DNA from: a bacterium SCSIO 12741
Lineage (GTDB): Bacteria; Bacteroidota; Bacteroidia; Flavobacteriales_G; Salibacteraceae
NCBI GenBank assembly: GCA_024398055.1
Contig: CP073749.1
Location: 4,092,594 to 4,156,593 of the forward strand
DNA: 64,000 bases
Direction of reading: 5' to 3'
Shown here: piece by piece, positions 1 to 64,000 of the stretch
How the letters are laid out: every line of letters starts with the position of its first letter
Numbering within the stretch: position 1 is the first letter of the stretch
Translations under genes and position numbers: made by a program
Notes under the pieces: generated by a model
Told to the model about the DNA's origin: nothing
Databases searched by the model: none
What the model saw: the letters and a program-made list of their open reading frames with translations, nothing else

Positions 1-1
1 A

Positions 2-787
2 AAAACGGTGAAGCAGTGGTTTGATCAGTTGTTGTCCCATTTTCTTAGTCCGGCAAGTAGTTCGGAGTTTAAGGCTATGGCTCGCAAAGCCATTCATCAG
101 GTAATTGAACGAGAATACACTGATACCCTTACCACATCCAATGAAAAAGAGAGAGCCTATGAACTACTTGATCAAATGATTGAATACTATCAGAGTCTTC
201 CTACTCATGGGCGAGATGTGCAACGACTTAAAAGTCTGAAAGCTTTTGCTCAGAATGCCTGGAATCCCATGGGTTATTCAGATCAAGACTTGCGGCGATA
301 CCATTACCGGGAACATCAAATGGCCGAAAACCTGTTGTGGTTGATTGAAGAGGTATATCAGGAGGAAAGGATTATCGTACACATGCACAATGGACATGCC
401 GCGAAAAACATTGAGTCTTTTCAGGCCTATACTCGCGATAGTTCTGGATTAAAGAATGTGACAGTGGGAAGTTTGTTGAATGAACGATTGGGCGCTGCCT
501 GTTTTATAGTGGGTACCACGGCTTATGCTGGAAACCACTGCCGCTGGGATTTTAAGCCAATTGTTATTCCTCCAGCCCATCCTACAAGTCTCGAAGCTGA
601 GTTACATCGGACGAATCTAACTTACTGCTGGATCAATCTGGAGGAGCATAAGGAGCCCTTTTACCTGTTTTTTAATGAGTTTAATAACTGGGTGCCATCG
701 TCTGAGATTAAAGCCCCTTATGGCCAAATGTTCGATGCCCTTATTTTTTATGATCGTGTTAATCCTCCGCAGTCTCTTGAAAAATAA
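2..787 (+). CDS. Erythromycin esterase family protein, 5' end cut by the window
   Basis: This is the C-terminal ~260 residues of an erythromycin-esterase/succinoglycan-biosynthesis-like hydrolase. A GTG codon lies at 8, but the frame is open to the window edge and family members are usually about 400 residues, so the true start is probably upstream. Visible family features are the segment HMHNGHAAK (around 120 residues into the visible part), which matches the conserved histidine-bearing 'H..NGH' region, then GSLLNERLG and the GTTAYAG region. Members hydrolyse the macrolactone ring of erythromycin in characterised resistance enzymes, but most environmental members have no known substrate, so resistance is not implied. 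Its 3' end overlaps the next gene by 38 nt, which suggests co-transcription and coupled translation. Assignment to the family is firm; the substrate is unknown. Confidence 0.85.
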   Translation, partial: KTVKQWFDQLLSHFLSPASSSEFKAMARKAIHQVIEREYTDTLTTSNEKERAYELLDQMIEYYQSLPTHGRDVQRLKSLKAFAQNAWNPMGYSDQDLRRYHYREHQMAENLLWLIEEVYQEERIIVHMHNGHAAKNIESFQAYTRDSSGLKNVTVGSLLNERLGAACFIVGTTAYAGNHCRWDFKPIVIPPAHPTSLEAELHRTNLTYCWINLEEHKEPFYLFFNEFNNWVPSSEIKAPYGQMFDALIFYDRVNPPQSLEK

Positions 788-2162
788 TTGGATATTCTTG
801 GGGATCCTGATTGGATTTGGGCTTCAGGCTTGCCAACAAGTTGCAGAGGAAGTAGCTCCTCCAAGCTTTTCACTCGAACGGGAAGCCACCAACTATTTGT
901 CAGCGATGGCGGGTAACCATCGATTCAATGGTCAAGTGCTCATCGCCAAAGGGGATAATGTACTTTACAGGAAGGCTCTGGGATATGCCGATCGTAGTAA
1001 TGAAAAGGCTTTCGATGATTCCTCACGATTTCTAATTGGGTCGATCACCAAGCCCTTTACCGCAGCAGCAGTGCTCATCCTGGTGGAGTCTGGAGAACTG
1101 GCCTTAGAAGACCGATTGAATAAGTACTTTCCCGAATTTCCAAGAGCTCACGAGGTTACAATTAGGCACTTGCTCAATCATACTTCGGGAATCAAGGATT
1201 ATCACGAACTGCCCAATTGGAAGGAGGAAAGTCAAAGAGCTTTGCTTACCTCGATGGATGTGGTTAAGGCTGTTGCTCGGGAGTCCTATCGCTACGAACC
1301 CGGGGAGAAATTCCATTATTCCAATACCGGTTATATCCTTTTGGGACTCATCATAGAGCAGGTAAGTGGCCAAACTTTTGACCATTATTTGGACATGCAA
1401 ATTTTTCAACCCTTGGGCCTAAGTCATACAGGGGTGATCAAGAATTCAGTTTCGATCCCGAACTTGGTTAAGGGATACCGGACCAATCCCTTGGGGAGTC
1501 AGGAAGCTGAATGGATCAATTATGATCAACCGTTTAGTTCGGGGAACGTTTATTCCAATCTGGAGGATTTAAGGTGTTTCACCCGTGCGGTCTTTCAGGG
1601 AACGTTGTTTGCTACCCATCATCTTGAATCCATAGGAGCTGAATCATCGAGTATTTATGAATTGGGCTGGGGAATTCGCTCACTCGATTCACTCCAACTA
1701 ATCGGCCATGTGGGTGCAATGAATGGCTTCGTGGGAGGAATTAGCTACTGGCCAGAAGAGGATTTGTTTATTGGCTACCTGACCAACGATGATAACACGC
1801 CCAGGTTTGAAATAAGCCATAGTCTTTCTCAATTAGCCTTGGGTTATAAGGTTCCCATTCCAGAGCGAAAGACCTATCGAAATCAAACTGATGTGGATAT
1901 TGGTTTGTATACCGGTCGCTACTTAGTTAAGCCTGGAGATACCCTCCGGGTGTATGAAGATGGAGGTCAATTGTACCTTCAGGAAACCGGACAGGAGTCT
2001 CATATTATGTTCGGATATGGTGCTAACCGATTTGATTTTGAGCGTCTTGAGTTTAATGCGGTATTCAGGGATTCCATAGGAGAGGGCTTTCAAACCCTGG
2101 TTTTTGAAAACAAGGGAAACACGTTTCTTCAGGCCAATCGGGTTCCTAAAGGGGCATTTTGA
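750..2162 (+). CDS. Beta-lactamase-fold serine hydrolase, lipoprotein
   Basis: This 470-residue protein belongs to the class C beta-lactamase/esterase/D-Ala-D-Ala peptidase family (Pfam Beta-lactamase). I chose the ATG at 750 because it gives a lipoprotein signal: a basic N-terminus, the hydrophobic stretch WIFLGILIGFG, and lipobox LQAC with Cys28. The nucleophile motif is S98-I-T-K101, the second motif Y190-S-N192, and the third is HVG around residue 337 in the KTG position. A roughly 100-residue C-terminal beta-rich extension follows, as in many periplasmic esterases of this family. It is probably anchored to a membrane facing the periplasm and acts on an ester or peptide. Earlier in-frame ATGs exist but lie deeper inside the preceding esterase gene and would bury the signal sequence. 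Confidence 0.88.
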   Translation: MIVLILRSLLKNNWIFLGILIGFGLQACQQVAEEVAPPSFSLEREATNYLSAMAGNHRFNGQVLIAKGDNVLYRKALGYADRSNEKAFDDSSRFLIGSITKPFTAAAVLILVESGELALEDRLNKYFPEFPRAHEVTIRHLLNHTSGIKDYHELPNWKEESQRALLTSMDVVKAVARESYRYEPGEKFHYSNTGYILLGLIIEQVSGQTFDHYLDMQIFQPLGLSHTGVIKNSVSIPNLVKGYRTNPLGSQEAEWINYDQPFSSGNVYSNLEDLRCFTRAVFQGTLFATHHLESIGAESSSIYELGWGIRSLDSLQLIGHVGAMNGFVGGISYWPEEDLFIGYLTNDDNTPRFEISHSLSQLALGYKVPIPERKTYRNQTDVDIGLYTGRYLVKPGDTLRVYEDGGQLYLQETGQESHIMFGYGANRFDFERLEFNAVFRDSIGEGFQTLVFENKGNTFLQANRVPKGAF

Positions 2163-2254
2163 GGTGGTCTTAGGAAAAAGTACCATCAATGGCTGAAAAT
2201 GTGCAAGGCAAACTGTTTTGTACTTTCGACTTTTGGAGCTTAAAACCGTGCGCC

Positions 2255-3550
2255 ATGAAATATTTAGTTTCCACATTAGCTTCACTTGTTTTTGTTTTTT
2301 CGGCTTCTGCTCAATCCGCTCAGTGGGTTAAACTCAACACCGGAACAACGAAGGATATTTACGACATCCATTTTTTATCTCCTGATACGGGTTATATCGT
2401 AGGGGAGGACTACCTCTTTAAAAAGACCACCGACGGAGGTCAAACCTGGAAGGATTTACCCACTCCAACGATAAACGAAAAACCTGGAAATGGGGGAGAC
2501 ATCATGGGTATTGACTACCATGGCGGCTACCGCTGGAGTCATTTGGATTCTGGATTGTTCCTGGCCTGGCGTGAAGGATATGGGGGTATGATCACCGAAG
2601 ATGAAGGGGCGAGTTATATTCATTTTGCCTACGACGATTCCAATATGTTTTGCTCTATTCGAGGTTTTCGGGCGTTAGATGAGCACGGCGGAAATGGATA
2701 TGTAAATCTCATTACCTATGGAGAATCCTGCGGTGGAAACGGGGTTTATTACAATTACTACAATGGCCCTTTTGGTTTCCCTTATGCCGATTCTACACCA
2801 ACAGCTCAGCCGAATGTTATCACCTCGGTAGATCGCGATAGCTTCATTACCATTTTTGGCCATAGTGATGGTTATCTGCGAAAAGAACGTTGGGTAACCG
2901 CTCCTTTAGATTCGTTGTATCTGGATAGTACAGGCATCACGGCTGTTCACGCTGCAGGCAATGGAACCTGGTATGCTGCAACGAATAGTGGGCTAAACAA
3001 CATGTATCGTTCAGATGATTCGGGATCCACGTTTTACCAGGATCCGTCCTTTCCTCAAACTTTTCATTACCCTCAAATCAATGATATGAGCTTTGTTGAG
3101 CCTGAGTTGGGTATCGCTGCCGGAATCAGCAATGGGAGAAATGGTGTGATCATGATTCGCGACTCCAGCGGTTGGTTTTTCCTTACTGCTGAGCAGCCCT
3201 TGAATAAAGCAAAACTGTTTGACAATGGAGTAGGGTATGTAGCCGGAGAAAATGGACTGATGATGCGAACCGGGGCTTTTCCTCCAGCCGATACTTTAGG
3301 CATCCGTGAGTTGCACTTGAATCAACTTAGTGTATATCCGAATCCTGTGGAGTCCACTTTCTACCTGGAAAACCTGAATCCAGACCTCGAAATTCATGCT
3401 CTCCAACTGGTGCAAATGACGGGTTCCGTGGTTAAATCCTTTGATCCTTCAGAAAGCGAATTAGATGTTTCCGATGTTCCGCAAGGGGTGTACTTCCTGG
3501 TATTGAACTCCGGGGGTTATCGGGTGAGTCACAAAGTAGTGAAGCGATAA
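2255..3550 (+). CDS. T9SS type A sorting domain protein with photosynthesis-system-II-stability-like repeats
   Basis: A secreted protein of 431 residues. The ATG at 2255 begins a clear Sec signal (MKYLVSTLASLVFVFSASAQ). The mature part starts with repeats of the YCF48/BNR type (TGYIVGEDYLFKKTTDGG, later GVGYVAGENGLMMRTG), which form beta-propellers. The last ~75 residues are a type IX sorting domain: VYPNPVESTFYLENL, then a short beta sandwich ending in a basic VSHKVVKR. It should be exported to the surface by the T9SS and have its C-terminal domain removed. No catalytic motif is visible, so the propeller probably binds or scaffolds. It stands alone between the hydrolases and a terminator; the 90-bp gap upstream may hold its own promoter. 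Confidence 0.88.
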   Translation: MKYLVSTLASLVFVFSASAQSAQWVKLNTGTTKDIYDIHFLSPDTGYIVGEDYLFKKTTDGGQTWKDLPTPTINEKPGNGGDIMGIDYHGGYRWSHLDSGLFLAWREGYGGMITEDEGASYIHFAYDDSNMFCSIRGFRALDEHGGNGYVNLITYGESCGGNGVYYNYYNGPFGFPYADSTPTAQPNVITSVDRDSFITIFGHSDGYLRKERWVTAPLDSLYLDSTGITAVHAAGNGTWYAATNSGLNNMYRSDDSGSTFYQDPSFPQTFHYPQINDMSFVEPELGIAAGISNGRNGVIMIRDSSGWFFLTAEQPLNKAKLFDNGVGYVAGENGLMMRTGAFPPADTLGIRELHLNQLSVYPNPVESTFYLENLNPDLEIHALQLVQMTGSVVKSFDPSESELDVSDVPQGVYFLVLNSGGYRVSHKVVKR

Positions 3551-3555
3551 AAAAA

Positions 3556-3590
3556 GAGGTCAACGCTGTTGCGATGACCTCCCTTTCTTT
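3556..3590. terminator. Convergent intrinsic terminator
   Basis: Perfect 7-bp stem GAGGTCA/TGACCTC (3556-3562 with 3575-3581) and a 12-nt loop. It is flanked by A-rich sequence on the left and CCTTTCTTT on the right, so it can serve both the T9SS gene on plus and the unknown gene on minus. Confidence 0.7.
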
Positions 3591-3605
3591 CCTGACTGAA
3601 AAAGA

Positions 3606-4268
3606 TTAGATCGTTCTCCATCCTTTTTCGTGATCGTAAAAAACGGATTGCTGATTGGTGTGAGTCAGGTTTACCACAATGGGGTTACTCTTTGCCTCAC
3701 TAAACATGGTTCCGGTTTCTACATTGCGTTCAAACCAAATCATCACCTCTTCCTTAGGAGTAAGGGTGTTGTGGCCAAGCGGAGTTTTGAAGGCATCCAC
3801 AAAGATTACTTCAGATTCTATGTTCCCTTCATCGTCCTCAGACAATTGGCAAACTCCAGCGTGAATCAAAGCAAAGTCATTGTCAAAGGTTAGCGCTGTT
3901 TGTGGACCGCCGGTCACAGCAGGAAGCATTACACCTTCCTTGTTCATGGTGGAGGTTTCGCCCAATCCGCAAGTAACTTTGTTGGTATGTACTTGCACTT
4001 CCACACCACTGCGGAATTTGTTTGTGGCAAACAACTGATAGGCCGGCTGCCAGCTGAACTTGTTGTTTACCAGGTAGTTCTTTTCCGATTTCCAAACCAC
4101 GTTGAACGAGTCGCCCACTTTTTTGGCAAAGCATAGCTTAAGTTGCTCTCGTTTTAAGGCGATTAATGTTTCTGTAGACATCGAAACATGAACATCTTTC
4201 TGGGCTGCTCTTCGAGCGGATTGAAAGGCATTAGTAGTTTGTAATGCCAAGGTTTCTTCTGTATTCAT
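3606..4268 (-). CDS. Hypothetical protein, cytosolic, beta-rich
   Basis: A 220-residue protein I do not recognise. There is no signal peptide, lipobox or membrane segment. The N-terminal 40 residues look helical (AFQSARRAAQ) and the rest is rich in beta-prone strands and loops with three scattered cysteines and a TGGPQTALTFDNDFALI stretch. Codon use resembles neighbouring genes. It lies 84 bp downstream of another signal-less unknown on the same strand (4353-4871), and the two are probably one transcription unit ending at the terminator at 3556. The chosen ATG is followed by MNTEETLALQ and preceded by an A-rich leader. I can assign no function. Confidence 0.6.
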   Translation of the reverse strand: MNTEETLALQTTNAFQSARRAAQKDVHVSMSTETLIALKREQLKLCFAKKVGDSFNVVWKSEKNYLVNNKFSWQPAYQLFATNKFRSGVEVQVHTNKVTCGLGETSTMNKEGVMLPAVTGGPQTALTFDNDFALIHAGVCQLSEDDEGNIESEVIFVDAFKTPLGHNTLTPKEEVMIWFERNVETGTMFSEAKSNPIVVNLTHTNQQSVFYDHEKGWRTI

Positions 4269-4352
4269 TTTAATTGTGTTTAAAGATTAATCAAGTATTT
4301 AAAAAGGGTAATTGTTTGGGTAATAAAGGAGGATCCTATCTGCCTACGTTTC

Positions 4353-4871
4353 TCATGAACAGTGGCAGGATTTATCCTCGACATACCGTCGGTAAGCGTC
4401 AGACAAACCTTGAGGGAGTTCGGCCAGTTCTTCCACCCACGGCATTTCCAAGGTCTCCGTGAATTTATAAGGTACCCATACACCCATAATGATCTTTTCG
4501 ATACTCACTGAAACGTCGACTTTGAGCTTATCGCCTTCCTTGCGCACGTTGTCATAGGAAATGACAATGCGTAATTCCTTTTGCTCCTTGTCCTTAGGGG
4601 TGCTTGGGAATTGTGGATACCAGGCAACCTTCTTTTTCTTGGCCACCTTTCGGAAAAGAGGAGAGGTGAAAATTGCGGATAAGTATTTGGTCTTTACTTC
4701 CAATTGAAAATCCAGGGTGTCGTCTGGGTTTAGATACACTTTGATGCATCCTTTAACCCCGTATTGCTTCCAATATTTGTCGATGCAATAGGATCCGTGG
4801 CTAAAGGTTCCGGCATAGGAGATTTCAGCGTACTCTTTTAACCCAACTTCGTTGTATTCGTCGTAAGACAT
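4353..4871 (-). CDS. Hypothetical protein, cytosolic
   Basis: A 172-residue unknown protein. It has no export signal. It carries a basic cluster (KVAKKKKVAWYP, about residues 75-86), alternating hydrophobic strands (LRIVISYD, LKVDVSVSIEK), and ends in CHCS, a possible metal or disulfide site. It is first of a probable two-gene minus-strand unit with the gene at 3606-4268. The strand pattern suggests a beta-sandwich, but I recognise no family. Confidence 0.6.
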   Translation of the reverse strand: MSYDEYNEVGLKEYAEISYAGTFSHGSYCIDKYWKQYGVKGCIKVYLNPDDTLDFQLEVKTKYLSAIFTSPLFRKVAKKKKVAWYPQFPSTPKDKEQKELRIVISYDNVRKEGDKLKVDVSVSIEKIIMGVWVPYKFTETLEMPWVEELAELPQGLSDAYRRYVEDKSCHCS

Positions 4872-5309
4872 AGTGTTTTAGGTTTAAATGATTCATTGAT
4901 CTACTCTTTTTAGGCTTTTCGATCTTTCGCCTTGCATGGTGTTGAATCGTTGAACAACGTTTGGGACTTCGTTAATAATCTTGTTAAGCACAAGGAGCTT
5001 TAGTCCGGATTTAAGTTGTTAGTGATTCATTACCATGGGATTATCGATATTCCAGAGACGAATCTATGGCGGGCCTTGGCGGGAGAGGTGGCAAGGTGTA
5101 TCGAGTGGCAAGAACTCTGCTATAAGTGACCCCATCAGAAACATAAGCGGAAAAGGAAGATTTGAATTTGTCGGGATATTCCTTAACATTGTTTCCCAGA
5201 GCTATTTGCAATCCGTAAAAGCTCCCATTACTCACTTAAACTAAACACCCTTATGCGCCCTTGCTTTGCCCGAAAAAGAGGAGTATTGATCGAATTGGAA
5301 GATCATGAA
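4872..5309. other. Intergenic region between divergent genes
   Basis: A 438-bp divergent spacer that should hold promoters for the minus-strand pair and for the plus-strand kinase operon. A 64-codon minus-strand ORF (5041-5235) with a proline-rich tail (TLPPLPPRPAID) is open but has no recognisable signal, so I treat it as possible rather than supported. No repeat or RNA structure was recognised. Confidence 0.4.
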
Positions 5310-5729
5310 ATGACCAAGACCCGGTTCGAATTACAAAACCCAGATGGACACAAATCATTCATGTTGGAAAACTTAAACCAATTGAGTGTTAATGCCTTTC
5401 TATTCGATGAGAACAATGATACCTGTATCATAAAGTTGATGGCCGTTTTGCCCACACAAGATCCGGAATCGGTAAGGGTTTTTATGACGGAGTCTACCAG
5501 TGATGATACGCAGACTTTTCACATTTTAAGTGATGCTCCGCCAGAGCAGAACGCACACCTTTGGTCGATTCGAATTACTTATGATAACCCCGATGTAGTT
5601 TCTTCTATCGAAGCCTTTGTACAGAAATTTGGTTGGGACCCGCAGGAGCCCTTTACACCTGAGTTTAATACTCGAAGGCGAGGAAAGTCGGCCGTTATTA
5701 AGGCGTATAAGGACAAAGACAAAAGGTGA
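5310..5729 (+). CDS. Hypothetical protein preceding a two-component pair
   Basis: A 139-residue cytosolic-looking protein with no recognised family. I preferred the ATG at 5310 (MTKTRFELQNPDG) because the alternative ATG at 5253 adds an atypical Cys/Arg-rich stretch; either is possible. It contains alternating strands (CIIKLMAVLP, LWSIRITYD) and a basic C-terminal tail (TRRRGKSAVIKAYKDKDKR). It ends 7 nt before the likely TTG start of the histidine kinase, so it is probably first in that operon and may be an accessory to the kinase, though that is inference from position only. Confidence 0.6.
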   Translation: MTKTRFELQNPDGHKSFMLENLNQLSVNAFLFDENNDTCIIKLMAVLPTQDPESVRVFMTESTSDDTQTFHILSDAPPEQNAHLWSIRITYDNPDVVSSIEAFVQKFGWDPQEPFTPEFNTRRRGKSAVIKAYKDKDKR

Positions 5730-5736
5730 TTATCCT

Positions 5737-7551
5737 TTGGCTGTCAAATCCATTCTCCATGGGTTAGTTACCTGGTTTTTTCTGGGTTTATCCTTGTTGG
5801 GTATTGCTCAGGAAGATCGATCCATATCCGAAGATGCCGCTCGGCACTGTCCTGTCTGCCATCCGCGACCATCTATAGCTGCGGAGAGCTCAATCGCCCA
5901 ATCCTACCACCGGATGCACAAGTATTGGGAAAACAAGGACTACGAGGCGCTCTATTCACAGCTGATCCTGTTGCAGGAGGATGAGGAGTTACAGCATCAA
6001 GATACCTTGCACTATTTCGTTCAACTGGTTCTCGGCCGAACGCTGAATAGCTTATCGCTTTTCGAAGATGCGGGTCAGGCCTACCAAGAAGCCTTAGAAA
6101 TGGGTGAGAAGCTCCAGTTTTCGGAGCAGTCTTTCATTCGATCCGATTGGGCGGCCAATACCTATCAACAAGGGAAACCTGCTGAGGCATTAGAACAATT
6201 CAAAAAGCTACTTAATCTCGAAGATTTGGATCAAGAACCGGCCTTGCAAGAGGCTGTTTACAATGGATTGGCCATTTGCTACCTGGAACCGGAAAGCGAG
6301 GACTTGGATTCGGCTCAGTACTATTTGCATAAGAACATTCAACTCCAACAGGAACTCGCTGATAGCAACGACTTAATTGTTTCCTACTTAAACCTGGGTT
6401 TAGTCCATTACCTGAAGGAAGAGGACCCTTTGGCGCTGAAGTATTGGAAGCGGTGCAAACAACTTATTACTGCTACCGGACAAAGAGAATACCAGGCTGA
6501 GTTGAATTTCAATTTATCCCTGGTTGAAGAAGCGCTTAATCGGCCTCAAAATGCGCTCGATCACCTGCGAAGTTATGTGGATGCCCAGGATAGTGCTCAG
6601 AGCGAATCTCCCGTATGGGAAATGGCTAAGGAGCAACGAAGGTTGGAGCTTAAGATTCGGGAAGATGAAATCAAAATCCTTAAGCAGGAGCAGGCCATTC
6701 AGGAAAAGGAGGCGGCCCGTCAACGCAGCGAGCGTAACTTAATGATAGCCCTGGCTTTGTTATCCCTGTGTATTGCCCTGTTTTTGTGGTGGATGTACCG
6801 GGCAACCCGAAGGAACAATCGGATTATTCAACAGCAAAAGGAAAACTTGCAACACCTGAATTCAATAAAAAATCGGTTATTCTCCATTGTAGCTCACGAC
6901 CTTAGAGGACCTGTTCAACGATTGGAGCGGAGCCATAAAAACATGATTAAAGAAGTTCCTAAAGAGGAACAAACCCGCTGGTCAGCCAGCCTTAAGAAAA
7001 ACCACCAGAGCATTAAAGAAACCCACAACCTGTTGGACAATCTCCTGCATTGGTCCTTGCAGGAGACCGACGGCTTACACATTCACCCAGAAGCTCATAA
7101 ACCACAACGAGTTCTTGAGCAGGTGCTCTATGACTTTCAGTCGATATTGGGCGATAAGCAGTTGACCTGGACGAATAGCATTCCTCTGGATGTACAGGTG
7201 GAAGCGGATTACAATTTGCTGCGAATCATCTTTCGTAACCTGATTGAAAATGCAGTAAAATTCACCCCTGAGCGGGGTACAATTCAGGCGTACATTCGTC
7301 CGGAATCAGAGCCCTTTGTAGGCATCGTGGTGGAAAATACCGGTTCCACAATTCCAGAAGAAAAACAAGGCTATCTGTTTGAATTGACACCACAAAAAAG
7401 GGCCGGTAAGGATACGGCCGGTTTCCAAAGTACGGGCTTAGGATTGCATTTGTGCCGGGAGTTGTTGCGGAAATGCGGTGGCTCTATCTACGTAGAATCA
7501 AAAGAGGAATTTGGAACCAGGTTTATAGTCTGCCTAAAAAAGAGAAATTAA
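5737..7551 (+). CDS. TPR-containing sensor histidine kinase
   Basis: A membrane sensor kinase of about 604 residues. No ATG sits near the signal sequence; an in-frame TTG at 5737 starts MAVKSILHG followed by LVTWFFLGLSLLGIAQ, a good Sec signal. The ATG at 5617 would overlap the upstream gene by 113 nt and hide the signal. Domain order: signal; CPVC motif; periplasmic TPR repeats (residues ~50-310); coiled coil; one TM (LMIALALLSLCIALFLWWMY); HisKA with H387 in VAHDLRGP; HATPase with N box NLIENAVKF and GLGLHLC. The input is probably periplasmic through the TPRs. Its response regulator follows after only 2 nt. Confidence 0.88.
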   Translation: MAVKSILHGLVTWFFLGLSLLGIAQEDRSISEDAARHCPVCHPRPSIAAESSIAQSYHRMHKYWENKDYEALYSQLILLQEDEELQHQDTLHYFVQLVLGRTLNSLSLFEDAGQAYQEALEMGEKLQFSEQSFIRSDWAANTYQQGKPAEALEQFKKLLNLEDLDQEPALQEAVYNGLAICYLEPESEDLDSAQYYLHKNIQLQQELADSNDLIVSYLNLGLVHYLKEEDPLALKYWKRCKQLITATGQREYQAELNFNLSLVEEALNRPQNALDHLRSYVDAQDSAQSESPVWEMAKEQRRLELKIREDEIKILKQEQAIQEKEAARQRSERNLMIALALLSLCIALFLWWMYRATRRNNRIIQQQKENLQHLNSIKNRLFSIVAHDLRGPVQRLERSHKNMIKEVPKEEQTRWSASLKKNHQSIKETHNLLDNLLHWSLQETDGLHIHPEAHKPQRVLEQVLYDFQSILGDKQLTWTNSIPLDVQVEADYNLLRIIFRNLIENAVKFTPERGTIQAYIRPESEPFVGIVVENTGSTIPEEKQGYLFELTPQKRAGKDTAGFQSTGLGLHLCRELLRKCGGSIYVESKEEFGTRFIVCLKKRN

Positions 7552-7553
7552 TT

Positions 7554-8285
7554 ATGGAAAAAATTCATGTTCTTATTGTTGAAGATGATCCGGAAATGGC
7601 GGAGGAACTTAAGAATGAATTGTTGGAGCTCCAATACCGGGTAACTGCGGCAAATAACTTAACCGAAGCCATCGGTCAATTTCATTTGAGCCAACCCGAT
7701 ATAGTACTCATCGATATTGTTTTGAATGGAGAAAAAGGCGGGATCAAATTGGCTCAGCATATATATCAGGATCAGAGTAAACGGGTTCCAGTTCTGTTTT
7801 TAACCAATATGCAAGACCGCGAAACTTTTGAGCAAGCCCGTCGAACGGTGCCTTGTGGTTACCTGCTCAAACCCTATAATCCTATGGAATTGGTCTATGC
7901 CATTGAACTGGCTTTGGAACAGTTTTACAGCCCCGATCAGGCTGACACAAAACGGGAGGAGGTCAAATGCTTGTTTGTCAAAAAGCGGGATCGAATGGTT
8001 AAGCTGCAATTTGAAGATGTGGAATACATTCAGGTTGAGGGACGGTATTGCCAATTGCATACGGCCAAGGAAAATTACCTGATTCAATATTCCTTAAAAG
8101 AGTTACAGGAATTGCTGCCTGCATCCTCTTTCGTTCGAATTCATCGAACCTATGTGGTTCAAGTGGATAGCATTAGGTCTTTATCTCCGCAAGATTCTAC
8201 GGTTGAAATGAAGGGTGGAAAATTACTCCCCTTAAGTCGTCGCTACCTACAAGCCATTAAGCAGAACTACAAAATTCTGGTATAA
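7554..8285 (+). CDS. LytTR-family response regulator
   Basis: A 243-residue DNA-binding response regulator. The receiver domain is complete: acidic pair D11-D12, phospho-acceptor D54 in VLIDIVLNG, Thr in LFLTNMQD, and Lys in LLKPYNP. The C-terminal ~100 residues are a LytTR domain with the typical IQVEGRYCQLHT, SSFVRIHRTYVV and PLSRRYLQ segments. The ATG at 7554 is 2 nt past the kinase stop, so the pair is translationally linked; longer starts would lie inside the kinase. It should be phosphorylated by the upstream TPR kinase and regulate unknown targets. An intrinsic terminator follows directly. Confidence 0.92.
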   Translation: MEKIHVLIVEDDPEMAEELKNELLELQYRVTAANNLTEAIGQFHLSQPDIVLIDIVLNGEKGGIKLAQHIYQDQSKRVPVLFLTNMQDRETFEQARRTVPCGYLLKPYNPMELVYAIELALEQFYSPDQADTKREEVKCLFVKKRDRMVKLQFEDVEYIQVEGRYCQLHTAKENYLIQYSLKELQELLPASSFVRIHRTYVVQVDSIRSLSPQDSTVEMKGGKLLPLSRRYLQAIKQNYKILV

Positions 8286-8288
8286 AAA

Positions 8289-8326
8289 ATGCCCGCCTGA
8301 TTTAGAACCGGACGGGCATCTCTATT
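8289..8326. terminator. Intrinsic terminator, bidirectional
   Basis: ATGCCCG (8289-8295) pairs with CGGGCAT (8313-8319), with an imperfect extension of the stem inward. There is an A run on the left and a T-rich tract on the right. It separates the regulator from the convergent T9SS gene. Confidence 0.75.
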
Positions 8327-8348
8327 TTGTTAAGGCTTCTTCCCGGGG

Positions 8349-11300
8349 TTATTTCTCCACGGCAAGCATCAATGAAACCTGCTGACCATCACGGGTCACC
8401 GTGATTTGGTAAATGCCTGATACGGAAAACTCATCGGGAATTTCCAATTGATTTTCACCAGGGATAAGTTCTTCCTCCATTTCAATAATTACCTGACCCA
8501 AAGGATTGCGAACAGTAAGTCCAATGAGTTCTTGTTCTTTAGACTGAATTTTAAGGATAGCCTTGCCCGAAGTTGGGTTAGGGTAGAGGCTTATTCCATC
8601 GGACTGAATACTACCTTCAATTCCTACATAACCAATTTTGTGGCAGGCAGAGGTATCGGTACATCCATTTCGGGTAACGACCAAGGCGTAACTTCCATTA
8701 ACATCAGGCATGAAAGATGAGCTATTGGCCCCCGCTACAGCTTGTCCAGTTTGACAGTCTATCCATTGGTATTGATTGGCACTTAAATCCTGAGCCTTTA
8801 ATTGTCCATTAGAATGAAGAACGCTCGTGTCAACCGGAATTACAGACAGTTGAGTAATAACCAGACTATCACAACCACCTTTGGCTTGGAATAGAGCCGA
8901 GTCAATGGCATTTTGAGTAGCTGTATTTCCTTTTGGGAAAACGTAGGTTTCGCCCTTACAAATACTGGCCTGTTTGGTCTGCTTAAATTCAGCGTGGTAA
9001 GTCAATACGAAGTGAACGGTACTGTCGCATGAATTTTGAGTGGAGTATTTCCAGGTATGTGTTCCCGGACTGGTCAGGGTAGGTCCACCAGGAATGGTAA
9101 AGCTTTCACCTTGGCAAAGGGCGACAGGCTGGGTAAGTTCATAAGAAGGATTCACCACCAATTGAGTCTCGATCAAACTATCACAACCCAAAACGTTTTT
9201 AAATACACTCGTATCGGTTCGAGTTACGGTAGATGTGTCCCCATCAGGGAAGGTATATACGGTTCCAGAACAAATCGTGACTTGATTAACCCGGTTGTAG
9301 GTAGGAATCACATTTAAGAAGGTCACAACCAAACTATCACAGCCCCCTTGAGCTTTGAACATGGCTGAATCCACCATGCTTTGAGTGCCCGTATTTCCTT
9401 TCGGGAAAACGTAGGTTTCACCGTTGCATATACTGGCTTGTTTCAATTGATTGAAAGCCGGGGTATAGCTCAACACAAAGTGGACCGTACTATCGCAATT
9501 GTTTTGAGTAGAATACTTCCAGGTATGAACTCCTGCCGTGGATACCGTTGGACCTCCAGGAATCTGATAGGATTGACCAGGGCAGAGGGATATCGAATCC
9601 GTCCTTTCATATATCGGGTAAACGATCAAATGGGTTTCAATCAAGCTATCGCAGCCATACTGATTAATGAAGAAACTGGTATCGGTATGGGAAATGGAAG
9701 AAGTATCGCCATCCGGGAAAGTATAAACTCCACCAGGGCACATGTTCACCTGATTCATGAAATTATGACTCGGATCCACCAAAAGATTGATCACCGAACT
9801 ACTATCATGGCCCGTTCGTAGTACGTAATGACTGGTATCTATTGCGGCTACCGTAGAAGTATTTCCATTCGGGAAAGTATAGGTTTGGCCATCGCAGATC
9901 GTGTCATTTTTATACGACCAGATAGGCTGGAAAGTAGCAAAGGTATTGACCGCATAATTGGTAATAATCGGTGGGTTGAAATCAAAGTAAATTCCGGCCC
10001 GGTTCGATACCGTAGTGGAGTCAGCCAGGCTGCTATCTCTTTCAATGCTGAAAGTTACAAATCCGTTACTCGCTGGTTCGTTCGTAGCACTGTCTACCAA
10101 GAATATGTTGTCGAAGGTGAAGGTGACAATACCATTGGTGTCTAATTCGGTGATAACATTATGACTGGCATCCAGGTATTGGAAGGTGGACCAGTTTAAA
10201 TCTGCGGAAAGGGTATCCAGAATTTGGACGCGGTATGCTGTATCATTACCTGTATTCTGGAAACGGATTTTATACTCGAGTTTGTAGGTGTCATAGGGTA
10301 CATATCCCAAACTGTCAAATCCAGGAGGTGTGGCGGCTTTATCATTGGGGTCGTAGGAGCAACGATTTATTGATGTAACATAGGTACTGTAATCTGTTCC
10401 TGCCACTTTTACGCCGCTGCCATTCACTCTGTAGGTATGAACCTTATTTTTAACTATAGCCCCCACACCTAAGGTGTTAACACCAGGAAAATCACAATCA
10501 ACTGTTTTATTGACTGTAGCTAAAGGAGCAAGGCCTGAATAACTAAAGAAAGCAGTATCTCCACGTATAGAATCTGCCTTGCTAATTGTATTCGTTGAAT
10601 AATTTATAAGGGGATCCTTGATGAAATAATAGACGCCATCACTGTTTTGGTTTCTATAATTCTTTAATTGGATGGTGTAGGTGTTATTCAGACTAAAACA
10701 TCTGGTTCTTCCAACCGAAGCGTATAACTGAACATAAGGATTGCTTATGGTGAGACCAAAATTTGCGGTAAATTCGTTACCCGAGGTTACAACCACAGTT
10801 TGGGTATCTCGGGGAGCCAATGAATTGGCCCAAGATTTAGGCAGGCGTATCACCTCAAAGGTTCCACCTCCTACGTTACTGAATCGATATTTTCCATTCG
10901 TGCCAGTATAGGCCGATCTATGTCCCGCAAGTTTTATGCTAACCCCAGAAATTGGAAGCTCTCCAGGATCCATTATGTTATTCTGATTTGCATCAAAGTA
11001 CACGGTTCCACTAATATTCGTCCCAAGAACTTGTAATGCATTTCGAAGAATTAGCGGGCCGCCAGAAGTCATAACATGTAGGTCGTAATTCCCTTCACGA
11101 ATAGTTGGAGCATTTATATTAACCGTTATTCCTAAGGTGTCTGTTCCTCTAACTGTACCCAATGTCGTGCGAATAGTATCTTGATTTCTAAAGTAGTAGG
11201 GATTAGCAGTAACCTGATTAAAGTTGACTTGATACCCAACTATGTCCACTTTGACATTGGTGTTTGGGTGATAGATTTTTTGTGGAGTAGTCGATAAAAG

Positions 11301-11687
11301 TCGGGTTGTGTCGATGTAAAAAGCGTTGCTCAAGGTCAATAGACCATGATCAGTGCTATTCACCTCTAGGTCATAAAAACCAGCGGGGTAGCTGGTATTG
11401 GTCAAATCCAAATAAACTTCAGGGACTGCACCACCTGAACCAATACTAGTGCAAGGAGCGGAAATATTGGTCGTTCCTTTTTTGAAAGTGGTTTGAATCG
11501 AAGCGGTTCCACTAGTAAAATTCAAACTTGTTCCACTGAGTAACAAGTTCAACTGTTGACCAATTTTTCCAGTGTTGGGTGTAACGGTTGTAATCGATTG
11601 TGCATTCAACTGCTGGGTCCAGGCGAAAACCAATAAAAAGGATAGGATCGACAAAGACCGGGCTCGTTTGGTTAGATGACAGAACAT
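8349..11687 (-). CDS. Large T9SS-secreted adhesin-like protein with SdrD-like domain and seven tandem modules
   Basis: A cell-surface protein of about 1112 residues. The ATG at 11687 starts MFCHLTKRARSLSILSFLLVFAWTQQLNAQ, a Sec signal; the longer open frame upstream has no signal and is probably not translated. Domains in order: beta-sandwich repeats (~20-210); an SdrD B-like/collagen-binding-B fold beginning ISGTVYFDANQNNIMDPG; a DUF7619-type domain with SYDPNDK and FRFQNTG-like sequence (YKIRFQNTGNDTAY) ending YFDFNPPI; seven ~45-residue modules of C-x-G-x-x-Y-x-F/I-P-x-G pattern ending GCDSLV; and a type A sorting domain beginning LYPNPTSGKAIL. No enzyme motif is seen; adhesion or a structural surface role is likely. 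It is the last gene of a minus-strand run starting at 14640. Confidence 0.87.
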   Translation of the reverse strand: MFCHLTKRARSLSILSFLLVFAWTQQLNAQSITTVTPNTGKIGQQLNLLLSGTSLNFTSGTASIQTTFKKGTTNISAPCTSIGSGGAVPEVYLDLTNTSYPAGFYDLEVNSTDHGLLTLSNAFYIDTTRLLSTTPQKIYHPNTNVKVDIVGYQVNFNQVTANPYYFRNQDTIRTTLGTVRGTDTLGITVNINAPTIREGNYDLHVMTSGGPLILRNALQVLGTNISGTVYFDANQNNIMDPGELPISGVSIKLAGHRSAYTGTNGKYRFSNVGGGTFEVIRLPKSWANSLAPRDTQTVVVTSGNEFTANFGLTISNPYVQLYASVGRTRCFSLNNTYTIQLKNYRNQNSDGVYYFIKDPLINYSTNTISKADSIRGDTAFFSYSGLAPLATVNKTVDCDFPGVNTLGVGAIVKNKVHTYRVNGSGVKVAGTDYSTYVTSINRCSYDPNDKAATPPGFDSLGYVPYDTYKLEYKIRFQNTGNDTAYRVQILDTLSADLNWSTFQYLDASHNVITELDTNGIVTFTFDNIFLVDSATNEPASNGFVTFSIERDSSLADSTTVSNRAGIYFDFNPPIITNYAVNTFATFQPIWSYKNDTICDGQTYTFPNGNTSTVAAIDTSHYVLRTGHDSSSVINLLVDPSHNFMNQVNMCPGGVYTFPDGDTSSISHTDTSFFINQYGCDSLIETHLIVYPIYERTDSISLCPGQSYQIPGGPTVSTAGVHTWKYSTQNNCDSTVHFVLSYTPAFNQLKQASICNGETYVFPKGNTGTQSMVDSAMFKAQGGCDSLVVTFLNVIPTYNRVNQVTICSGTVYTFPDGDTSTVTRTDTSVFKNVLGCDSLIETQLVVNPSYELTQPVALCQGESFTIPGGPTLTSPGTHTWKYSTQNSCDSTVHFVLTYHAEFKQTKQASICKGETYVFPKGNTATQNAIDSALFQAKGGCDSLVITQLSVIPVDTSVLHSNGQLKAQDLSANQYQWIDCQTGQAVAGANSSSFMPDVNGSYALVVTRNGCTDTSACHKIGYVGIEGSIQSDGISLYPNPTSGKAILKIQSKEQELIGLTVRNPLGQVIIEMEEELIPGENQLEIPDEFSVSGIYQITVTRDGQQVSLMLAVEK
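8830..9915 (-). repeat. Seven tandem ~45-residue modules in the T9SS adhesin
   Basis: Seven consecutive coding repeats, each ~130-150 bp. Two subtypes alternate: a TYTFPDGDTS subtype and a SYQIPGGPT/HTWKYSTQN subtype. The last three modules repeat the order of the preceding three almost residue for residue, which suggests duplication of a three-module unit. Paired cysteines (one near the start, one in GCDSL) may form one disulfide per module. Confidence 0.8.
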
Positions 11688-11790
11688 AAGGTTTGCTTTT
11701 GTGGCTAAAACTGTATAATTCACGAATATACAACTTATTGGGTGCTTTTCCTTAGAGGAACAAAGGGTTAGGGAAGTTGAAATGGGTGAT

Positions 11791-13755
11791 TTATTGAAGC
11801 TCTTCAAAAAACAAAACATCAAAATCTCTTCCGGTGTCAAGATGTTTTTTAAAGAGTAGGAGAAGTTCATAGTCCAAGGTCAATTTCTTCTGAGCTTTCT
11901 CTTCAATTCCTTTTTCGATGGCCTGTTTTACCAACGTTTCCTCCCATTTGGCCCGAAGTATAGTAAGAACAAAAAGCCGGTATTGAGGGTGGCTGGAATA
12001 GGGTGATACCTGAGCGATTTCAAACCAGGCTCGATCGAGGTCTCCCTGGTTGAAATAGATCCCACTCAGGTTGATTCTGGGTTCTTCAAATACGGGGTCA
12101 AACTGCGTGGCTTTTCGATAAAAAACGATGGCTGAATCAATCTCTCCCTGAACGCCATAGGAGGTGCCTAAATTGTTTAAAACATGGATTTGAGTCGGGT
12201 GAAATTGATAGGCTTTTAAAAAGTACTCATGGGCTTTTTGAACCTGTCCCAATTCCATTTGAAAAGTACCCTGGTACCAGCTAACTGGAATGCCATTGCT
12301 GGCTATTCTGTATAAATCACTTTCCCCTTGACGCAGTTCGGATAACCCTTTTTGCCACTGTTTACTTTCCTTAGCCTCTAAGGCATTTCGCATGTGGTAA
12401 TCGGCCTTTAACCGTTCAGAGCCAATGAAGATTCCGTAACCTGCCATAAGGGCCAAAATGCCGGCAATTCCACGGTGGAGAGAAATGCTACCTGATTGTT
12501 GAAGCTTTAGCCGATCGTAATGAACCAACAGAATAACAGAGTAGATGGACAAAATCACCGATAACCCGATTCGCTCTTTGGGAAAGCTTAATGCCGCTAT
12601 AACTAAATAGGAGAGCAGTGCGGATGTGGAGATTAGAATCAAGGTCCTCGATTTTGAATCCCCGTTGAAGATTAGATAGATTCCGGCGTAAAGGGCCAGT
12701 CCAAATCCAGCCAGGTAGAGCAACAATCCGAGGAAACCCATTTCTGACCAAATCCAGAGAAAATCATTGTGAGGTCTAAGGTAAAAGGTGGTGCCCCCCA
12801 AGTAGAAATCGTTGCCTACTGCTTGATGTAATTCCAGCTCATTAGGCCGTACATGGTATTGGTTATGCACTCGCCAACTGCTGATGCCTTCTCCGAGAAG
12901 AGGTTTTTCCTGGATCATGCCCAGCGTCCTTTCCCAGAGTACTTTACGGTGGCTGAAGGACGGCCTTTCAACCAGGTAGGATTGCAGGGTAAACAGGAGT
13001 GCGGCAAGTCCAACTAACCCAAATCCAGCCAGGGCATACTTCAAACCTTTGGAAAATTGACTTGAACTAAAAAAGTAAAGGCCTAACGATGCCATCATAA
13101 AAACAGCCAGGGCCAAAAACACGGTCCAGGATCCGAGTAAATAAAGAGCCAAAAGATTGGTCACGGTTAACGTAACCAAAGCGATTCGAAGGACCAGGTT
13201 CCTGGACTGGATCAAGGTATGCAGGATCAGGGGCAGGGTTAAAAACAGCACCTGACTGGTCAGGTTTGGATTGACGAACAAGCCACCCATCAATTTTTGA
13301 GAAATGACCTCCGTATTTAGGCAGGCATATCCCAGGCCGAGTAAAGTAGCTAATTGGATACCGGCAAAGGCGTAGCCCAATTTTTCGAAGTTTAAGTCAC
13401 CGTACTGTTTTAGGTAGAAGTATGCGGTTAGAATAAAGTTGAAAAGGAGCAATAGCTTAAGCATCTCAAAAACGCCAGAATACGGATCAGCTACGCCAAA
13501 TACCCCAATAAAGCCAAGGATTAGGAAGAGAACCTGAGAGCCAAAGAACCCCATCGAAAGTTTGGTGTCCAGTTTTAGTTTGGTTTGGAAAAACATCCAG
13601 CCATTCAAGCCCAGGCAAAGTAGGGCGAGAACCTCAAATCTAAGGGGTTGAGTAGGATCTAAGAATTGATTGGAAAAAGCGAGTACAACAACCAACACAC
13701 CGATTGGAAGCAGGGCAGGACTCAACCTTTTCATCAAATCGGGCATGGATGCCAT
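11791..13755 (-). CDS. O-antigen ligase family protein with C-terminal TPR
   Basis: A 654-residue polytopic membrane protein. About ten to eleven TM segments fill residues 10-440. The large loop before the last helices carries the Wzy_C signature region: KPLLGEGISSWRVHNQYH, and then RPHNDFLWIWSEMGFLGLL, which is typical of WaaL/PglL/Wzy ligases and polymerases. After residue ~450 come TPR repeats (YQGTFQMELGQVQKAHEYF, HVLNNLGTSYGVQGEID). It probably transfers or polymerises a lipid-linked glycan at the periplasmic face, or glycosylates protein as in PglL-like members. It starts 9 nt after the stop of the JAB-like gene, so the two form an operon. The exact substrate cannot be told. Confidence 0.85.
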   Translation of the reverse strand: MASMPDLMKRLSPALLPIGVLVVVLAFSNQFLDPTQPLRFEVLALLCLGLNGWMFFQTKLKLDTKLSMGFFGSQVLFLILGFIGVFGVADPYSGVFEMLKLLLLFNFILTAYFYLKQYGDLNFEKLGYAFAGIQLATLLGLGYACLNTEVISQKLMGGLFVNPNLTSQVLFLTLPLILHTLIQSRNLVLRIALVTLTVTNLLALYLLGSWTVFLALAVFMMASLGLYFFSSSQFSKGLKYALAGFGLVGLAALLFTLQSYLVERPSFSHRKVLWERTLGMIQEKPLLGEGISSWRVHNQYHVRPNELELHQAVGNDFYLGGTTFYLRPHNDFLWIWSEMGFLGLLLYLAGFGLALYAGIYLIFNGDSKSRTLILISTSALLSYLVIAALSFPKERIGLSVILSIYSVILLVHYDRLKLQQSGSISLHRGIAGILALMAGYGIFIGSERLKADYHMRNALEAKESKQWQKGLSELRQGESDLYRIASNGIPVSWYQGTFQMELGQVQKAHEYFLKAYQFHPTQIHVLNNLGTSYGVQGEIDSAIVFYRKATQFDPVFEEPRINLSGIYFNQGDLDRAWFEIAQVSPYSSHPQYRLFVLTILRAKWEETLVKQAIEKGIEEKAQKKLTLDYELLLLFKKHLDTGRDFDVLFFEELQ

Positions 13756-13764
13756 GGAGGAGAA

Positions 13765-14640
13765 CTATTCGTTGGAGGAAAGTTTACTTTTTCGGTTCGT
13801 CACAACGTTCAACGAGTTGAAAGCCGCAAAATTCTCACGCTCCAGCATGTTTTGAATTCGTTCTTCCGAATAGCCCAATTCCTTAAGGTGCTCCGCTCGT
13901 TTGACGTTTATTTCATGTTGCAGCAATTGGTTTTTTAGCTTGGCTTCCTCCTTAAGAACGCTATCCATTTCAGCAGCCGTTTTTAGCCGCTCATTTTCAA
14001 TTTTGATACGTTCCAATTCCGCGAATCTTTTCTTGCCCTCAAGCATGTAGTCAAAAACATTGATGACACCTTCTTTCAATTTTCGGAAGGCATTGCCTGA
14101 AGAGATAGATTGTCGGGATTTTTCCTGCTCCATGGAGGTCTTCCATTTCGTCAGTTCGGGCTTGGCGGAATCCAAAACTTCAAAGTTTCCTGATTTCTCC
14201 AGATCCTCAATAATCCCTTCATCCGAAAGGCTTTTAAAACCGCTATCAGATAGGATCAAGTGATCGATCACCACCACGTTTAAAAAACGACCTACTTTGA
14301 TGATCTTGTCGGTAAAGTCCAGATCCTGTTGGCTGGGTGATAAATCGCCGGAAGCAGCTCGGTGAACGAGAATAAGTCGATCGGCCAATTTGTCCACGGC
14401 TAATCCGAAAATAACCGATGGGTCAGCATTTCGGCTGAGTTGCTCGATGTATAGGATTTTGATTTTCTTGTTCAACCCAATGACCCAAAGAGAGTCTGGT
14501 TGCTGGTGGTGGTTGTTCTCACACAGCATCACTTGCTGCATGATGTTGTAAATATCTTCTGATTTCAGAATCGTAGGTTTTAGGTTAATGTTCTGTGTCT
14601 GCTTCAGACAAATATAAGCCTGATTCGAAAAATGCATCAA
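13765..14640 (-). CDS. RadC-like JAB/MPN-domain protein with degenerate metal site and coiled-coil tail
   Basis: A 291-residue protein. Residues ~25-140 resemble the RadC-type JAB domain of Bacteroidota. The core LVHRAASGDLSPSQQD aligns with the usual H-N-H-P-S-G-D-x-x-P-S-x-x-D motif, followed by GRFLNVVVIDHLILSDSGF, which matches the 'LDHIIIG...SF' ending. The second metal-binding histidine of the motif is replaced (H93-R-A95); H93 and D106 are kept. Residues ~190-270 form a basic/acidic coiled coil not present in ordinary RadC proteins. Without the second His it is unlikely to bind zinc normally, so a binding rather than a peptidase role is inferred. The start could be either of two adjacent ATGs. 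It heads the minus-strand operon with the O-antigen ligase. Confidence 0.7.
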   Translation of the reverse strand: MMHFSNQAYICLKQTQNINLKPTILKSEDIYNIMQQVMLCENNHHQQPDSLWVIGLNKKIKILYIEQLSRNADPSVIFGLAVDKLADRLILVHRAASGDLSPSQQDLDFTDKIIKVGRFLNVVVIDHLILSDSGFKSLSDEGIIEDLEKSGNFEVLDSAKPELTKWKTSMEQEKSRQSISSGNAFRKLKEGVINVFDYMLEGKKRFAELERIKIENERLKTAAEMDSVLKEEAKLKNQLLQHEINVKRAEHLKELGYSEERIQNMLERENFAAFNSLNVVTNRKSKLSSNE

Positions 14641-14975
14641 GTGGTCAGATCAGAGGAGTGGAAATTGGATGAGATTTGGTTTTCTATCCAGGTCAAAAAG
14701 GGAGATAAAGAACCCAGATGGAGCGAGCATTGAAAAAATTGACTTCCGAAAACTCTTCATTTTCTATTGAACTGCATGGTTGTTGGTGCTAGATGGTTAG
14801 CTTGTTATTTGTTCTGTACTTGCCTACGTCCAGCCACAGAATCTCGATTTCCCTCAACTTCTCGGTTTTGCCTAAAAACGAACTTTATGGCCGGTTTTAA
14901 CGTCTAACTTATGGGAGCTACCGAAATTCAAGTTTCGGATCGGCTACATCTGATAACCCTTTAAATCGAACAAAC
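14641..14975. other. Divergent intergenic region with a hairpin
   Basis: A 335-bp spacer between the minus-strand JAB operon and the plus-strand SDR gene. A hairpin with stem CCGAAA/TTTCGG and outer AGC/GCT pairs lies at about 14917-14948, in the leader of the SDR gene, with no T run, so it is not a classical terminator. Nothing else was recognised. Confidence 0.4.
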
Positions 14976-16412
14976 TTGCACGTATTACCCACTGGAGCCA
15001 CGGGATATATTGGAAAAAGACTGCTGCAATCTCTGCTACAGCGCGGTTATTCGGTGACTTGCTGTGTGAGAAACCGGCAGCGTTTCACTCCGCCGGTAGG
15101 ATTTGATGATCAGCTAGAAGTGCTTGAAACAGATTTCAACGAACCCTTGGTGCCGCCTTCCAACCTGAAACCCGTGTCAGTAGCCTATTACTTAATTCAC
15201 TCCTTATCCGAATCTACCGAAGGCATTGCCCAAAGTGAACTAAATACAGCCAGGCATTTTAGACTTTTGGCGGAAAGCCTGCAATGCGAGCAGGTTATAT
15301 ACCTTGGGGGAATCGCTCATGAAAATCACTTATCCGAACACCTGGCTTCGCGCAAAGGTGTGGAAGAGGAGTTGAAAAAAGGAGCATTCAAAACCACTAT
15401 TCTTCGGGCTGCCATTATTGTTGGGTCGGGGAGTGCTTCTTTTGAGATTATTCGGGATCTGGTTGAAAAAATCCCAGTCATGGTAACTCCCAGGTGGGTA
15501 AATACACTTTGCCAGCCCATTTCCATCCGCAATGTCATTGACTACTTACTCGGTGTGATTCAAAATGAGAAGACTTACAATGAAACTTTTGACATTGGTG
15601 GGCCAGAAGTGTTGAGCTACAAACAAATGATGCTCGATTTTGGCTCAGTCAGAGGCCTTAAGCGGCTGATATACACCTTACCCGTAATGACACCCAGATT
15701 ATCTTCCTATTGGCTCTATTTTATCACATCTACCAACTACAAGCTTGCCGTTAACCTGGTGAAGAGTATGAAGGTGGAAGTGGTATGCCGGGATAACCGC
15801 TTGCAGGATATTCTGCAGATCGAATTGATCAGTTACAAGGACGCGGTTCAAAATGCCTTTGGGAAAATCGAGCAGAACATGGTGGTTTCCAGTTGGAATG
15901 ACGCCCTATCATCAAGTGGCAAGGAGCAAAATTGGAACCAACATATTCGGGTCCCTTCGCAAGGATGTTTCATTGATAATCGAACTTTTAGGCTGGGTGA
16001 TACCCAAGAGACCGTTTTGAAACGACTCTGGCAAATTGGCGGCAAAAAAGGATGGTATTATGCCAGCTGGTTGTGGAAAATCCGTGGTTTTCTCGATCGC
16101 CTTGTGGGTGGAGTTGGTCTTAGGAGAGGCCGCACCAATGCCCTGCAGATTCATCCGGGTGATGCTTTGGATTTTTGGCGTGTACTTGTGGCCGATCCGG
16201 GTAAGGGCCGATTGCTCCTCTATGCAGAAATGAAGTTGCCTGGGGAGGCTTGGTTAGAATTCAATATTCGAAGCCAGGAAAATGGGCAGGACATTCTGGT
16301 TCAACAAGCCACTTTTAGGCCAAGGGGGTTAACGGGAAGGCTTTATTGGTATTCGGTGAGTCCTTTTCATGCCTTTTTGTTTGAAGGAATGGGGCGGAAG
16401 ATAGCCGGTTAG
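14976..16412 (+). CDS. SDR-family NAD(P)-binding protein with DUF2867-like C-terminal domain
   Basis: A 478-residue cytosolic protein starting at TTG. Residues 1-300 are an atypical short-chain dehydrogenase: glycine-rich TGATGYIGKRLL at the N-terminus for NAD(P), CCVRN basic residue after strand 2, AYYLIHSLS, and YLGGIAHEN in the active-site strand, without the classic YxxxK. Residues ~325-475 match the DUF2867 extension (FRLGDTQETVLKRLWQIGGKKGWYYASWLWKIRGFLDRLVGG, cited in two parts here: the WQIGGKKGWYY and LWKIRGFLDRLVGG blocks). Family members are long two-domain oxidoreductase-like proteins of unknown substrate. It is monocistronic, convergent with the TPR gene that ends at 16452. No ATG lies near the N-terminus, so the TTG start is chosen because it begins directly before the Rossmann strand. 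Confidence 0.85.
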   Translation: MHVLPTGATGYIGKRLLQSLLQRGYSVTCCVRNRQRFTPPVGFDDQLEVLETDFNEPLVPPSNLKPVSVAYYLIHSLSESTEGIAQSELNTARHFRLLAESLQCEQVIYLGGIAHENHLSEHLASRKGVEEELKKGAFKTTILRAAIIVGSGSASFEIIRDLVEKIPVMVTPRWVNTLCQPISIRNVIDYLLGVIQNEKTYNETFDIGGPEVLSYKQMMLDFGSVRGLKRLIYTLPVMTPRLSSYWLYFITSTNYKLAVNLVKSMKVEVVCRDNRLQDILQIELISYKDAVQNAFGKIEQNMVVSSWNDALSSSGKEQNWNQHIRVPSQGCFIDNRTFRLGDTQETVLKRLWQIGGKKGWYYASWLWKIRGFLDRLVGGVGLRRGRTNALQIHPGDALDFWRVLVADPGKGRLLLYAEMKLPGEAWLEFNIRSQENGQDILVQQATFRPRGLTGRLYWYSVSPFHAFLFEGMGRKIAG

Positions 16413-16451
16413 CTATTCGAATAAATTCACCCATATTACCCAGCAAAGCAA

Positions 16452-17816
16452 TCATTCTAAATTGAACAACCGTTTCTTCAGTAATCTTTCAAAGAAGCTG
16501 TGCAAGGGGAAAATGAATCCGGCCAGCAGGGCATTAACCAGGAGCTTGTAAAGCGGTTCACCACCGGTTAGACTTTCCACCCAGGGATCGGTAATTACGA
16601 GAAGGAATTCAAACAGGATCAAAAATGGGAGAAAGGTGGCCAACTCTACTGCCCAAGCTGGTAAAGGGATTCTAACCAGCAAAAACAGCAGACCAAAGAG
16701 CAAGAATACACCGGCTCCAATTCCCGAATATTGGAGTGTATTCCGTCTTTCTTTAGCTACTGCGGCTTGTCGCTCGGCCTCCTTTTTATCTTGTTCTCGA
16801 ATGAGTAGTTCCTTTTCAAACTGAATGCGCGATTCAGCTTGGGCAAGCTGTTCGGTCACTTCGGCTGACTTTACACTGTCCCTCATGGTCACGTGCACTT
16901 TATACAGCTTAAGAGCTTCCTTGTCGTTGCCTTTTTCTTCCTGGATCTTATACAGGGTACCGGTACAGGTAGAAATTCGATCTGGCCATCCAATTTCTTC
17001 AGCAATGGCTAAAGATTTATCAAGTAAGGGTTGTGCCTTGTCAAGATATCCTTTTTGAAAATACACTTCACCCAGGTTGTAGTAGGAGGTAGATAGATCC
17101 CTTAAGTCATTTACCTCCAGGCGAATTTTCAGGGTCAATTCGTAGAATTTCAATGCCAGATCAAAACTATCCTGCCGATGATAGACCAGGCCTATATTGT
17201 TGTAGGCGGCGGCGATTTCCTTAGGATCATTGAATTCTTTTTTGATTTCCAGACTTTGCTCAAACACCTTCAACGCTTTGTCATATTCGGTCAGTTCTAT
17301 ATACACAAGCCCCAGGTTGTTCAGGGTTTTGGACATGGCCTTGGTTTGGTTGAGTTCTTCGCGGATTTTAAGCACGGCCAAAAAGGTCTCCTTGGCTTTC
17401 TCCAATTTCTCTTGATCCAGGTAGATTAGGCCAATGTTGTTCTGCATGTTGGCGATTCCTTTCTTTCCTCCTAATTCCTTGTTTATTTCCAGGCAACGGT
17501 TAAAGTAGATTAAGGCCTTGTCGTCCATTCCACGTATGTGGCAGCTGATTCCTTGAATGTTTAGAGCTGATGACTGCCATTTGAGGTGATCTATTCTTTT
17601 TGCCATTTCATAAAGGTCATTGGCAATCACAAAAGCCGTGTCTGGTTGAGAAAATAGATAACCATCCCAGGCCAGTTTGGCCCCGGCCGCTATCCTCACA
17701 GAGTCGGGTAGGGAAGGATCGCTCCACACCGCGTTTAGACTATCCGTATTTGCAATCGCTTTATTGGGAATCAAATGGATGGTTAGGATCAGAAGAGTGA
17801 AAAGTAGATGTTTCAT
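16452..17816 (-). CDS. TPR membrane protein with short multi-TM C-terminal domain (paralogue 1)
   Basis: A 454-residue protein. The signal sequence MKHLLFTLLILTIHLIPNKAIA precedes five to six TPRs (for example LNNLGLVYIELTEYDKALKVF). A coiled coil (EKELLIREQDKKEAERQ) leads to a first TM and then about three further hydrophobic segments, including ATFLPFLILFEFLLVITDPW and LLVNALLAGFIFPLHSFFERL. In related Bacteroidota proteins this architecture usually ends in a histidine kinase; here a compact membrane domain replaces it. It is divergent from a clear paralogue at 17917. Function is unknown; a sensory or scaffolding role is inferred from the TPRs. Confidence 0.82.
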   Translation of the reverse strand: MKHLLFTLLILTIHLIPNKAIANTDSLNAVWSDPSLPDSVRIAAGAKLAWDGYLFSQPDTAFVIANDLYEMAKRIDHLKWQSSALNIQGISCHIRGMDDKALIYFNRCLEINKELGGKKGIANMQNNIGLIYLDQEKLEKAKETFLAVLKIREELNQTKAMSKTLNNLGLVYIELTEYDKALKVFEQSLEIKKEFNDPKEIAAAYNNIGLVYHRQDSFDLALKFYELTLKIRLEVNDLRDLSTSYYNLGEVYFQKGYLDKAQPLLDKSLAIAEEIGWPDRISTCTGTLYKIQEEKGNDKEALKLYKVHVTMRDSVKSAEVTEQLAQAESRIQFEKELLIREQDKKEAERQAAVAKERRNTLQYSGIGAGVFLLFGLLFLLVRIPLPAWAVELATFLPFLILFEFLLVITDPWVESLTGGEPLYKLLVNALLAGFIFPLHSFFERLLKKRLFNLE

Positions 17817-17916
17817 GGAACAAGCTTGTAGTCAGAGGTCTAAGTTAGAAGAACTTTGGGCTTGTTGGAGTAGTTTGTTCATTGAATATATACCTTAGAA
17901 ACAAAATTTGCTCCCC

Positions 17917-19386
17917 ATGAAAAAACTGCTCGTTGGTCTTTTGCTTTTTAGTTCTTTCATTCAGGCCCAATCCAATGCCGATAGTTTACTCACTGTTTGG
18001 AACGATAGCAGTCTCTCGGATTCGATTCGGGTGGAGGCGCTTCAAACCCATTTGTTTAAAGGCTTGCTATTCTCTCAGCCGGATAGTGCCGCCATATTGG
18101 CTCGGGAATTAACCGATTTTTCCAGAGATTCCCGCTATTTAAAAGGCGTTGTTAAAGGGCTTAATTTACAGGGTATTGCTCATGCCATTCAAGGGCAATA
18201 TGATGAAGCCATTGCCAAATATGAGCAGGGAATTAAGCTGGCCGATTCGATTGATGAACCCAGAATGGTTAGCAGTATGCGGGGTAATCTTGGGGGTATT
18301 TATTACAATCAAGGCGATTTTTTTCATGCTTTGGAAATCCACCAAAAGAGCCTGAATACCCACCAAGAAAAGAATGACACTTTAGGCATGGCCAACTCCT
18401 TAAACAGCTTGTCTGGGATTTATTATCACTTGGGTGATATGGAGAAGGCCTTGAATAGTTATCGACGCAGTCATGATCACTTTCAACAGATCAACAACAT
18501 CAATGGGGTAGCCTTATCGAAACTTAATATAGGGCTCATTCTTTTGGAACAGGGTCAGGTTGATTCAGCCCTCGTACTTTTTGATCAAGGGTTGGAAATG
18601 AATAAGGAAATCGGAAATCGACTGATGGAAATGTCTGCCCATGAATATATGGCAGCTGCCTATGACCTGAAGGGTGACTCTGCCAAGGTTTACGAATATT
18701 ATGAACAGGCGCTGCTCATTAGCCAAGAAATGAACAGCAAAAAAAACAATGCTTCCATATTGATTTCGCTCGGTCGATTGGAGCTCGGTAAAAACAACTT
18801 AACGCAAGCCAAGCAACATGCTGCGGACGCAGAGAAACTATGCCTGGAAATTGAAGTACTTAAAGAAAGCAGTGAGTTGTACTTGTTACTCTCTCAAATT
18901 GCCGAAAAGGAAGGACGGAACGCTGATGCCTTGACCTTCTACAAAAGTCATATATCCTATCTCGACAGCTTAAAGTCGGATGATGTAAAAAAACAAATTG
19001 CCCAAACGGAAAGTAGAGCTCAATTTGAAAAGGAGCAACTCATCAAAGAGCAGGAACAGCAGGAAGCAGCCCGCCTGAATGCGGAGGCAAAATCGAGAAG
19101 GGATACCTTGCAGTATTCGGGAATAGGAGTGGGGCTGTTGAGTTTGTTTGGCCTTACATTTTTGCTTGGTCGGGTTCATCTACCAGCCTGGAGTCTTGAG
19201 CTGGCGGTGTTTTTGCCCATCTTGATCCTTTTCGAGTTTCTGCTCGTTGTCACAGACCCCTGGGTGGATCAAATCTCCAATGGCGAACCTTTGATCAAGT
19301 TGGGGGTTAACGTCCTTTTGGCGGGTATGATTTTTCCGTTGCACAGCCTTTTTGAGCGGGTTTTGAAAAGGTATTTAGGGCAATAA
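17917..19386 (+). CDS. TPR membrane protein with short multi-TM C-terminal domain (paralogue 2)
   Basis: A 489-residue paralogue of the divergent neighbour. The ATG at 17917 begins the signal MKKLLVGLLLFSSFIQAQ; an in-frame TTG at 17908 is less likely. Six TPRs follow, then a Q/E/K-rich coiled coil and the shared membrane tail: RDTLQYSGIGVGLLSLFG, LAVFLPILILFEFLLVVTDP and LLAGMIFPLHSLFERVLKR. The C-terminal ~110 residues are far more similar between the paralogues than the TPRs, so the membrane domain is the constrained part. The 100-bp divergent spacer must carry both promoters, so the two may be co-regulated. Role unknown. Confidence 0.82.
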   Translation: MKKLLVGLLLFSSFIQAQSNADSLLTVWNDSSLSDSIRVEALQTHLFKGLLFSQPDSAAILARELTDFSRDSRYLKGVVKGLNLQGIAHAIQGQYDEAIAKYEQGIKLADSIDEPRMVSSMRGNLGGIYYNQGDFFHALEIHQKSLNTHQEKNDTLGMANSLNSLSGIYYHLGDMEKALNSYRRSHDHFQQINNINGVALSKLNIGLILLEQGQVDSALVLFDQGLEMNKEIGNRLMEMSAHEYMAAAYDLKGDSAKVYEYYEQALLISQEMNSKKNNASILISLGRLELGKNNLTQAKQHAADAEKLCLEIEVLKESSELYLLLSQIAEKEGRNADALTFYKSHISYLDSLKSDDVKKQIAQTESRAQFEKEQLIKEQEQQEAARLNAEAKSRRDTLQYSGIGVGLLSLFGLTFLLGRVHLPAWSLELAVFLPILILFEFLLVVTDPWVDQISNGEPLIKLGVNVLLAGMIFPLHSLFERVLKRYLGQ

Positions 19387-19602
19387 TCTTACAGGTTATA
19401 CAGTTAGTGTAGTTAATTGTGATTTTAGTTTAGGTGGTTTGATTTAAGTGTCTTGTAATGAGGGTGTTTGTTCTTGGAGTTGAAGCATGTCTGGCATTCC
19501 AAATGCCTTTTTGTGTGTCGATTTAATTTAATTATCCATCCTTGTCAATCACGTTATCCAGCTTCGTAAATTCACTGGCTTAACAACTATAAACAAACTA
19601 TC

Positions 19603-22600
19603 ATGAAACTTACAATTCAACTCATCTTGGGAGCAGTCCTTTGTGTCTTGTTTCCTAATCTTTCTTTTTCTAACACCCCACCACCGACTCAGATAAATTC
19701 GGTGACCACAGGGACCAATTACAGCTATCCAGTTTCGCCTTCGGCTGGTAGTTTAATGGAATGGTCTGATCCCGCCAGTTGGGTGGGTGGCGTAGTACCC
19801 GGAGCGGGAGCAGAGGTGACCATTCCTTCCGGATCCGCCATTCTCATAGACCAGAATATTGAGGTGCAAGGGATACGGGTTCATGGACAACTTGTGGTTG
19901 ATCCGAATTTGACCCAAGTGGATATCAAAACTGAATATATTCTCATTTCTGGAAGTAATGCCTTGTTTGAATGGGGAACCGAAACAGCTCCGTTCAACGG
20001 TACTGGTACCCTTACTTTGGTGGGACAAAACCCGAGTACTATTCCCGGTGTTACCTCTATACCAGCGCAAAACTCTAAGGGAATTATGGCCATGATGGGA
20101 GGTACTCTTCACATTCATGGACTTTATAAGGACTCCTGGACACAGTTGAACCAAACGGCCTTCGAAGGGAGTTACGAGATTCAAGTTGCGCAAACCATAG
20201 ATGGGTGGCATGTTGGGGATTCAATTGCCATTGCCTCATCTGCGACCTACGATTTTGAACAAATGCCCTTTAATAGCGATGATGGACACCTTCAAGAGGC
20301 CGAAGTACACGAGATTGCTGGTGTTACCCCGATTGGAAATGATGTTATTATTGAACTGGTTGATCAGTTGGAATATAATCACTTTGGTGAGATTCAATCC
20401 TACAGCAATGGAAATCGCAGTTGGGAATTGGATCAGCGAACCGAAGTAGGCGTGCTTACCCGAAATATCAAAATTCAGGGAGACTTAAGTTCAGAAACTA
20501 CCCATCACGGTGGACATATCATGATTATGCTCAATTCCTATGGCTACGTATCTGGTGTGGAGCTCACCCGTATGGGACAAGAAAGCCTTAAGGCCCGCTA
20601 TCCCTTCCATTGGCATTTGGCCAAGGATGTGACTGGGCAATACATAAAGAACTGTTCCTTACACCACCTGTACTTCAGAGCAGTTACCGTTCACGGCTCT
20701 CAAAATGCCGTGGTCAACGATAATGTGGTTTTTGAAACCCAGGGTCATGCCATGTTCTTTGAAGATGCGGTTGAAAGCGGGGTGACCATGGATCACAACC
20801 TGGTCATGAACGTTCGTAGGCCTCCAAACGGAGTAGGTCCCAATTCATTCATTGGCTCTGATCGTGGAAATGTGAACATTCGTTTACGTGGACCGGGAGC
20901 TTTCTGGATTACTAACCCCGATAACACCATTACCAATAACCATGTAGCTGGAGTTCAGGGAACAGGATTTTGGTACGGAATGCCTACTGGACCTACCGGA
21001 CCTTCGGCCAATGATCCATCATACAATGGACTACAACCAGACCGCATAGCGATCAAGAAATTTGACAACAACTGCGCTCATGGAGCCATGACGGGCTTTC
21101 ATCAGGATCACGCCAACAACGATAACAGCAGCTCCGGAGTAGGCGGAGGTAACTACTTTGTTTCTTCAGCAATGGGTTGGCAATCGGTAACTAACTTTAC
21201 AGCCTATCACTGTTTTCGGGGCTGGTGGACACGTACCATTGGATTAGGTATTGATTTTCGGGAAACCGTTATGGCCGATTGCCCGGGACAAGGAATGTCA
21301 GTTACTTCCTTTGAGGGGAGAACCACCAATTCTTTGTTTGTAGGCCACAGTGCCAATGCGCCCTTTGGCTCTACCCACTTTCCGAATCAGGCCATCTCTT
21401 TGTACGATGGCTACATTGCCGCCTACGAATGCCACTTTGCCGATTTTGATTGGACGGAGCAGTCGGTTTTTGCCATGATTGGAGGACGGGGCAACCGAAC
21501 AAACAATGTGTTTACTGGTTGCACCTTTTCACCCAATTCCAAGTTGTATGATCCCAGTCAAATTCCAGTGCGATCCGTACGTTTGATGTCCGTGGCTCAT
21601 GATAAAGATGGGGTTTTTACTCAACCCTGGGGTGCGGTTTGTGTGTATCACCCCTTCTTTGTGGACGACGTGCATTTTTCTCAACAAGGAAACGCTAAGA
21701 GCTATAAGACCAATGAACACTTCGCTGCTTTAAGAATTTACCACAACTACAGTTTGTATTATCCGCCACCAAGCACCAATCCCGATGCAGGAACCCAGTA
21801 TATGGAGTGGGGTGACGGACACTGTATCCACTTGGATGAACGTCTCCAACAGAAGTCTCAAATGGCCGTGGTACCCAATATTGGTAGGATCTATAAGCTA
21901 CGTATGATCGACGGCGTTCCAAGTCCTCTGGACCTTCATTTGAAGTATGCCAGAAACGGAGATGTTTTTGATCTCCAAATTCTTGACTCACCTGATGCGT
22001 TAAGTGTATCCACTTCGGGTTATGTGGCCAAAAGTAGCGAAAGCCAAGTATGGTCTTCGGCAACCAATGCTTACTACTGGAATCCGGCCACCCATGTTTT
22101 GTCCATTCGTATGAAACCTACTGGAGGTGGCATAGGAACTGAAACCACGTTAACAGCTACGTCTAATGTGCAGGTTACCGGAGGAACCAAGTCAGCGCTT
22201 CTGGCTCGTCCGTCGAGGCCTTTTGGTGGAACGCCGCGCTCTGAGAATACCAAGGTAGAGGCGGAATGGTATGACTACGGCGGGCAAAATGTGGCCTATT
22301 ACAAGGCCATTCCTCAAGGGCTTAATCACTACATCAATCAGGTTCCCGATCCGGTTGATAAGAAGCTCAATCGCCGTGAATTGCAACATGGTCGCTTGGG
22401 GGAAATGCTAAGGCTTTACAAAAGTCCTGGTGGAGATTTGGCCGTAAAAGATCTCGATGATGGAGACTATGTTAACTATACCTTCTATAGCCCTAAAGGC
22501 TTTAGTCATGACCTCATGCTTCATTACGCCTGGCGAAATGGAGGCGAAATAGAAGTATACGTTAACGGTAAGCCTAGTTGGACCGCGCCGCAGATCTTAT

Positions 22601-23040
22601 CATCTACCGGTAGTAACACCACGTTTACTACCGTTTTGTTGCCAGCGGTAACCCTTCAGCCTGGATACAACGTGGTTCAAATTCGGCCGTATACAGATGA
22701 TTTCTCCATGGATTGGTTTTCCATTGGCGCCCCAGATCCCATTGCGCCACCAGCTCCTGTATGCAAGAAGTCGTTAAGTACCACCGCAGAATTGGACGTG
22801 GAGCTTGAAGAGACCATCCAGGTCTATCCTAATCCTGTTGTTGGTGATTATGTCACCGTAGAGCTTTCACAAGTGGGGGCCCAGGATGAGGTTCAACTGT
22901 TGGATCCCCTTGGCAAGGTTTGCTGGACCGGCCATGCGGAAAAGTCCATGCGGGTTGAAATCCCGGCGGAGTCAGGAGTTTACCTCTTAAAGATCCAAAG
23001 CGAACTTCAAGGAGAGTTGACCTACCGAATAATTCGGTGA
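19603..23040 (+). CDS. T9SS-secreted G8/beta-helix protein resembling CEMIP/TMEM2, with CBM-like domain
   Basis: A 1145-residue secreted protein. Signal MKLTIQLILGAVLCVLFPNLSFS; then a G8 domain (WSDPASWVGGVVPGAGAEVT, residues ~50-165) with its conserved tryptophans and glycines; then a right-handed beta-helix (~230-700). Segments such as RAVTVHGSQNAVVNDN, FETQGHAMFFEDAVE and MDHNLVMN closely follow the layout of animal CEMIP/TMEM2, proteins linked to hyaluronan depolymerisation. A CBM6/35-like domain comes at ~885-1040 (VEAEWYDYGGQNVAYY, LRLYKSPGGDLAV, DDGDYVNYTF), and a type A sorting domain (VYPNPVVGDYVTVEL) ends it. A surface glycan-binding or glycan-cleaving role is inferred. The gene is monocistronic and followed by a strong terminator. 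Confidence 0.85.
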   Translation: MKLTIQLILGAVLCVLFPNLSFSNTPPPTQINSVTTGTNYSYPVSPSAGSLMEWSDPASWVGGVVPGAGAEVTIPSGSAILIDQNIEVQGIRVHGQLVVDPNLTQVDIKTEYILISGSNALFEWGTETAPFNGTGTLTLVGQNPSTIPGVTSIPAQNSKGIMAMMGGTLHIHGLYKDSWTQLNQTAFEGSYEIQVAQTIDGWHVGDSIAIASSATYDFEQMPFNSDDGHLQEAEVHEIAGVTPIGNDVIIELVDQLEYNHFGEIQSYSNGNRSWELDQRTEVGVLTRNIKIQGDLSSETTHHGGHIMIMLNSYGYVSGVELTRMGQESLKARYPFHWHLAKDVTGQYIKNCSLHHLYFRAVTVHGSQNAVVNDNVVFETQGHAMFFEDAVESGVTMDHNLVMNVRRPPNGVGPNSFIGSDRGNVNIRLRGPGAFWITNPDNTITNNHVAGVQGTGFWYGMPTGPTGPSANDPSYNGLQPDRIAIKKFDNNCAHGAMTGFHQDHANNDNSSSGVGGGNYFVSSAMGWQSVTNFTAYHCFRGWWTRTIGLGIDFRETVMADCPGQGMSVTSFEGRTTNSLFVGHSANAPFGSTHFPNQAISLYDGYIAAYECHFADFDWTEQSVFAMIGGRGNRTNNVFTGCTFSPNSKLYDPSQIPVRSVRLMSVAHDKDGVFTQPWGAVCVYHPFFVDDVHFSQQGNAKSYKTNEHFAALRIYHNYSLYYPPPSTNPDAGTQYMEWGDGHCIHLDERLQQKSQMAVVPNIGRIYKLRMIDGVPSPLDLHLKYARNGDVFDLQILDSPDALSVSTSGYVAKSSESQVWSSATNAYYWNPATHVLSIRMKPTGGGIGTETTLTATSNVQVTGGTKSALLARPSRPFGGTPRSENTKVEAEWYDYGGQNVAYYKAIPQGLNHYINQVPDPVDKKLNRRELQHGRLGEMLRLYKSPGGDLAVKDLDDGDYVNYTFYSPKGFSHDLMLHYAWRNGGEIEVYVNGKPSWTAPQILSSTGSNTTFTTVLLPAVTLQPGYNVVQIRPYTDDFSMDWFSIGAPDPIAPPAPVCKKSLSTTAELDVELEETIQVYPNPVVGDYVTVELSQVGAQDEVQLLDPLGKVCWTGHAEKSMRVEIPAESGVYLLKIQSELQGELTYRIIR

Positions 23041-23074
23041 TTCCTTGGCTGATCTTAAAAACCTAAAATAGAGT

Positions 23075-23125
23075 AGCCCCAAGGCTTGCCGTAAGGAATT
23101 CTGGTAAGTTTTGGGGCTTTTTTAC
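23075..23125 (+). terminator. Strong intrinsic terminator
   Basis: AGCCCCAA (23075-23082) pairs perfectly with TTGGGGCT (23111-23118), followed by a run of T residues to 23123. Inner sequence GGCTTGCC...GGTAAG adds pairs. It terminates the G8 gene. Confidence 0.85.
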
Positions 23126-23214
23126 GACGCCTCTTTGGTGAGAAGAAACCAAGTCAGCTTGTACATTCCTTAAATCATGGGAAGCATTGTGGACAAAGAC
23201 TCCTGCAATCTCTG

Positions 23215-23276
23215 CTGTTCGGTCACTTCGGCTCACTTTACATGGTCTCGTGATTACGTACACTTTGTACAGCTTA
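23215..23276 (-). pseudogene. Relic of a TPR membrane gene (paralogue of 16452-17816)
   Basis: About 62 bp that closely match the coding strand of the TPR gene at 16452-17816 around its KVHVTMRDSVKSAEVTEQ region (window about 16846-16910). On minus it reads LYKVYVITR, then after a 2-nt indel an in-frame stop and AEVTEQ. The match is too degenerate to be coding and lies in the intergenic gap after the terminator. It implies a former third copy of this TPR family here. Confidence 0.6.
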
Positions 23277-23287
23277 GCGCAACTGCT

Positions 23288-25489
23288 TTAATAACAATCC
23301 GAAAGGATTTGGCCATTCTCTTCAAAATAGGTCAATGGCTGGCCCTGTTTTTCGGAAAGCATTTTATCCAAGTTATGCATCAGCCCATATCTCATGACCA
23401 AGGAACCGCACACCATCAAAACGGCACCGTCATGTAGAGATTCCACCAGAAAGGTCTTTTGTTCTTCAGCGAGCAGAAAATCCTGAATATAAATTGATTC
23501 TTCCCCCTTTTCTCTGGAAAATACAGCAGTGAACGACCGCAGCCGACCATCCGCTTGAACTTCGTTTATAAGGGGCTGGAACACATTCAAAACCGTTCTT
23601 GATCGACCGCCCCAAAACACATGAAAATCGGATTTGTTGGAATTTTCATACCCCATGCCAATAAATGGAGCGATGCCTGTACCGTTGCAGATGGCAATAA
23701 CCCGATGATTTTGGCTGGGAAAATGAAACTTAGCATTGGATTGAATTCGGGTTTGAACCGTTGAACCCACCGATAGTTGACTTAAATATCCGGAACACAA
23801 TCCATGCTTGTGCTTTCGAATGCTCAAGAGTACGTCTCCATCGCGATTTTTACCCACGGAATAGTATCGCTCAACCTCATCCTTAGTGGGCCTTATTGCA
23901 AGGAGGTCGCCGGCTTTCAATTTTGCTTTCTTGTTGCTTAGCGTTAATTGGTAATACTGATGATTGTCCTCTGTGGGATCAGTTCGTTTTTTCACCTTGA
24001 ATTCAGTGAGCTCCTCATCAGAATTCCGGATGTACTTCAAGTCTTCCTTTTCCAGAGAAATGCCCATTCGGTCGCACCAAACTCTCAACCAGTTCTCGAA
24101 GTCTGATTCGTGTTGTTTGTCAATTTTAACCAGGGGCTTAAAGGCATGGGTAGTTTGGCCTAAAAGGTCGTTAACCTCCTCCGCATATTTGCAAAATTCA
24201 GCGTATTCAGTAGAACCGAAACCCAGGACAGAGTAGTGAAAGGGACGGTTTTGAGATATGGAACGAAATCGTTCTTTAAACCGCTTGGCATTGCTTGGCG
24301 GCTCGCCCTTACCATAGGTAGAAGTAAAGATAATCAGCTGCTCCATTTGTTCATAAACCTGGTAGTTGTTCATGGTTTCCAGGTAGGCCTTAAACCCTTT
24401 ATGAAGCAGTAGCTTTTTAAACCGTTTTGCTTTTCGGGCAGAACTTCCGTTTTCTGAACCAACCAAAATGACGATGCTGCAATCTTGCTTCGGCAGGTTT
24501 CTGGTTTTTAGATTTCTCAAGCGTTTCCAGGCAATCATCGTTCCGGAAAAGAGAAAGAACAATATACCCAATGAAGCCAAGCCCAACACCAGAGACCAAA
24601 GAATGGAACCCTGGCCCGTGTGGAGGGTGTAACTGAGGTTCTTGAGTAGGAGAGGAGTGCCAAATTTGCGTTCATCGATGATGGCTCCCGAGAACTGGTC
24701 AATGGTTATTTCGCGATCCTTGAGTTGCAGCAGGAAATATTCTTCGGGATCGTCTGAAAAGGGAAATTGTAGATCTATAAGCTGGGTTAGCTTGGTGGCT
24801 TTAAACACTTCAAATTCCCTAATAGGTTTTAGCGTTTGATCCGTTGCGGGTTGATCTAAGGATCGTATCTCTGTGTGTGAAACCAGCTCAAACCGATACA
24901 TGGAAAGGTAGGTGCCTGATAAGGCAATGATCACAATTACGGGTAGTGATACTCGTCCAAAAATCAAATGCCAATAGGAGTAAAATCCGTGCTTTTTTAC
25001 CCGGGAGAAGAAATGTCGGATGCCCAATTGCTGACGGATGACCAGGAAAATACCCGAGAGGGCAATAAACAGGAGGAGGAAGGAGCAGATTCCGACCAGC
25101 AGGCGGCCTGTTTCTTTTAGAAACAAGGATCGATGCAGCTTTCTGGAAAAGGTATAAATGGCCGGTATTTCTTCCACTTCATCCAGCCGCAATCCGGAGT
25201 TAGGGTCGATATGAAAGGTTAAAAAGTCGCCACTTTGGTCAATGACGGAAATTTGTAAAAACTCCCGATTATCCACTTTCATTTCAATCAGGTCGCCATG
25301 CTGGCTCTTCAGTGTATCCAATAAGACTGCTAAGGAAGTACCATCACCATGACTAATGTGGTGGGGATCCAGTTTATTCTGAACCGGTTCAAACGACAAA
25401 ATCACCCCGGTAATGGAGGTGATTAGCAAAAAAATGGAACAAACCACAGCCAGAAACAGGTGGGCTGTCCGCCAAAACGATCGGATCAT
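23288..25489 (-). CDS. PepSY-TM / flavodoxin / FAD-NAD reductase fusion
   Basis: A 733-residue membrane flavoprotein. The N-terminal half is a PepSY_TM module: TM1 (LFLAVVCSIFLLITSITGVIL), periplasmic PepSY segments and three more TMs, with histidines near helix ends (RKLHRSLF, YSYWHLIFGR, SYTLHTGQGS) that could ligate haem. The cytosolic half has a flavodoxin domain (VILVGSENGSSARKAKRF; FTSTYGKGEPPSNAKRF) and a sulfite-reductase-like FAD/NADPH domain (ERYYSVGKNRDGD; CNGTGIAPFIGMG; VFWGGRSR; VMVCGS-like LMVCGSLVMR). It should carry electrons from NADPH via FAD and FMN across the inner membrane, a design associated with reductive iron or haem uptake. It is the last gene of a four-gene operon under a Fur-like palindrome. 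Confidence 0.87.
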   Translation of the reverse strand: MIRSFWRTAHLFLAVVCSIFLLITSITGVILSFEPVQNKLDPHHISHGDGTSLAVLLDTLKSQHGDLIEMKVDNREFLQISVIDQSGDFLTFHIDPNSGLRLDEVEEIPAIYTFSRKLHRSLFLKETGRLLVGICSFLLLFIALSGIFLVIRQQLGIRHFFSRVKKHGFYSYWHLIFGRVSLPVIVIIALSGTYLSMYRFELVSHTEIRSLDQPATDQTLKPIREFEVFKATKLTQLIDLQFPFSDDPEEYFLLQLKDREITIDQFSGAIIDERKFGTPLLLKNLSYTLHTGQGSILWSLVLGLASLGILFFLFSGTMIAWKRLRNLKTRNLPKQDCSIVILVGSENGSSARKAKRFKKLLLHKGFKAYLETMNNYQVYEQMEQLIIFTSTYGKGEPPSNAKRFKERFRSISQNRPFHYSVLGFGSTEYAEFCKYAEEVNDLLGQTTHAFKPLVKIDKQHESDFENWLRVWCDRMGISLEKEDLKYIRNSDEELTEFKVKKRTDPTEDNHQYYQLTLSNKKAKLKAGDLLAIRPTKDEVERYYSVGKNRDGDVLLSIRKHKHGLCSGYLSQLSVGSTVQTRIQSNAKFHFPSQNHRVIAICNGTGIAPFIGMGYENSNKSDFHVFWGGRSRTVLNVFQPLINEVQADGRLRSFTAVFSREKGEESIYIQDFLLAEEQKTFLVESLHDGAVLMVCGSLVMRYGLMHNLDKMLSEKQGQPLTYFEENGQILSDCY

Positions 25490-25504
25490 ACCCGAACTAA
25501 ATCA

Positions 25505-25987
25505 TTATTGAGGAAGTAAGCGGATATACCGGATAAATCCTTTGCCATTAAACTTCTTCTGCAAATTGGATGTGGTAAGTTCAAACTCGACGTCTTTTTC
25601 GTGGTAATTTTTCGCTTCAACTGCGGACTCAAACCGAATACGATAGCCTTTATCAATTTTGGATTCGTCTACTTCAAAAACGGTAATGGCTCTTTCTCCA
25701 CCCGAAATGGTACTTCCGGTAATTCCATCCAAAGGAATTCGATTTCTACCGTAAAACTTCCACCAGGATGAGATCTCATAATACCATTCATCGTCATCTC
25801 CCTGAACGTAAAGGGTCTCATCATACTTGCCTTCCGGGTTAATCAGAGAAATGATGACATAAGCTCCTTCTCCTTCATAATTTTCCATTTGAATCATGCA
25901 TTTAACCTTCTTCCCATCAAGGGTGGAGAAGGCAAACACAGTTGTTATCATGGCGAAGAATAGGACAATTTTAAGTGTCTTTTTCAT
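25505..25987 (-). CDS. DUF2271 family periplasmic protein
   Basis: A 160-residue exported protein with a Sec signal (MKKTLKIVLFFAMITTVFAF). The mature part shows the DUF2271 pattern: VKCMIQMENYEGEG, then VIISLINPEGKYDETLYVQG, SSWWKFYGRN and DGITGSTISGGE. Members form a small beta-sandwich and are repeatedly found beside PepSY-TM reductases in Bacteroidota and Proteobacteria. It sits 15 nt upstream of the PepSY-flavoreductase and 5 nt after the ankyrin gene. I infer a periplasmic partner of the reductase in metal handling; no biochemical role is established. Confidence 0.85.
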   Translation of the reverse strand: MKKTLKIVLFFAMITTVFAFSTLDGKKVKCMIQMENYEGEGAYVIISLINPEGKYDETLYVQGDDDEWYYEISSWWKFYGRNRIPLDGITGSTISGGERAITVFEVDESKIDKGYRIRFESAVEAKNYHEKDVEFELTTSNLQKKFNGKGFIRYIRLLPQ

Positions 25988-25992
25988 AGCAA

Positions 25993-27276
25993 TTACTTCA
26001 AAAAATCAGTAGATACGTTGTTTTGCTTCAAAAGCTCGTTTTCCAGAGCCAGGTCCAAAGCAGATTCTTCAAATTCTGTTTTTAAGGATTTATCCGCACC
26101 GTGATCCAGCAGGCATTTTAACACGGCGTCGTCCTTCGACGTCATAGCAGCCAGGTGCAAGGGAGTAAGGCCATCTTTGGTACGGCTATTTATACCTCGA
26201 CCTTCGGCGAGCAACATTTTCAATATTTCGATATTACCTCTCTTGGCGGCCAGGTGAATGGCATTCTCTCCTTTTTCATTCGCCACCAAAACATCGGCCT
26301 TGCTGTCGATAAAAAACTGAACGATTTCCGCCTTATTTCTACTCACCACCGAGTGAAAGGCCGTATTTCCCTTCTCATCCGCCTGATTACTGCTGATTCC
26401 GTAATCCAGGAAAAAGTCAAAAACCTCCTGGTTATTACCATAGCCAGCAAGATAATGCAATGCTGAACGGTTCTCCTCATCAACGGCTCCAGGGGAAACG
26501 CCCAGATCCATCAGGTAGGAGAAAGTGGCCAGATCGTTCTTCTTGGAGCGAGTTCCCCGAGCTGCAAACAACATGGCAGCGCTGTTATTGGCCTTTGGAT
26601 CCATTCCTCGCTTGAGCAGGTATTCCATCATAAACGTATTCCCGGTAGTAGACGCATACACGAATGCATTGTTACCCTTCTTATCCAGGTCTTTGATCGA
26701 CAGGCCTTTTTGGGTGAAATATTCCAGCAATTCGTTGGTATTGATGTAAGGCATCATCAGCAGCAGGGAAGAGGCACCGGATTTACTATTCTCCTTTCCC
26801 ATATCCGATCCGTGCTGAATGCATAAATCGTAGAGCTCCGTATTCGTTTGGCCTGTTGTGGCCGCGAAGGTGAGCAGACTGTATCCGTGATCATCGATCA
26901 AATCAGTTGCAGCTCCTTGTGCAATGAGTTCTTTCATTAACTCCAGGTTTCCCTTGTAAGCTGCCCAAAAAATGGGAGTACGTCCATCATGGGAACGTTT
27001 GTTTACCCCATTTCCGTCCTGCTTAAGCAGGTACCAAACGGTTTTGTTGGAAGCCTGCTCGATGATGGCCCAGGTAACGGCGTCAAACTTGTGTCTGTTA
27101 AAGGCTGCGGGATCGTTTCCTTTTTTGATATCCGCCTTTACCTGTTTGATAGAGGGATTACTTGTCCAGTAGGCACGTTCCACAAAAACATTGTTATCCT
27201 GGGCCTTACCTGAATGAGTAAGTAGGAAAAGACTCAGGAAAACGGTTGCAAGTGTCCCGGTGAATTTTGCGGGCAT
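25993..27276 (-). CDS. Secreted ankyrin-repeat protein
   Basis: A 427-residue protein with a signal (FTGTLATVFLSLFLLTHSGKAQ) and about ten ankyrin repeats, e.g. DGRTPIFWAAYKGNLELMKE, NRSALHYLAGYGNNQEVFDF and DGLTPLHLAAMTSKDDAVLK. It is therefore periplasmic, where ankyrin repeats typically mediate protein-protein contact. It starts 3 nt after the DUF6607 gene and ends 5 nt before the DUF2271 gene. In other bacteria periplasmic ankyrin proteins occur with catalase or metal-redox genes; here I infer a scaffold for the reductase system. Confidence 0.87.
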   Translation of the reverse strand: MPAKFTGTLATVFLSLFLLTHSGKAQDNNVFVERAYWTSNPSIKQVKADIKKGNDPAAFNRHKFDAVTWAIIEQASNKTVWYLLKQDGNGVNKRSHDGRTPIFWAAYKGNLELMKELIAQGAATDLIDDHGYSLLTFAATTGQTNTELYDLCIQHGSDMGKENSKSGASSLLLMMPYINTNELLEYFTQKGLSIKDLDKKGNNAFVYASTTGNTFMMEYLLKRGMDPKANNSAAMLFAARGTRSKKNDLATFSYLMDLGVSPGAVDEENRSALHYLAGYGNNQEVFDFFLDYGISSNQADEKGNTAFHSVVSRNKAEIVQFFIDSKADVLVANEKGENAIHLAAKRGNIEILKMLLAEGRGINSRTKDGLTPLHLAAMTSKDDAVLKCLLDHGADKSLKTEFEESALDLALENELLKQNNVSTDFLK

Positions 27277-27279
27277 GAC

Positions 27280-28194
27280 TTATTTTTTGATAAATGTCTT
27301 AATCACTTTCTTAATCTGCTTAGGCTTGGCCTTCTCAGTATCCATGGCAAACAATACTTCGTAAAGTCTTTTACCGTCTACTTTCTCTTCTAATTCCAGG
27401 TTTTGATTTTCAGCGAATACGTCATCCCAGGCAAGACGTACGTTGGCCCAAAATGCTTCGTTCTTGGTCCACCATTCCTGGGCCGCAGCACATTTGGAAT
27501 CTTCTACTTTTACGTAAGTGTTGTAGCCCTTTTCCTGGGCCAGCAACACATCTTCAGCTCCGCTTTCACGAACCACTTTGTCGTTATCTTGATCATGTAC
27601 CCATCCGTCAGCTGTAATTTCATGGCGGTTGCCACGAACAGTTACGTTGTAGTCGCTTCTTTGGGTGTATTCTCTTCGGGGTAGTGGAGCATCTGTAGTG
27701 TTTTCCCAATAGCGCTTTCCGTCGATAAAGGCCCAGGTTGAAGATCCTTCGTATCGAGGACTGTCGTCTACCTGATATACTTTTTGAGTCCATTGACCTT
27801 TTACTTCTTCGCCAGATTTTTGAACGAAATTCCATTGGTTGTCTCCATCAAACATGTAGAAGTCTTGGTTTTCATACAACCAATCTTGTCTCCAATGTTT
27901 GATTACCATTTGTTTTTCAGGACTTCCTACCACCAACAGGTGCTGAATCACAATTTTTCCGTCCTTGTCTTCCACCAATTGAGCCCATTCCAATGCACCG
28001 GCATGTTTCTTTTTAGAAGGCATGTAGGTAGAGTCTTTTGAGTAAGAAAAAGTCTCATTAAAATTGAATCCAACCTCAAAGCATCCACACATCGCTTTAA
28101 TGGCTTCTGCATCCTTTTGTTGCTTGTTGTCCTGGGCGTTTCCTTGACTTATTACCGCAAAAACAAGCACGAATAGTATCCCTAAATTTTTCAT
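27280..28194 (-). CDS. DUF6607 family protein
   Basis: A 304-residue exported protein with signal MKNLGILFVLVFAVISQGNAQ. It carries the DUF6607 pattern: early MCGCFEVGFNFNETF, then VIKHWRQDWLYENQDFYMFD, GQWTQKVYQVDDSPRYEG and AAAQEWWTKNEAFWANVR. The family is restricted mainly to Bacteroidota and Proteobacteria and tends to travel with PepSY reductases and TonB receptors. It is the first gene of the operon, with a 23-bp palindrome 50 bp upstream of its start. Function unknown; context points to iron or haem acquisition. Confidence 0.87.
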   Translation of the reverse strand: MKNLGILFVLVFAVISQGNAQDNKQQKDAEAIKAMCGCFEVGFNFNETFSYSKDSTYMPSKKKHAGALEWAQLVEDKDGKIVIQHLLVVGSPEKQMVIKHWRQDWLYENQDFYMFDGDNQWNFVQKSGEEVKGQWTQKVYQVDDSPRYEGSSTWAFIDGKRYWENTTDAPLPRREYTQRSDYNVTVRGNRHEITADGWVHDQDNDKVVRESGAEDVLLAQEKGYNTYVKVEDSKCAAAQEWWTKNEAFWANVRLAWDDVFAENQNLELEEKVDGKRLYEVLFAMDTEKAKPKQIKKVIKTFIKK

Positions 28195-28243
28195 CGATCA
28201 AATTTTTCGCAAACGTATAGCGGTGCTTACATACTCGCAATAC

Positions 28244-28266
28244 CTATTTATAATGATTCTAAATAG
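28244..28266 (-). promoter_or_regulatory. Fur-box-like 23-bp palindrome upstream of the DUF6607-PepSY operon
   Basis: Half-sites CTATTTA (28244-28250) and TAAATAG (28260-28266) flank an AAT-n-ATT core (28252-28258). Apart from the central base, only one base pair breaks the symmetry (28251 with 28259). The 7-1-7 AT-rich shape and AATnATT centre resemble Fur-family boxes, and the operon product is a transmembrane flavoreductase. It lies 50-72 bp upstream of the start, suited to repression. Assignment to Fur is inference. Confidence 0.6.
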
Positions 28267-28441
28267 AAAGCAGGGTATTTATCAGTCTTTCCAAGAAGGT
28301 GCTGGAGGGTGTATTGGGAAGGGTAGAAGAGCCCCGAGTGTATCAATCGATTGGGATCTCATTGGACCGTTGAAACTGGAGTAGTATGTCAGATTATCGA
28401 TTGATAAAGAGGTAGTTAAATCTTTTTGAAGCGTCAAAAAC

Positions 28442-28457
28442 ACGTATAAATACGTAT
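28442..28457 (+). promoter_or_regulatory. Palindrome upstream of the PI-PLC-like gene
   Basis: ACGTAT-AA-ATACGT (28442-28455) is a perfect inverted repeat with a 2-nt centre, extended by the overlapping ATACGTAT (28450-28457). It lies 54 bp before the start codon and may bind a regulator. The protein is unknown. The rest of the 316-bp spacer 28195-28510 holds the Fur-like site and no other recognised signal. Confidence 0.4.
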
Positions 28458-28510
28458 GTATTGAGTCTCATTGGGCGCTAAATTCATCCCAAATTTTAAC
28501 ACAACTAAAG

Positions 28511-30475
28511 ATGAGTACACCCAACAACATTTCCTACATCGCCGATTTGGACGCAACTGCCGTATTTGCGGCAAAAGGCCAAAATGTTTTCTATGTCTAT
28601 AATGGCATTATTTATCAATACGATCTATTCCGTAATCAGTCAAATTCCGTTTATACCGTGGAAGGCGGTTATGTAGCCGTTGAATTGAAAACAGATGGAT
28701 CGCTAATCGTGGCTCTACTTAGGCAAAGTGACAATGATCTGAACTTTAAAGTAGTTGCAACCAAGATTGACTCTTACAGCAGTTGGATGGAGTACGACTA
28801 TTCCTGCCCAGGTGGTCATACGGGCATTGGCATCTTAAGAGGAAATGCTTATGCCTTGAATTCAGACGCGGCCTGTTTGTACCTAATTCATACCGATGGG
28901 TCAAATCCCCAAACTATTGACCTGCCAGATACCAACCTTGGGGATCACAACTTGTCCGACTTCTACTTTACCCTGCAATCCTCCAAAAAATACCTCGTGA
29001 TAGCTTATTACCTGAATCAGGAAATGCCGCCAACGGTTTGGAAGTTTTTTGATGGTCTCATCTTTCATGACAATACCACCTATGATCAAGTTGGATATGA
29101 CCAGCTCTCGGTCAACAAAAACGCGGTTTTTATGCTCAAAGGTGGGAGCTATGCCGTGGACTCGATCAAGAGTATTTCCGATTCCAGTTCCACAGCACCG
29201 GACTTGATGCCACTTCCCAACCTGACAACTGCTGTGCTAACCCGAGATTCGCTGATTGGATGGAATGATGCCGATCAATCCCAACTGTGGGTCGCTCTTT
29301 TGAATAACAACAATTGGCAACCGATTCCCATTCAGCTCAACGGTAATGCCCAGATCAGTACCGTCTATTCGGCAGGTGTATTTTGTTTTCTGATCGATTC
29401 CAATGGAGGGCTTTATTTTCTTTCGATTAACATCGATTACGAAAACTGGATGCGCGACCTGAATGAGGTTAGTTCCACTTTTGGGGGCTTCGACTTGTTT
29501 GAGGTTTGTATTCCAGGAAGCCACGATAGTGGCTGTTCTTCCTTTATTGCCGGAGTTGAGGAGTATGCCAAAACCCAAAACAAGAGTATTTACCAGCAGT
29601 TGAAGGCCGGCTGTAGGTTTTTAGATATTCGACCTGGATACAATACTTTGGTCAACAACTTCATGATTTACCACGATGTGGTTCCATCCCGATTAACCCT
29701 GAATAATGTGGTTCAGGATATTGCGAAATTTGCCAGTACCCATCCCGAGGAAGTGATCACCGTTTCCATAAGCCATATCGCTTTGAATGGACAACCTCTT
29801 TCGGCTCTTATCGAGATCTTTAAGCCTTTGTTCAACAACAGCTTCATTTTTGGAAAAAACACGGATTTGGCTGACTTTTCGATCAATGATTTTACCCAAG
29901 GTAGAAATGTCATAATGCTCACCGATATAGATTTCAACCCGAATGCAAACTATCAATATTTTGGATTCAACGCGGTAACCAATACTCCCGACGATGGCGC
30001 TCGTACCTACATCAGCGAAATAGACAAATACGGCGATACAGATTCGGTTACTCAGTTACTCGACTTTATGGCCAAAACCGCCAATGAAGCCCCTTTATCC
30101 AAACTTTGGATGCTCCAATGCCAACTCACTGCTCAGGAGTCTAAAGTGAAGAATACAGCATTAGTAACCTTTAAAGCTACTTCCTTTATGCCAACAGCCA
30201 TTTCAGCAGGGATGACTTATTTAACGACTAATGTGGTGGGGTCTCCAACACGTTTGGCCGATCAATCCCATGATCGGGTGATCAATACCTTGGTCAATGG
30301 CCAAACCACCCTTCCACCAGATCCGGATTACAACAGCCTGGCTTCGGTCAATTATTTTATAGTAGACAGTTATTCCGAAGACTGGACTTGGGTCGCTATT
30401 GCCCGCAATATGGCTAAGTTGGCGATGCCCATTGAGCTTTCACATGAAGGAGCGGAAGATGTGGTGGAGCATTAA
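28511..30475 (+). CDS. Phosphatidylinositol-specific phospholipase C-like protein with N-terminal propeller-like region
   Basis: A 654-residue protein without an evident signal peptide. The first ~310 residues are beta-rich, with repeated short strand pairs suggesting a propeller. From ~residue 315 comes a PI-PLC X domain: WMRDLNEVSS, then CIPGSHDSGC with catalytic H338, GCRFLDIRPGY, and IYHDVVPS with the second catalytic H388, then THPEEVITVSISH. These are the two general acid/base histidines of bacterial PI-PLC. It would cleave phosphatidylinositol or a related lipid by the cyclic-phosphate mechanism. Lack of a signal suggests a cytosolic location or non-Sec export. It is convergent with the repeat-protein gene, only 16 bp away. 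Confidence 0.82.
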   Translation: MSTPNNISYIADLDATAVFAAKGQNVFYVYNGIIYQYDLFRNQSNSVYTVEGGYVAVELKTDGSLIVALLRQSDNDLNFKVVATKIDSYSSWMEYDYSCPGGHTGIGILRGNAYALNSDAACLYLIHTDGSNPQTIDLPDTNLGDHNLSDFYFTLQSSKKYLVIAYYLNQEMPPTVWKFFDGLIFHDNTTYDQVGYDQLSVNKNAVFMLKGGSYAVDSIKSISDSSSTAPDLMPLPNLTTAVLTRDSLIGWNDADQSQLWVALLNNNNWQPIPIQLNGNAQISTVYSAGVFCFLIDSNGGLYFLSINIDYENWMRDLNEVSSTFGGFDLFEVCIPGSHDSGCSSFIAGVEEYAKTQNKSIYQQLKAGCRFLDIRPGYNTLVNNFMIYHDVVPSRLTLNNVVQDIAKFASTHPEEVITVSISHIALNGQPLSALIEIFKPLFNNSFIFGKNTDLADFSINDFTQGRNVIMLTDIDFNPNANYQYFGFNAVTNTPDDGARTYISEIDKYGDTDSVTQLLDFMAKTANEAPLSKLWMLQCQLTAQESKVKNTALVTFKATSFMPTAISAGMTYLTTNVVGSPTRLADQSHDRVINTLVNGQTTLPPDPDYNSLASVNYFIVDSYSEDWTWVAIARNMAKLAMPIELSHEGAEDVVEH

Positions 30476-30491
30476 ACCTGATTTTCCAGGA

Positions 30492-33218
30492 CTAATGCAA
30501 ATTCTCCCACTGTGATTTACCGGTTAAGATCTTAAACCATAAATCTCCTGGAAAGGATAGGCCTACCGTAAAGGCTGAGCCGCCTCCATAAGTTCCAAAG
30601 GGGTAGTACCCGCAGGACATATTGGTAGAGAAGGCGTACTGCTGACCCGCAGTAATTGGGATGGGTTTGGATAATACAATCGTTTGCTGTCCTGATCCAA
30701 CCGTTATGGGTTGTACATGAATGGGATTGTTACTGGTTTGATGACCGTTGTAAATTTTGAGGGTATCTGATCCTCCGGTTTGAAAATCCAATTCTATTTT
30801 GGTCCATTGTCCATTGTTCACCGCCGTGAAGGATTGTCCGGAAAAGGTAAGGTTTCCTTTAAAGGTGTGGTGGTCAAAGGAGACTTCGGTTCCACCAGTA
30901 AAACCTGAATAACCTTGGAATTTACCGCTATCGATGTTGAAAATCATCATTCCAATTTCCGCAGTCAAAGAATCTCGTTGAACGGTGGTCATTCGAGGCA
31001 TAAGTAAGGCTCCACTGGTCGATTTGATTTCCAGGGCGGCGCTGTTGTTAATCGTAGAGGTACCAATGGCCATGTGGTTTTTACTCTTGTCGTAAACCAG
31101 CTCGGCATCGGCACCCACTTTGCCACCGTCGTTAAAGGTCATTTGTTTGTCCGATCCGGCGGTGTGTGATCCGGCTACATAGCCTAAGGCAGCTATTCCG
31201 GCTGAATCCAGTTTGGTATCAATGCTGGATAGATCTACGCTGTTTCCGTCGGCGATGCTTAAGTTGCTACCGGACAAGGACAGGGTTTGATCATCAGTAT
31301 CCACTCCGGTTGGAATATAAACCGAGTTTCCACCTGAAACGGCCAGCGTTCCTGCTGAAAAAGTCAGGGTTTGGGCATCGGTATTGGCAAAAGAGGAAAG
31401 GTCTACGGAGTTTCCATCAGCAATGCTTAGGGAGTTGCCGCTCAAACTTAGGGTTTGATCATCGGTGTCGGTGGTGGATGGGATGAAGACGGAATTCCCA
31501 CCCGATACAGCCAGGGTTCCGGCAGAGAAGGTCAGGGTTTGGTTGTCGGTGTTCGCAAAGGAGGAAAGGTCTACGGAGTTTCCATCGGCTATGCTGAGGG
31601 AATTACCACTCAAACTGAGTGTCTGATCATCTGTATCCGTATCCACGGTGTGGGCCCCTGCTACAAATCCTAAGGCAGCAACTCCGGCTGAATCGAGCTG
31701 CGTATCGGTGTTGATGGAGGAGAGGTTAACTGAGTTTCCGTCGGCAATGGATAAGGTTGTTCCGGATAGACTTAAGGTTTGATCGTCGGTATCGGTAGTA
31801 GCTGGGATAAAGACGGAATTTCCACCCGATACGGCCAAGGTTCCAGCACTGAACGTTAGGGTTTGGGCATCGGTATTGGCGAAAGGGGACAGATCTACTG
31901 AATTTCCATCCGCAATGCTTAAGGTGTTACCCGACAAGGAAAGAGTTTGATCATCGGTATCAGTAGTGGCTGGAATGTATACCGAGTTTCCACCCGATAC
32001 CGCCAAGGTTCCCGCACTAAACGTAAGGGTTTGGGCATCGGTATTGGCGAAAGAGGATAGATCTACTGAATTTCCATCCGCAATGCTCAGGGTGTTACCC
32101 GACAAGGAAAGGGTTTGATCGTCGGTGTCTGTATCTATGGTATGCGCACCCGCTACAAATCCGAAAGCGGCAATGTCGGTAGAATCCAGTTTCGTATCGG
32201 TATCGATGGAAGCCAGGTTGACTGAGTTGCCATCTGCAATGGAGAGGGTGGTGCCACTAAGAGACAGGGTTTGATCATCGGTATCTGTGGTTTTCGGACC
32301 GGCTACAAATCCAAAGGCAGCAATACCTGCTGAGTCGATTTTCGTATCGGTATCGATAGAAGCGAGGTTTACGGAGTTACCATCGGCAATAGAAAGGGTG
32401 GTACCCGACAAGGATAGCGTTTGGTCATCGGTGTCCACGGTTTTGGGACCTGCTACATAACCGAAGGCAGCTATTCCGGCTGAATCCAGCTTGGTGTCAA
32501 TGGTTTTAGGACCGGCTGTAAACCCAAGATTGGCAATATCAGTTGAATCCAATTGAGTATCGATGGAGGAGAGGTCAATGGTATTTCCACCCGCAATCCG
32601 AAGGGAATCCCCGACCAGAGAAAGGGTTTGATTATCCGTGTTTACCGTATGGGCACCGGCTACAAATCCAAGTTGAGCAATTCCGGCAGAATCGATCTGA
32701 GTATCTACAGTCTTTTGATTCCAGAAACTGGTATCGGCTGAGGTAATGCCAGCAGCAAGAGACTGATTGAATTGTGGATCTTGCTCCCCATTGGCCAATG
32801 AACCTGCAAGGGTTGCAGTTTGGGCATGTAGGGCATAAGGTACACTTAGCAATTGACTCACTCCAACAACCGTATCACCAGGAATTCCCGTAGCATTGGT
32901 AACGGTTTTGATAAAATAGGGGCCGGCCGACCAATCGATGGTAGAGAAGTCTCCTGAAATAACGATTCCGGATCCAATTTCGAGCGATACCAATCCATTG
33001 TCGTTGGTTCGGGTATTATGGGTCTCTTCATAAACCACCACACCGCCCACGGTATCGCTAAGTAAGGAGATATCGATAGTTACTTTCTGATTGGTGAGCA
33101 AGGTATGATCCGACAATCGAATGACGGATTGATAACTGATTTTACCAGGAGCCTGAGCAAATACAAATGCGGTTAAACAAGCCAATACCAGGGTAGAGAA
33201 CAAAGATTTCATAGCCAT
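30492..33218 (-). CDS. Repetitive surface fibre-like protein
   Basis: A 908-residue exported protein (signal LFSTLVLACLTAFVFAQ). Residues 20-150 form a conserved Bacteroidota head domain (GKISYQSVIRLSDHTLLTNQ; VSQLLSVPYALHAQTA). The middle ~520 residues are built of three intermixed repeats: nine copies like TDDQTLSLSGTTLSIADGNS, four like QTLTFSAGTLAVSGGNSV, and seven like LDSAGIAALGFVAG. A C-terminal region (~690-908) has a TRIMMR-like MPRMTTVQRDSL motif and a carbohydrate-binding-like beta domain. No sorting domain is present. Its start codon shares one base with the stop of the preceding T9SS gene (TAATG), so the two are coupled. A long, filamentous surface or stalk role is inferred. Confidence 0.82.
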   Translation of the reverse strand: MAMKSLFSTLVLACLTAFVFAQAPGKISYQSVIRLSDHTLLTNQKVTIDISLLSDTVGGVVVYEETHNTRTNDNGLVSLEIGSGIVISGDFSTIDWSAGPYFIKTVTNATGIPGDTVVGVSQLLSVPYALHAQTATLAGSLANGEQDPQFNQSLAAGITSADTSFWNQKTVDTQIDSAGIAQLGFVAGAHTVNTDNQTLSLVGDSLRIAGGNTIDLSSIDTQLDSTDIANLGFTAGPKTIDTKLDSAGIAAFGYVAGPKTVDTDDQTLSLSGTTLSIADGNSVNLASIDTDTKIDSAGIAAFGFVAGPKTTDTDDQTLSLSGTTLSIADGNSVNLASIDTDTKLDSTDIAAFGFVAGAHTIDTDTDDQTLSLSGNTLSIADGNSVDLSSFANTDAQTLTFSAGTLAVSGGNSVYIPATTDTDDQTLSLSGNTLSIADGNSVDLSPFANTDAQTLTFSAGTLAVSGGNSVFIPATTDTDDQTLSLSGTTLSIADGNSVNLSSINTDTQLDSAGVAALGFVAGAHTVDTDTDDQTLSLSGNSLSIADGNSVDLSSFANTDNQTLTFSAGTLAVSGGNSVFIPSTTDTDDQTLSLSGNSLSIADGNSVDLSSFANTDAQTLTFSAGTLAVSGGNSVYIPTGVDTDDQTLSLSGSNLSIADGNSVDLSSIDTKLDSAGIAALGYVAGSHTAGSDKQMTFNDGGKVGADAELVYDKSKNHMAIGTSTINNSAALEIKSTSGALLMPRMTTVQRDSLTAEIGMMIFNIDSGKFQGYSGFTGGTEVSFDHHTFKGNLTFSGQSFTAVNNGQWTKIELDFQTGGSDTLKIYNGHQTSNNPIHVQPITVGSGQQTIVLSKPIPITAGQQYAFSTNMSCGYYPFGTYGGGSAFTVGLSFPGDLWFKILTGKSQWENLH
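31180..32710 (-). repeat. Nested coding repeats of the fibre-like protein
   Basis: About 1.5 kb of direct repeats at nucleotide level: nine ~85-100-bp units, with larger blocks (a QTLSLSG unit plus a QTLTFSAG unit) duplicated in tandem. Several units differ by only a few bases, so copy-number change by recombination or assembly collapse is possible. Confidence 0.85.
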
Positions 33219-33688
33219 TAATTTTTAACGATCCGATAAGATTTAATCACTTCTTGTTGGTGGAGGATATGCAAGAGGTAGGTGGCTCGAGGCTGGGGTT
33301 TAAGATCAATTTCGGCTTGGGCAGTAAAGGATGACTCCTGAATGAGTTTTCCCTGAAGGTTAAAGAGTTTGTATTGAAAATCACGCTGATCCGTACCGGT
33401 GTTCAAAAACAACATTCCGACGGTGGGATTGGGATAAACGCTCAACTCAAGGGAGATAAACTGTTCCCGTTCGCCATAGTACACATGAATCTCAAAAGGC
33501 TGTTGAACGCCGTGAGATACGGTGGACCGAGTCCCTTCGGAATGGGTGTACATGACCTGTCCAACTGAATAACTTACAGAACCACCATTTCCAGAGGCAT
33601 CACCACCGGCAGACACGGTAGCCTGTTGGGCCTGAAGTGTTCCGAAAGCGGAGAGTAGAAACGTTAAGAGAGTGCAGAAATATCGCAT
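33218..33688 (-). CDS. Small T9SS type A sorting domain protein
   Basis: A 156-residue exported protein. The ATG at 33688 starts MRYFCTLLTFLLSAFGTLQAQ, a Sec signal; upstream in-frame codons add a non-signal stretch. The short mature head (SAGGDASGNGGSVSYSVGQV ... STVSHGVQQPFEI) is a widespread Bacteroidota module, followed by a sorting domain LSVYPNPTVGMLFLNTG ending SYRIVKN. It overlaps the start of the large repeat protein by one nucleotide, so the pair is probably co-translated. It may be the surface anchor or partner of that protein, which lacks its own sorting domain. Confidence 0.85.
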   Translation of the reverse strand: MRYFCTLLTFLLSAFGTLQAQQATVSAGGDASGNGGSVSYSVGQVMYTHSEGTRSTVSHGVQQPFEIHVYYGEREQFISLELSVYPNPTVGMLFLNTGTDQRDFQYKLFNLQGKLIQESSFTAQAEIDLKPQPRATYLLHILHQQEVIKSYRIVKN

Positions 33689-33794
33689 GACTTCATCATT
33701 TAATAATGGAATCAAGGATATGGGATTAACTAGGTAAGGGGCCTTTTTTTGCTACGTAGGAAGGTCTTTTGTTACGAATGACAGGGTAGGGCCA

Positions 33795-34448
33795 CTAACC
33801 CAGGTTGTCGCGATAACTTCTTGAAATGGGGATGGAATGGCCTTTTATTTGGATCTGCGTGGCGCTTCGTTCCTCCATGTATTCCTGGTTGATAATGTAC
33901 GATCGGTGTACCCGAACAAAGGTGTCCGGAAGCTCTTCCTGAATCTCGTTGAGTAACCTTCGCTGTACAATTTTTCCCTGGTAGGAATAGATCTCGATGT
34001 AGGCCCGATCGGATTTGATAAACCAAATATCATTCGGGTTGATTTCATCCACTCCGGATTTTCCTCTTATCCTGATTTTAGGCACGAGTTGGTGACGAAT
34101 CATTTCCAGAGCGGCGGCAATGTCGTTGGTTTTAAACGGTTTACTGATGTAAGCTGATGGCGCTAAATGTGCGGCTGTCTTCAAGGTGGCGCTGTCTTGA
34201 TTAGCGGTAATGAATAGGAAGGGCTTTTTACGCTCCTTGAGGTGCTTAGCCACATCCAACCCAGTGAGATCCCTGGATAAAAAGATATCGACCAGCGCTG
34301 CATCAAAGTCCCAATCGGTTTCTTTTAAAAAAGCTTCTCCATTGTCAAATACGGCCTGGACATAAAACCCAAGCGCTTCGACCTCTTCGCGCAGATGATC
34401 TGCCGCAAAGAACTCATCTTCCAGTATGACCAACCTCGGCTTAGGCAT
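33795..34448 (-). CDS. LytTR-family response regulator
   Basis: A 217-residue regulator. Receiver with E10-D11 acidic pair, phospho-acceptor D54 (ALVDIFLSRD), FITANQD and Lys in YISKPFK; LytTR domain from ~residue 125 (IWFIKSDRAYIEIYS; TFVRVHRSYIIN; IPISRSYRDNLG). The ATG at 34448 overlaps the 3' end of the kinase gene by 8 nt, an arrangement seen again in the NarL-type pair at 42051. It is the cognate regulator of the TPR/HisKA_2 kinase. Confidence 0.92.
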   Translation of the reverse strand: MPKPRLVILEDEFFAADHLREEVEALGFYVQAVFDNGEAFLKETDWDFDAALVDIFLSRDLTGLDVAKHLKERKKPFLFITANQDSATLKTAAHLAPSAYISKPFKTNDIAAALEMIRHQLVPKIRIRGKSGVDEINPNDIWFIKSDRAYIEIYSYQGKIVQRRLLNEIQEELPDTFVRVHRSYIINQEYMEERSATQIQIKGHSIPISRSYRDNLG

Positions 34449-36087
34449 AAAATTCAAATTGGTAAGTTCCTGTATTAGGATCCAGTGAAAATTCATTGCC
34501 TCCAACACGTTTAATCAGCTTGCGAATTAGCCCGATTCCGTTGCCTTCCTGATAATCGGAACCGTAATTCGATCCATCGGAATAGCTAAACTTAAACTTC
34601 TTGTTTTCAGAGTCCTCGGGAGTAACTTCGATGGTAATTGTAGGGTGCATTTCCGAATTATGTTCAAAGGTATTCGTCAGTACTTCGTTAAAGATCAAGC
34701 CAAAGTAGACCATACGCTCGCTTTGAATCTCAGCAGGGGCGAGGGAACCGTCTATTTGAAAGGTATGCGTAGAAATGTTGCGGTACATGTCTATGATCTC
34801 TTCAAAGTAGGTCTTAATACTTACCCTTTCATTGTGATCGTTCATATACAAATGCTTGTGCAAAGCGCTCACAGTATAGATCTTTCCTGACATCCGTTTA
34901 AAGGCCAGGCTATCCTTGTCGTTTAGATCCTTGCTGGCGTATTTCAACATGGAGATAACCATCTGGAGGTTGTTTTTGATCCGGTGGTTACTTTCTACCA
35001 AAAGCGTTTGGTACTTCTGGTTGGCATCGGCCAGTTGTTCGTTCGTCTGATTCAATACCCGCTTGAGTTTTCTTTCCCGAAACCAAAAGGCACTTACGGC
35101 CAGAACTACAATCAGGATTAAAGCCAGGTAGAGCCTAAGTTCCCGGGTATGCGACTCTTCTTCCTTCAAGGCCAGTTCCTTTTGCTGGGCCAGTCTTTCG
35201 GCTTCCTCGGCATCTTCCTTAAACTTCTGGGTTTCCTGAATCACCCGAAAGTCTGCCATTTGGGAAGTATTGATGGCCTTAATGTACCTGATATTACTCT
35301 TTCGGGCTTTGATTTTCCACTCCAACTCACAGAGCCGTTGCCCCTTGTACTTGCACTGCTTGGAGAGTAAATTGTATAAATCCAACTCATTGGTATACCA
35401 TTTTTTATCCTCAATGAGTTCAACCAATTCTACGCCCAGTTCATTAGCCTTCGCGTCGTTGCCCAATTCAATGTAATCGTCCAGCACGTGCGTCATGGAT
35501 CTTACATATCCCCGGGTGTCATCCAACTGCTTGTAGATGGCCGCAGCCTCCATTAAAATGGTCAGTCCTTTGCGCAAATCCTCATTCTTGGATACAAAGT
35601 AGCCCAGCTCGTTTTTAAGCGAAGCTTCCTCTTCCAGAAATTCATTTTCCTCCGCCATTACTACCGCCTGATCCAGATATGCCCGAACGCTGTCCAATTG
35701 ATTCATCTCCTTGGGTAAGGTAGCTTCATGATACAAGGCTGCAAGACGACCCAGCTTACGAACGTGCAGTCGGGGATAGGCCTCCGTATTCTTCAAAGCA
35801 TAGAGTACATCAATACCCTTTTGGTAATTTTCAGAGGCACGTAGGTATTCCGCCAGCGTAATACTGGCACTCATGTAGCGTTCGGTCCAACCCTTTTCCT
35901 GAGCTAAATCCACGGCCATCTGTGCCTGTTGTACACATTCCAGGTAAAGCTGAAGATTACGGTAGCGCTGCGCCTGTTCCAGGTGATTGGTAAAGGCATC
36001 GCCCTCATCCGTCTGGGCGAATAGCCCCATCCCAGATAACAAGACAAACGTCAAACAAATAAACCCCTTGATAGTTCCCAATATCAT
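34441..36087 (-). CDS. TPR-containing sensor histidine kinase, HisKA_2 type
   Basis: A 548-residue sensor. Signal MILGTIKGFICLTFVLLSGMGLFAQ; a periplasmic TPR-like helical array (~25-270); coiled coil; one TM (LYLALILIVVLAVSAFWF); then a HisKA_2/HWE-type dimerisation domain with the phosphorylated histidine in ESNHRIKNNLQMVISML. The ATPase has an N box-like LIFNEVLTNTFEHN and a G box GNGIGLIRKLIKRVGG. This class usually partners LytTR or single-domain receivers, in keeping with the overlapping regulator. Input is probably a periplasmic or membrane-proximal cue through the TPRs. Confidence 0.88.
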   Translation of the reverse strand: MILGTIKGFICLTFVLLSGMGLFAQTDEGDAFTNHLEQAQRYRNLQLYLECVQQAQMAVDLAQEKGWTERYMSASITLAEYLRASENYQKGIDVLYALKNTEAYPRLHVRKLGRLAALYHEATLPKEMNQLDSVRAYLDQAVVMAEENEFLEEEASLKNELGYFVSKNEDLRKGLTILMEAAAIYKQLDDTRGYVRSMTHVLDDYIELGNDAKANELGVELVELIEDKKWYTNELDLYNLLSKQCKYKGQRLCELEWKIKARKSNIRYIKAINTSQMADFRVIQETQKFKEDAEEAERLAQQKELALKEEESHTRELRLYLALILIVVLAVSAFWFRERKLKRVLNQTNEQLADANQKYQTLLVESNHRIKNNLQMVISMLKYASKDLNDKDSLAFKRMSGKIYTVSALHKHLYMNDHNERVSIKTYFEEIIDMYRNISTHTFQIDGSLAPAEIQSERMVYFGLIFNEVLTNTFEHNSEMHPTITIEVTPEDSENKKFKFSYSDGSNYGSDYQEGNGIGLIRKLIKRVGGNEFSLDPNTGTYQFEFYA

Positions 36088-36516
36088 TCCCGCAGGAGTA
36101 GCTGCTCCCCATTGTTGTCGGAGCTAATAGGACAAATATAGTTTGTATTGGTTTGGGGAATAACTCTTGGTTCAGGGGGTGGTGTTACAGAAGCTGTTCC
36201 TTTGATAAAACGATGGGCAAAGTGCTCAAAAGGAGTCAAGGTAGATTTCCATTTTACCTCCCTGTTAATAAGGTGGTTAGAAGAGAGCCGAATTCAATCC
36301 ATCCGGGTCTACATTTAATATTTGATATAGTGATCCCATGAAGAGAAACCGTCAAGAGGGCTTCTCAAAAGGTGAGCTCTGTAGCTTGATGTTTTACTTA
36401 TTGAAATGGGTTTTGTAGGACGGTTTTAGGATTGTCGCAAATATCCCTGAAAACCATGAGAAGATTGTTTTTTTCTCTTTTCAACTTTGGAAATCAAACA
36501 TTTAAATCCATTTCAG
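36088..36516. other. Divergent intergenic region carrying repeat copy A
   Basis: A 429-bp AT-rich spacer. Besides repeat copy A (36193-36251, listed separately) it should contain divergent promoters for the kinase pair and for the caspase cluster. No RNA gene or terminator was recognised. Confidence 0.45.
36193..36251 (+). repeat. Left imperfect direct repeat (copy A) of the caspase-cluster block
   Basis: Shares GCTGTTCCTTTGATAAAACG-like sequence at its left end and, at its right end, a 24-bp stretch (36228-36251) with only one mismatch, with copy B at 45061-45126. The orientation is the same. A shorter degenerate third copy lies at 43768-43789. Confidence 0.65.
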
Positions 36517-36861
36517 ATGAAAAAAAAAGTTCCACAAAAAGAGTTGGAATCCTGGCAACAAATGGTTTCCAACCTGTCTAATCTTCCACCGGAAGTCAAA
36601 CAGGAAATTGATCAGGAGATCAACGAGAAATACGAAGGAATAGGTCAAATTCCGGACACCAAGGTCTATCATTATGTCATCTGGGCCATCATCGCGGCCA
36701 TTGTCATTCCCATTGTGGCCTATATGGGCGTAGCCATGGTTGGAGACGCAGACGCAGCAGATTCTTTTCCAAGGGAATTCGTCGCCATAAGTACTACAGT
36801 GGTTGGTGCACTGGTTGGTTTATTAGCCCCTCAACCGGGGCAAAACAACGCGGTATCATGA
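36517..36861 (+). CDS. Small two-TM inner-membrane protein
   Basis: A 114-residue protein starting at the ATG at 36517 (MKKKVPQKELESW). The N-terminal ~55 residues are polar and helical; TM1 is YHYVIWAIIAAIVIPIVAYMG and a second, weaker hydrophobic segment is AISTTVVGALVGLLA. It has no enzyme motif. Its stop overlaps the start of the next gene by 4 nt (ATGA), which makes translational coupling likely. As the first gene of the caspase-like operon it could anchor the complex to the inner membrane, but this is inferred. Confidence 0.7.
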   Translation: MKKKVPQKELESWQQMVSNLSNLPPEVKQEIDQEINEKYEGIGQIPDTKVYHYVIWAIIAAIVIPIVAYMGVAMVGDADAADSFPREFVAISTTVVGALVGLLAPQPGQNNAVS

Positions 36862-38228
36862 GGGTCAAGGTTGTAATTTGTTTGGGTCTTTCTCTAATGG
36901 CCCTGCAAGCATTCGCACAAGACGGTTTGCACTGGAATTTCTTTCTAACCGATCATGAATTGGTAGAACAGGAGAAAAACTACACTGACGATAGTACTAA
37001 GCTTTACGATTGGATTACAAAGAGTTACGATCAAGGAAGGCGGGGGCGCTTCATCGTTTATGATTTGCGATTGAAAGATCCCTATATGATTCGCTATAGC
37101 AAAGACAGTATGGGGTATCGCATTCAAAGTAAACTGAACACAGGAGTTCGAAAGCCCACTGGAATTATCGTTATGAATATGAACCCTTCGATTCATTCCA
37201 TTGAAGTGCAGAGGGAGTATTACACCAATGATAAATTCAAAATTTCTGAAGGGCTTAGCACCGCTCTGGGAATCAGTTCTGACAAGAATGCTGAAGACGA
37301 CGGTGAAGCCGCAGATGGTGGAACAGGAGATTCGATGGGGTTCAAGGACATCGGTGATGATGGGGACGATGATCAAGCCAAACTGGACTTTTGGAACGAA
37401 TTCTTTGATCAGTTAAATGGCCAAATGGCGGCTTACCAGGATCGAATGCAGAAGAACATGCATTGGACGGAAAAGGACTATCAGGCCAATTGGGACCATT
37501 TGAATGAGGTGATTTATCAAACCGTTGGTGCGGCCTATACAGGAATGAACCTCAAGGAGGCGGTTAAAGAGCACATGGCATCTGTTTCGTTAAGTGGCGA
37601 CGAATACGACCAATTTTATAAAAAGGTGGACAAAGCCGCTAAAATGTTGGACCAATTGGCCAATACCAAAACCTTTCAGGTATTTGATGCCACCGCTCCA
37701 GGGAATTACGATGAAGTGCACTACAAGTTGGAAATCAAAGAGGGAGACAAAGTGGTGCGAAACGGGGATCAACCCATTAAAGTTCGCATAAATGGTGGTT
37801 TGAAAATAGACGGTAGCGCAGGTTTGTTTTTTACAACCCTCAGGGATGATGAATTTCTGACCCGTGATGAGTACACAGCTGATTCTACTCTTCAAAAGAG
37901 AATTTATCAAAAAGAAACCGGTGATTTTGCCATTAGCGCAGGGGCACTCGTACACTTTTATGCACGCACCAATTCCTATTTCAATGCCGGGTTGAGTGTC
38001 GGGGCTATTCTTACTAATGAAGCTAATCCACAATACCTTTTAGGTGGCGGATTATTGATTGGTAGAAAGCAGCGGGTAGTGCTCAATGGAGGCTGGTCCT
38101 TTGGTCGGGTGAAACGCTTGGAAACAGGGCTTGAGCTGGGCGGCATTTATGCGGGTGATGGCAACACGCCTACTACCATGGATAAGTGGGACAATGGTTT
38201 CTTTTTTGGCTTGAGTTATAACTTCTAA
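36858..38228 (+). CDS. Exported protein with barrel-like C-terminus, caspase cluster
   Basis: A 456-residue protein. Signal MRVKVVICLGLSLMALQAFAQ. Residues ~145-175 are a very acidic, low-complexity linker (EDDGEAADGG, GDDGDDDQ), a potential calcium-binding stretch. The next ~100 residues are helical (QMAAYQDRMQKN). The last ~150 residues show alternating amphipathic strands and end FFFGLSYNF, with a terminal aromatic residue as in outer-membrane beta barrels. It is therefore probably periplasmic with an outer-membrane-inserting end. No family recognised. It overlaps the two-TM gene and lies 10 nt before the caspase-like gene. Confidence 0.65.
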   Translation: MRVKVVICLGLSLMALQAFAQDGLHWNFFLTDHELVEQEKNYTDDSTKLYDWITKSYDQGRRGRFIVYDLRLKDPYMIRYSKDSMGYRIQSKLNTGVRKPTGIIVMNMNPSIHSIEVQREYYTNDKFKISEGLSTALGISSDKNAEDDGEAADGGTGDSMGFKDIGDDGDDDQAKLDFWNEFFDQLNGQMAAYQDRMQKNMHWTEKDYQANWDHLNEVIYQTVGAAYTGMNLKEAVKEHMASVSLSGDEYDQFYKKVDKAAKMLDQLANTKTFQVFDATAPGNYDEVHYKLEIKEGDKVVRNGDQPIKVRINGGLKIDGSAGLFFTTLRDDEFLTRDEYTADSTLQKRIYQKETGDFAISAGALVHFYARTNSYFNAGLSVGAILTNEANPQYLLGGGLLIGRKQRVVLNGGWSFGRVKRLETGLELGGIYAGDGNTPTTMDKWDNGFFFGLSYNF

Positions 38229-38238
38229 ATCTTAACAT

Positions 38239-39759
38239 ATGAACCAAAAATCAAGAGAAGATAGCTATCGTGGCTATGGTGTTATTGTTGGAGTCAACGA
38301 GGTGGATGAACATCACTACGCTGATCCCTATAACCTGGACAAAGCAATATGCAATTCTAAAGCCTACCTCGATTTTGCGAAACAAAGCGATCGGTTTGAA
38401 CAACTCGACTACTTCTGCGGATCTCAGGCTACCTGGGCCAATGTAAAAGCCTTACTCCTGAAGTATGCCGAATTATCCTACGAGCAGGAGGGGTTTCTGT
38501 TCATTTCATTCACCGGACATGGCGAGAACCTCAATCGCTACGATGATCAGGGATGTTTTAAAGATAACTGGCAGTTGCTTTGTTATTATGATCAAATGGC
38601 ATCTGAAGAAGAAATTCGAAGGATTTTGTCTGTTTTTCATAAGAATTTTACGGTGGTATTTGTGAGCGACGCCTGTTTCTCCGGAGGATTATTAACGCAA
38701 AAATCCATTGTTCTTGAGCGTGAAAAGCTCCAACAACAGGAAAGAAGCCAACAGGGCAGTATTGGTACCGAGGTTGCTGCTTTTACAGATCCTAGAAAGA
38801 GTTGGAACCCTGAAAATTGTAAAGAACAATTGGCTTACCTCAAAGCAAAGTTGGAACAAGCACAACGTCGAGAAACGGAAAACGAGGATGAACTCAAAAA
38901 GTGTAAAGAGTACAAGGCTGAAATTGATCAATTGAAGTCCTATTTGGAGGCTCAAAAACGAAGCACCTATTTTAAGAATAAAGGCTTTTACGACAAAATG
39001 CTTGATTCCTATCAAAAGGATCCTGATTTTGACTTTGAGGCGAGCGTTTGTTTTATGGGATCTGGAAGAGAATTTGGCGCTTCTAAGATGGGCAAGGATG
39101 ACTGCTTACTTCACTATTCAGCCCTCCTTTTGGCCATGCTCAATTCGGGAACTTTTAAAGGGAACTACTTTGAATTGAACGACATTCTTACCCAAAAAAT
39201 GGACCGGAAATACAAGCCATATTTTTGGGCCTCGCACGATAAGAAAAAGGATCGTTTTCGTCGATTCCGGCCATTTGTTTTATATGGCCGTGCCGTAAAC
39301 ACTCCCCTAACCAATAGAATTCGTTGGAAGATGGAGGTAAAAAGCGATAAGAACTGTAATGTCAATCTTGAATACCAACCCAAGTGGCTTAAATATCAGG
39401 AAAGTGGTATGCGCCGGTTGTCTAAGGTAAAAAAAGAAGACAACCCCATGATTCAACGGTTTTTGCACCGAAGAGGGGTGCATAAAGGATATGTTCTTGT
39501 TATAGGAATGAGGTTCGCTGATGGTTCTCATGATTTTTGCTATTCACGTAAAGAATGCTCATACCTGCAATGTTCAAGTTCCACGGTAGATTATGACAAA
39601 TGCGTTCCGAAAGAACCTATTCGTTTGCCAGAGCTAAAATTGGACTCAGCTAATTGTCAGCCAACTGGGAAGCCGAATGCGCATATCATTCTTTATGACA
39701 GCGATTACCACAGAGTTCTGGCATACAAGGAAATCCCGTTTAAGGTTCGGAAAACTTAA
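38239..39759 (+). CDS. Caspase-like (clan CD, C14) protease
   Basis: A 506-residue cytosolic protein. Residues 1-155 carry a caspase/metacaspase p20-like fold: GYGVIVGVNEVDEHHYADPYNL, cited by its GVIVGVN strand; catalytic His94 in FISFTGHGEN; and catalytic Cys146 in VVFVSDACFSGG. A long coiled coil (~155-245, EQLAYLKAKLEQAQRRETE) interrupts the domain before the p10-like part (FMGSGREFGASK). The C-terminal ~150 residues form a separate beta-rich domain. Bacterial caspase-like proteases cleave a partner after activation and occur in regulated cell death and anti-phage systems. No signal peptide, so it acts in the cytosol unlike its upstream partner. The target is not evident. Confidence 0.8.
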   Translation: MNQKSREDSYRGYGVIVGVNEVDEHHYADPYNLDKAICNSKAYLDFAKQSDRFEQLDYFCGSQATWANVKALLLKYAELSYEQEGFLFISFTGHGENLNRYDDQGCFKDNWQLLCYYDQMASEEEIRRILSVFHKNFTVVFVSDACFSGGLLTQKSIVLEREKLQQQERSQQGSIGTEVAAFTDPRKSWNPENCKEQLAYLKAKLEQAQRRETENEDELKKCKEYKAEIDQLKSYLEAQKRSTYFKNKGFYDKMLDSYQKDPDFDFEASVCFMGSGREFGASKMGKDDCLLHYSALLLAMLNSGTFKGNYFELNDILTQKMDRKYKPYFWASHDKKKDRFRRFRPFVLYGRAVNTPLTNRIRWKMEVKSDKNCNVNLEYQPKWLKYQESGMRRLSKVKKEDNPMIQRFLHRRGVHKGYVLVIGMRFADGSHDFCYSRKECSYLQCSSSTVDYDKCVPKEPIRLPELKLDSANCQPTGKPNAHIILYDSDYHRVLAYKEIPFKVRKT

Positions 39760-39801
39760 GGGGTGAAGCAATCATTTTTTTTGAAATTTAAATAGTGAAC
39801 A

Positions 39802-40215
39802 ATGGACTTAGAAATATTAACCTTAGAATCTGATGAAGCAGGAGGAAGCCAGGTTATTGAAATGGATCTTCGGTGGAACCATACTGACTATAAATATATC
39901 CAGTACAACACCTTTCCAGAGGGGCACGAGGGTTTAACCACAACCATCACCAATAAGTGTGATGACCTGTATGACGACGTGAGTCAGGACTGGGAATATG
40001 TTGCGGTTTTTTACCTGGACAAAGATGAGGATAATGCACCGCATAGTCGGTCAAAGGTGGTTACGATGAATGACTTTTATAGCCTTAATCCTTATCCTGC
40101 GGGCTCAGAAATAAATGGCTGCTACATAGTCTGTAATGTGGATGGTACAACCATTTATGAAGGACGAAAAACGAAAGGTAAGGTCTCCAACCAGGGAGGT
40201 GGAGGAGGAGTCTGA
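39802..40215 (+). CDS. Hypothetical acidic protein downstream of the caspase-like gene
   Basis: A 137-residue cytosolic-looking protein. The body is beta-prone and acidic (DDLYDDVSQDWEYVAVFYLD), and it ends in a glycine run (NQGGGGGV). It follows the caspase-like gene by 42 nt and is followed by an intrinsic terminator, so it is the last gene of the first transcription segment. A free Gly-rich tail and small size make it a possible substrate or regulator of the protease, which is speculation. No family recognised. Confidence 0.62.
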   Translation: MDLEILTLESDEAGGSQVIEMDLRWNHTDYKYIQYNTFPEGHEGLTTTITNKCDDLYDDVSQDWEYVAVFYLDKDEDNAPHSRSKVVTMNDFYSLNPYPAGSEINGCYIVCNVDGTTIYEGRKTKGKVSNQGGGGGV

Positions 40216-40239
40216 CCTTACACCGAATTTTAATACCTT

Positions 40240-40278
40240 GCAGGAATGGGTCAGAAAACTCGTTCCTGCGTTTTTTTT
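40240..40278 (+). terminator. Intrinsic terminator overlapping the next gene's start
   Basis: GCAGGAA (40240-40246) pairs perfectly with TTCCTGC (40263-40269), followed by G and eight T residues (40271-40278). The ATG of the TPR kinase is at 40246, so the hairpin and T run also encode part of its signal peptide. Some read-through or attenuation between the caspase genes and the kinase is implied. Confidence 0.75.
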
Positions 40279-42058
40279 GCCTTGATCGCCTTAAACTGTT
40301 TGTTTTTCTGTCATTTGCTTAAGGCACAGGGTATTTCAGGTGACTTGAAGCAAGATAGTCTTCTTCCAATGATCGACCATATAGATGAACTCATCGCTTC
40401 TGATCCCGATAGTGCCTATAAACTTAGTCAGCTTCTTTTAGAAAAGGTAGAAGATTCCCAATCCTTGATTTATGCTGAACTTTTGGTTAGTACCGGCAAC
40501 ATTTATTACCACCGGGGGCTTATGAGTTAGCCATTCCGCTTTTTACACAAGCCTTGGAAATTCGAAAAATTCATAAGGATTGGACGGGTATGGGCAATGT
40601 CCATTTGAATTTGGGCAATGCCTATTATTACTTAAACCAGACCGAACGGGCCATTCATTCTTGTCATGACGCTTTACGCTACTATCAAATGACAGAAACA
40701 AGTCCATTGATTAGCAAGGATGCCTTAAACAGTTTGGGAGTCATTTATTACGAGATCGACGAATTGGACAGTGCCAAGTACTATTACGGTCAATGCTTAA
40801 AGCAAATCAACGAAGGAGGGGGACAGCGTTAGACAGCGTTGACGTATTGAGCAATTTAGGAGCAGTTTATGAAAGTCAGGCTGATTGGGAAGAGGCCCTC
40901 CGATATTACCACATGGCCCGAACTATTGAAGAACAGGAAAATAGGCTCTCCGGATTGGCTTGGACCTATCATCATTTGGGCATGAGCTTTATGGGGTTAA
41001 AACAACTCGATTCAGCCAAATATTACCTGGACCGTGCGCATCAATTGGCAGTAAATAGTCAACATTTGGTAACCGAAGTAGAGGTATTGGAGAGTTTAAC
41101 CTATTGGTTTTCCAAAAGTGGAATAGCAGATAGTACGGAATGGTATTTAGCCAGACATAATGAACGCAAGGATGAACTTTACGCCAATCAGATGGCTGAA
41201 AACCTCCAAACTTCTCTTGAGAAATATGATCTCGAAAGATTAAAAAGTGCCGTAGTTCTTGAAAAAGAACGGGTGGGTCGAGCCAGGGCCGAATCTGAAA
41301 ATAGAAGGTTTCTGATCATTATCCTCATCGGGGCGCTATTGGCGGTATGTACCATGTTGGTATTGGGCTTCCGGTTTCACCAGCAAAAACGCTACATCAA
41401 CCAAATGGAGCTTAATGTAAAGGAGCAGCAGCTGGTAGAAATGGAGGCCAAGGCAGACCTGGAATCTCTAAAAGCAATGCTTCAGGGACAGGAAAAGGAA
41501 CGGAATCGTATCGCACGAGATTTGCATGACCGGGTGGGTAATCTTCTAGCAACCCTCAAACTATCTCTGACGAAAAACAAAGAAGAGGAAAATACACCTC
41601 ACGTAGATCTGGTAAATCAAACGGTTAAGGAAGTGCATAACATTGCCCAGGATTTATCCGGTGATTTGATCGAAAATTATGGTCTTATTCTGGCCCTTAA
41701 AGAGCTAAAGCAGAAAGTGGAACGTTCCACGGGATTGGAGATGCATTTGTATTTGGATGAACGAACCGATGATTGTAACAAAGCTTCGAGCCTCGAGATA
41801 TATCGGATTTTACAAGAGCTCACGGCCAATACACTCAAACACGCTGAAGCCACTCAAATCAGTTTACAAACTCTTCGAATTGAAAACAGTTTGAACCTGA
41901 TTTACGAAGACAACGGCAAGGGCTTCGATCCGGGTCAAATAAAGGAGGGGATGGGTTCTCGAAACATCCGATCCCGAATCGATTTACTCAAATGTACTTA
42001 TCAAGTAGATTCTCAACCGGGTCGTGGAACGATTGTAATTCTTGATGTTCATGTCTGA
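40246..42058 (+). pseudogene. TPR sensor histidine kinase (HisKA_3) interrupted by two frameshifts
   Basis: Three successive open frames encode one ~600-residue kinase. Part 1 (40246-40530): signal MGQKTRSCVFFALIALNCLF and the first TPR. Part 2 (to ~40830): TPRs. Part 3 (from ~40823): TPRs, TM RFLIIILIGALLAVCTMLVL, HisKA_3 with histidine in RIARDLHDRVGN, and ATPase with QELTANTLKHAEA and GMGSRNIRSRI. The frame is restored if one G is added to the 5-G runs at 40514-40518 and 40818-40822; the restored text reads HRGAYELAIPLF and EGGGTALDSVDV, typical TPR sequence. The rest is well conserved, so these are either sequence errors or recent lesions. The cognate NarL regulator overlaps the 3' end. 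Confidence 0.78.
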
Positions 42059-42689
42059 TGAGATGGTACATATTGCTTTTATAGATGATCATCGGCTATT
42101 TCGGCAAGGATTGACATCCATGCTGGAAAATGAATCGATTGTGGGTGCCTTAAAAGATTATCCGAACCCCCTCGATTTTCTGAATGATCCTTGGTCCAGA
42201 AAGGCGCAAATTCTTTTTTTGGATATCAACATGCCTGAAATGGATGGCCTAAAAGCCCTCATTCAAATTCGAGAAAAGTTCCCGGAGTTGAAAGTGATCA
42301 TGCTTTCTATGAGTGTTAACTATAGTAACATACAGGAAGCGGTAAGTCGTGGAGTGGTGGGATATCTTAATAAGACTTCAGAAAAAGAAGAGGTCCTAAC
42401 TGCAATTAAAAGTGTTTTGTCAGGGAAGCCTTATTTTGCCCAAGAGGTTCGGGAAATTCTAGGGAGTGATTTCGAATCCGATGATGCCGTCGGAGTAATC
42501 AAATTGACTCCAAGAGAAAAGGAGATATTGAGTTTGATATGCCGCGAATATTCCACTCAGGAAATTGCCAATCAATTGTTCATAAGCGCCAATACGGTAG
42601 AAACTCATAGACGCAACCTGTTAAGCAAAACACTAAGCAAAAATGTGGCTGGCTTAGTCAAATTTGCTGTCACCAATGGTTTGGAATAG
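42051..42689 (+). CDS. NarL/FixJ-family response regulator
   Basis: A 212-residue regulator. Receiver with D12-D13, phospho-acceptor D58 in LFLDINMPEMDG, Ser/Thr in MLSMSVN and Lys in YLNKTSEKE; LuxR-type HTH at the end (LTPREKEILSLICREYST, then ANTVETHRRNLLSK). The ATG at 42051 overlaps the kinase stop by 8 nt; an ATG at 42063 is an alternative. It should be phosphorylated by the upstream HisKA_3 kinase. As it lies within the caspase-like cluster, it may regulate that cluster, but no binding sites were identified. Confidence 0.9.
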   Translation: MSDEMVHIAFIDDHRLFRQGLTSMLENESIVGALKDYPNPLDFLNDPWSRKAQILFLDINMPEMDGLKALIQIREKFPELKVIMLSMSVNYSNIQEAVSRGVVGYLNKTSEKEEVLTAIKSVLSGKPYFAQEVREILGSDFESDDAVGVIKLTPREKEILSLICREYSTQEIANQLFISANTVETHRRNLLSKTLSKNVAGLVKFAVTNGLE

Positions 42690-42814
42690 CCATTTCGTCC
42701 CTAAAAAAATCACGGTTTTCCATGAGATACAAGGATTTCCAAGCAGGTACCTTTATTTCTTTATTCTGGTTCACCCAGAAGCAAATCATTAGTCAAACTT
42801 AAAACGATACCGAA

Positions 42815-43683
42815 ATGGAAAATACGTTGTCCAGTCAATTTTTGTCAGGGGAGAATGCGCTCTCTGCATCCAGAGAAAATAACTCAACTTTCTTAAACCT
42901 GAAATCAAAACTACCTCAATTGGAAATTGAGGGGAACACCTTTTATGTCTGCGAAGGCGACCTTCTCAAAGATGAAGATGAATTGTTTGTATACGCCTTG
43001 GAAATGGAGGTTCAACAGGTTCAAAACCAATTGGCGAATGCCGAAATGGGAACTAGTAATTTTGAGCTTACTTCGGCCAAATTAGTCGGCATTGTTAGCC
43101 GAGGGAAAATTGTTCGGTGGAAACCCGGCAAAGTGCTTAAATATGCTGTTCTTCGAAACACCTTCAGGACACAGGAACAATATGAATGGGTTAAACAAAA
43201 CATGCGAATGGCCACCGAACAGTGGGAAGCTATTTGTGGGGTAAATTTTGAGCATGTTGAACACCTGGACTCATCCGCTTCCCTAAATCTGACTCATGAA
43301 GTCACCTTTATCGTGAGAGAGCTGGATTCGGGGGGGCTTTTATTGCCTCCGCATTTTTTCCTACCTCGCCAGCTTCAAGGAGAAGAATTTATATCGACCC
43401 AAGCTACTACCAAACATCCTTCGATCCAGTTGGAGTTTTGAGGCATGAATTAGGACATGTTCTCGGTTTTCGACACGAACATATTCGGAGTGGAGCTCCC
43501 GCCAAATGCCCCAATGAAAACACCAGTGGTACCATAAACCTTACGCAATACGATCCCCGCTCCGTGATGCACTACTTCTGCGGTCAAGTAGGTTCCAAGG
43601 ATCTGTCCTTTACCGATGTAGATGTCCGAGGGGCTCAAAAGGTATATGGCCCTCCGTTGCAGCAATTGACATTGGTGGAATAA
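42815..43683 (+). pseudogene. Astacin-type zinc metalloprotease with one frameshift
   Basis: The first frame (42815-43441) and the second (to 43683) form one ~289-residue protease. The C-terminal frame holds HELGHVLGFRHEH, the complete HExxHxxGxxHE zinc site of astacins, and SVMHYFC, the astacin Met-turn. Adding one G to the 7-G run at 43330-43336 joins the frames and reads DSGGAFIASAFFPTSPASRR then IYIDPSYYQ, sensible protease sequence. The N-terminal part (residues ~1-110) looks like a propeptide; I see no Sec signal. If the lesion is real the enzyme is inactive; if a sequencing error, it is a working extracellular or cytosolic peptidase. It follows the NarL regulator by 125 bp. Confidence 0.75.
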
Positions 43684-43698
43684 TAGGTGGGAGGATCC

Positions 43699-43759
43699 CT
43701 AATGCAAATTCTCACATGTGACTTATCCATTATGATTCTGAGCCACAAATTACAAGGGA
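43699..43759 (-). pseudogene. Relic of the 3' end of a repetitive fibre-like gene
   Basis: About 60 bp match the last ~20 codons and stop of the fibre-like gene at 30492-33218 (its LWFKILTG...ENLH end), including the CTAATGCAAATTCTC block. The copy has small indels and an in-frame stop and no coding sequence upstream, so it is a remnant left by a lost or moved paralogue. Confidence 0.6.
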
Positions 43760-43767
43760 AGGGTGGT

Positions 43768-43789
43768 GCTTCCTTTGGTTAAGCGGTAG
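43768..43789 (+). repeat. Degenerate short copy of the A/B repeat
   Basis: CCTTTGGTTAAGCGGTAG here aligns with CCTTTGATAAAGCGGTAG in copy B (45066 onward) with three mismatches. It directly follows the fibre-gene relic. Confidence 0.4.
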
Positions 43790-43928
43790 TTGGAACCTTA
43801 AACCGATTTCTGATGCTCATCAGGAATCGAGGAAATCTCTCAATCCTGTTTCAAAACAGGTATTTATACGCTTATGCCTAAGCCACACTATCACTAAGTT
43901 AGAACCTATATAAAATCAAGGTGTTGTC

Positions 43929-44972
43929 ATGACTAAAAACAAAGATCAAAATTCCAATTTGGAATCTGAAAAGTTAGTCCAGGAAATCAAAGCTTTAAAA
44001 AAAGATGCACAGTATGCGCTTTGGTCTATTATTATGACCTTTCTCCTTTCTGGCTTCGGATTATGGCGGAGTTATGTAAAGGATACTGTGGAGTACAATC
44101 AGGACCAATTTGCCATGTTTCACAATATTCGAAAGCAGTATTACGAACTGATTCAAAAGCACGGAAAAGGAACCTATTTGGAGGAGGAGTACATTCTGGC
44201 CTATAGCATGAGGCAGCTATCCTTCACAGATACCGGAGCCATGAAGGCTCATATCGATACTCTTTATTCCGGGGCCTATCAACGTTTTAAAGATCGTCAA
44301 ACGTTTTTGGTTCAATTAGATCATTCCATCGAAGAGAAAAGCGCAACGGATTCTACCAACAGAACACAAGATACAAAGGTGGAAAGTTCCACTTCGGCCA
44401 TTGATAGCTTACAGAATGAAATCAAAAAAGAAATAAAGGCCGCCAACACCAATGATGAACGGATAGATAGTCTTTTCCGGGAAATACAGGGCCATCAATC
44501 CGTAGAACAAGATTTTGAAAATGAAAAGAATGACTCCTTAAAGGAAAGCATGAAACAGTTTGATCATAACGTGATCGAATCGATAAAAATCAAAAAGCAA
44601 CTCTACGATAAACCTTTGTCTTCCGAATCCATCACTTTGTTGAAGGAAGAGGTGCATTGGTTTAAAAAGGGATATTATGTCACCTTTGATTATGGAAATG
44701 ACGAGTACGCCGTATGGCTCGACGAATTTGACAAAAAGGCGGAAACAATTCAAATCAGCCTTTGGAAAAGAAACGAAAATGGTCTGTTGGTCATTATTCC
44801 CAATTCATCCCGTGAAGTCCATAAAGGACAGCGCTGTGACTGGAATGATCAATCCTATAAAATCGAGTTCCAGTTCTTAAGGGTAGAAAATGCAGGTCGA
44901 TCCCGAACCAAGGCCGCCTATTTTGGGATTCGAATGTCGGCTTTGAAGGAAATGGGTATGATAAACCGTTAG
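43929..44972 (+). CDS. One-TM protein with long coiled coil
   Basis: A 347-residue unknown. The N-terminal ~25 residues are charged, then one TM (YALWSIIMTFLLSGFGLW), then a large hydrophilic region predicted helical with heptad-like stretches (AIDSLQNEIKKEIKAANTND). The C-terminal ~110 residues are beta-rich (YYVTFDYGNDEYAVWLDEF). It has N-in topology from its charges, so the bulk would be periplasmic. It is the last gene of the plus-strand block enclosed by repeats A and B. No family recognised. Confidence 0.62.
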   Translation: MTKNKDQNSNLESEKLVQEIKALKKDAQYALWSIIMTFLLSGFGLWRSYVKDTVEYNQDQFAMFHNIRKQYYELIQKHGKGTYLEEEYILAYSMRQLSFTDTGAMKAHIDTLYSGAYQRFKDRQTFLVQLDHSIEEKSATDSTNRTQDTKVESSTSAIDSLQNEIKKEIKAANTNDERIDSLFREIQGHQSVEQDFENEKNDSLKESMKQFDHNVIESIKIKKQLYDKPLSSESITLLKEEVHWFKKGYYVTFDYGNDEYAVWLDEFDKKAETIQISLWKRNENGLLVIIPNSSREVHKGQRCDWNDQSYKIEFQFLRVENAGRSRTKAAYFGIRMSALKEMGMINR

Positions 44973-45060
44973 TATTGAGATTATCATCTCCTATAATGAT
45001 TTGATCGATTACCCGATTGGTCCGTATGTTCTTCAACTGGAAGTTGAAAGATAGAGGATA

Positions 45061-45126
45061 GCTGCTCCTTTGATAAAGCGGTAGCAAGAGGGTAATTTAC
45101 CGAAAAGGATTCAAGGTAGATTTCCA
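45061..45126 (+). repeat. Right imperfect direct repeat (copy B) of the caspase-cluster block
   Basis: Matches copy A at 36193-36251 at both ends, with a 7-bp length difference in the centre. It lies 88 bp after the last gene of the block, in the convergent spacer before the symporter gene. Confidence 0.65.
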
Positions 45127-45264
45127 CATATTCTGGCATCTATTTTACGTTTTGCAGGCCTTAACTAACTTTTAGTTAGTGTTTTAAGTGTAATTGATAA
45201 GCCTTATTCACTGAGTTATGACAAAAAATCACTTGACTACTGTGGGAATGTTTTTTTGGCAGAA

Positions 45265-47040
45265 CTAATGAGCCTGTGCTTTACCTGATCCGCTGGGGAT
45301 TCTGATGTCCTCAACTAAGTTTTGAACCGTTTGGGGAGGAGCTGCCGTCATTCGCGATACAACCACGGCCACCAACACATTGATCAGCATCGCAATCGTT
45401 CCAAAACCTTCGGGCGAAGTTCCCAGCCACCAGTCGGATTGAGGTGCCGTATCCATCACTCCAATCAATCCCGTTTTGAATTTTATCATGTAGAACAGCA
45501 TGAGCAAAATACCAACCACCATTCCACTGATGGCGCCTTCTTTGTTCATTCGTTTATCAAAGATTCCCAAAATAATGGCGGGAAAAAAGGAAGCAGCGGC
45601 CAATCCAAACGCTAGAGCAACAACCGCGGCCACAAATCCTGGGGGATATATACCAAAGATTCCGGCGATGATTATGGCCACTAAAATGGAGATACGAGCA
45701 GCCAGTAGTTCACCTTTATCTGAGATGTCTGGTTTGATTTGTTTTTTGATTAAATCGTGGGATATGGAGGTAGATATTACCAGCAGCAATCCGGCAGCTG
45801 TGGAAAGTGCAGCTGCTAATCCACCAGCTGCTACCAAAGCAATTACCCAGTTGGGCAGATTGGCAATCTCAGGATTGGCCAAAACCATGATGTCGCGATC
45901 CACATACAGTTCGTTGGCTGAATTTCCGGGATTAGTGATCAACCGCTGCCCATGTGCACCCCGGTCATCAGAAAAGACTGGTTTCTTTCCTTCCAAAGCG
46001 TTTCCATTAACGTATTGAATTCTTCCATCCTGATTTTTATCCGTCCAAGCAATCAATCCGGTGTTTTCCCAATTTTTAAACCACTGGGGAAGGGCGGTAT
46101 ACTCTTCGTTACTCACCGTTTCGATCAGATTGGTTCGGGCAAATACAGCCACAGCAGGAGCGGTGGTATAGAGAATAGCGATAAACAAGAGTGCCAAACC
46201 CGCAGATTTACGGGCATCTCTCACCTTAGGTACTGTAAAAAAGCGGACAATCACATGAGGAAGTCCGGCTGTACCCACCATCAACGCCATGGTGATGGCA
46301 AACACATCCCAGGTCGATTTGGAACCGGACGTATAGGCACTAAATCCGAGTTCGGTGTGTAAGGTATCCAGTTTGTCCAGTAAATAGGTCCCGTCCCCAA
46401 CGGTGCCTCCCATACCCATTTGGGGAATGACCGACCCGGTCATTTGCAAGGAAATAAAGATGGCCGGTACCATAAAGGCAAAGATCAACACACAATATTG
46501 TGCGACCTGCGTGTAAGTGATGCCCTTCATACCACCCAAAAAAGCGAAAACCAGAACCACCGTCATTCCAATGATAACACCCAGGGTGATATCTACCTGA
46601 AGAAACTGAGAAAATACGATACCAACGCCGCGCATTTGTCCGGCCACATAGGTAAAGGAAACAATCAAAGCACAAAGCACTGCCACCGTTCGAGCGGTAT
46701 TCGAATAGTAGCGGTCTCCAATAAAATCGGGAACGGTAAACTTTCCAAATTTTCGTAAGTAGGGGGCGAGCAATAGGGCCAATAGCACATAACCACCCGT
46801 CCAACCCATCAGGAAGACCGAACCGTCATAGCCCATAAAGGAAATCAATCCTGCCATGGATATGAAAGAAGCAGCACTCATCCAGTCGGCTGCTGTAGCC
46901 ATTCCGTTGGCCAAAGGCGATACTCCACCGCTAGCTACATAAAACTCTTTGGTAGAGCCAGCTTTAGCCCAAATCGCAATACCGAAATACAAGGCAAAGG
47001 TTAAACCTACCAATATCCAAGTCCATAATTCTACACTCAT
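45265..47040 (-). CDS. Sodium:solute symporter, VC_2705/ActP-like
   Basis: A 591-residue transporter of the SSS family with about thirteen TM segments. Diagnostic stretches are FYVASGGVSPLANGMATAADWMSAASF (the family start block, cited by ADWMSAASF), GYVLLALLLAPYLRKFGKFT and the glycine-rich LAAALSTAAGLLLVIS. A ~90-residue extramembrane insert (WENTGLIAWTDKNQDGRIQ) is typical of the VC_2705 subgroup. It should import a small organic acid such as acetate with sodium into the cytosol. The DUF4212 small subunit gene lies immediately upstream on the same strand, as usual for this subgroup. Confidence 0.9.
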   Translation of the reverse strand: MSVELWTWILVGLTFALYFGIAIWAKAGSTKEFYVASGGVSPLANGMATAADWMSAASFISMAGLISFMGYDGSVFLMGWTGGYVLLALLLAPYLRKFGKFTVPDFIGDRYYSNTARTVAVLCALIVSFTYVAGQMRGVGIVFSQFLQVDITLGVIIGMTVVLVFAFLGGMKGITYTQVAQYCVLIFAFMVPAIFISLQMTGSVIPQMGMGGTVGDGTYLLDKLDTLHTELGFSAYTSGSKSTWDVFAITMALMVGTAGLPHVIVRFFTVPKVRDARKSAGLALLFIAILYTTAPAVAVFARTNLIETVSNEEYTALPQWFKNWENTGLIAWTDKNQDGRIQYVNGNALEGKKPVFSDDRGAHGQRLITNPGNSANELYVDRDIMVLANPEIANLPNWVIALVAAGGLAAALSTAAGLLLVISTSISHDLIKKQIKPDISDKGELLAARISILVAIIIAGIFGIYPPGFVAAVVALAFGLAAASFFPAIILGIFDKRMNKEGAISGMVVGILLMLFYMIKFKTGLIGVMDTAPQSDWWLGTSPEGFGTIAMLINVLVAVVVSRMTAAPPQTVQNLVEDIRIPSGSGKAQAH

Positions 47041-47064
47041 GCTGTTCTTTTTATTGGTGAGCCG

Positions 47065-47322
47065 TTATTCATCGTACCCATATTTTTTGTCCAAGCGATT
47101 CATGACTCTCATATAGACGAAGATGAGCACCACAAAAATGAATATAGACCCTTGTTGGGCAAACCAGAATCCAAGCTTAAACCCACCCAAGGCGAATCGA
47201 TTGAGTTCATCTGCGAAAAGTATACCCGCACCGTAAGAGGAAAGGAACCAGATGGAAAGGAGGATGGCCAGGTACTTTAGATTTTCCCTCCAGTAGGCCC
47301 GTGATCTTGATTTTTTATCCAT
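47065..47322 (-). CDS. DUF4212 small subunit of sodium:solute symporter
   Basis: An 85-residue protein with two TMs (YLAILLSIWFLSSYGAGILF and GSIFIFVVLIFVYMRVM), matching the DUF4212 family in length and layout, including the N-terminal YWRENLKY and the AQQGS turn. It is consistently paired with VC_2705-type symporters; here it starts the two-gene unit, 24 nt before the symporter gene. Confidence 0.9.
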   Translation of the reverse strand: MDKKSRSRAYWRENLKYLAILLSIWFLSSYGAGILFADELNRFALGGFKLGFWFAQQGSIFIFVVLIFVYMRVMNRLDKKYGYDE

Positions 47323-47703
47323 TAGAAACGTGTTGCGTTGGCAAGCTAAATTAGGTTTTACCTTGAATTCTCCGGTTCATTTGGGTTTAGGAGGCTTGTT
47401 TTTTTTGGGGTTAGTTGTTGAATGTTGGTGTGTGAGTTGTGGGTGAATCCTGTGTATGGGTTTGGTTTATGCATTAGTTTTTTTGTCCGATAATAACGCG
47501 TTGTGTTACTTAGCTTAAGTCCATTCACTTTACCTGTGAGAGTTCTTCCAGAGTAGAGGAGTATTTCGACGAAGACGTCAGGTGGCCGGGATATTTAATC
47601 CTCCTTTGGCAGACAGGTGTCATGTCAGGTTATAGGTCAAAGATTAGGGGTTGAAATTTGTATTCCGATTCTTTAATTTCGGTGTTTACCATCAACTTCT
47701 TAA
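47323..47703. other. Divergent intergenic region
   Basis: A 381-bp spacer between the symporter unit and the nuclease gene. It should hold both promoters. I see no repeat, RNA gene or clear hairpin. Confidence 0.4.
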
Positions 47704-48567
47704 ATGAAATACCTTTCAACTTCCGCACTCGCCCGAAAACTTGGTTTTGAATCCGCTGAACTATTTGCAATCCTAAAAGAGAATGGATGGATTTATCGAA
47801 AAGAAGGACAATGGCAATTGACCAAAGAAGGTCGTTTAGCCGGAGGAAACGTCGAGTATAATCCGAAATATGGCGAATATGTGGTTTGGCCCTCTAATCT
47901 TGATATTGATGCTGATATTGATTCAAGTAATACCCATAATGCAACCACGATAGGAGAGTTTTATAGTCTTTCAAGCCGCAAAATCAATTTGTATTTATCC
48001 GAATTAGGATGGATAGAAAAAAATGCCGGAGGTTGGACCATAACAAAATTGGGAAAGAAGAATGGGGGACACCAATTTGAAGCTCAAAACGGAACTCCAT
48101 ATTGTATTTGGAATGAGTCAATTCTCATTAATCCCCATCTCAAGCGATCTATAGAAATAGGGGAAGGTATAGTAGAGACTGAAGAGATTGATACTAATCT
48201 CGGAGAAGAAAAGGACTTTAGAGAAAAATATCCTGCGAAAAAACGTACTTCAGATGGACATTTAGTTAGAAGTCGAGGGGAGCTGTTAATCGACAACTTC
48301 TTTTATCAGAATGGAATAGTCCATGCTTATGAGAAGAAAGTGAATATTGATGAGCCTATGTACTGTGATTTCTACTTGCCTCAAAACAAAATCTATGTTG
48401 AATTCTGGGGAATGGAAGACGATCCAAGTTATAGACAGAGAAAGCAAAAGAAGCTTGACCTCTATAGCAAGTACAATTTTGAGCTAATTGAAATCAATAG
48501 TGCTGACATTGATAATTTGGATGAAGTGCTTGAAACCAAACTTCGAAAAAAGGGAATTACAGTTTAG
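47704..48567 (+). CDS. PD-(D/E)xK-like nuclease with duplicated winged-helix N-terminus
   Basis: A 287-residue protein. Two ~70-residue winged-helix-like units (ALARKLGFESAELFAILKEN then GEFYSLSSRKINLYLSELGW, each followed by 'W.LT..G...GG' and a Y.VW/YCIW end) form the N-terminal half and probably bind DNA. The C-terminal half has a nuclease core: RSRGELLIDNFFYQNG, YEKKV, Asp in YCDFYLP and the E-x-W motif in YVEFWG, then a helix and ELIEIN, as in Vsr/DUF559-like folds. It lacks a partner methylase. AT-rich codon use suggests transfer. Likely a DNA-repair or defence nuclease; no exact family name. Confidence 0.68.
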   Translation: MKYLSTSALARKLGFESAELFAILKENGWIYRKEGQWQLTKEGRLAGGNVEYNPKYGEYVVWPSNLDIDADIDSSNTHNATTIGEFYSLSSRKINLYLSELGWIEKNAGGWTITKLGKKNGGHQFEAQNGTPYCIWNESILINPHLKRSIEIGEGIVETEEIDTNLGEEKDFREKYPAKKRTSDGHLVRSRGELLIDNFFYQNGIVHAYEKKVNIDEPMYCDFYLPQNKIYVEFWGMEDDPSYRQRKQKKLDLYSKYNFELIEINSADIDNLDEVLETKLRKKGITV

Positions 48568-48596
48568 TTTTTTACTCTCATTCTTGTGCAGTGGGT

Positions 48597-48890
48597 AGCA
48601 AGGGTATGGCGAAATGACCAGAGGGAACTTTCTCACGAACACCGATGAAAATGAACAGAGAACGGGTGAGTAATTCGGCAATACTCTTGTGGTGCGTTGG
48701 CCGGAATTCTTGATTTCTTTATTGGTTAACAATAGTCTTTCTTCAAGAAATCAGCTGGAATCGGCTGAGCCGATGGCAGGAGGGGTTGTGCTGGGTTAGT
48801 CCACGAATAGCGGCGGCTGTAAATGAGAGGTTAGTTCCGTTCGAAAACGATGAAACTTTTTTCCCATCTTTTAGTGGGTAGAAGAAGGAG
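48597..48890 (+). repeat. Intergenic repeat R1, upstream of the OLD/UvrD pair
   Basis: Block 48625-48675 matches 61765-61815 at 49 of 51 positions. Looser similarity extends to 48597-48702 (about 80% by eye), and a second weaker block lies at about 48805-48890. R1 has roughly 100 bp of extra sequence between the two blocks. It fills much of the 567-bp gap 48568-49134, in which I saw no other feature. Confidence 0.72.
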
Positions 48891-49134
48891 TCTATTACTC
48901 ATTGGGAATCCAAATACGCAACTAAGGATACTTTATTAGTGCATTTGGTAAATCTGCCTTAGGACCAAGTCTAAATACCAATTTCTTTCTAATTTAGGGA
49001 GGCTTAAACTAAACTGTTCATTGTGTATTATTACCCTGGTTTCTCTAGGCTTTCAAAGTATTTGAGGGTCTCCTTTCACATAAAGCGTTTGATGTTTAGC
49101 ATGATATTTTGTAATCATTAGATCGGATAGATAG

Positions 49135-51267
49135 ATGAAGGTAAAACGTATTGGGGTCAAGAACTACAGGCTATTAAAAGACTTTCGTATTGAATTAGAG
49201 GATGAACTCTCACTGGTAGTTGGTAAGAATAATACAGGAAAAACATCATTGTTAACGGTTATCGACAAATTCTTAAATCGATCAGAAAGAAACCGCTTTA
49301 CGTTTAACGATTTCAATATTGAATTAAAGAATCAATTGAAAGAATTGATCGAAAATGATGATATCGATTGGGGTGATTATTCCCCATTAGGCATAGAAAT
49401 GCAACTCCTAATTGAATATCACGACTCTGACAGTCTTGCAAACCTTAGTCGGGTTATGATGGATTTAGACCCAGATCATCATTTCATATTACTCAGTTTC
49501 GGCTATACAATGAGCGCCGAATCGCTCAAAAATCTTAGAGAAGATTATTCGGTATTTAAGACCAAAGAGGAAGAAAGAAAACGTTCGGATGCAGAGTATA
49601 AAGTCAAAGATTCATTTCATTTTCTAAAAAACAATCTCGACTACTTCAAACATTCAAAATTGTCCCTTTCATGTTCAAAAGACGATGGGGAAAGTGATAA
49701 TCTGTCTCAAATTGATTTAGAAAAGGAACAGGTATCGTTGAGAGATATTATAAACTTTCAATTTATTAGTGCGAAGAGAGATGTAACCAATAGAGAAGTT
49801 GACAAGACGCTTTCGATTCAAACTTCAAGGATCTATGAAAAGACAGAGGCAACCGATGAACACAATGCTCGAATCGAAGACTTTAAAAACAAGTTAATCG
49901 ATACTGATGTTGATTTAAGTGAGATTTATCAAGGTCTATTCCATGATACAATTGAAAAGGTAAGGAAGTTTGGAGGTGTGATAAGAGGTGAATCAGAAAT
50001 TAGTGTTGAGTCCACTTTACAACACCGCGATTTGTTAAAGGGAAACACCACGGTTATGTATACGCATGGAGAGCATAGCTTTCCTGAATACAACAATGGT
50101 TTAGGATATATGAACCTTATCAGTATCATATTTGAAATTGAAATTCTTCTAAGAGAGTTCAAGCGCACTAAAAATGAAGCACCTGCCGATATTAATTTAC
50201 TTTTTATTGAAGAGCCTGAAGCACATACTCATCCTCAAATGCAGTATATCTTCATTAAAAATATCAAAGAGTTACTTGGGGAGGGCATAGTTCGGGATGA
50301 TGAAAGTTGGAGACTTCAATACATCATTAGTACACATTCTTCGCACATCGTTTCTGAAAGCGATTTCGATGATATACACTATTTAAAAAGGATAGGGGAA
50401 TCAAAAGTCATTGCCAAAAGTTTAAAGTCCCTTCAGAACGAGTATGAGGTAGACGGAGAGGAAAAAAATTATAGGTTCTTAAAACAATACTTGACATTAA
50501 GCAAAGCTGAATTGTTTTTCGCCGATAAAGCCATTTTAGTCGAGGGAGATACTGAAAGAATTATTCTTCCTGCAATGATGAAAAAAATTGATCAGGAACG
50601 GGACGAGAACCCATTACTTTCACAGAACATTTCATTGGTAGAAGTTGGAGCTCACTCACAAGTTTTTGAGAAGTTTATAGAATTTGTAGGCATTAAAACT
50701 CTGATAATAACAGATATAGATTCAGCCAAAATCGTTACAGAGAGTGAACAAACAAAGAGAAAGGCTTGCCGGGTAACCGATCCTGATGCTTCAATTTCGA
50801 CGAACGCCTCTTTGAATTTCTTCCTGGGTACAAACTCTTTAACCGAACTTATAGGGAAAACACTGCATCATAAGAGATTATCAAAACAAACTCAAACTGA
50901 TGGCACAAAAAAATGGGTTCCAGATGAAAATGGCCGCATTCAATTAGTATTTCAATCGAATGAAATGAACTCTGAAAGCCAATCTTATCATGCCCGATCT
51001 TTTGAAGATTCGTTCGTTCATATCAATGCAGGGTTTGTTAAGAATTCAGACAATTCCTTCCGGTCGTTGACGGAAAAGCATCTGAGGAAATTTAGAGCGG
51101 GTGAAATTGATGTTTACGACTTTTCAAATGATGCCATTGGTAGTAAGCCGTCCTTTGCGATTGAAATTCTTTTAAATAGTTCGGAAGATACAGAAGGGAT
51201 TCAATTCTCTAATTGGCAAATACCAGTTTACATTAAAGAGGGGTTGTTGTGGTTAAAAGACAATTAA
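49135..51267 (+). CDS. OLD-family ATP-dependent nuclease (class 2; Gabija GajA-like)
   Basis: A 710-residue protein. N-terminal ABC-type ATPase: Walker A VVGKNNTGKTSLL (K36), and Walker B INLLFIEEPEAHTHPQMQY, with a long insertion between. The C-terminal third is a TOPRIM nuclease: ADKAILVEGDTERIILP, with the catalytic Glu, and TLIITDIDSAK with the D-x-D pair. This order defines OLD nucleases, and the adjacent UvrD-like helicase places it in class 2, as in Gabija. It is ~130 residues longer than classical GajA, so it may be a variant system. The gene is AT-rich. The next gene starts 3 nt after its stop. Confidence 0.85.
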   Translation: MKVKRIGVKNYRLLKDFRIELEDELSLVVGKNNTGKTSLLTVIDKFLNRSERNRFTFNDFNIELKNQLKELIENDDIDWGDYSPLGIEMQLLIEYHDSDSLANLSRVMMDLDPDHHFILLSFGYTMSAESLKNLREDYSVFKTKEEERKRSDAEYKVKDSFHFLKNNLDYFKHSKLSLSCSKDDGESDNLSQIDLEKEQVSLRDIINFQFISAKRDVTNREVDKTLSIQTSRIYEKTEATDEHNARIEDFKNKLIDTDVDLSEIYQGLFHDTIEKVRKFGGVIRGESEISVESTLQHRDLLKGNTTVMYTHGEHSFPEYNNGLGYMNLISIIFEIEILLREFKRTKNEAPADINLLFIEEPEAHTHPQMQYIFIKNIKELLGEGIVRDDESWRLQYIISTHSSHIVSESDFDDIHYLKRIGESKVIAKSLKSLQNEYEVDGEEKNYRFLKQYLTLSKAELFFADKAILVEGDTERIILPAMMKKIDQERDENPLLSQNISLVEVGAHSQVFEKFIEFVGIKTLIITDIDSAKIVTESEQTKRKACRVTDPDASISTNASLNFFLGTNSLTELIGKTLHHKRLSKQTQTDGTKKWVPDENGRIQLVFQSNEMNSESQSYHARSFEDSFVHINAGFVKNSDNSFRSLTEKHLRKFRAGEIDVYDFSNDAIGSKPSFAIEILLNSSEDTEGIQFSNWQIPVYIKEGLLWLKDN

Positions 51268-51270
51268 GCT

Positions 51271-53238
51271 ATGACCGAAATTGAACAAATACTCGAGCAT
51301 ATAAACCATGGTAGAAACTTCTTGTTAAGCGGTGGTGCCGGTAGCGGAAAAACCTACACCTTGGTTGAAGTGATTAAACGGGTGATTGAACAACATCCAA
51401 GCTGTAAAGTTGCTTGTATGACTTATACCAATGCGGCAGTTAAGGAAATTGAAGAGAGGGTAGATCATAAAAATCTGAACGTAACTACCATTCATGATTT
51501 TCTTTGGGACTGCATCAAGAATTTCCAAAAGGAGTTAAAAATTTGTCTTGTAGAATTAGCCAATAATTCCGAGGTCAAAGCGATAAAGGTTAACGAAGTT
51601 GAAACTGTGCCAGAAGACTATTTTGACAACTTCAACGACCCAGGCAATCCCAACAACAAAATCCAATACAAGGAATATTTGAGAATTTCAAAAGGAATTA
51701 TTTCTCACGATCAAGTAATTGCTTTGAGTGATCGGATGTTTGAGCGATTCCCGAAACTTGGTGATATTGTCAAGGATAAGTTTAAGTTCATTTTTATTGA
51801 TGAATATCAGGATACTCAAAAAGAGGTGGTCAAAATATTTCTCGATCACTTCAAGCTGTCGCCCAAAAGAAATGTTATTGGATTTTTTGGAGACTCTATG
51901 CAGTCAATTTATAACAGAACCGTTGGTGATTTGAATGTATATGTTGGAGAAGAAGAGGATAAAGTTCGGGAAGTAAAAAAGGAGCAGAACCGAAGAAACC
52001 CAAGGCTAATTATTGAGCTCGCAAACAGGCTAAGAACCGATGAATTGACTCAAGTCCCTTCGGGAGATAGGAACGCACCTAACATGGTTGGTGAAAATGT
52101 CAAAGAAGGGGTAATCAAGTTTTTATATTCATCGGATAGTCATCTCGATAATGTCAAGGCTAATTTAGGCTGGGACTTTGAAGATTCAAAAGCAACAAAA
52201 GAATTAAACCTTACTCATAATTTAATAGCGGAAAAAGCAAATTTTCAGAACCTAATCAACATTTATGACAAGGACAGAATTATAGAGTTTGGGAGAAGAA
52301 TTAAAGCGTTCATCAAGGCCAATCCAACTGGCATTGATTATTCAGAAATGAGTTTTGGGGATGTTGTATCATCACTTCAAGATGGTAAATCTGGGAGGGC
52401 GTTAGAACGAGTTTCACCAACAACAAGTATGCAAGTATTTATTAATGAAAATCCGGAACTTTATGATTCTGCACTTCAAATCGATTATAAGGTTTTTTCC
52501 AATATTTATGTTGATAAGGATCAGCTCTTGGATGACAAGAAAAAGGATGAAGAGGATATTAATAAAAAAGGAAGTAAAAGGGATGATCTCATACAGCATT
52601 TATATCGACTTCAAAGTATTCTTTGGCTGTATAAAAGTGGCAACTACAATGAGTTTCTGAGGATCACTGATTATAGGAGTAGATTACGGACCCCGCCGGA
52701 TAAAAGAGAGTTGAAGGATAGAATTGAAAGTCTAAGTAATGTCGAAGGCAAAACAATTGGGCAAGTCCTAAATGAAGCAGATGAAAAGGGTATTTGTGTT
52801 AAAGGAGATAGGTTAATAAGATTTGCAACGGAAAAGAAATACATCTATGACCAGGTTATGTCAGTATCGTATTCCGAATTTCAGGCTCTGTTTGAATATT
52901 TAGAAGGTCGTACGCCATTTTCAACGCAACACAAAACAAAAGGAACCGAATTCGATAATGTTTTGGTTGTTTTAAATAATGGAAATTGGAACGACTACAA
53001 CTTTGAATATCTGCTCGATTCTGAAAATCAGCGCCAACTACTTGTCAATGGTGGATCAACGACAAAATCTAAACTGAATTCTTTTCCAAAAATCCTTGAA
53101 AGGAGTCAGAAAATCTTTTACGTCTGTTGCACTCGTGCAAAAGAGAGATTAGCTGTATATTATCATTCTCCAAGTGAATCAGTAGTGAACAAGGCTAAAG
53201 AATGGTTTGGAGAAGAAAATGTTATAGACTTAAACTAA
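51271..53238 (+). CDS. UvrD/Rep-like superfamily 1 helicase (GajB-like)
   Basis: A 655-residue helicase. Walker A LSGGAGSGKTYT (K27), motif Ia CMTYTNAAVKEI, motif II FIFIDEYQDTQ, motif III GFFGDSMQSIY, and C-terminal motifs in FSTQHKTKGTEFDNVLVV and FYVCCTRAKERL. It lacks long 1B/2B insertions of UvrD, as is usual in the helicase partner of class 2 OLD nucleases, but carries a middle region rich in charged residues (~385-480). In Gabija GajB acts together with GajA on phage DNA; the same is inferred. Gene overlaps nothing but is spaced only 3 nt from the nuclease gene. Confidence 0.85.
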   Translation: MTEIEQILEHINHGRNFLLSGGAGSGKTYTLVEVIKRVIEQHPSCKVACMTYTNAAVKEIEERVDHKNLNVTTIHDFLWDCIKNFQKELKICLVELANNSEVKAIKVNEVETVPEDYFDNFNDPGNPNNKIQYKEYLRISKGIISHDQVIALSDRMFERFPKLGDIVKDKFKFIFIDEYQDTQKEVVKIFLDHFKLSPKRNVIGFFGDSMQSIYNRTVGDLNVYVGEEEDKVREVKKEQNRRNPRLIIELANRLRTDELTQVPSGDRNAPNMVGENVKEGVIKFLYSSDSHLDNVKANLGWDFEDSKATKELNLTHNLIAEKANFQNLINIYDKDRIIEFGRRIKAFIKANPTGIDYSEMSFGDVVSSLQDGKSGRALERVSPTTSMQVFINENPELYDSALQIDYKVFSNIYVDKDQLLDDKKKDEEDINKKGSKRDDLIQHLYRLQSILWLYKSGNYNEFLRITDYRSRLRTPPDKRELKDRIESLSNVEGKTIGQVLNEADEKGICVKGDRLIRFATEKKYIYDQVMSVSYSEFQALFEYLEGRTPFSTQHKTKGTEFDNVLVVLNNGNWNDYNFEYLLDSENQRQLLVNGGSTTKSKLNSFPKILERSQKIFYVCCTRAKERLAVYYHSPSESVVNKAKEWFGEENVIDLN

Positions 53239-53249
53239 AATCAAACAAT

Positions 53250-53498
53250 ATGGCTCAGGTTTCAATACTCAATGAGGTAATTTCCGGTGATCAAAATGAC
53301 TGGAGGCTTTGTTTTCAATGGTGTGTTTTTAACTACGACGATGGTAGGACACAAACAGGTTATAGGTTCATTTGGAGGAGGCCTGATGGTTCGCTCCAGC
53401 CCGCTCGAGGTCAAGCACGGATTCCAAGTGCAGAAGATTTATTTAGACTGATACGAATGGCTACTAGTGAAGGCTGGTTTATAACAGTCGAGCAATAA
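53250..53498 (+). CDS. Small protein downstream of the helicase
   Basis: An 82-residue protein starting at the ATG at 53250, 11 nt after the helicase stop. It contains DWRLCFQWCVFNYDDG and a tail of FRLIRMATSEGWFI. No signal or TM segment; tryptophan- and arginine-rich. Close spacing suggests it belongs to the OLD/UvrD operon as a third component. It may equally be an unrelated accessory gene. I recognise no family. Confidence 0.55.
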   Translation: MAQVSILNEVISGDQNDWRLCFQWCVFNYDDGRTQTGYRFIWRRPDGSLQPARGQARIPSAEDLFRLIRMATSEGWFITVEQ

Positions 53499-53675
53499 GG
53501 ATGGATTAATCGTCGTCGTTATAACCATAAGAAGCTGTTATATAGTCTTATAATGTAGTGGTAAGACCACCCCAAACCATTTCCTCAAAAGTCCAATCCT
53601 CCAGACAACCCACATTTCTAACCCCAACAAGACATAAAGAATGTTTCTTTATCATTGTTTGGATACACGGAATCC

Positions 53676-55385
53676 ATGTTTGATAAGAATAAGGAGAGAA
53701 AAAATAACCCCATTCAATACCTGATAGTTACGCTTTTTCTGGTGGTTTTCCATCTATCGGGAACTGGTCAGACGAGGGTTATTGATTCGCTTCGGCAGGT
53801 GGTTCAATCTACGACTCATTCGGATTCTCTAAAGGTTAAGGCGCTTTCGCATTGGGATAACCTGATTTATCGAAGCGATGCGGATCTGGATGCCATACTC
53901 AATAGCCGAATCGATAGCATTAGCCGGATTCAACTTAGCCAGGAGCTGAGCGCCGAAACCCGTCAATTTTTTCTGAAGGCGAGGAGTCATGCACTGAATA
54001 ACAAGGGCATTGTACTCAAGAAAAAGGGGGACATATCCGGGGCTTTGGAATGCTACCTGGTTTCATTGGAAATTAAAAAGGAGCTGGGAAATCTGGCTGG
54101 TGTTTCCAATTCGACGAACAACATTGGGAATCTCTACCTGCTACAAGGAGAATACGACCTGGCTGCGGAGTTTATTCAACAGGCCTTGGCGATTCGAGAC
54201 AGCCTCAAGGATACCTTGGGTATGGCGGAATGCTACAACAACCTGGGAAGCGTTAAGCGACGCCAAGAGAAGAAAGAGGAATCCCTTAGCTACTTCCAAA
54301 AAAGCGATAGCTTGTATCAGCTCCTGGACACCATTACGGATAAGTCCCTTATTGCGGTTTCCAACATCGGGGTTCACTATTCCTACTTTTCAGGAGCGGC
54401 AGAAAAGGATAAAGCCATGTTTTATTACCGGCGGGCACTGGAAGGGGCAAAGGAGATTTCGTCGGTACACTCCATGGCTATTGCTCACAAGAATATTGGC
54501 ATCATCTACTTCCACCAGAAGAAATACAAGGATGCGATCTGGCACGCACGGCAGGCGGTGGACTACTGCGAAGAAGTTCAGGACAATATTGCGGTTACGG
54601 ATGCTTACCACACCTTGTACCGGTCTTATCAGGAGCTGGGGGATGCCCAAAAGGCGCTTCCTTATTACGAACAATACGTCACGATCCGAGATTCGATCAA
54701 AAGCCGGGAAAACGAACGCAACATCTTGCAATACAAGTACCAGTATCTCTATGAGAAAAAAGCCTACGCTGATAGCCTGGAAACCGTGAAGGCCATGGAA
54801 ATGAAGGATACACAACTAGCCCTGCAGGAAGCGGAGATCAATCGGGGTAATTATCAAATGGCTTTTTTGATCGGTGGATTAATTCTCATCGTTTTGTTGA
54901 CCGGTGTGGTTTATCAGCGGCTTCGGGTTACCCGTATGGAGAACGAACTCAACGAAAAGCAGAAAAAGCTGGACCTCTCCCTGGTGATTTCCGACAACAA
55001 GATGCGCAAGGAGTTTAACGAACAGCTGCTTCATAAATTGGATGAGTTTGGCCATTTGAAAGGGGAGGAGTTGCACAAAGCTCTAAGTTCGTTTCAGCTG
55101 GACGTAAAGAATCAATTGCGGCTGGAAGATCGCCTTGAACATGCCAGTGACAACCTCGATCAATTGCATGCCCAATTTGATGAAAACCTCCAGCAGCTTT
55201 TTCCATCGTTGACCAAATCTGAACGAGAAGTTTTTCACTTGATTCGGGTAGGCATGAGTATCAAAGAAATTGCCAATCACCGGAATTCTTCCGTTGGAGC
55301 CGTCAAGTCGATTCGCCACCGGATCAAAAACAAACTCCCCTTGGGCGATAAAAGTCTCGATTTATACATTCGGGAAGTGACTTAA
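53676..55385 (+). CDS. TPR transmembrane regulator with C-terminal LuxR-like HTH
   Basis: A 569-residue protein. I chose the ATG at 53676 (MFDKNKERKNNPIQYL) ahead of the signal-anchor LIVTLFLVVFHLSGTG; one ATG lies 21 bp upstream. TPRs occupy ~80-370 (SNSTNNIGNLYLLQGEYDLA). TM MAFLIGGLILIVLLTGVVY follows, then a cytosolic coiled coil, then a HTH of LuxR type (LFPSLTKSEREVFHLIRVG, MSIKEIANHRNSSVGAVKSI). This puts a periplasmic TPR sensor directly on a membrane-held DNA-binding domain, with no kinase. It is a one-component regulator. Targets unknown; the fibre-like gene downstream is one candidate. Confidence 0.83.
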   Translation: MFDKNKERKNNPIQYLIVTLFLVVFHLSGTGQTRVIDSLRQVVQSTTHSDSLKVKALSHWDNLIYRSDADLDAILNSRIDSISRIQLSQELSAETRQFFLKARSHALNNKGIVLKKKGDISGALECYLVSLEIKKELGNLAGVSNSTNNIGNLYLLQGEYDLAAEFIQQALAIRDSLKDTLGMAECYNNLGSVKRRQEKKEESLSYFQKSDSLYQLLDTITDKSLIAVSNIGVHYSYFSGAAEKDKAMFYYRRALEGAKEISSVHSMAIAHKNIGIIYFHQKKYKDAIWHARQAVDYCEEVQDNIAVTDAYHTLYRSYQELGDAQKALPYYEQYVTIRDSIKSRENERNILQYKYQYLYEKKAYADSLETVKAMEMKDTQLALQEAEINRGNYQMAFLIGGLILIVLLTGVVYQRLRVTRMENELNEKQKKLDLSLVISDNKMRKEFNEQLLHKLDEFGHLKGEELHKALSSFQLDVKNQLRLEDRLEHASDNLDQLHAQFDENLQQLFPSLTKSEREVFHLIRVGMSIKEIANHRNSSVGAVKSIRHRIKNKLPLGDKSLDLYIREVT

Positions 55386-55525
55386 TGTAAGTAGTTGACT
55401 TGCATTGTTGTAACGCTCTTTCAAACCCAATTATTACCGCTCTGTAACCTTTTGAAACCCCCTTCATAAGGCCTTTTTTTAAGAATTGACGGAGATTTAC
55501 TCAACCATTTCTTCAAATGTCAATT

Positions 55526-55615
55526 ATGAAAACGAAAGTCCTCTTTCTGATTTTATGTGGTCTGTCTTTTTTCGATTCCCATGTACACCTTCACCATGGG
55601 CTGATCGGAATATAA
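55526..55615 (+). CDS. Possible tiny signal-peptide-like ORF
   Basis: Twenty-nine codons from ATG to TAA begin MKTKVLFLILCGLSFF and then become His-rich (HVHLHHG). It looks like the start of an exported protein cut off by a stop, 46 bp before the fibre-like gene. It may be a relic, a leader peptide or chance. Confidence 0.25.
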   Translation: MKTKVLFLILCGLSFFDSHVHLHHGLIGI

Positions 55616-55661
55616 ATTCTCATTTACCAATAGATATTCTACGGAACCCATAAAATTACCT

Positions 55662-57431
55662 ATGTCTAAAAGATCCTTTTTACTCACCTTATTCATCCTT
55701 ATCCTAAGCTTTTTTGCCCCCATTATTTTATTCAGCCAAAACATGAGCATCAATGCCAATGGCCAATCCCCAGATCCATCCGCCATGCTGGACATCACCG
55801 CAACTGACAAAGGAATATTGATACCGAGAACCGATACCACCGTGGTCAATGCAGCTCATACAGCAGTTGCAAAAGGTCTGTTGATCTATCAAATTTCAGA
55901 TGAAACCTTTTATTTCTATAACGGCTCTAAATGGATGGGAATCAGCGGAAATGCCAATGACCAACAGAAGGTCGATCAGTTTCAGCTCACCGGTAGTAAC
56001 CTGACTGTCTCGCTCGAAAATGACAACGAAGCACCCAAAAGTGTAGACCTCTCCAGCTTGAATACCGACAATCAGAAAATCGATGCCTTTGCTCTGAGTG
56101 GAAGCAACCTCCAACTGTCGCTTGAGGATGATGCGGAAGCCACCAAATCCGTGGATCTATCCAGTTTGAATTCAGATAACCAGAAGATTGATGTGCTTTC
56201 CCTGAGTGGAACTAACCTCCAACTATCGCTCGAAGACGATGGGGAGAGTACCAAATCGGTCAATCTATCTTCCTTGCAAAACATCAGTCAAATTCGCGAT
56301 ACCGATGGTGATACCCGTATCTATACTGAAAAATCGACCGACGAAGATGTGATCCGGTTTCAGGCAGGTGGTACCGAATACCTCAATCTCTCCAATGGCC
56401 GATTACAGACCAGTAATACCGGGGGATCTGTTTTTTTGGGAGAAGGAGCCGGAGCTCTGGATGACCTGGGCAATAACCGAAATGTATTTATTGGGCACAC
56501 CGCTGGTGCGATCAATACTTCTGGAGGCACTAATGTCGCGATCGGCTTTGAAGCACTTCGGTCCAATATTTCAGGATCCCTAAACATCGCTTTGGGAAGA
56601 GAGGCCGGCGAGACCAATAATGGGGGCAACAACATCTTTATGGGATTCCGGTCCGGACAACTCAATACCAGTGGAGGGCAAAACATCTTTATCGGCTATC
56701 AGGCCGGCCAGCAAAACGCCAATGGCAGTCGTAATATCTTTATTGGATCATTGGCCGGACGATCAGTAGGAGGGAGCAATATGCTCTTCATTGAAAGTTC
56801 CACTTCCGCCTCGAACCCACCTTTGATTTACGGTGAATTCGACAACGATATACTTACCATTAACGGCAACCTTCACGCCACCGGAAAATTCGGGGTAGGA
56901 ACCACCTCCCCAACCACCGAACTGGATGTGAATGGGACAGTTCGCATTCGAGGAGGCTCACCCACAGCCGGAGCCGTTTTGGTAGCCAGCGATGCCAACG
57001 GAAATGCGACCTGGAGCAATCCCTTACCCGATGTAGGATACACCCAAACCACAGGTACCACCGGCTATACCAATGCCGACAATTTTCAGCAGGTTACCAA
57101 TCAAGTAAGCGTAGTCGTCGAATCCGGAGATTTTGTCAAAATAGAAGGCCAGGTCACCGCCCGGCTCACCACCGGTAGCAACGATGACGAATGGGGCCTT
57201 AAAGCGGTTAGGACAGGTTCCTGTGGCTCATCCGATGAAAACCTGATCGAATTCACCCCTTCCGAAGACAACGATAATGACCACAGCAATTTCAGGGTGT
57301 ATAATTACCTCGATTATTATGTGGCCGGGTGTAGTGGGACCATTAACTTTTCACTACAAATGCGTAATACCGGGGACGATGCCTGGGAGGTTCGGGATCG
57401 AACTTTGATTGTTACTGTAGTGCGGCAGTGA
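55662..57431 (+). CDS. Repetitive fibre-like surface protein with YadA-head-like repeats
   Basis: A 589-residue exported protein (signal SFLLTLFILILSFFAPIILFSQ). After an N-terminal domain with ILIPRTDT (a common motif ahead of such repeats in Bacteroidota) come three ~35-residue repeats (LSGSNLQLSLEDDAEATKS) similar to the QTLSLSG repeats of the protein at 30492-33218. Then follow six or seven ~25-residue units of NVFIGHTAGAINTSGG type, resembling YadA-head repeats, then a FGVGTTSPTTELDVNG peptidase-/tail-fibre-like motif and a C-terminal beta domain. No sorting domain. A trimeric stalk or head is inferred. Confidence 0.8.
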   Translation: MSKRSFLLTLFILILSFFAPIILFSQNMSINANGQSPDPSAMLDITATDKGILIPRTDTTVVNAAHTAVAKGLLIYQISDETFYFYNGSKWMGISGNANDQQKVDQFQLTGSNLTVSLENDNEAPKSVDLSSLNTDNQKIDAFALSGSNLQLSLEDDAEATKSVDLSSLNSDNQKIDVLSLSGTNLQLSLEDDGESTKSVNLSSLQNISQIRDTDGDTRIYTEKSTDEDVIRFQAGGTEYLNLSNGRLQTSNTGGSVFLGEGAGALDDLGNNRNVFIGHTAGAINTSGGTNVAIGFEALRSNISGSLNIALGREAGETNNGGNNIFMGFRSGQLNTSGGQNIFIGYQAGQQNANGSRNIFIGSLAGRSVGGSNMLFIESSTSASNPPLIYGEFDNDILTINGNLHATGKFGVGTTSPTTELDVNGTVRIRGGSPTAGAVLVASDANGNATWSNPLPDVGYTQTTGTTGYTNADNFQQVTNQVSVVVESGDFVKIEGQVTARLTTGSNDDEWGLKAVRTGSCGSSDENLIEFTPSEDNDNDHSNFRVYNYLDYYVAGCSGTINFSLQMRNTGDDAWEVRDRTLIVTVVRQ

Positions 57432-57497
57432 ATTCGACTTTTGGGTTGTGTTTTCTTGGCCTTTTTAGTTTCAAAAAGTGTTAAAGTATTTTCTTTT

Positions 57498-57515
57498 TGT
57501 CACATTTATGCGACA
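57498..57515 (+). promoter_or_regulatory. TetR operator 1, upstream of the tetR gene
   Basis: TGTCACATTTATGCGACA is an 18-bp near-palindrome (arms TGTCnCAT/ATGnGACA), 9 bp before the start codon. It matches the second site at 58092. The position implies autorepression by the TetR protein. Confidence 0.72.
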
Positions 57516-57523
57516 TTTGCACC

Positions 57524-58072
57524 ATGAATACGAAAGATAGAATTATTCAAGCTGCTATTGAAGTATTTTCTGCTGATTATTCTGCTACTACCGAAAAAGT
57601 GGCTAATAAGGCAGATGTAAGCAGACGAACTCTATTGCGTTATTTTAAGAATAAGAAGCTACTTGTTTTAGAGGTAGCACATTCTATCATGTCTAACTAC
57701 TACAGCAAGGTAAAAGCAGCACATGCTCAATCAGAAGATTCCCTGGTTCGACTTGAATTAATGTTTTATGGATCAATTGACTGCGGAAATCAATTGAATT
57801 TTTTACGGGCCTTAATAGAGCAAAATGAGATAGAGGACGATGATAGCATTTTTGATGACTTTGGAGATTTGTTTACTATTTTTTCTGAGTTATTTAGCGA
57901 TCTAAAAGAAAGGGGATTGTTGTCTCCCCACGTAACCATTGGTTGGGCTGAATACGCGTTTCACGGGATGTCAGAAGGTGCGGTTATGGCATTAAAGTAC
58001 GGAGCAGTTGCTGAACGTGATTTATATAAGATGGCCTGGAAATCTTATTGGAATAGTATAAAAAAGCATTAG
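57524..58072 (+). CDS. TetR/AcrR-family regulator
   Basis: A 182-residue regulator. The ATG at 57524 (MNTKDRIIQAAIEVF) gives the canonical TetR N-terminus; a longer frame upstream would read through the operator. HTH: ATTEKVANKADVSRRTLLRYF, cited by VANKADVSRRTL. The C-terminal ligand domain is helical, with an acidic EIEDDDSIFDDFGD stretch. Two nearly identical 18-bp palindromes, one before this gene and one before the carbonic anhydrase gene, are the likely operators. The ligand is unknown. Confidence 0.88.
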   Translation: MNTKDRIIQAAIEVFSADYSATTEKVANKADVSRRTLLRYFKNKKLLVLEVAHSIMSNYYSKVKAAHAQSEDSLVRLELMFYGSIDCGNQLNFLRALIEQNEIEDDDSIFDDFGDLFTIFSELFSDLKERGLLSPHVTIGWAEYAFHGMSEGAVMALKYGAVAERDLYKMAWKSYWNSIKKH

Positions 58073-58091
58073 AATTTTTTTTGCCTAAACA

Positions 58092-58109
58092 TGTCACATT
58101 AGCGTGACA
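58092..58109 (+). promoter_or_regulatory. TetR operator 2, upstream of the carbonic anhydrase gene
   Basis: TGTCACATTAGCGTGACA, an 18-bp palindrome (TGTCAC/GTGACA arms), 68 bp before the carbonic anhydrase start. It shares TGTCACATT with operator 1, so the same TetR protein likely controls both. Confidence 0.72.
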
Positions 58110-58177
58110 TTAGACACTTAAAAGAGATGCAAATTGAAGGGAAACGATAAACAAGCACATAAAAAACGATTTAAAAT

Positions 58178-59050
58178 ATGAAAAACATGACAATCTCTCT
58201 AAAGGGTTCAGGCTCAGTTTTACTCGGGGCCTTGATTTTTCTTAACGCATGCGACTCTCCGTCACCTAAACAGGAGCCTAAAGGAATGGAACAGAAAGTT
58301 GAAACACCCCAAAAAGCAGCTCATTCCTCATCTTGGAGTTATGAAGGAGAAACCAGCCCTGAACATTGGAATGAAATTCTGGACCACTCGGAATGTGGCG
58401 GAAGCAGGCAATCGCCAATTAATATCTACACGGAAGAGGTAAGTATCGGAGAATCAGGCCTGGATTTTGACGCCTCTTTTTACAACGAGGAAACAGACAT
58501 TGAATCCATTACCAATAATGGACATACCATTCAATATAATTTCGTTTCTGACAAGAATTATATGGTCTACCAAGGGGATAAATATGTGCTGAAACAATTC
58601 CATTTTCATGCTCCTTCAGAACACACACTTAACGGAGTAAGGTACCCCTTAGAAGTACATATGGTACATCATAATGAGGAAAAGAATGACTTTTTGGTCA
58701 TGGGCTTTTTTGCCGTTCAAGGGAAACCTGATCCTGCCTTTGCATTTTTAGGAAAGTACTTGCCTATTCAGGTAGGGGAGACCAAAGCCATTGATAATGA
58801 TGCTTTCGATTTTAGTCAAGCATACTCGGGAGTTGAGGGAGATGAAAAAGAAACCTTTTATCACTACAAAGGGTCGCTTACCACACCTCCCTGTTCAGAA
58901 AAGGTGAATTGGTTTGTTTCCGGAACCCCGGTTAATGCTTCATTAGAACAGATTAATATGCTTAAAGATCTCATGCCCAAGGATAACTACCGTGGAATTC
59001 AACCCTTGAATGACAGAAAAGTGATTGCCCAGGAGTTTTCGTGGGAATAG
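58178..59050 (+). CDS. Alpha-class carbonic anhydrase, lipoprotein
   Basis: A 290-residue lipoprotein: signal with lipobox LNAC (LIFLNACDSP), then a ~40-residue linker and an alpha-carbonic anhydrase domain. The three zinc ligands are H142 and H144 in QFHFHAPSEH and H161 in EVHMVHH. Proton-shuttle and Thr gate regions are present in NNGHTIQYNF and LTTPPCSE. It should hydrate CO2 to bicarbonate in the periplasm or at the outer-membrane face. An operator for the neighbouring TetR protein lies in the 105-bp spacer, so expression is likely repressed until a signal arrives. Confidence 0.93.
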   Translation: MKNMTISLKGSGSVLLGALIFLNACDSPSPKQEPKGMEQKVETPQKAAHSSSWSYEGETSPEHWNEILDHSECGGSRQSPINIYTEEVSIGESGLDFDASFYNEETDIESITNNGHTIQYNFVSDKNYMVYQGDKYVLKQFHFHAPSEHTLNGVRYPLEVHMVHHNEEKNDFLVMGFFAVQGKPDPAFAFLGKYLPIQVGETKAIDNDAFDFSQAYSGVEGDEKETFYHYKGSLTTPPCSEKVNWFVSGTPVNASLEQINMLKDLMPKDNYRGIQPLNDRKVIAQEFSWE

Positions 59051-59192
59051 TTTATCCCTTCTTGTAATACCCTGGAAATTAATCGAATTCTAAGATATGG
59101 CTGGCTCGTGTGGAAAGCATAGGTCTCTATGAAAATGGTGGATTAATTCATCAAAGAAGATGGATACGACGAATTAACCCAACAACACCCTA

Positions 59193-61289
59193 TCAAAATT
59201 CTGGTCGATACAAGGGTTGGTTTAAGCAGTTCATGGCCTTTCGGGAAGGTTGGGTGAATGTTCCTTCCATCAGGTAGGACAATTCCTTATCGTTCTTGAG
59301 TTTTCTGGCAAATCCGGCCCAAATGGGTAAGGCCGTTTTACTTCCAGCGCCTTCATTAAGGGACTTGAAATGAATCTCGGGGCTATCAGCTCCTACCCAG
59401 GCTCCTGCCGTAATTTGAGGAGTATAGCCAACAAACCAGCCATCGGAATGGTTTTGACTTGTTCCTGTTTTTCCAGCAATTGGACCATTAAGACTATACT
59501 CTGAACGCAAAGCACGAGCCGTTCCCACATTGACAACAGATTCCATCATGTTGGTCATTATGGCGGCTACATTGGGGGTAAAAAGTTCCGTTGCATTTTG
59601 AGCCTGATCCTTGTAGATCACCTCGCCAGTTGCTAATTGAATGTGTGAAAGGTATTTGGTGTGTACCCGTTTACCGTTGTTTGGAAAACAGGTGTAAGCA
59701 TTTACCACATCATACAAACTAATATCAGGAGTGCCCAACGAAATGCTCCCAACTTCCGGAAGGTCGGCCCGGATGCCCATTTGTTTGGCAACGTTTAGTA
59801 CGTCCCGGAGTCCAGCCCGCAACATCACCTGCACCGATATTACATTGAGTGACCAGGTCAGAGCTCCTTTCATGGTATAGGCTCCATGGTATCGATCCGA
59901 TGCATTTCGCGGCTGCCAGTCATGAAACTGCCTGTAGGTCATCTTTTCGTTTTTGAAGTAATTGCAAATGTTTACTCCCTGATCTACGGCGGTGACATAA
60001 ACAAAGGGCTTAAATACAGAACCTACCTGTCGTCTACTTTTTACATGGTCGTATTGCGAATATCCAAAATCCCTGCCGCCTACCCAGGCCAGTACTTCAC
60101 CTGTGTTTTTTATACAGATAAACCCTGACCGTAGTCGAGTTAAATCCGATTTCGCCTTTTGAAGCATTGATTCTTCTACCAAGGTAAGTGGGCGATTATT
60201 TTTCAGTGCCCTTCCTATAGCTTCATATCCTGGATATCGTTTCAATTGAAGCAACTTAATGAGGGTGCTTTTTTCGTCCTCCCATCGCTCTTGCGACCAT
60301 TCCTTGTTGAATAGTACTTGTAAGGTATCCAAGTGATCATTCATTGCCCTTTCGGCATAGTGCTGTATCCGTGAATCGATGGTTGTAAAAATCTTCAATC
60401 CATCAGTGTATGGGTTAAGGTTTAAATAATATTGACTGCCTCCACGGCCAAACATTTCTTTTACCGTTTCAATTATATGCTGAAGAAAGTAAGGGGCAAA
60501 TTTGGATGGACGTTGATCACGGGCAAGGGAAAGATCCGTTTCAGCGGCAAGCGTATACTGTTCATGGGATAAAAACTCCGATTGAACCATGTTTCTGAGG
60601 ACGAGGTTTCGCCTCAATTGGCACTCCATCGGATTACGCAGAGGATCGTATTGAGAAGTCCCTTTAAGCATCCCTACAAGCATCGCCATTTCCTGTATTT
60701 CCAGTTCGGATGGTTTTTTGTTGAAATAATACTCGGCCGCTGTGTAAATTCCAAAGGTATTGTGGCCAAAAGGTACGGTATTAAGGTAGTGCTCGAGAAT
60801 CTCTTCTTTGGAATAGATTCTTTCCATCTTTATGGCTGTGAACCATTCCCGAATCTTATGCAAAATCAACACATCGTAATCGAAGGATTTTCTGGGAGTA
60901 CGGTTCTTAACCAGTTGTTGGGTGATGGTACTTCCTCCACCCGCATGTTTGCCCATCAATAGGGTTTTGACCCCAACGCGCATCAAGCCTATCCAATCGA
61001 CACCCTTGTGCTCATAGAATCGGATGTCCTCCGTAGCGATCAGGCAATGAATAAGGCTATTTGGCACATCTTCAATGGAAATGCATTGGCGGTTTTCCGA
61101 ATAGATTTTACCCAATAAAACATGATCTGCACTGTATATTTCCGATGCCTGAGGAAGGCGAAAACTTTTTATGCTCTCATCTGAGGGAACCTGAAGAAAA
61201 TAGCCATTCCAAAGCAAGGCAATGAGAATCCCGATCAAAATACCGGACCCAAGGAGGAATTTAAGAGCCAATTTGGCGAATCTGGCCAT
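59193..61289 (-). CDS. Class A penicillin-binding protein (PBP1A-type)
   Basis: A 698-residue bifunctional enzyme. The ATG at 61289 starts MARFAKLALKFLLGSGILIG, a membrane anchor; an upstream open frame is not needed. Glycosyltransferase 51 domain: IATEDIRFYEHKGVD, GGGSTITQQLVKN. Transpeptidase: SxxK in QVGSVFKPFVYV, SLN in TWSLNVISVQV, and KTGTSQNHSDGW. It polymerises lipid II and cross-links peptidoglycan in the periplasm. Length matches the family. The gene is convergent with the carbonic anhydrase gene. Confidence 0.93.
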   Translation of the reverse strand: MARFAKLALKFLLGSGILIGILIALLWNGYFLQVPSDESIKSFRLPQASEIYSADHVLLGKIYSENRQCISIEDVPNSLIHCLIATEDIRFYEHKGVDWIGLMRVGVKTLLMGKHAGGGSTITQQLVKNRTPRKSFDYDVLILHKIREWFTAIKMERIYSKEEILEHYLNTVPFGHNTFGIYTAAEYYFNKKPSELEIQEMAMLVGMLKGTSQYDPLRNPMECQLRRNLVLRNMVQSEFLSHEQYTLAAETDLSLARDQRPSKFAPYFLQHIIETVKEMFGRGGSQYYLNLNPYTDGLKIFTTIDSRIQHYAERAMNDHLDTLQVLFNKEWSQERWEDEKSTLIKLLQLKRYPGYEAIGRALKNNRPLTLVEESMLQKAKSDLTRLRSGFICIKNTGEVLAWVGGRDFGYSQYDHVKSRRQVGSVFKPFVYVTAVDQGVNICNYFKNEKMTYRQFHDWQPRNASDRYHGAYTMKGALTWSLNVISVQVMLRAGLRDVLNVAKQMGIRADLPEVGSISLGTPDISLYDVVNAYTCFPNNGKRVHTKYLSHIQLATGEVIYKDQAQNATELFTPNVAAIMTNMMESVVNVGTARALRSEYSLNGPIAGKTGTSQNHSDGWFVGYTPQITAGAWVGADSPEIHFKSLNEGAGSKTALPIWAGFARKLKNDKELSYLMEGTFTQPSRKAMNCLNQPLYRPEF

Positions 61290-61734
61290 TTCTAAACAGT
61301 TGTTCCAAACATAGTGAAATTGAAGGGGTCTGGTGCAATGTGGCCATTCTTGCTTATCGGCAGATATACGGAAATAAGCATCCGCACAGTCGGTCTGGTT
61401 GCCGACGCACAATTACGCTCAAAGACTCGCTTTGACGTCCAAATCAACCACCTGTCCCATAATGGCCTTGCGTTATCCGCCCTTGAGTTCGGACAAGTTG
61501 TAATTTTGCTTAGGTTTTTAACCGTTTCATTCGGTATTCCTGGAATAGGAGGGGAGTTCTCCCCAAACGGTGCCGGGTCAACCGACTGCACTCCGAGTGA
61601 AGCGATCTCTGACTGAAAGGAAGAAACTAAGGGAGCTCACTGCAGGTAATTTAACTATAACGTCCTATTATAGGACAATTAAGGGTTTCTGTATTCGGAG
61701 GTGTCATCTCGGTTCCTTTTGTACGTGCGTGGGC
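61290..61734. other. Intergenic region with an unassigned ORF
   Basis: A 445-bp stretch before repeat R2, with slightly higher GC than the module that follows. A 100-codon plus-strand frame (61314-61616) is open but matches nothing I know and is mirrored by a minus-strand frame, so it may be non-coding or a relic. No RNA gene was recognised. Confidence 0.35.
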
Positions 61735-61932
61735 GACATGGGTATGCCAAACTGAGCGCAGAGCGAACTTTCTCACGAACACCTTTGAAAATGAACAGAG
61801 AACGGGTGAGTAATTTGGTGATACGCTTGTGTGCGGTTGGCTCTTGATTAGCGGCACTTAGCCAAAAGACGTTAGCTCTATTTCGGAGACGGCGAATCTT
61901 CTTGCCCATCCTTTGGTGGGGAAGGGGATGGA
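61735..61932 (+). repeat. Intergenic repeat R2, upstream of the unknown two-gene module
   Basis: Second copy of R1 in the same orientation, 13.1 kb downstream. The 51-bp core is 61765-61815; the weaker second block is ~61845-61932. As with R1, a short AT-rich spacer and then AT-rich accessory genes follow. Confidence 0.72.
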
Positions 61933-61996
61933 AAATGTAAAGTATGGTATTTTTCCTTTTTGTAATTTTCGACATCAATTAATACCCTTGAGCTAA

Positions 61997-62647
61997 ATGG
62001 AAAAACTGATTTCCCAGTCACTGGATCAATACTTTTCGGATTTTAAAGAATATCACCTGATTATTTTAATTGGTTTTACCGTGATAATTGCCTTGATTCA
62101 AATTATACAATCAATGTATGTATCCAAAAAAATTGAACGTTTTAAAAACGCCCTTAAAAAGTCAGAGATAAAATACTCAAAGTATAGCGAGCTCCAAATC
62201 ACGGCATTGAGAAAAATTTACCACCTTTTGGCGAAATTTCAGCTCGCAAATAACCTGATATTCAATTCTGAGCCACATAGTATTGGACATACCAAGTTTA
62301 AAGAAAGAATTAACCAATGGATCAAACTCTATGTGGAAACGGCAAGTGAGTTTTCAAGGGAAAAATTACTTCTAACTCCAGAAATAAAAAAGGCATTTTC
62401 AGATACTATAGGCGATTTCGACGAGATTAAAAGTATACTTATCTATGAGGCTAATAGACTTGATTACTTTGAAATGGAACATCAGGGTAATTGGAATGCT
62501 ATGTATGAATTTGAAGAATTCGAACTTGATGAAATTAATACAAAGATCAGTTCTTTAAAGGAAAAGGATTCAGTAAAGAAATCTAATACTCATATTAGGA
62601 ATTTGAGAGAAGAAATAGAGCACCTATTTCACCGGATTAATCAATAA
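61997..62647 (+). CDS. Hypothetical one-TM protein, first gene of a two-gene module
   Basis: A 216-residue protein with one N-terminal TM (YHLIILIGFTVIIALIQII). The remainder is a charged helical domain (KIERFKNALKKSEIKYSKY), probably cytosolic. AT-rich, with AAA/AGA codons dominant. It is separated by only 11 nt from the next gene. No family recognised; membrane-anchored helical sensors of this type are frequent in anti-phage modules, which is only suggestive. Confidence 0.65.
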   Translation: MEKLISQSLDQYFSDFKEYHLIILIGFTVIIALIQIIQSMYVSKKIERFKNALKKSEIKYSKYSELQITALRKIYHLLAKFQLANNLIFNSEPHSIGHTKFKERINQWIKLYVETASEFSREKLLLTPEIKKAFSDTIGDFDEIKSILIYEANRLDYFEMEHQGNWNAMYEFEEFELDEINTKISSLKEKDSVKKSNTHIRNLREEIEHLFHRINQ

Positions 62648-62658
62648 AATAGGAATGG

Positions 62659-63999
62659 ATGAAGACTAATCTGATATTTGAACTTCTGGATGAAATGGGA
62701 TTAAGTGAGACTTCATTTCCTGATAAAGTGATGGCTTGGAATATTGAAGAATTCAATGATTTTCATATTCGAATTAATGAAGCCATAGCGTATTCTAAAA
62801 ATCGAAACACGGTTAATCAATACTCGTTTATCGCCAACACCCAAATGAGCGGAGGACCAGATCCATGCGCAATGATCGATTGTAGGCATAAAAATTTGGA
62901 CTTACTTGCTCGAAATACGCTATTATATGCGGATAAAGTTTATCTCCAGAATTGGTTTGAGAGGTCGCATGAAATAGAAAGTATTAATGATGAACAAAAA
63001 ATAAGTGTTGCGAACAGCATCGGGCTTTTGCATTACGTAAGGCCACTATTGGAAAAGGGTTACTTTGAGATTTGTTCATCCGAACATCACTTTTGTCCCT
63101 CATGTTATCAAGAATTGCTCGATTCTGGCTTAGAGGATTTTGAGAAAAAAATTGACCGCCTTGAAAAATATTTAGTCAATAAATATTTAAAAAAGGGAGT
63201 CTATACATTGGAAGAAAAAAATGGCCACGTCTTCATAGTTGCAGATGGACCATCTAATTTATTTGAACATCCAGCGTATGTGCACTACACAGATCAAATT
63301 CCAAAGGGCATTATAGAACTACTTGAATCTGGGAGTAAAGTTGAATTAAAAAAGAAAGAATCTTTGGCTTCAGGAATAATAAACTTTTTTGTTAATCAAA
63401 TAATAGAGGATCTTCAATATCAAGACTATTATGGGAAAGTAGTCAATTCGAATTACCTTACTACTAGAGAAATAGATTTTAAGGCTCTTTCGAAGATAAA
63501 TTCGAATAAGACTAACAATCTCAATGAAAAAGTACTTTCGTCTCTTTCACATAGTGTTCCGTATGTTCTTAATTCGGAGTTATCGAGTTTGGTGGAATTA
63601 AGAGAAAAAGAAGGGGAATCTTTCCAGGTATATAGAAATAGCATGGCCACTTTGTCAAAAGATTTGAGGAAGGAGACGGATGAAAAGGTTCAACAAGCAT
63701 TGAAAGATGTTATCGAACCCGAAATATTGAAGATTAACAGATCAATTAAAAACTCAAAATCCTTATTAAAACAAGATCTTAGTATTGATGTTCTAATTGG
63801 TTCTTGCTTTGTTGGTGTTGGATTGTTCAGTGGTATTGTCCCCGCAAACATAGGTCCAATAATAGCAGGGATTGGTGGGGTGGATTTCCTTAACAAAGTA
63901 ACAAAAAATGTGGTGAAATTAAATCAAGACCCACCTCAAATACGTGAGAATAACTTCTACTTTCTGTGGAAGGCCAGTCAACATGGATCCGAACTATAA
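62659..63999 (+). CDS. Hypothetical protein with CxxC metal site and C-terminal hydrophobic segment
   Basis: A 446-residue unknown; the TAA stop (63997-63999) lies one base before the window edge. Around residue 140 is FEICSSEHHFCPSCYQELL, a possible zinc site. The C-terminal region has hydrophobic LIGSCFVGVGLFSGIVP and NIGPIIAGIGGVDF, two membrane-associating segments. No catalytic motif known to me. It forms an AT-rich pair with the one-TM gene, behind repeat R2. A membrane-acting effector is conceivable. Confidence 0.65.
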   Translation: MKTNLIFELLDEMGLSETSFPDKVMAWNIEEFNDFHIRINEAIAYSKNRNTVNQYSFIANTQMSGGPDPCAMIDCRHKNLDLLARNTLLYADKVYLQNWFERSHEIESINDEQKISVANSIGLLHYVRPLLEKGYFEICSSEHHFCPSCYQELLDSGLEDFEKKIDRLEKYLVNKYLKKGVYTLEEKNGHVFIVADGPSNLFEHPAYVHYTDQIPKGIIELLESGSKVELKKKESLASGIINFFVNQIIEDLQYQDYYGKVVNSNYLTTREIDFKALSKINSNKTNNLNEKVLSSLSHSVPYVLNSELSSLVELREKEGESFQVYRNSMATLSKDLRKETDEKVQQALKDVIEPEILKINRSIKNSKSLLKQDLSIDVLIGSCFVGVGLFSGIVPANIGPIIAGIGGVDFLNKVTKNVVKLNQDPPQIRENNFYFLWKASQHGSEL

Positions 64000-64000
64000 G

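What the first reader, a model, noticed from the sequence alone, without database searches (positions are those of the whole stretch)
57498..58109. A TetR protein with twin operators controlling an alpha-carbonic anhydrase
Two 18-bp palindromes sharing TGTCACATT stand before the tetR gene and before the carbonic anhydrase lipoprotein gene, and I noticed no other copy in the window. This predicts autorepression plus control of surface CO2 hydration by an unknown ligand; I am not aware of a described TetR circuit of this kind.
Basis: partly seen in the sequence, partly recalled or inferred. Interest (0 to 1): 0.55.

Follow-up and report, generated by a model that had tools for sequence, protein, structure and literature searches.

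The report
Twin-operator TetR switch for carbonic anhydrase
A bacterial repressor gene and the carbonic anhydrase gene behind it each carry the same DNA switch; related bacteria keep the repressor and its switches but use them to control quite different enzymes, so here a known kind of switch seems to have been given a new gene to control.

Summary
Two 18-bp palindromes (57498-57515, 58092-58109) stand before tetR (57524-58072) and before an alpha-carbonic anhydrase gene (58178-59050). TetR relatives turn the guess into a footprint: 41 of 43 Bacteroidota loci carry a like site before tetR; all 28 loci whose next gene is a GliT/DepH-like FAD oxidoreductase, and one unassigned, have a second site 16-19 nt after the tetR stop (20 here); of 14 loci with an alpha/beta hydrolase next, none has. 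A matrix trained only on relatives ranks the two window sites first and second of all window positions (22.0 and 16.8 bits; next 2.7). So op1-tetR-op2-gene is an inherited layout; carbonic anhydrase as its gene was seen in the window alone, and 24 other alpha-CA loci had no TetR nearby. Cysteines 51 and 59, present in 42 of 42 aligned relatives, and the histidine cluster of the oxidoreductase type are missing here. Best reading: a local autorepressor that kept its DNA recognition, changed its sensor half, and controls a carbonic anhydrase, released by an unknown ligand. Binding, ligand and CO2 relevance are untested. 'Surface' is not supported: no known lipoprotein export signal follows the lipobox.

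The parts
57498..57515 (.). operator 1, TGTCACATTTATGCGACA, ends 8 nt before the tetR ATG
   Evidence: 22.0 bits with a matrix from relatives only, first in the window; like site before tetR in 41 of 43 relatives
57516..57519 (+). TTTG, possible end of a Bacteroidota -7 promoter element, 8 nt before the ATG
   Evidence: TTTG at the same distance in 11 of 43 relatives, there as part of TAnnTTTG; here the box reads GACATTTG, so the match is partial, and neither intergenic stretch of the window holds an exact TAnnTTTG; promoter consensus recalled
57524..58072 (+). tetR, 182 aa, TetR/AcrR-type repressor with helix-turn-helix at residues 7-51
   Evidence: Pfam TetR_N 2e-9; aligned over its whole length with 42 relatives at 29-36% identity
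58092..58109 (.). operator 2, TGTCACATTAGCGTGACA, starts 20 nt after the tetR stop and ends 68 nt before the CA start
   Evidence: 16.8 bits, second in the window; second site 16-19 nt after the tetR stop in 28 of 28 oxidoreductase-type relatives and in L068
58178..59050 (+). alpha-carbonic anhydrase, 290 aa, predicted lipoprotein (Cys25), expected zinc ligands His142, His144, His161
   Evidence: Pfam Carb_anhydrase 1.8e-47; best match among solved structures is the bacterial enzyme 4c3t; residue positions, their roles from recalled human CA II numbering

Best explanation
The tetR product is a local repressor that binds, as a dimer, operator 1 at its own promoter and operator 2 at the carbonic anhydrase promoter, keeping both genes low; an unknown small ligand (or reactive compound) loosens it, so that regulator and enzyme rise together. 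The layout op1-tetR-op2-gene is shared with a TetR lineage of Bacteroidota in which op2 stands before a GliT/DepH-like FAD oxidoreductase; in this genome the gene behind op2 is an alpha-carbonic anhydrase and the sensor half of the repressor has diverged. Shown: the sites, their presence and spacing in relatives, the gene identities, the loss of two otherwise invariant cysteines and of a histidine cluster. Inferred: binding, repression, release by a ligand, and that the enzyme works on CO2/bicarbonate in the periplasm.
For: Site with >=8 of 10 core bases before tetR in 41 of 43 relatives; second site in 28 of 28 oxidoreductase-type loci plus the one unassigned locus, against 0 of 14 hydrolase-type loci; same threshold in controls: 0 of 43 mid-gene stretches, 29 of 2150 shuffled upstream stretches. 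Of 14 other TetR genes, 0 reach 9 core bases and 2 reach 8. A matrix from relatives alone puts the two window sites first and second, 14 bits above the third. Op2 starts 20 nt after the tetR stop, against 16-19 nt in the 29 loci. The first 50 residues are on average 51% identical to relatives, the rest 24%, in line with kept DNA recognition and changed sensing, though this half is generally the better conserved one in TetR proteins (recalled). No terminator-like structure at op2. Zinc histidines of the CA present.
Against: No binding data. The window TetR is a long, isolated branch (2.99 changes per column) with at most 36% identity to any relative, so its place in the lineage is unsure; by path its nearest rows are hydrolase-type, whereas its two-operator layout is oxidoreductase-type. 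Operator 2 has C at position 12, seen in 1 of 41 sites before tetR and 0 of 29 sites after it. No exact TAnnTTTG box is in either intergenic stretch. The pair tetR-CA was found in one genome only. The core used to pick sites in relatives was first seen in the window, so its columns are not independent; the controls, and columns 7 and 12 (A in 41 of 41, T in 40 of 41 before tetR), which were not selected on, answer this in part.
Confidence: 0.82

Rival explanations
1. The TetR represses only itself; operator 2 is a leftover of an ancestral op1-tetR-op2-oxidoreductase layout, and the carbonic anhydrase that came to lie behind it has its own promoter further down and is not controlled.
For: The next gene differs from that of all 42 relatives with an assigned next gene; op2 scores lower than op1 (16.8 against 22.0 bits); 68 nt separate op2 from the CA start, room for another promoter.
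Against: Op2 is still palindromic at 7 of 9 pairs although the sensor half of the protein is down to 24% identity; TTTG at 58080-58083 upstream of op2 could be a -33 element, which would place op2 inside the promoter (consensus recalled).
Confidence: 0.12
2. The TetR has a wider regulon and CA is only one target; a third palindrome in the genome (AGTCACATTTATGTGACA) lies upstream of a sensor kinase gene.
For: The third site scores 16.9 bits, as high as op2, and lies in the gap 233 nt before a propeller/Y_Y_Y/histidine kinase gene.
Against: 2 of 2,999,983 random 18-mers score 16.75 or more, so about three are expected in 5.1 Mb; the site lies 8 nt after a stop codon and far from the next start; exact matches to TGTCRCN6GYGACA exist only at the tetR locus.
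Confidence: 0.1
3. The palindromes belong to a different regulator of the genome and only happen to flank tetR.
For: Palindromes of the TGTC...GACA type could in principle serve other dimeric regulators.
Against: Like sites accompany this TetR lineage in several families of the phylum, while 14 other TetR genes and 24 other CA loci have none with 9 or more core bases.
Confidence: 0.03

Closest known systems
NemR / AltR type thiol-sensing TetR repressors (Escherichia coli nemR-nemA; Pantoea ananatis alt cluster)
   Same: Autorepression through an inverted repeat and control of nearby enzyme genes; further operator copies in the alt cluster (PMC13178969, passages).
   Different: The AltR box is CAATCTAC-N6-GTAGATTG, unlike this operator. 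The window TetR lacks the two cysteines that all 42 aligned relatives share, and its neighbour is a carbonic anhydrase. No direct sequence comparison with NemR or AltR was made.
DitR of Stenotrophomonas maltophilia (diamide-responsive TetR)
   Same: TetR repressor with several binding boxes at its target promoter, one between -35 and -10 (PMC9342713, passages).
   Different: Controls transporter genes and senses oxidation through two cysteines; no sequence relation was tested.
Unnamed Bacteroidota tetR - GliT/DepH-like oxidoreductase layout (28 loci here: L034, L049, L051-L067, L069, L072-L079)
   Same: Same operator core TGTC(A/T)CA-N4-TGAGACA; a site with >=8 core bases before tetR in 27 of 28 loci and after it in 28 of 28, with nearly the same spacing after the tetR stop.
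   Different: Next gene is a FAD oxidoreductase (for L051 the nearest solved structures are 3fbs, DepH and others, GliT sixth). The TetR has Cys51 and Cys59 and at least three His in the loop around residues 97-108 in 28 of 28; the window protein has none of these.
Helicobacter pylori alpha-carbonic anhydrase control by the acid-responsive ArsRS system (recalled)
   Same: An alpha-carbonic anhydrase under dedicated transcriptional control.
   Different: Two-component system, not TetR; only the listing of PMC4464171 was seen here.

Membership tests
TetR/AcrR family of repressors | N-terminal TetR_N helix-turn-helix above the curated cut-off | tested here: met
   37.5 bits against a cut-off of 24
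TetR/AcrR family of repressors | Dimeric, all-helical ligand-binding half | not tested
   No structure was predicted; the sequence aligns over its full length with TetR relatives
TetR/AcrR family of repressors | Palindromic operator at the tetR promoter | tested here: met
   Operator 1, and a like site in 41 of 43 relatives; sequence evidence, no binding data
Bacteroidota two-operator tetR-oxidoreductase layout | Second operator shortly (16-19 nt) after the tetR stop | tested here: met
   20 nt in the window; 16-19 nt in 28 of 28 oxidoreductase-type loci and in L068
Bacteroidota two-operator tetR-oxidoreductase layout | FAD oxidoreductase as the next gene | tested here: not met
   Next gene is Carb_anhydrase
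Bacteroidota two-operator tetR-oxidoreductase layout | Cysteines at positions 51 and 59 | tested here: not met
   Val51 and Tyr59 in the window; Cys in 42 of 42 relatives at both
Bacteroidota two-operator tetR-oxidoreductase layout | Histidine cluster around residues 97-108 | tested here: not met
   No His in the window stretch; at least three in 28 of 28 oxidoreductase-type and in L068, 0 of 13 hydrolase-type
alpha-carbonic anhydrases | Carb_anhydrase domain with three zinc-binding histidines | tested here: met
   162.5 bits; His142, His144, His161 (roles by recalled numbering)
alpha-carbonic anhydrases | CO2 hydration activity | not testable with these tools
   needs an enzyme assay
NemR-type electrophile sensors | Sensing cysteine(s) required for release | tested here: inconclusive
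   Of three positions looked at only Cys87 is kept in the window TetR; it is Cys in 33 of 42 relatives and Val in 9
Bacteroidetes surface lipoproteins | Lipoprotein export signal just after the lipidated cysteine | tested here: not met
   CDSPSPKQ matches none of K-(D/E)2, Q-A-(D/E)2, SDDDD, SDDFE (PMC5080379, passages); judged by eye

The most novel reading that the evidence does not exclude
The sensor half of this TetR has been remade to read a signal of inorganic carbon or pH (CO2, bicarbonate or a metabolite that follows them), a kind of TetR regulator I do not know of, evolved by keeping the operators and swapping both sensor and controlled gene.
Probability: 0.08. Interest if true: 0.75.

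Novelty: new variant of a known kind. Interest (0 to 1): 0.4.

Why it matters
It looks like a natural case of a regulatory layout in which the DNA-reading part and the operators were kept while the controlled gene, and apparently the sensor, were replaced. It offers a ready pair of operators and a question that can be tested at once: what does a TetR sense when its neighbour is a carbonic anhydrase? It also points to a repressor-oxidoreductase layout, seen here in 28 loci of Bacteroidota, whose repressor has two invariant cysteines and a histidine cluster that invite a test for thiol or metal sensing.

Tried and rejected
Orthologous tetR-CA pairs: none seen. In the 99 related genomes no TetR relative matched beyond residues 1-105, and the five clear CA relatives there are not beside a TetR. 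None of the 43 loci of TetR relatives has a CA match behind tetR within the fetched stretch. Of 24 other alpha-CA loci (23 distinct genes, since L097 and L099 are one broken gene) none had a TetR among reading frames of at least 80 codons, sought with a profile of the helix-turn-helix half that does find unrelated TetRs, within 1.5 kb (2.5 kb upstream for the three plasmid loci), and none had a site with 9 or more of 10 core bases. Of 194 plasmid records with an alpha-CA match only three were looked at; the weak hit L032 was left out.

A wider regulon: the genome has 38 places with at most one mismatch to TGTCNCN6GNGACA, fewer than the 46 of the reversed control pattern, so no wider regulon can be claimed; the place at 1937880 stays a lead.

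Terminator reading of operator 2: no terminator-like structure at either palindrome. The Chroococcidiopsis plasmid hit (L036) is a TetR before efflux genes and has no site with 9 core bases. The genome-collection scan with the single protein gave one partial archaeal hit.

Rows dropped: three relatives with split or truncated tetR (L080-L082) were fetched but not analysed; L050, whose tetR has a broken start, was kept in the operator counts as a miss but left out of the alignment and tree; L035 and L041 have identical TetRs and both count in the 43.

Full report
What is there. The window belongs to a single-contig genome of 5,103,034 bases. A tetR gene (57524-58072, 182 aa; TetR_N 2e-9) is followed on the same strand by an alpha-carbonic anhydrase gene (58178-59050, 290 aa; Carb_anhydrase 1.8e-47). 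The next gene (59193-61412) is a penicillin-binding protein on the other strand, so the pair appears to stand alone. Palindromes TGTCACATTTATGCGACA (57498-57515) and TGTCACATTAGCGTGACA (58092-58109) lie 8 nt before the tetR ATG and 20 nt after the tetR stop, the latter 68 nt before the CA ATG. Each has 7 of 9 pairs complementary.

Chance. The exact pattern TGTCRCN6GYGACA occurs at these two places only in the genome. With one mismatch allowed the genome has 38 places for the wider pattern TGTCNCN6GNGACA, fewer than the 46 of a reversed control, so single near-matches elsewhere mean little. The repeat finder gives these two as the longest direct repeat of 57430-58180.

Relatives of the TetR. 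The protein is rare: besides the window, a match at E <= 1e-8 (single protein) or 1e-12 (profile) was found in 2 of the 394 other phylum genomes searched. Of 99 near relatives 12 had weak matches, all within the first 105 residues. Two plasmids, of Hymenobacter and Spirosoma, carry full-length relatives; a third hit, in Chroococcidiopsis, is more distant. The family of one genome hit gave 40 of 222 genomes, the genus of the other 2 of 199, hits included. This gave 43 loci for study, 41 from genomes and 2 from plasmids; three further split or truncated genes were left out.

Operators in relatives. In 41 of 43 loci the 100 nt before tetR hold a site with at least 8 of 10 core bases; the misses are L049 and the broken L050. 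By the next gene the loci fall into two types. In 28 it is a FAD oxidoreductase (by BLAST to that of L051, which is Pyr_redox_2, with 3fbs, DepH and, sixth, GliT among the nearest solved structures), and 28 of 28 have a second site after tetR; L068 has the site too but its next gene was not assigned. In 14 it is an alpha/beta hydrolase (by BLAST to that of L039, Abhydrolase_1), and 0 of 14 have a second site. Controls at the same threshold: 0 of 43 mid-gene stretches and 29 of 2150 shuffled upstream stretches. Of 14 other TetR genes, 2 reach 8 core bases upstream (in a longer stretch of 191 nt) and none 9; none reaches more than 6 downstream. The second site starts 16-19 nt after the tetR stop in the 29 loci; in the window it starts at 20. 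The consensus is TGTC(A/T)CA-N4-TGAGACA; columns 7 and 12, on which no selection was made, are A in 41 of 41 and T in 40 of 41 sites before tetR.

Independent scoring. A palindromic matrix built from 48 distinct sites of relatives, none from the window, gives the window's two sites 22.0 and 16.8 bits; the third-best position in the 64 kb has 2.7. Training sites run from 12.7 to 28.3. Of 2,999,983 random 18-mers with the window's dinucleotide make-up, 2 reach 16.75 bits (all). One caution: the core used to pick sites in relatives was first seen in the window.

The protein. The window TetR is on average 51% identical to relatives over residues 1-50 and 24% over the rest. On the tree it is a long single branch, 2.99 changes per column, whose place is unsure; oxidoreductase-type and hydrolase-type relatives separate by one change of label, and by path the window lies nearest to hydrolase-type rows. 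Cysteines 51 and 59 are present in 42 of 42 relatives and are Val and Tyr here; Cys87 is kept, as in 33 of 42. The oxidoreductase-type repressors have three to five His in the stretch around residues 97-108 (28 of 28, and L068), the hydrolase-type ones at most one (13 of 13), the window none. So the DNA-reading half is kept while the sensing half has lost the marks of its relatives.

The target. The CA has the expected zinc histidines (142, 144, 161), His116 at the proton-shuttle position, Thr235/Thr236, and Cys73 and Cys239, which pair in related bacterial enzymes (positions; roles and pairing recalled; alignment with 4c3t). It has a lipobox (LNAC, Cys25), but what follows matches none of the export signals given for Bacteroidetes surface lipoproteins (PMC5080379, passages). 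Alpha-CAs are scattered in the phylum (15 of 395 genomes, this one included), and in 24 other CA loci no TetR and no operator with 9 core bases was found nearby. The simplest reading is that the gene behind the second operator was exchanged and the switch kept.

Mechanism. TetR proteins bind palindromes as dimers and leave them on binding a ligand or on modification of cysteines (family knowledge; AltR with NemR, and DitR, as examples: PMC13178969 and PMC9342713, passages). Operator 1 ends 8 nt before the ATG, with TTTG at -8 as in 11 relatives, where it ends a TAnnTTTG box; 34 of 43 relatives have such a box within 40 nt of the start, but neither intergenic stretch of the window has an exact one. 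A repressor there would block RNA polymerase. TTTG at 58080-58083 upstream of operator 2 could make the same arrangement for CA (promoter consensus recalled; inference). The expected result is low, tied expression of TetR and CA, released by a ligand that is unknown and need not be that of the relatives.

Literature. Four searches for TetR with carbonic anhydrase (2, 6, 26 and 1 papers, of the 26 only 20 listed) showed no title or abstract start on such a circuit; none of those papers was opened for it. A search for TetR operators in Bacteroidetes with oxidoreductases (5 papers) showed none on the two-operator layout. The library lacks most subscription papers, so this is not proof.

Verdict. 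The kind of circuit is familiar: a TetR that represses itself and its neighbour. Apparently new are the target, the loss of the lineage's shared cysteines and histidines, and the recognition of the two-operator layout itself. Interest 0.4.

Noticed in passing
L034, L049, L051-L067, L069, L072-L079: Recurrent op1-tetR-op2-oxidoreductase layout in Bacteroidota; the enzyme of L051 resembles DepH and GliT, and the TetR has Cys51, Cys59 and a histidine cluster. May be a thiol- or metal-responsive switch.
   Followed up: partly
L034:4622-6677: On the Hymenobacter plasmid the oxidoreductase is followed by an old-yellow-enzyme type alkene reductase (Oxidored_FMN), which hints at electrophile stress.
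   Followed up: partly
L005:2881-2898 (G000:C1:1937880-1937897): Palindrome AGTCACATTTATGTGACA (minus-strand reading), 16.9 bits, 8 nt after the stop codon of a Polyketide_cyc2 gene and 233 nt before a propeller/Y_Y_Y histidine kinase gene; chance cannot be excluded.
   Followed up: partly
window 55662-57431: 589-aa protein without a Pfam match at E 0.001, with near copies of a repeat around LSGSNLQLSLEDD..KSVDLSSLN.
   Followed up: no
window 51271-53238: 655-aa ORF that reads like a UvrD/Rep-type helicase (by eye), with low G+C (0.362 against 0.433 for the window).
   Followed up: no
G396:C10:194473-195094 (L097, L099): An alpha-carbonic anhydrase gene that carries stop codons in another Bacteroidota genome.
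   Followed up: no
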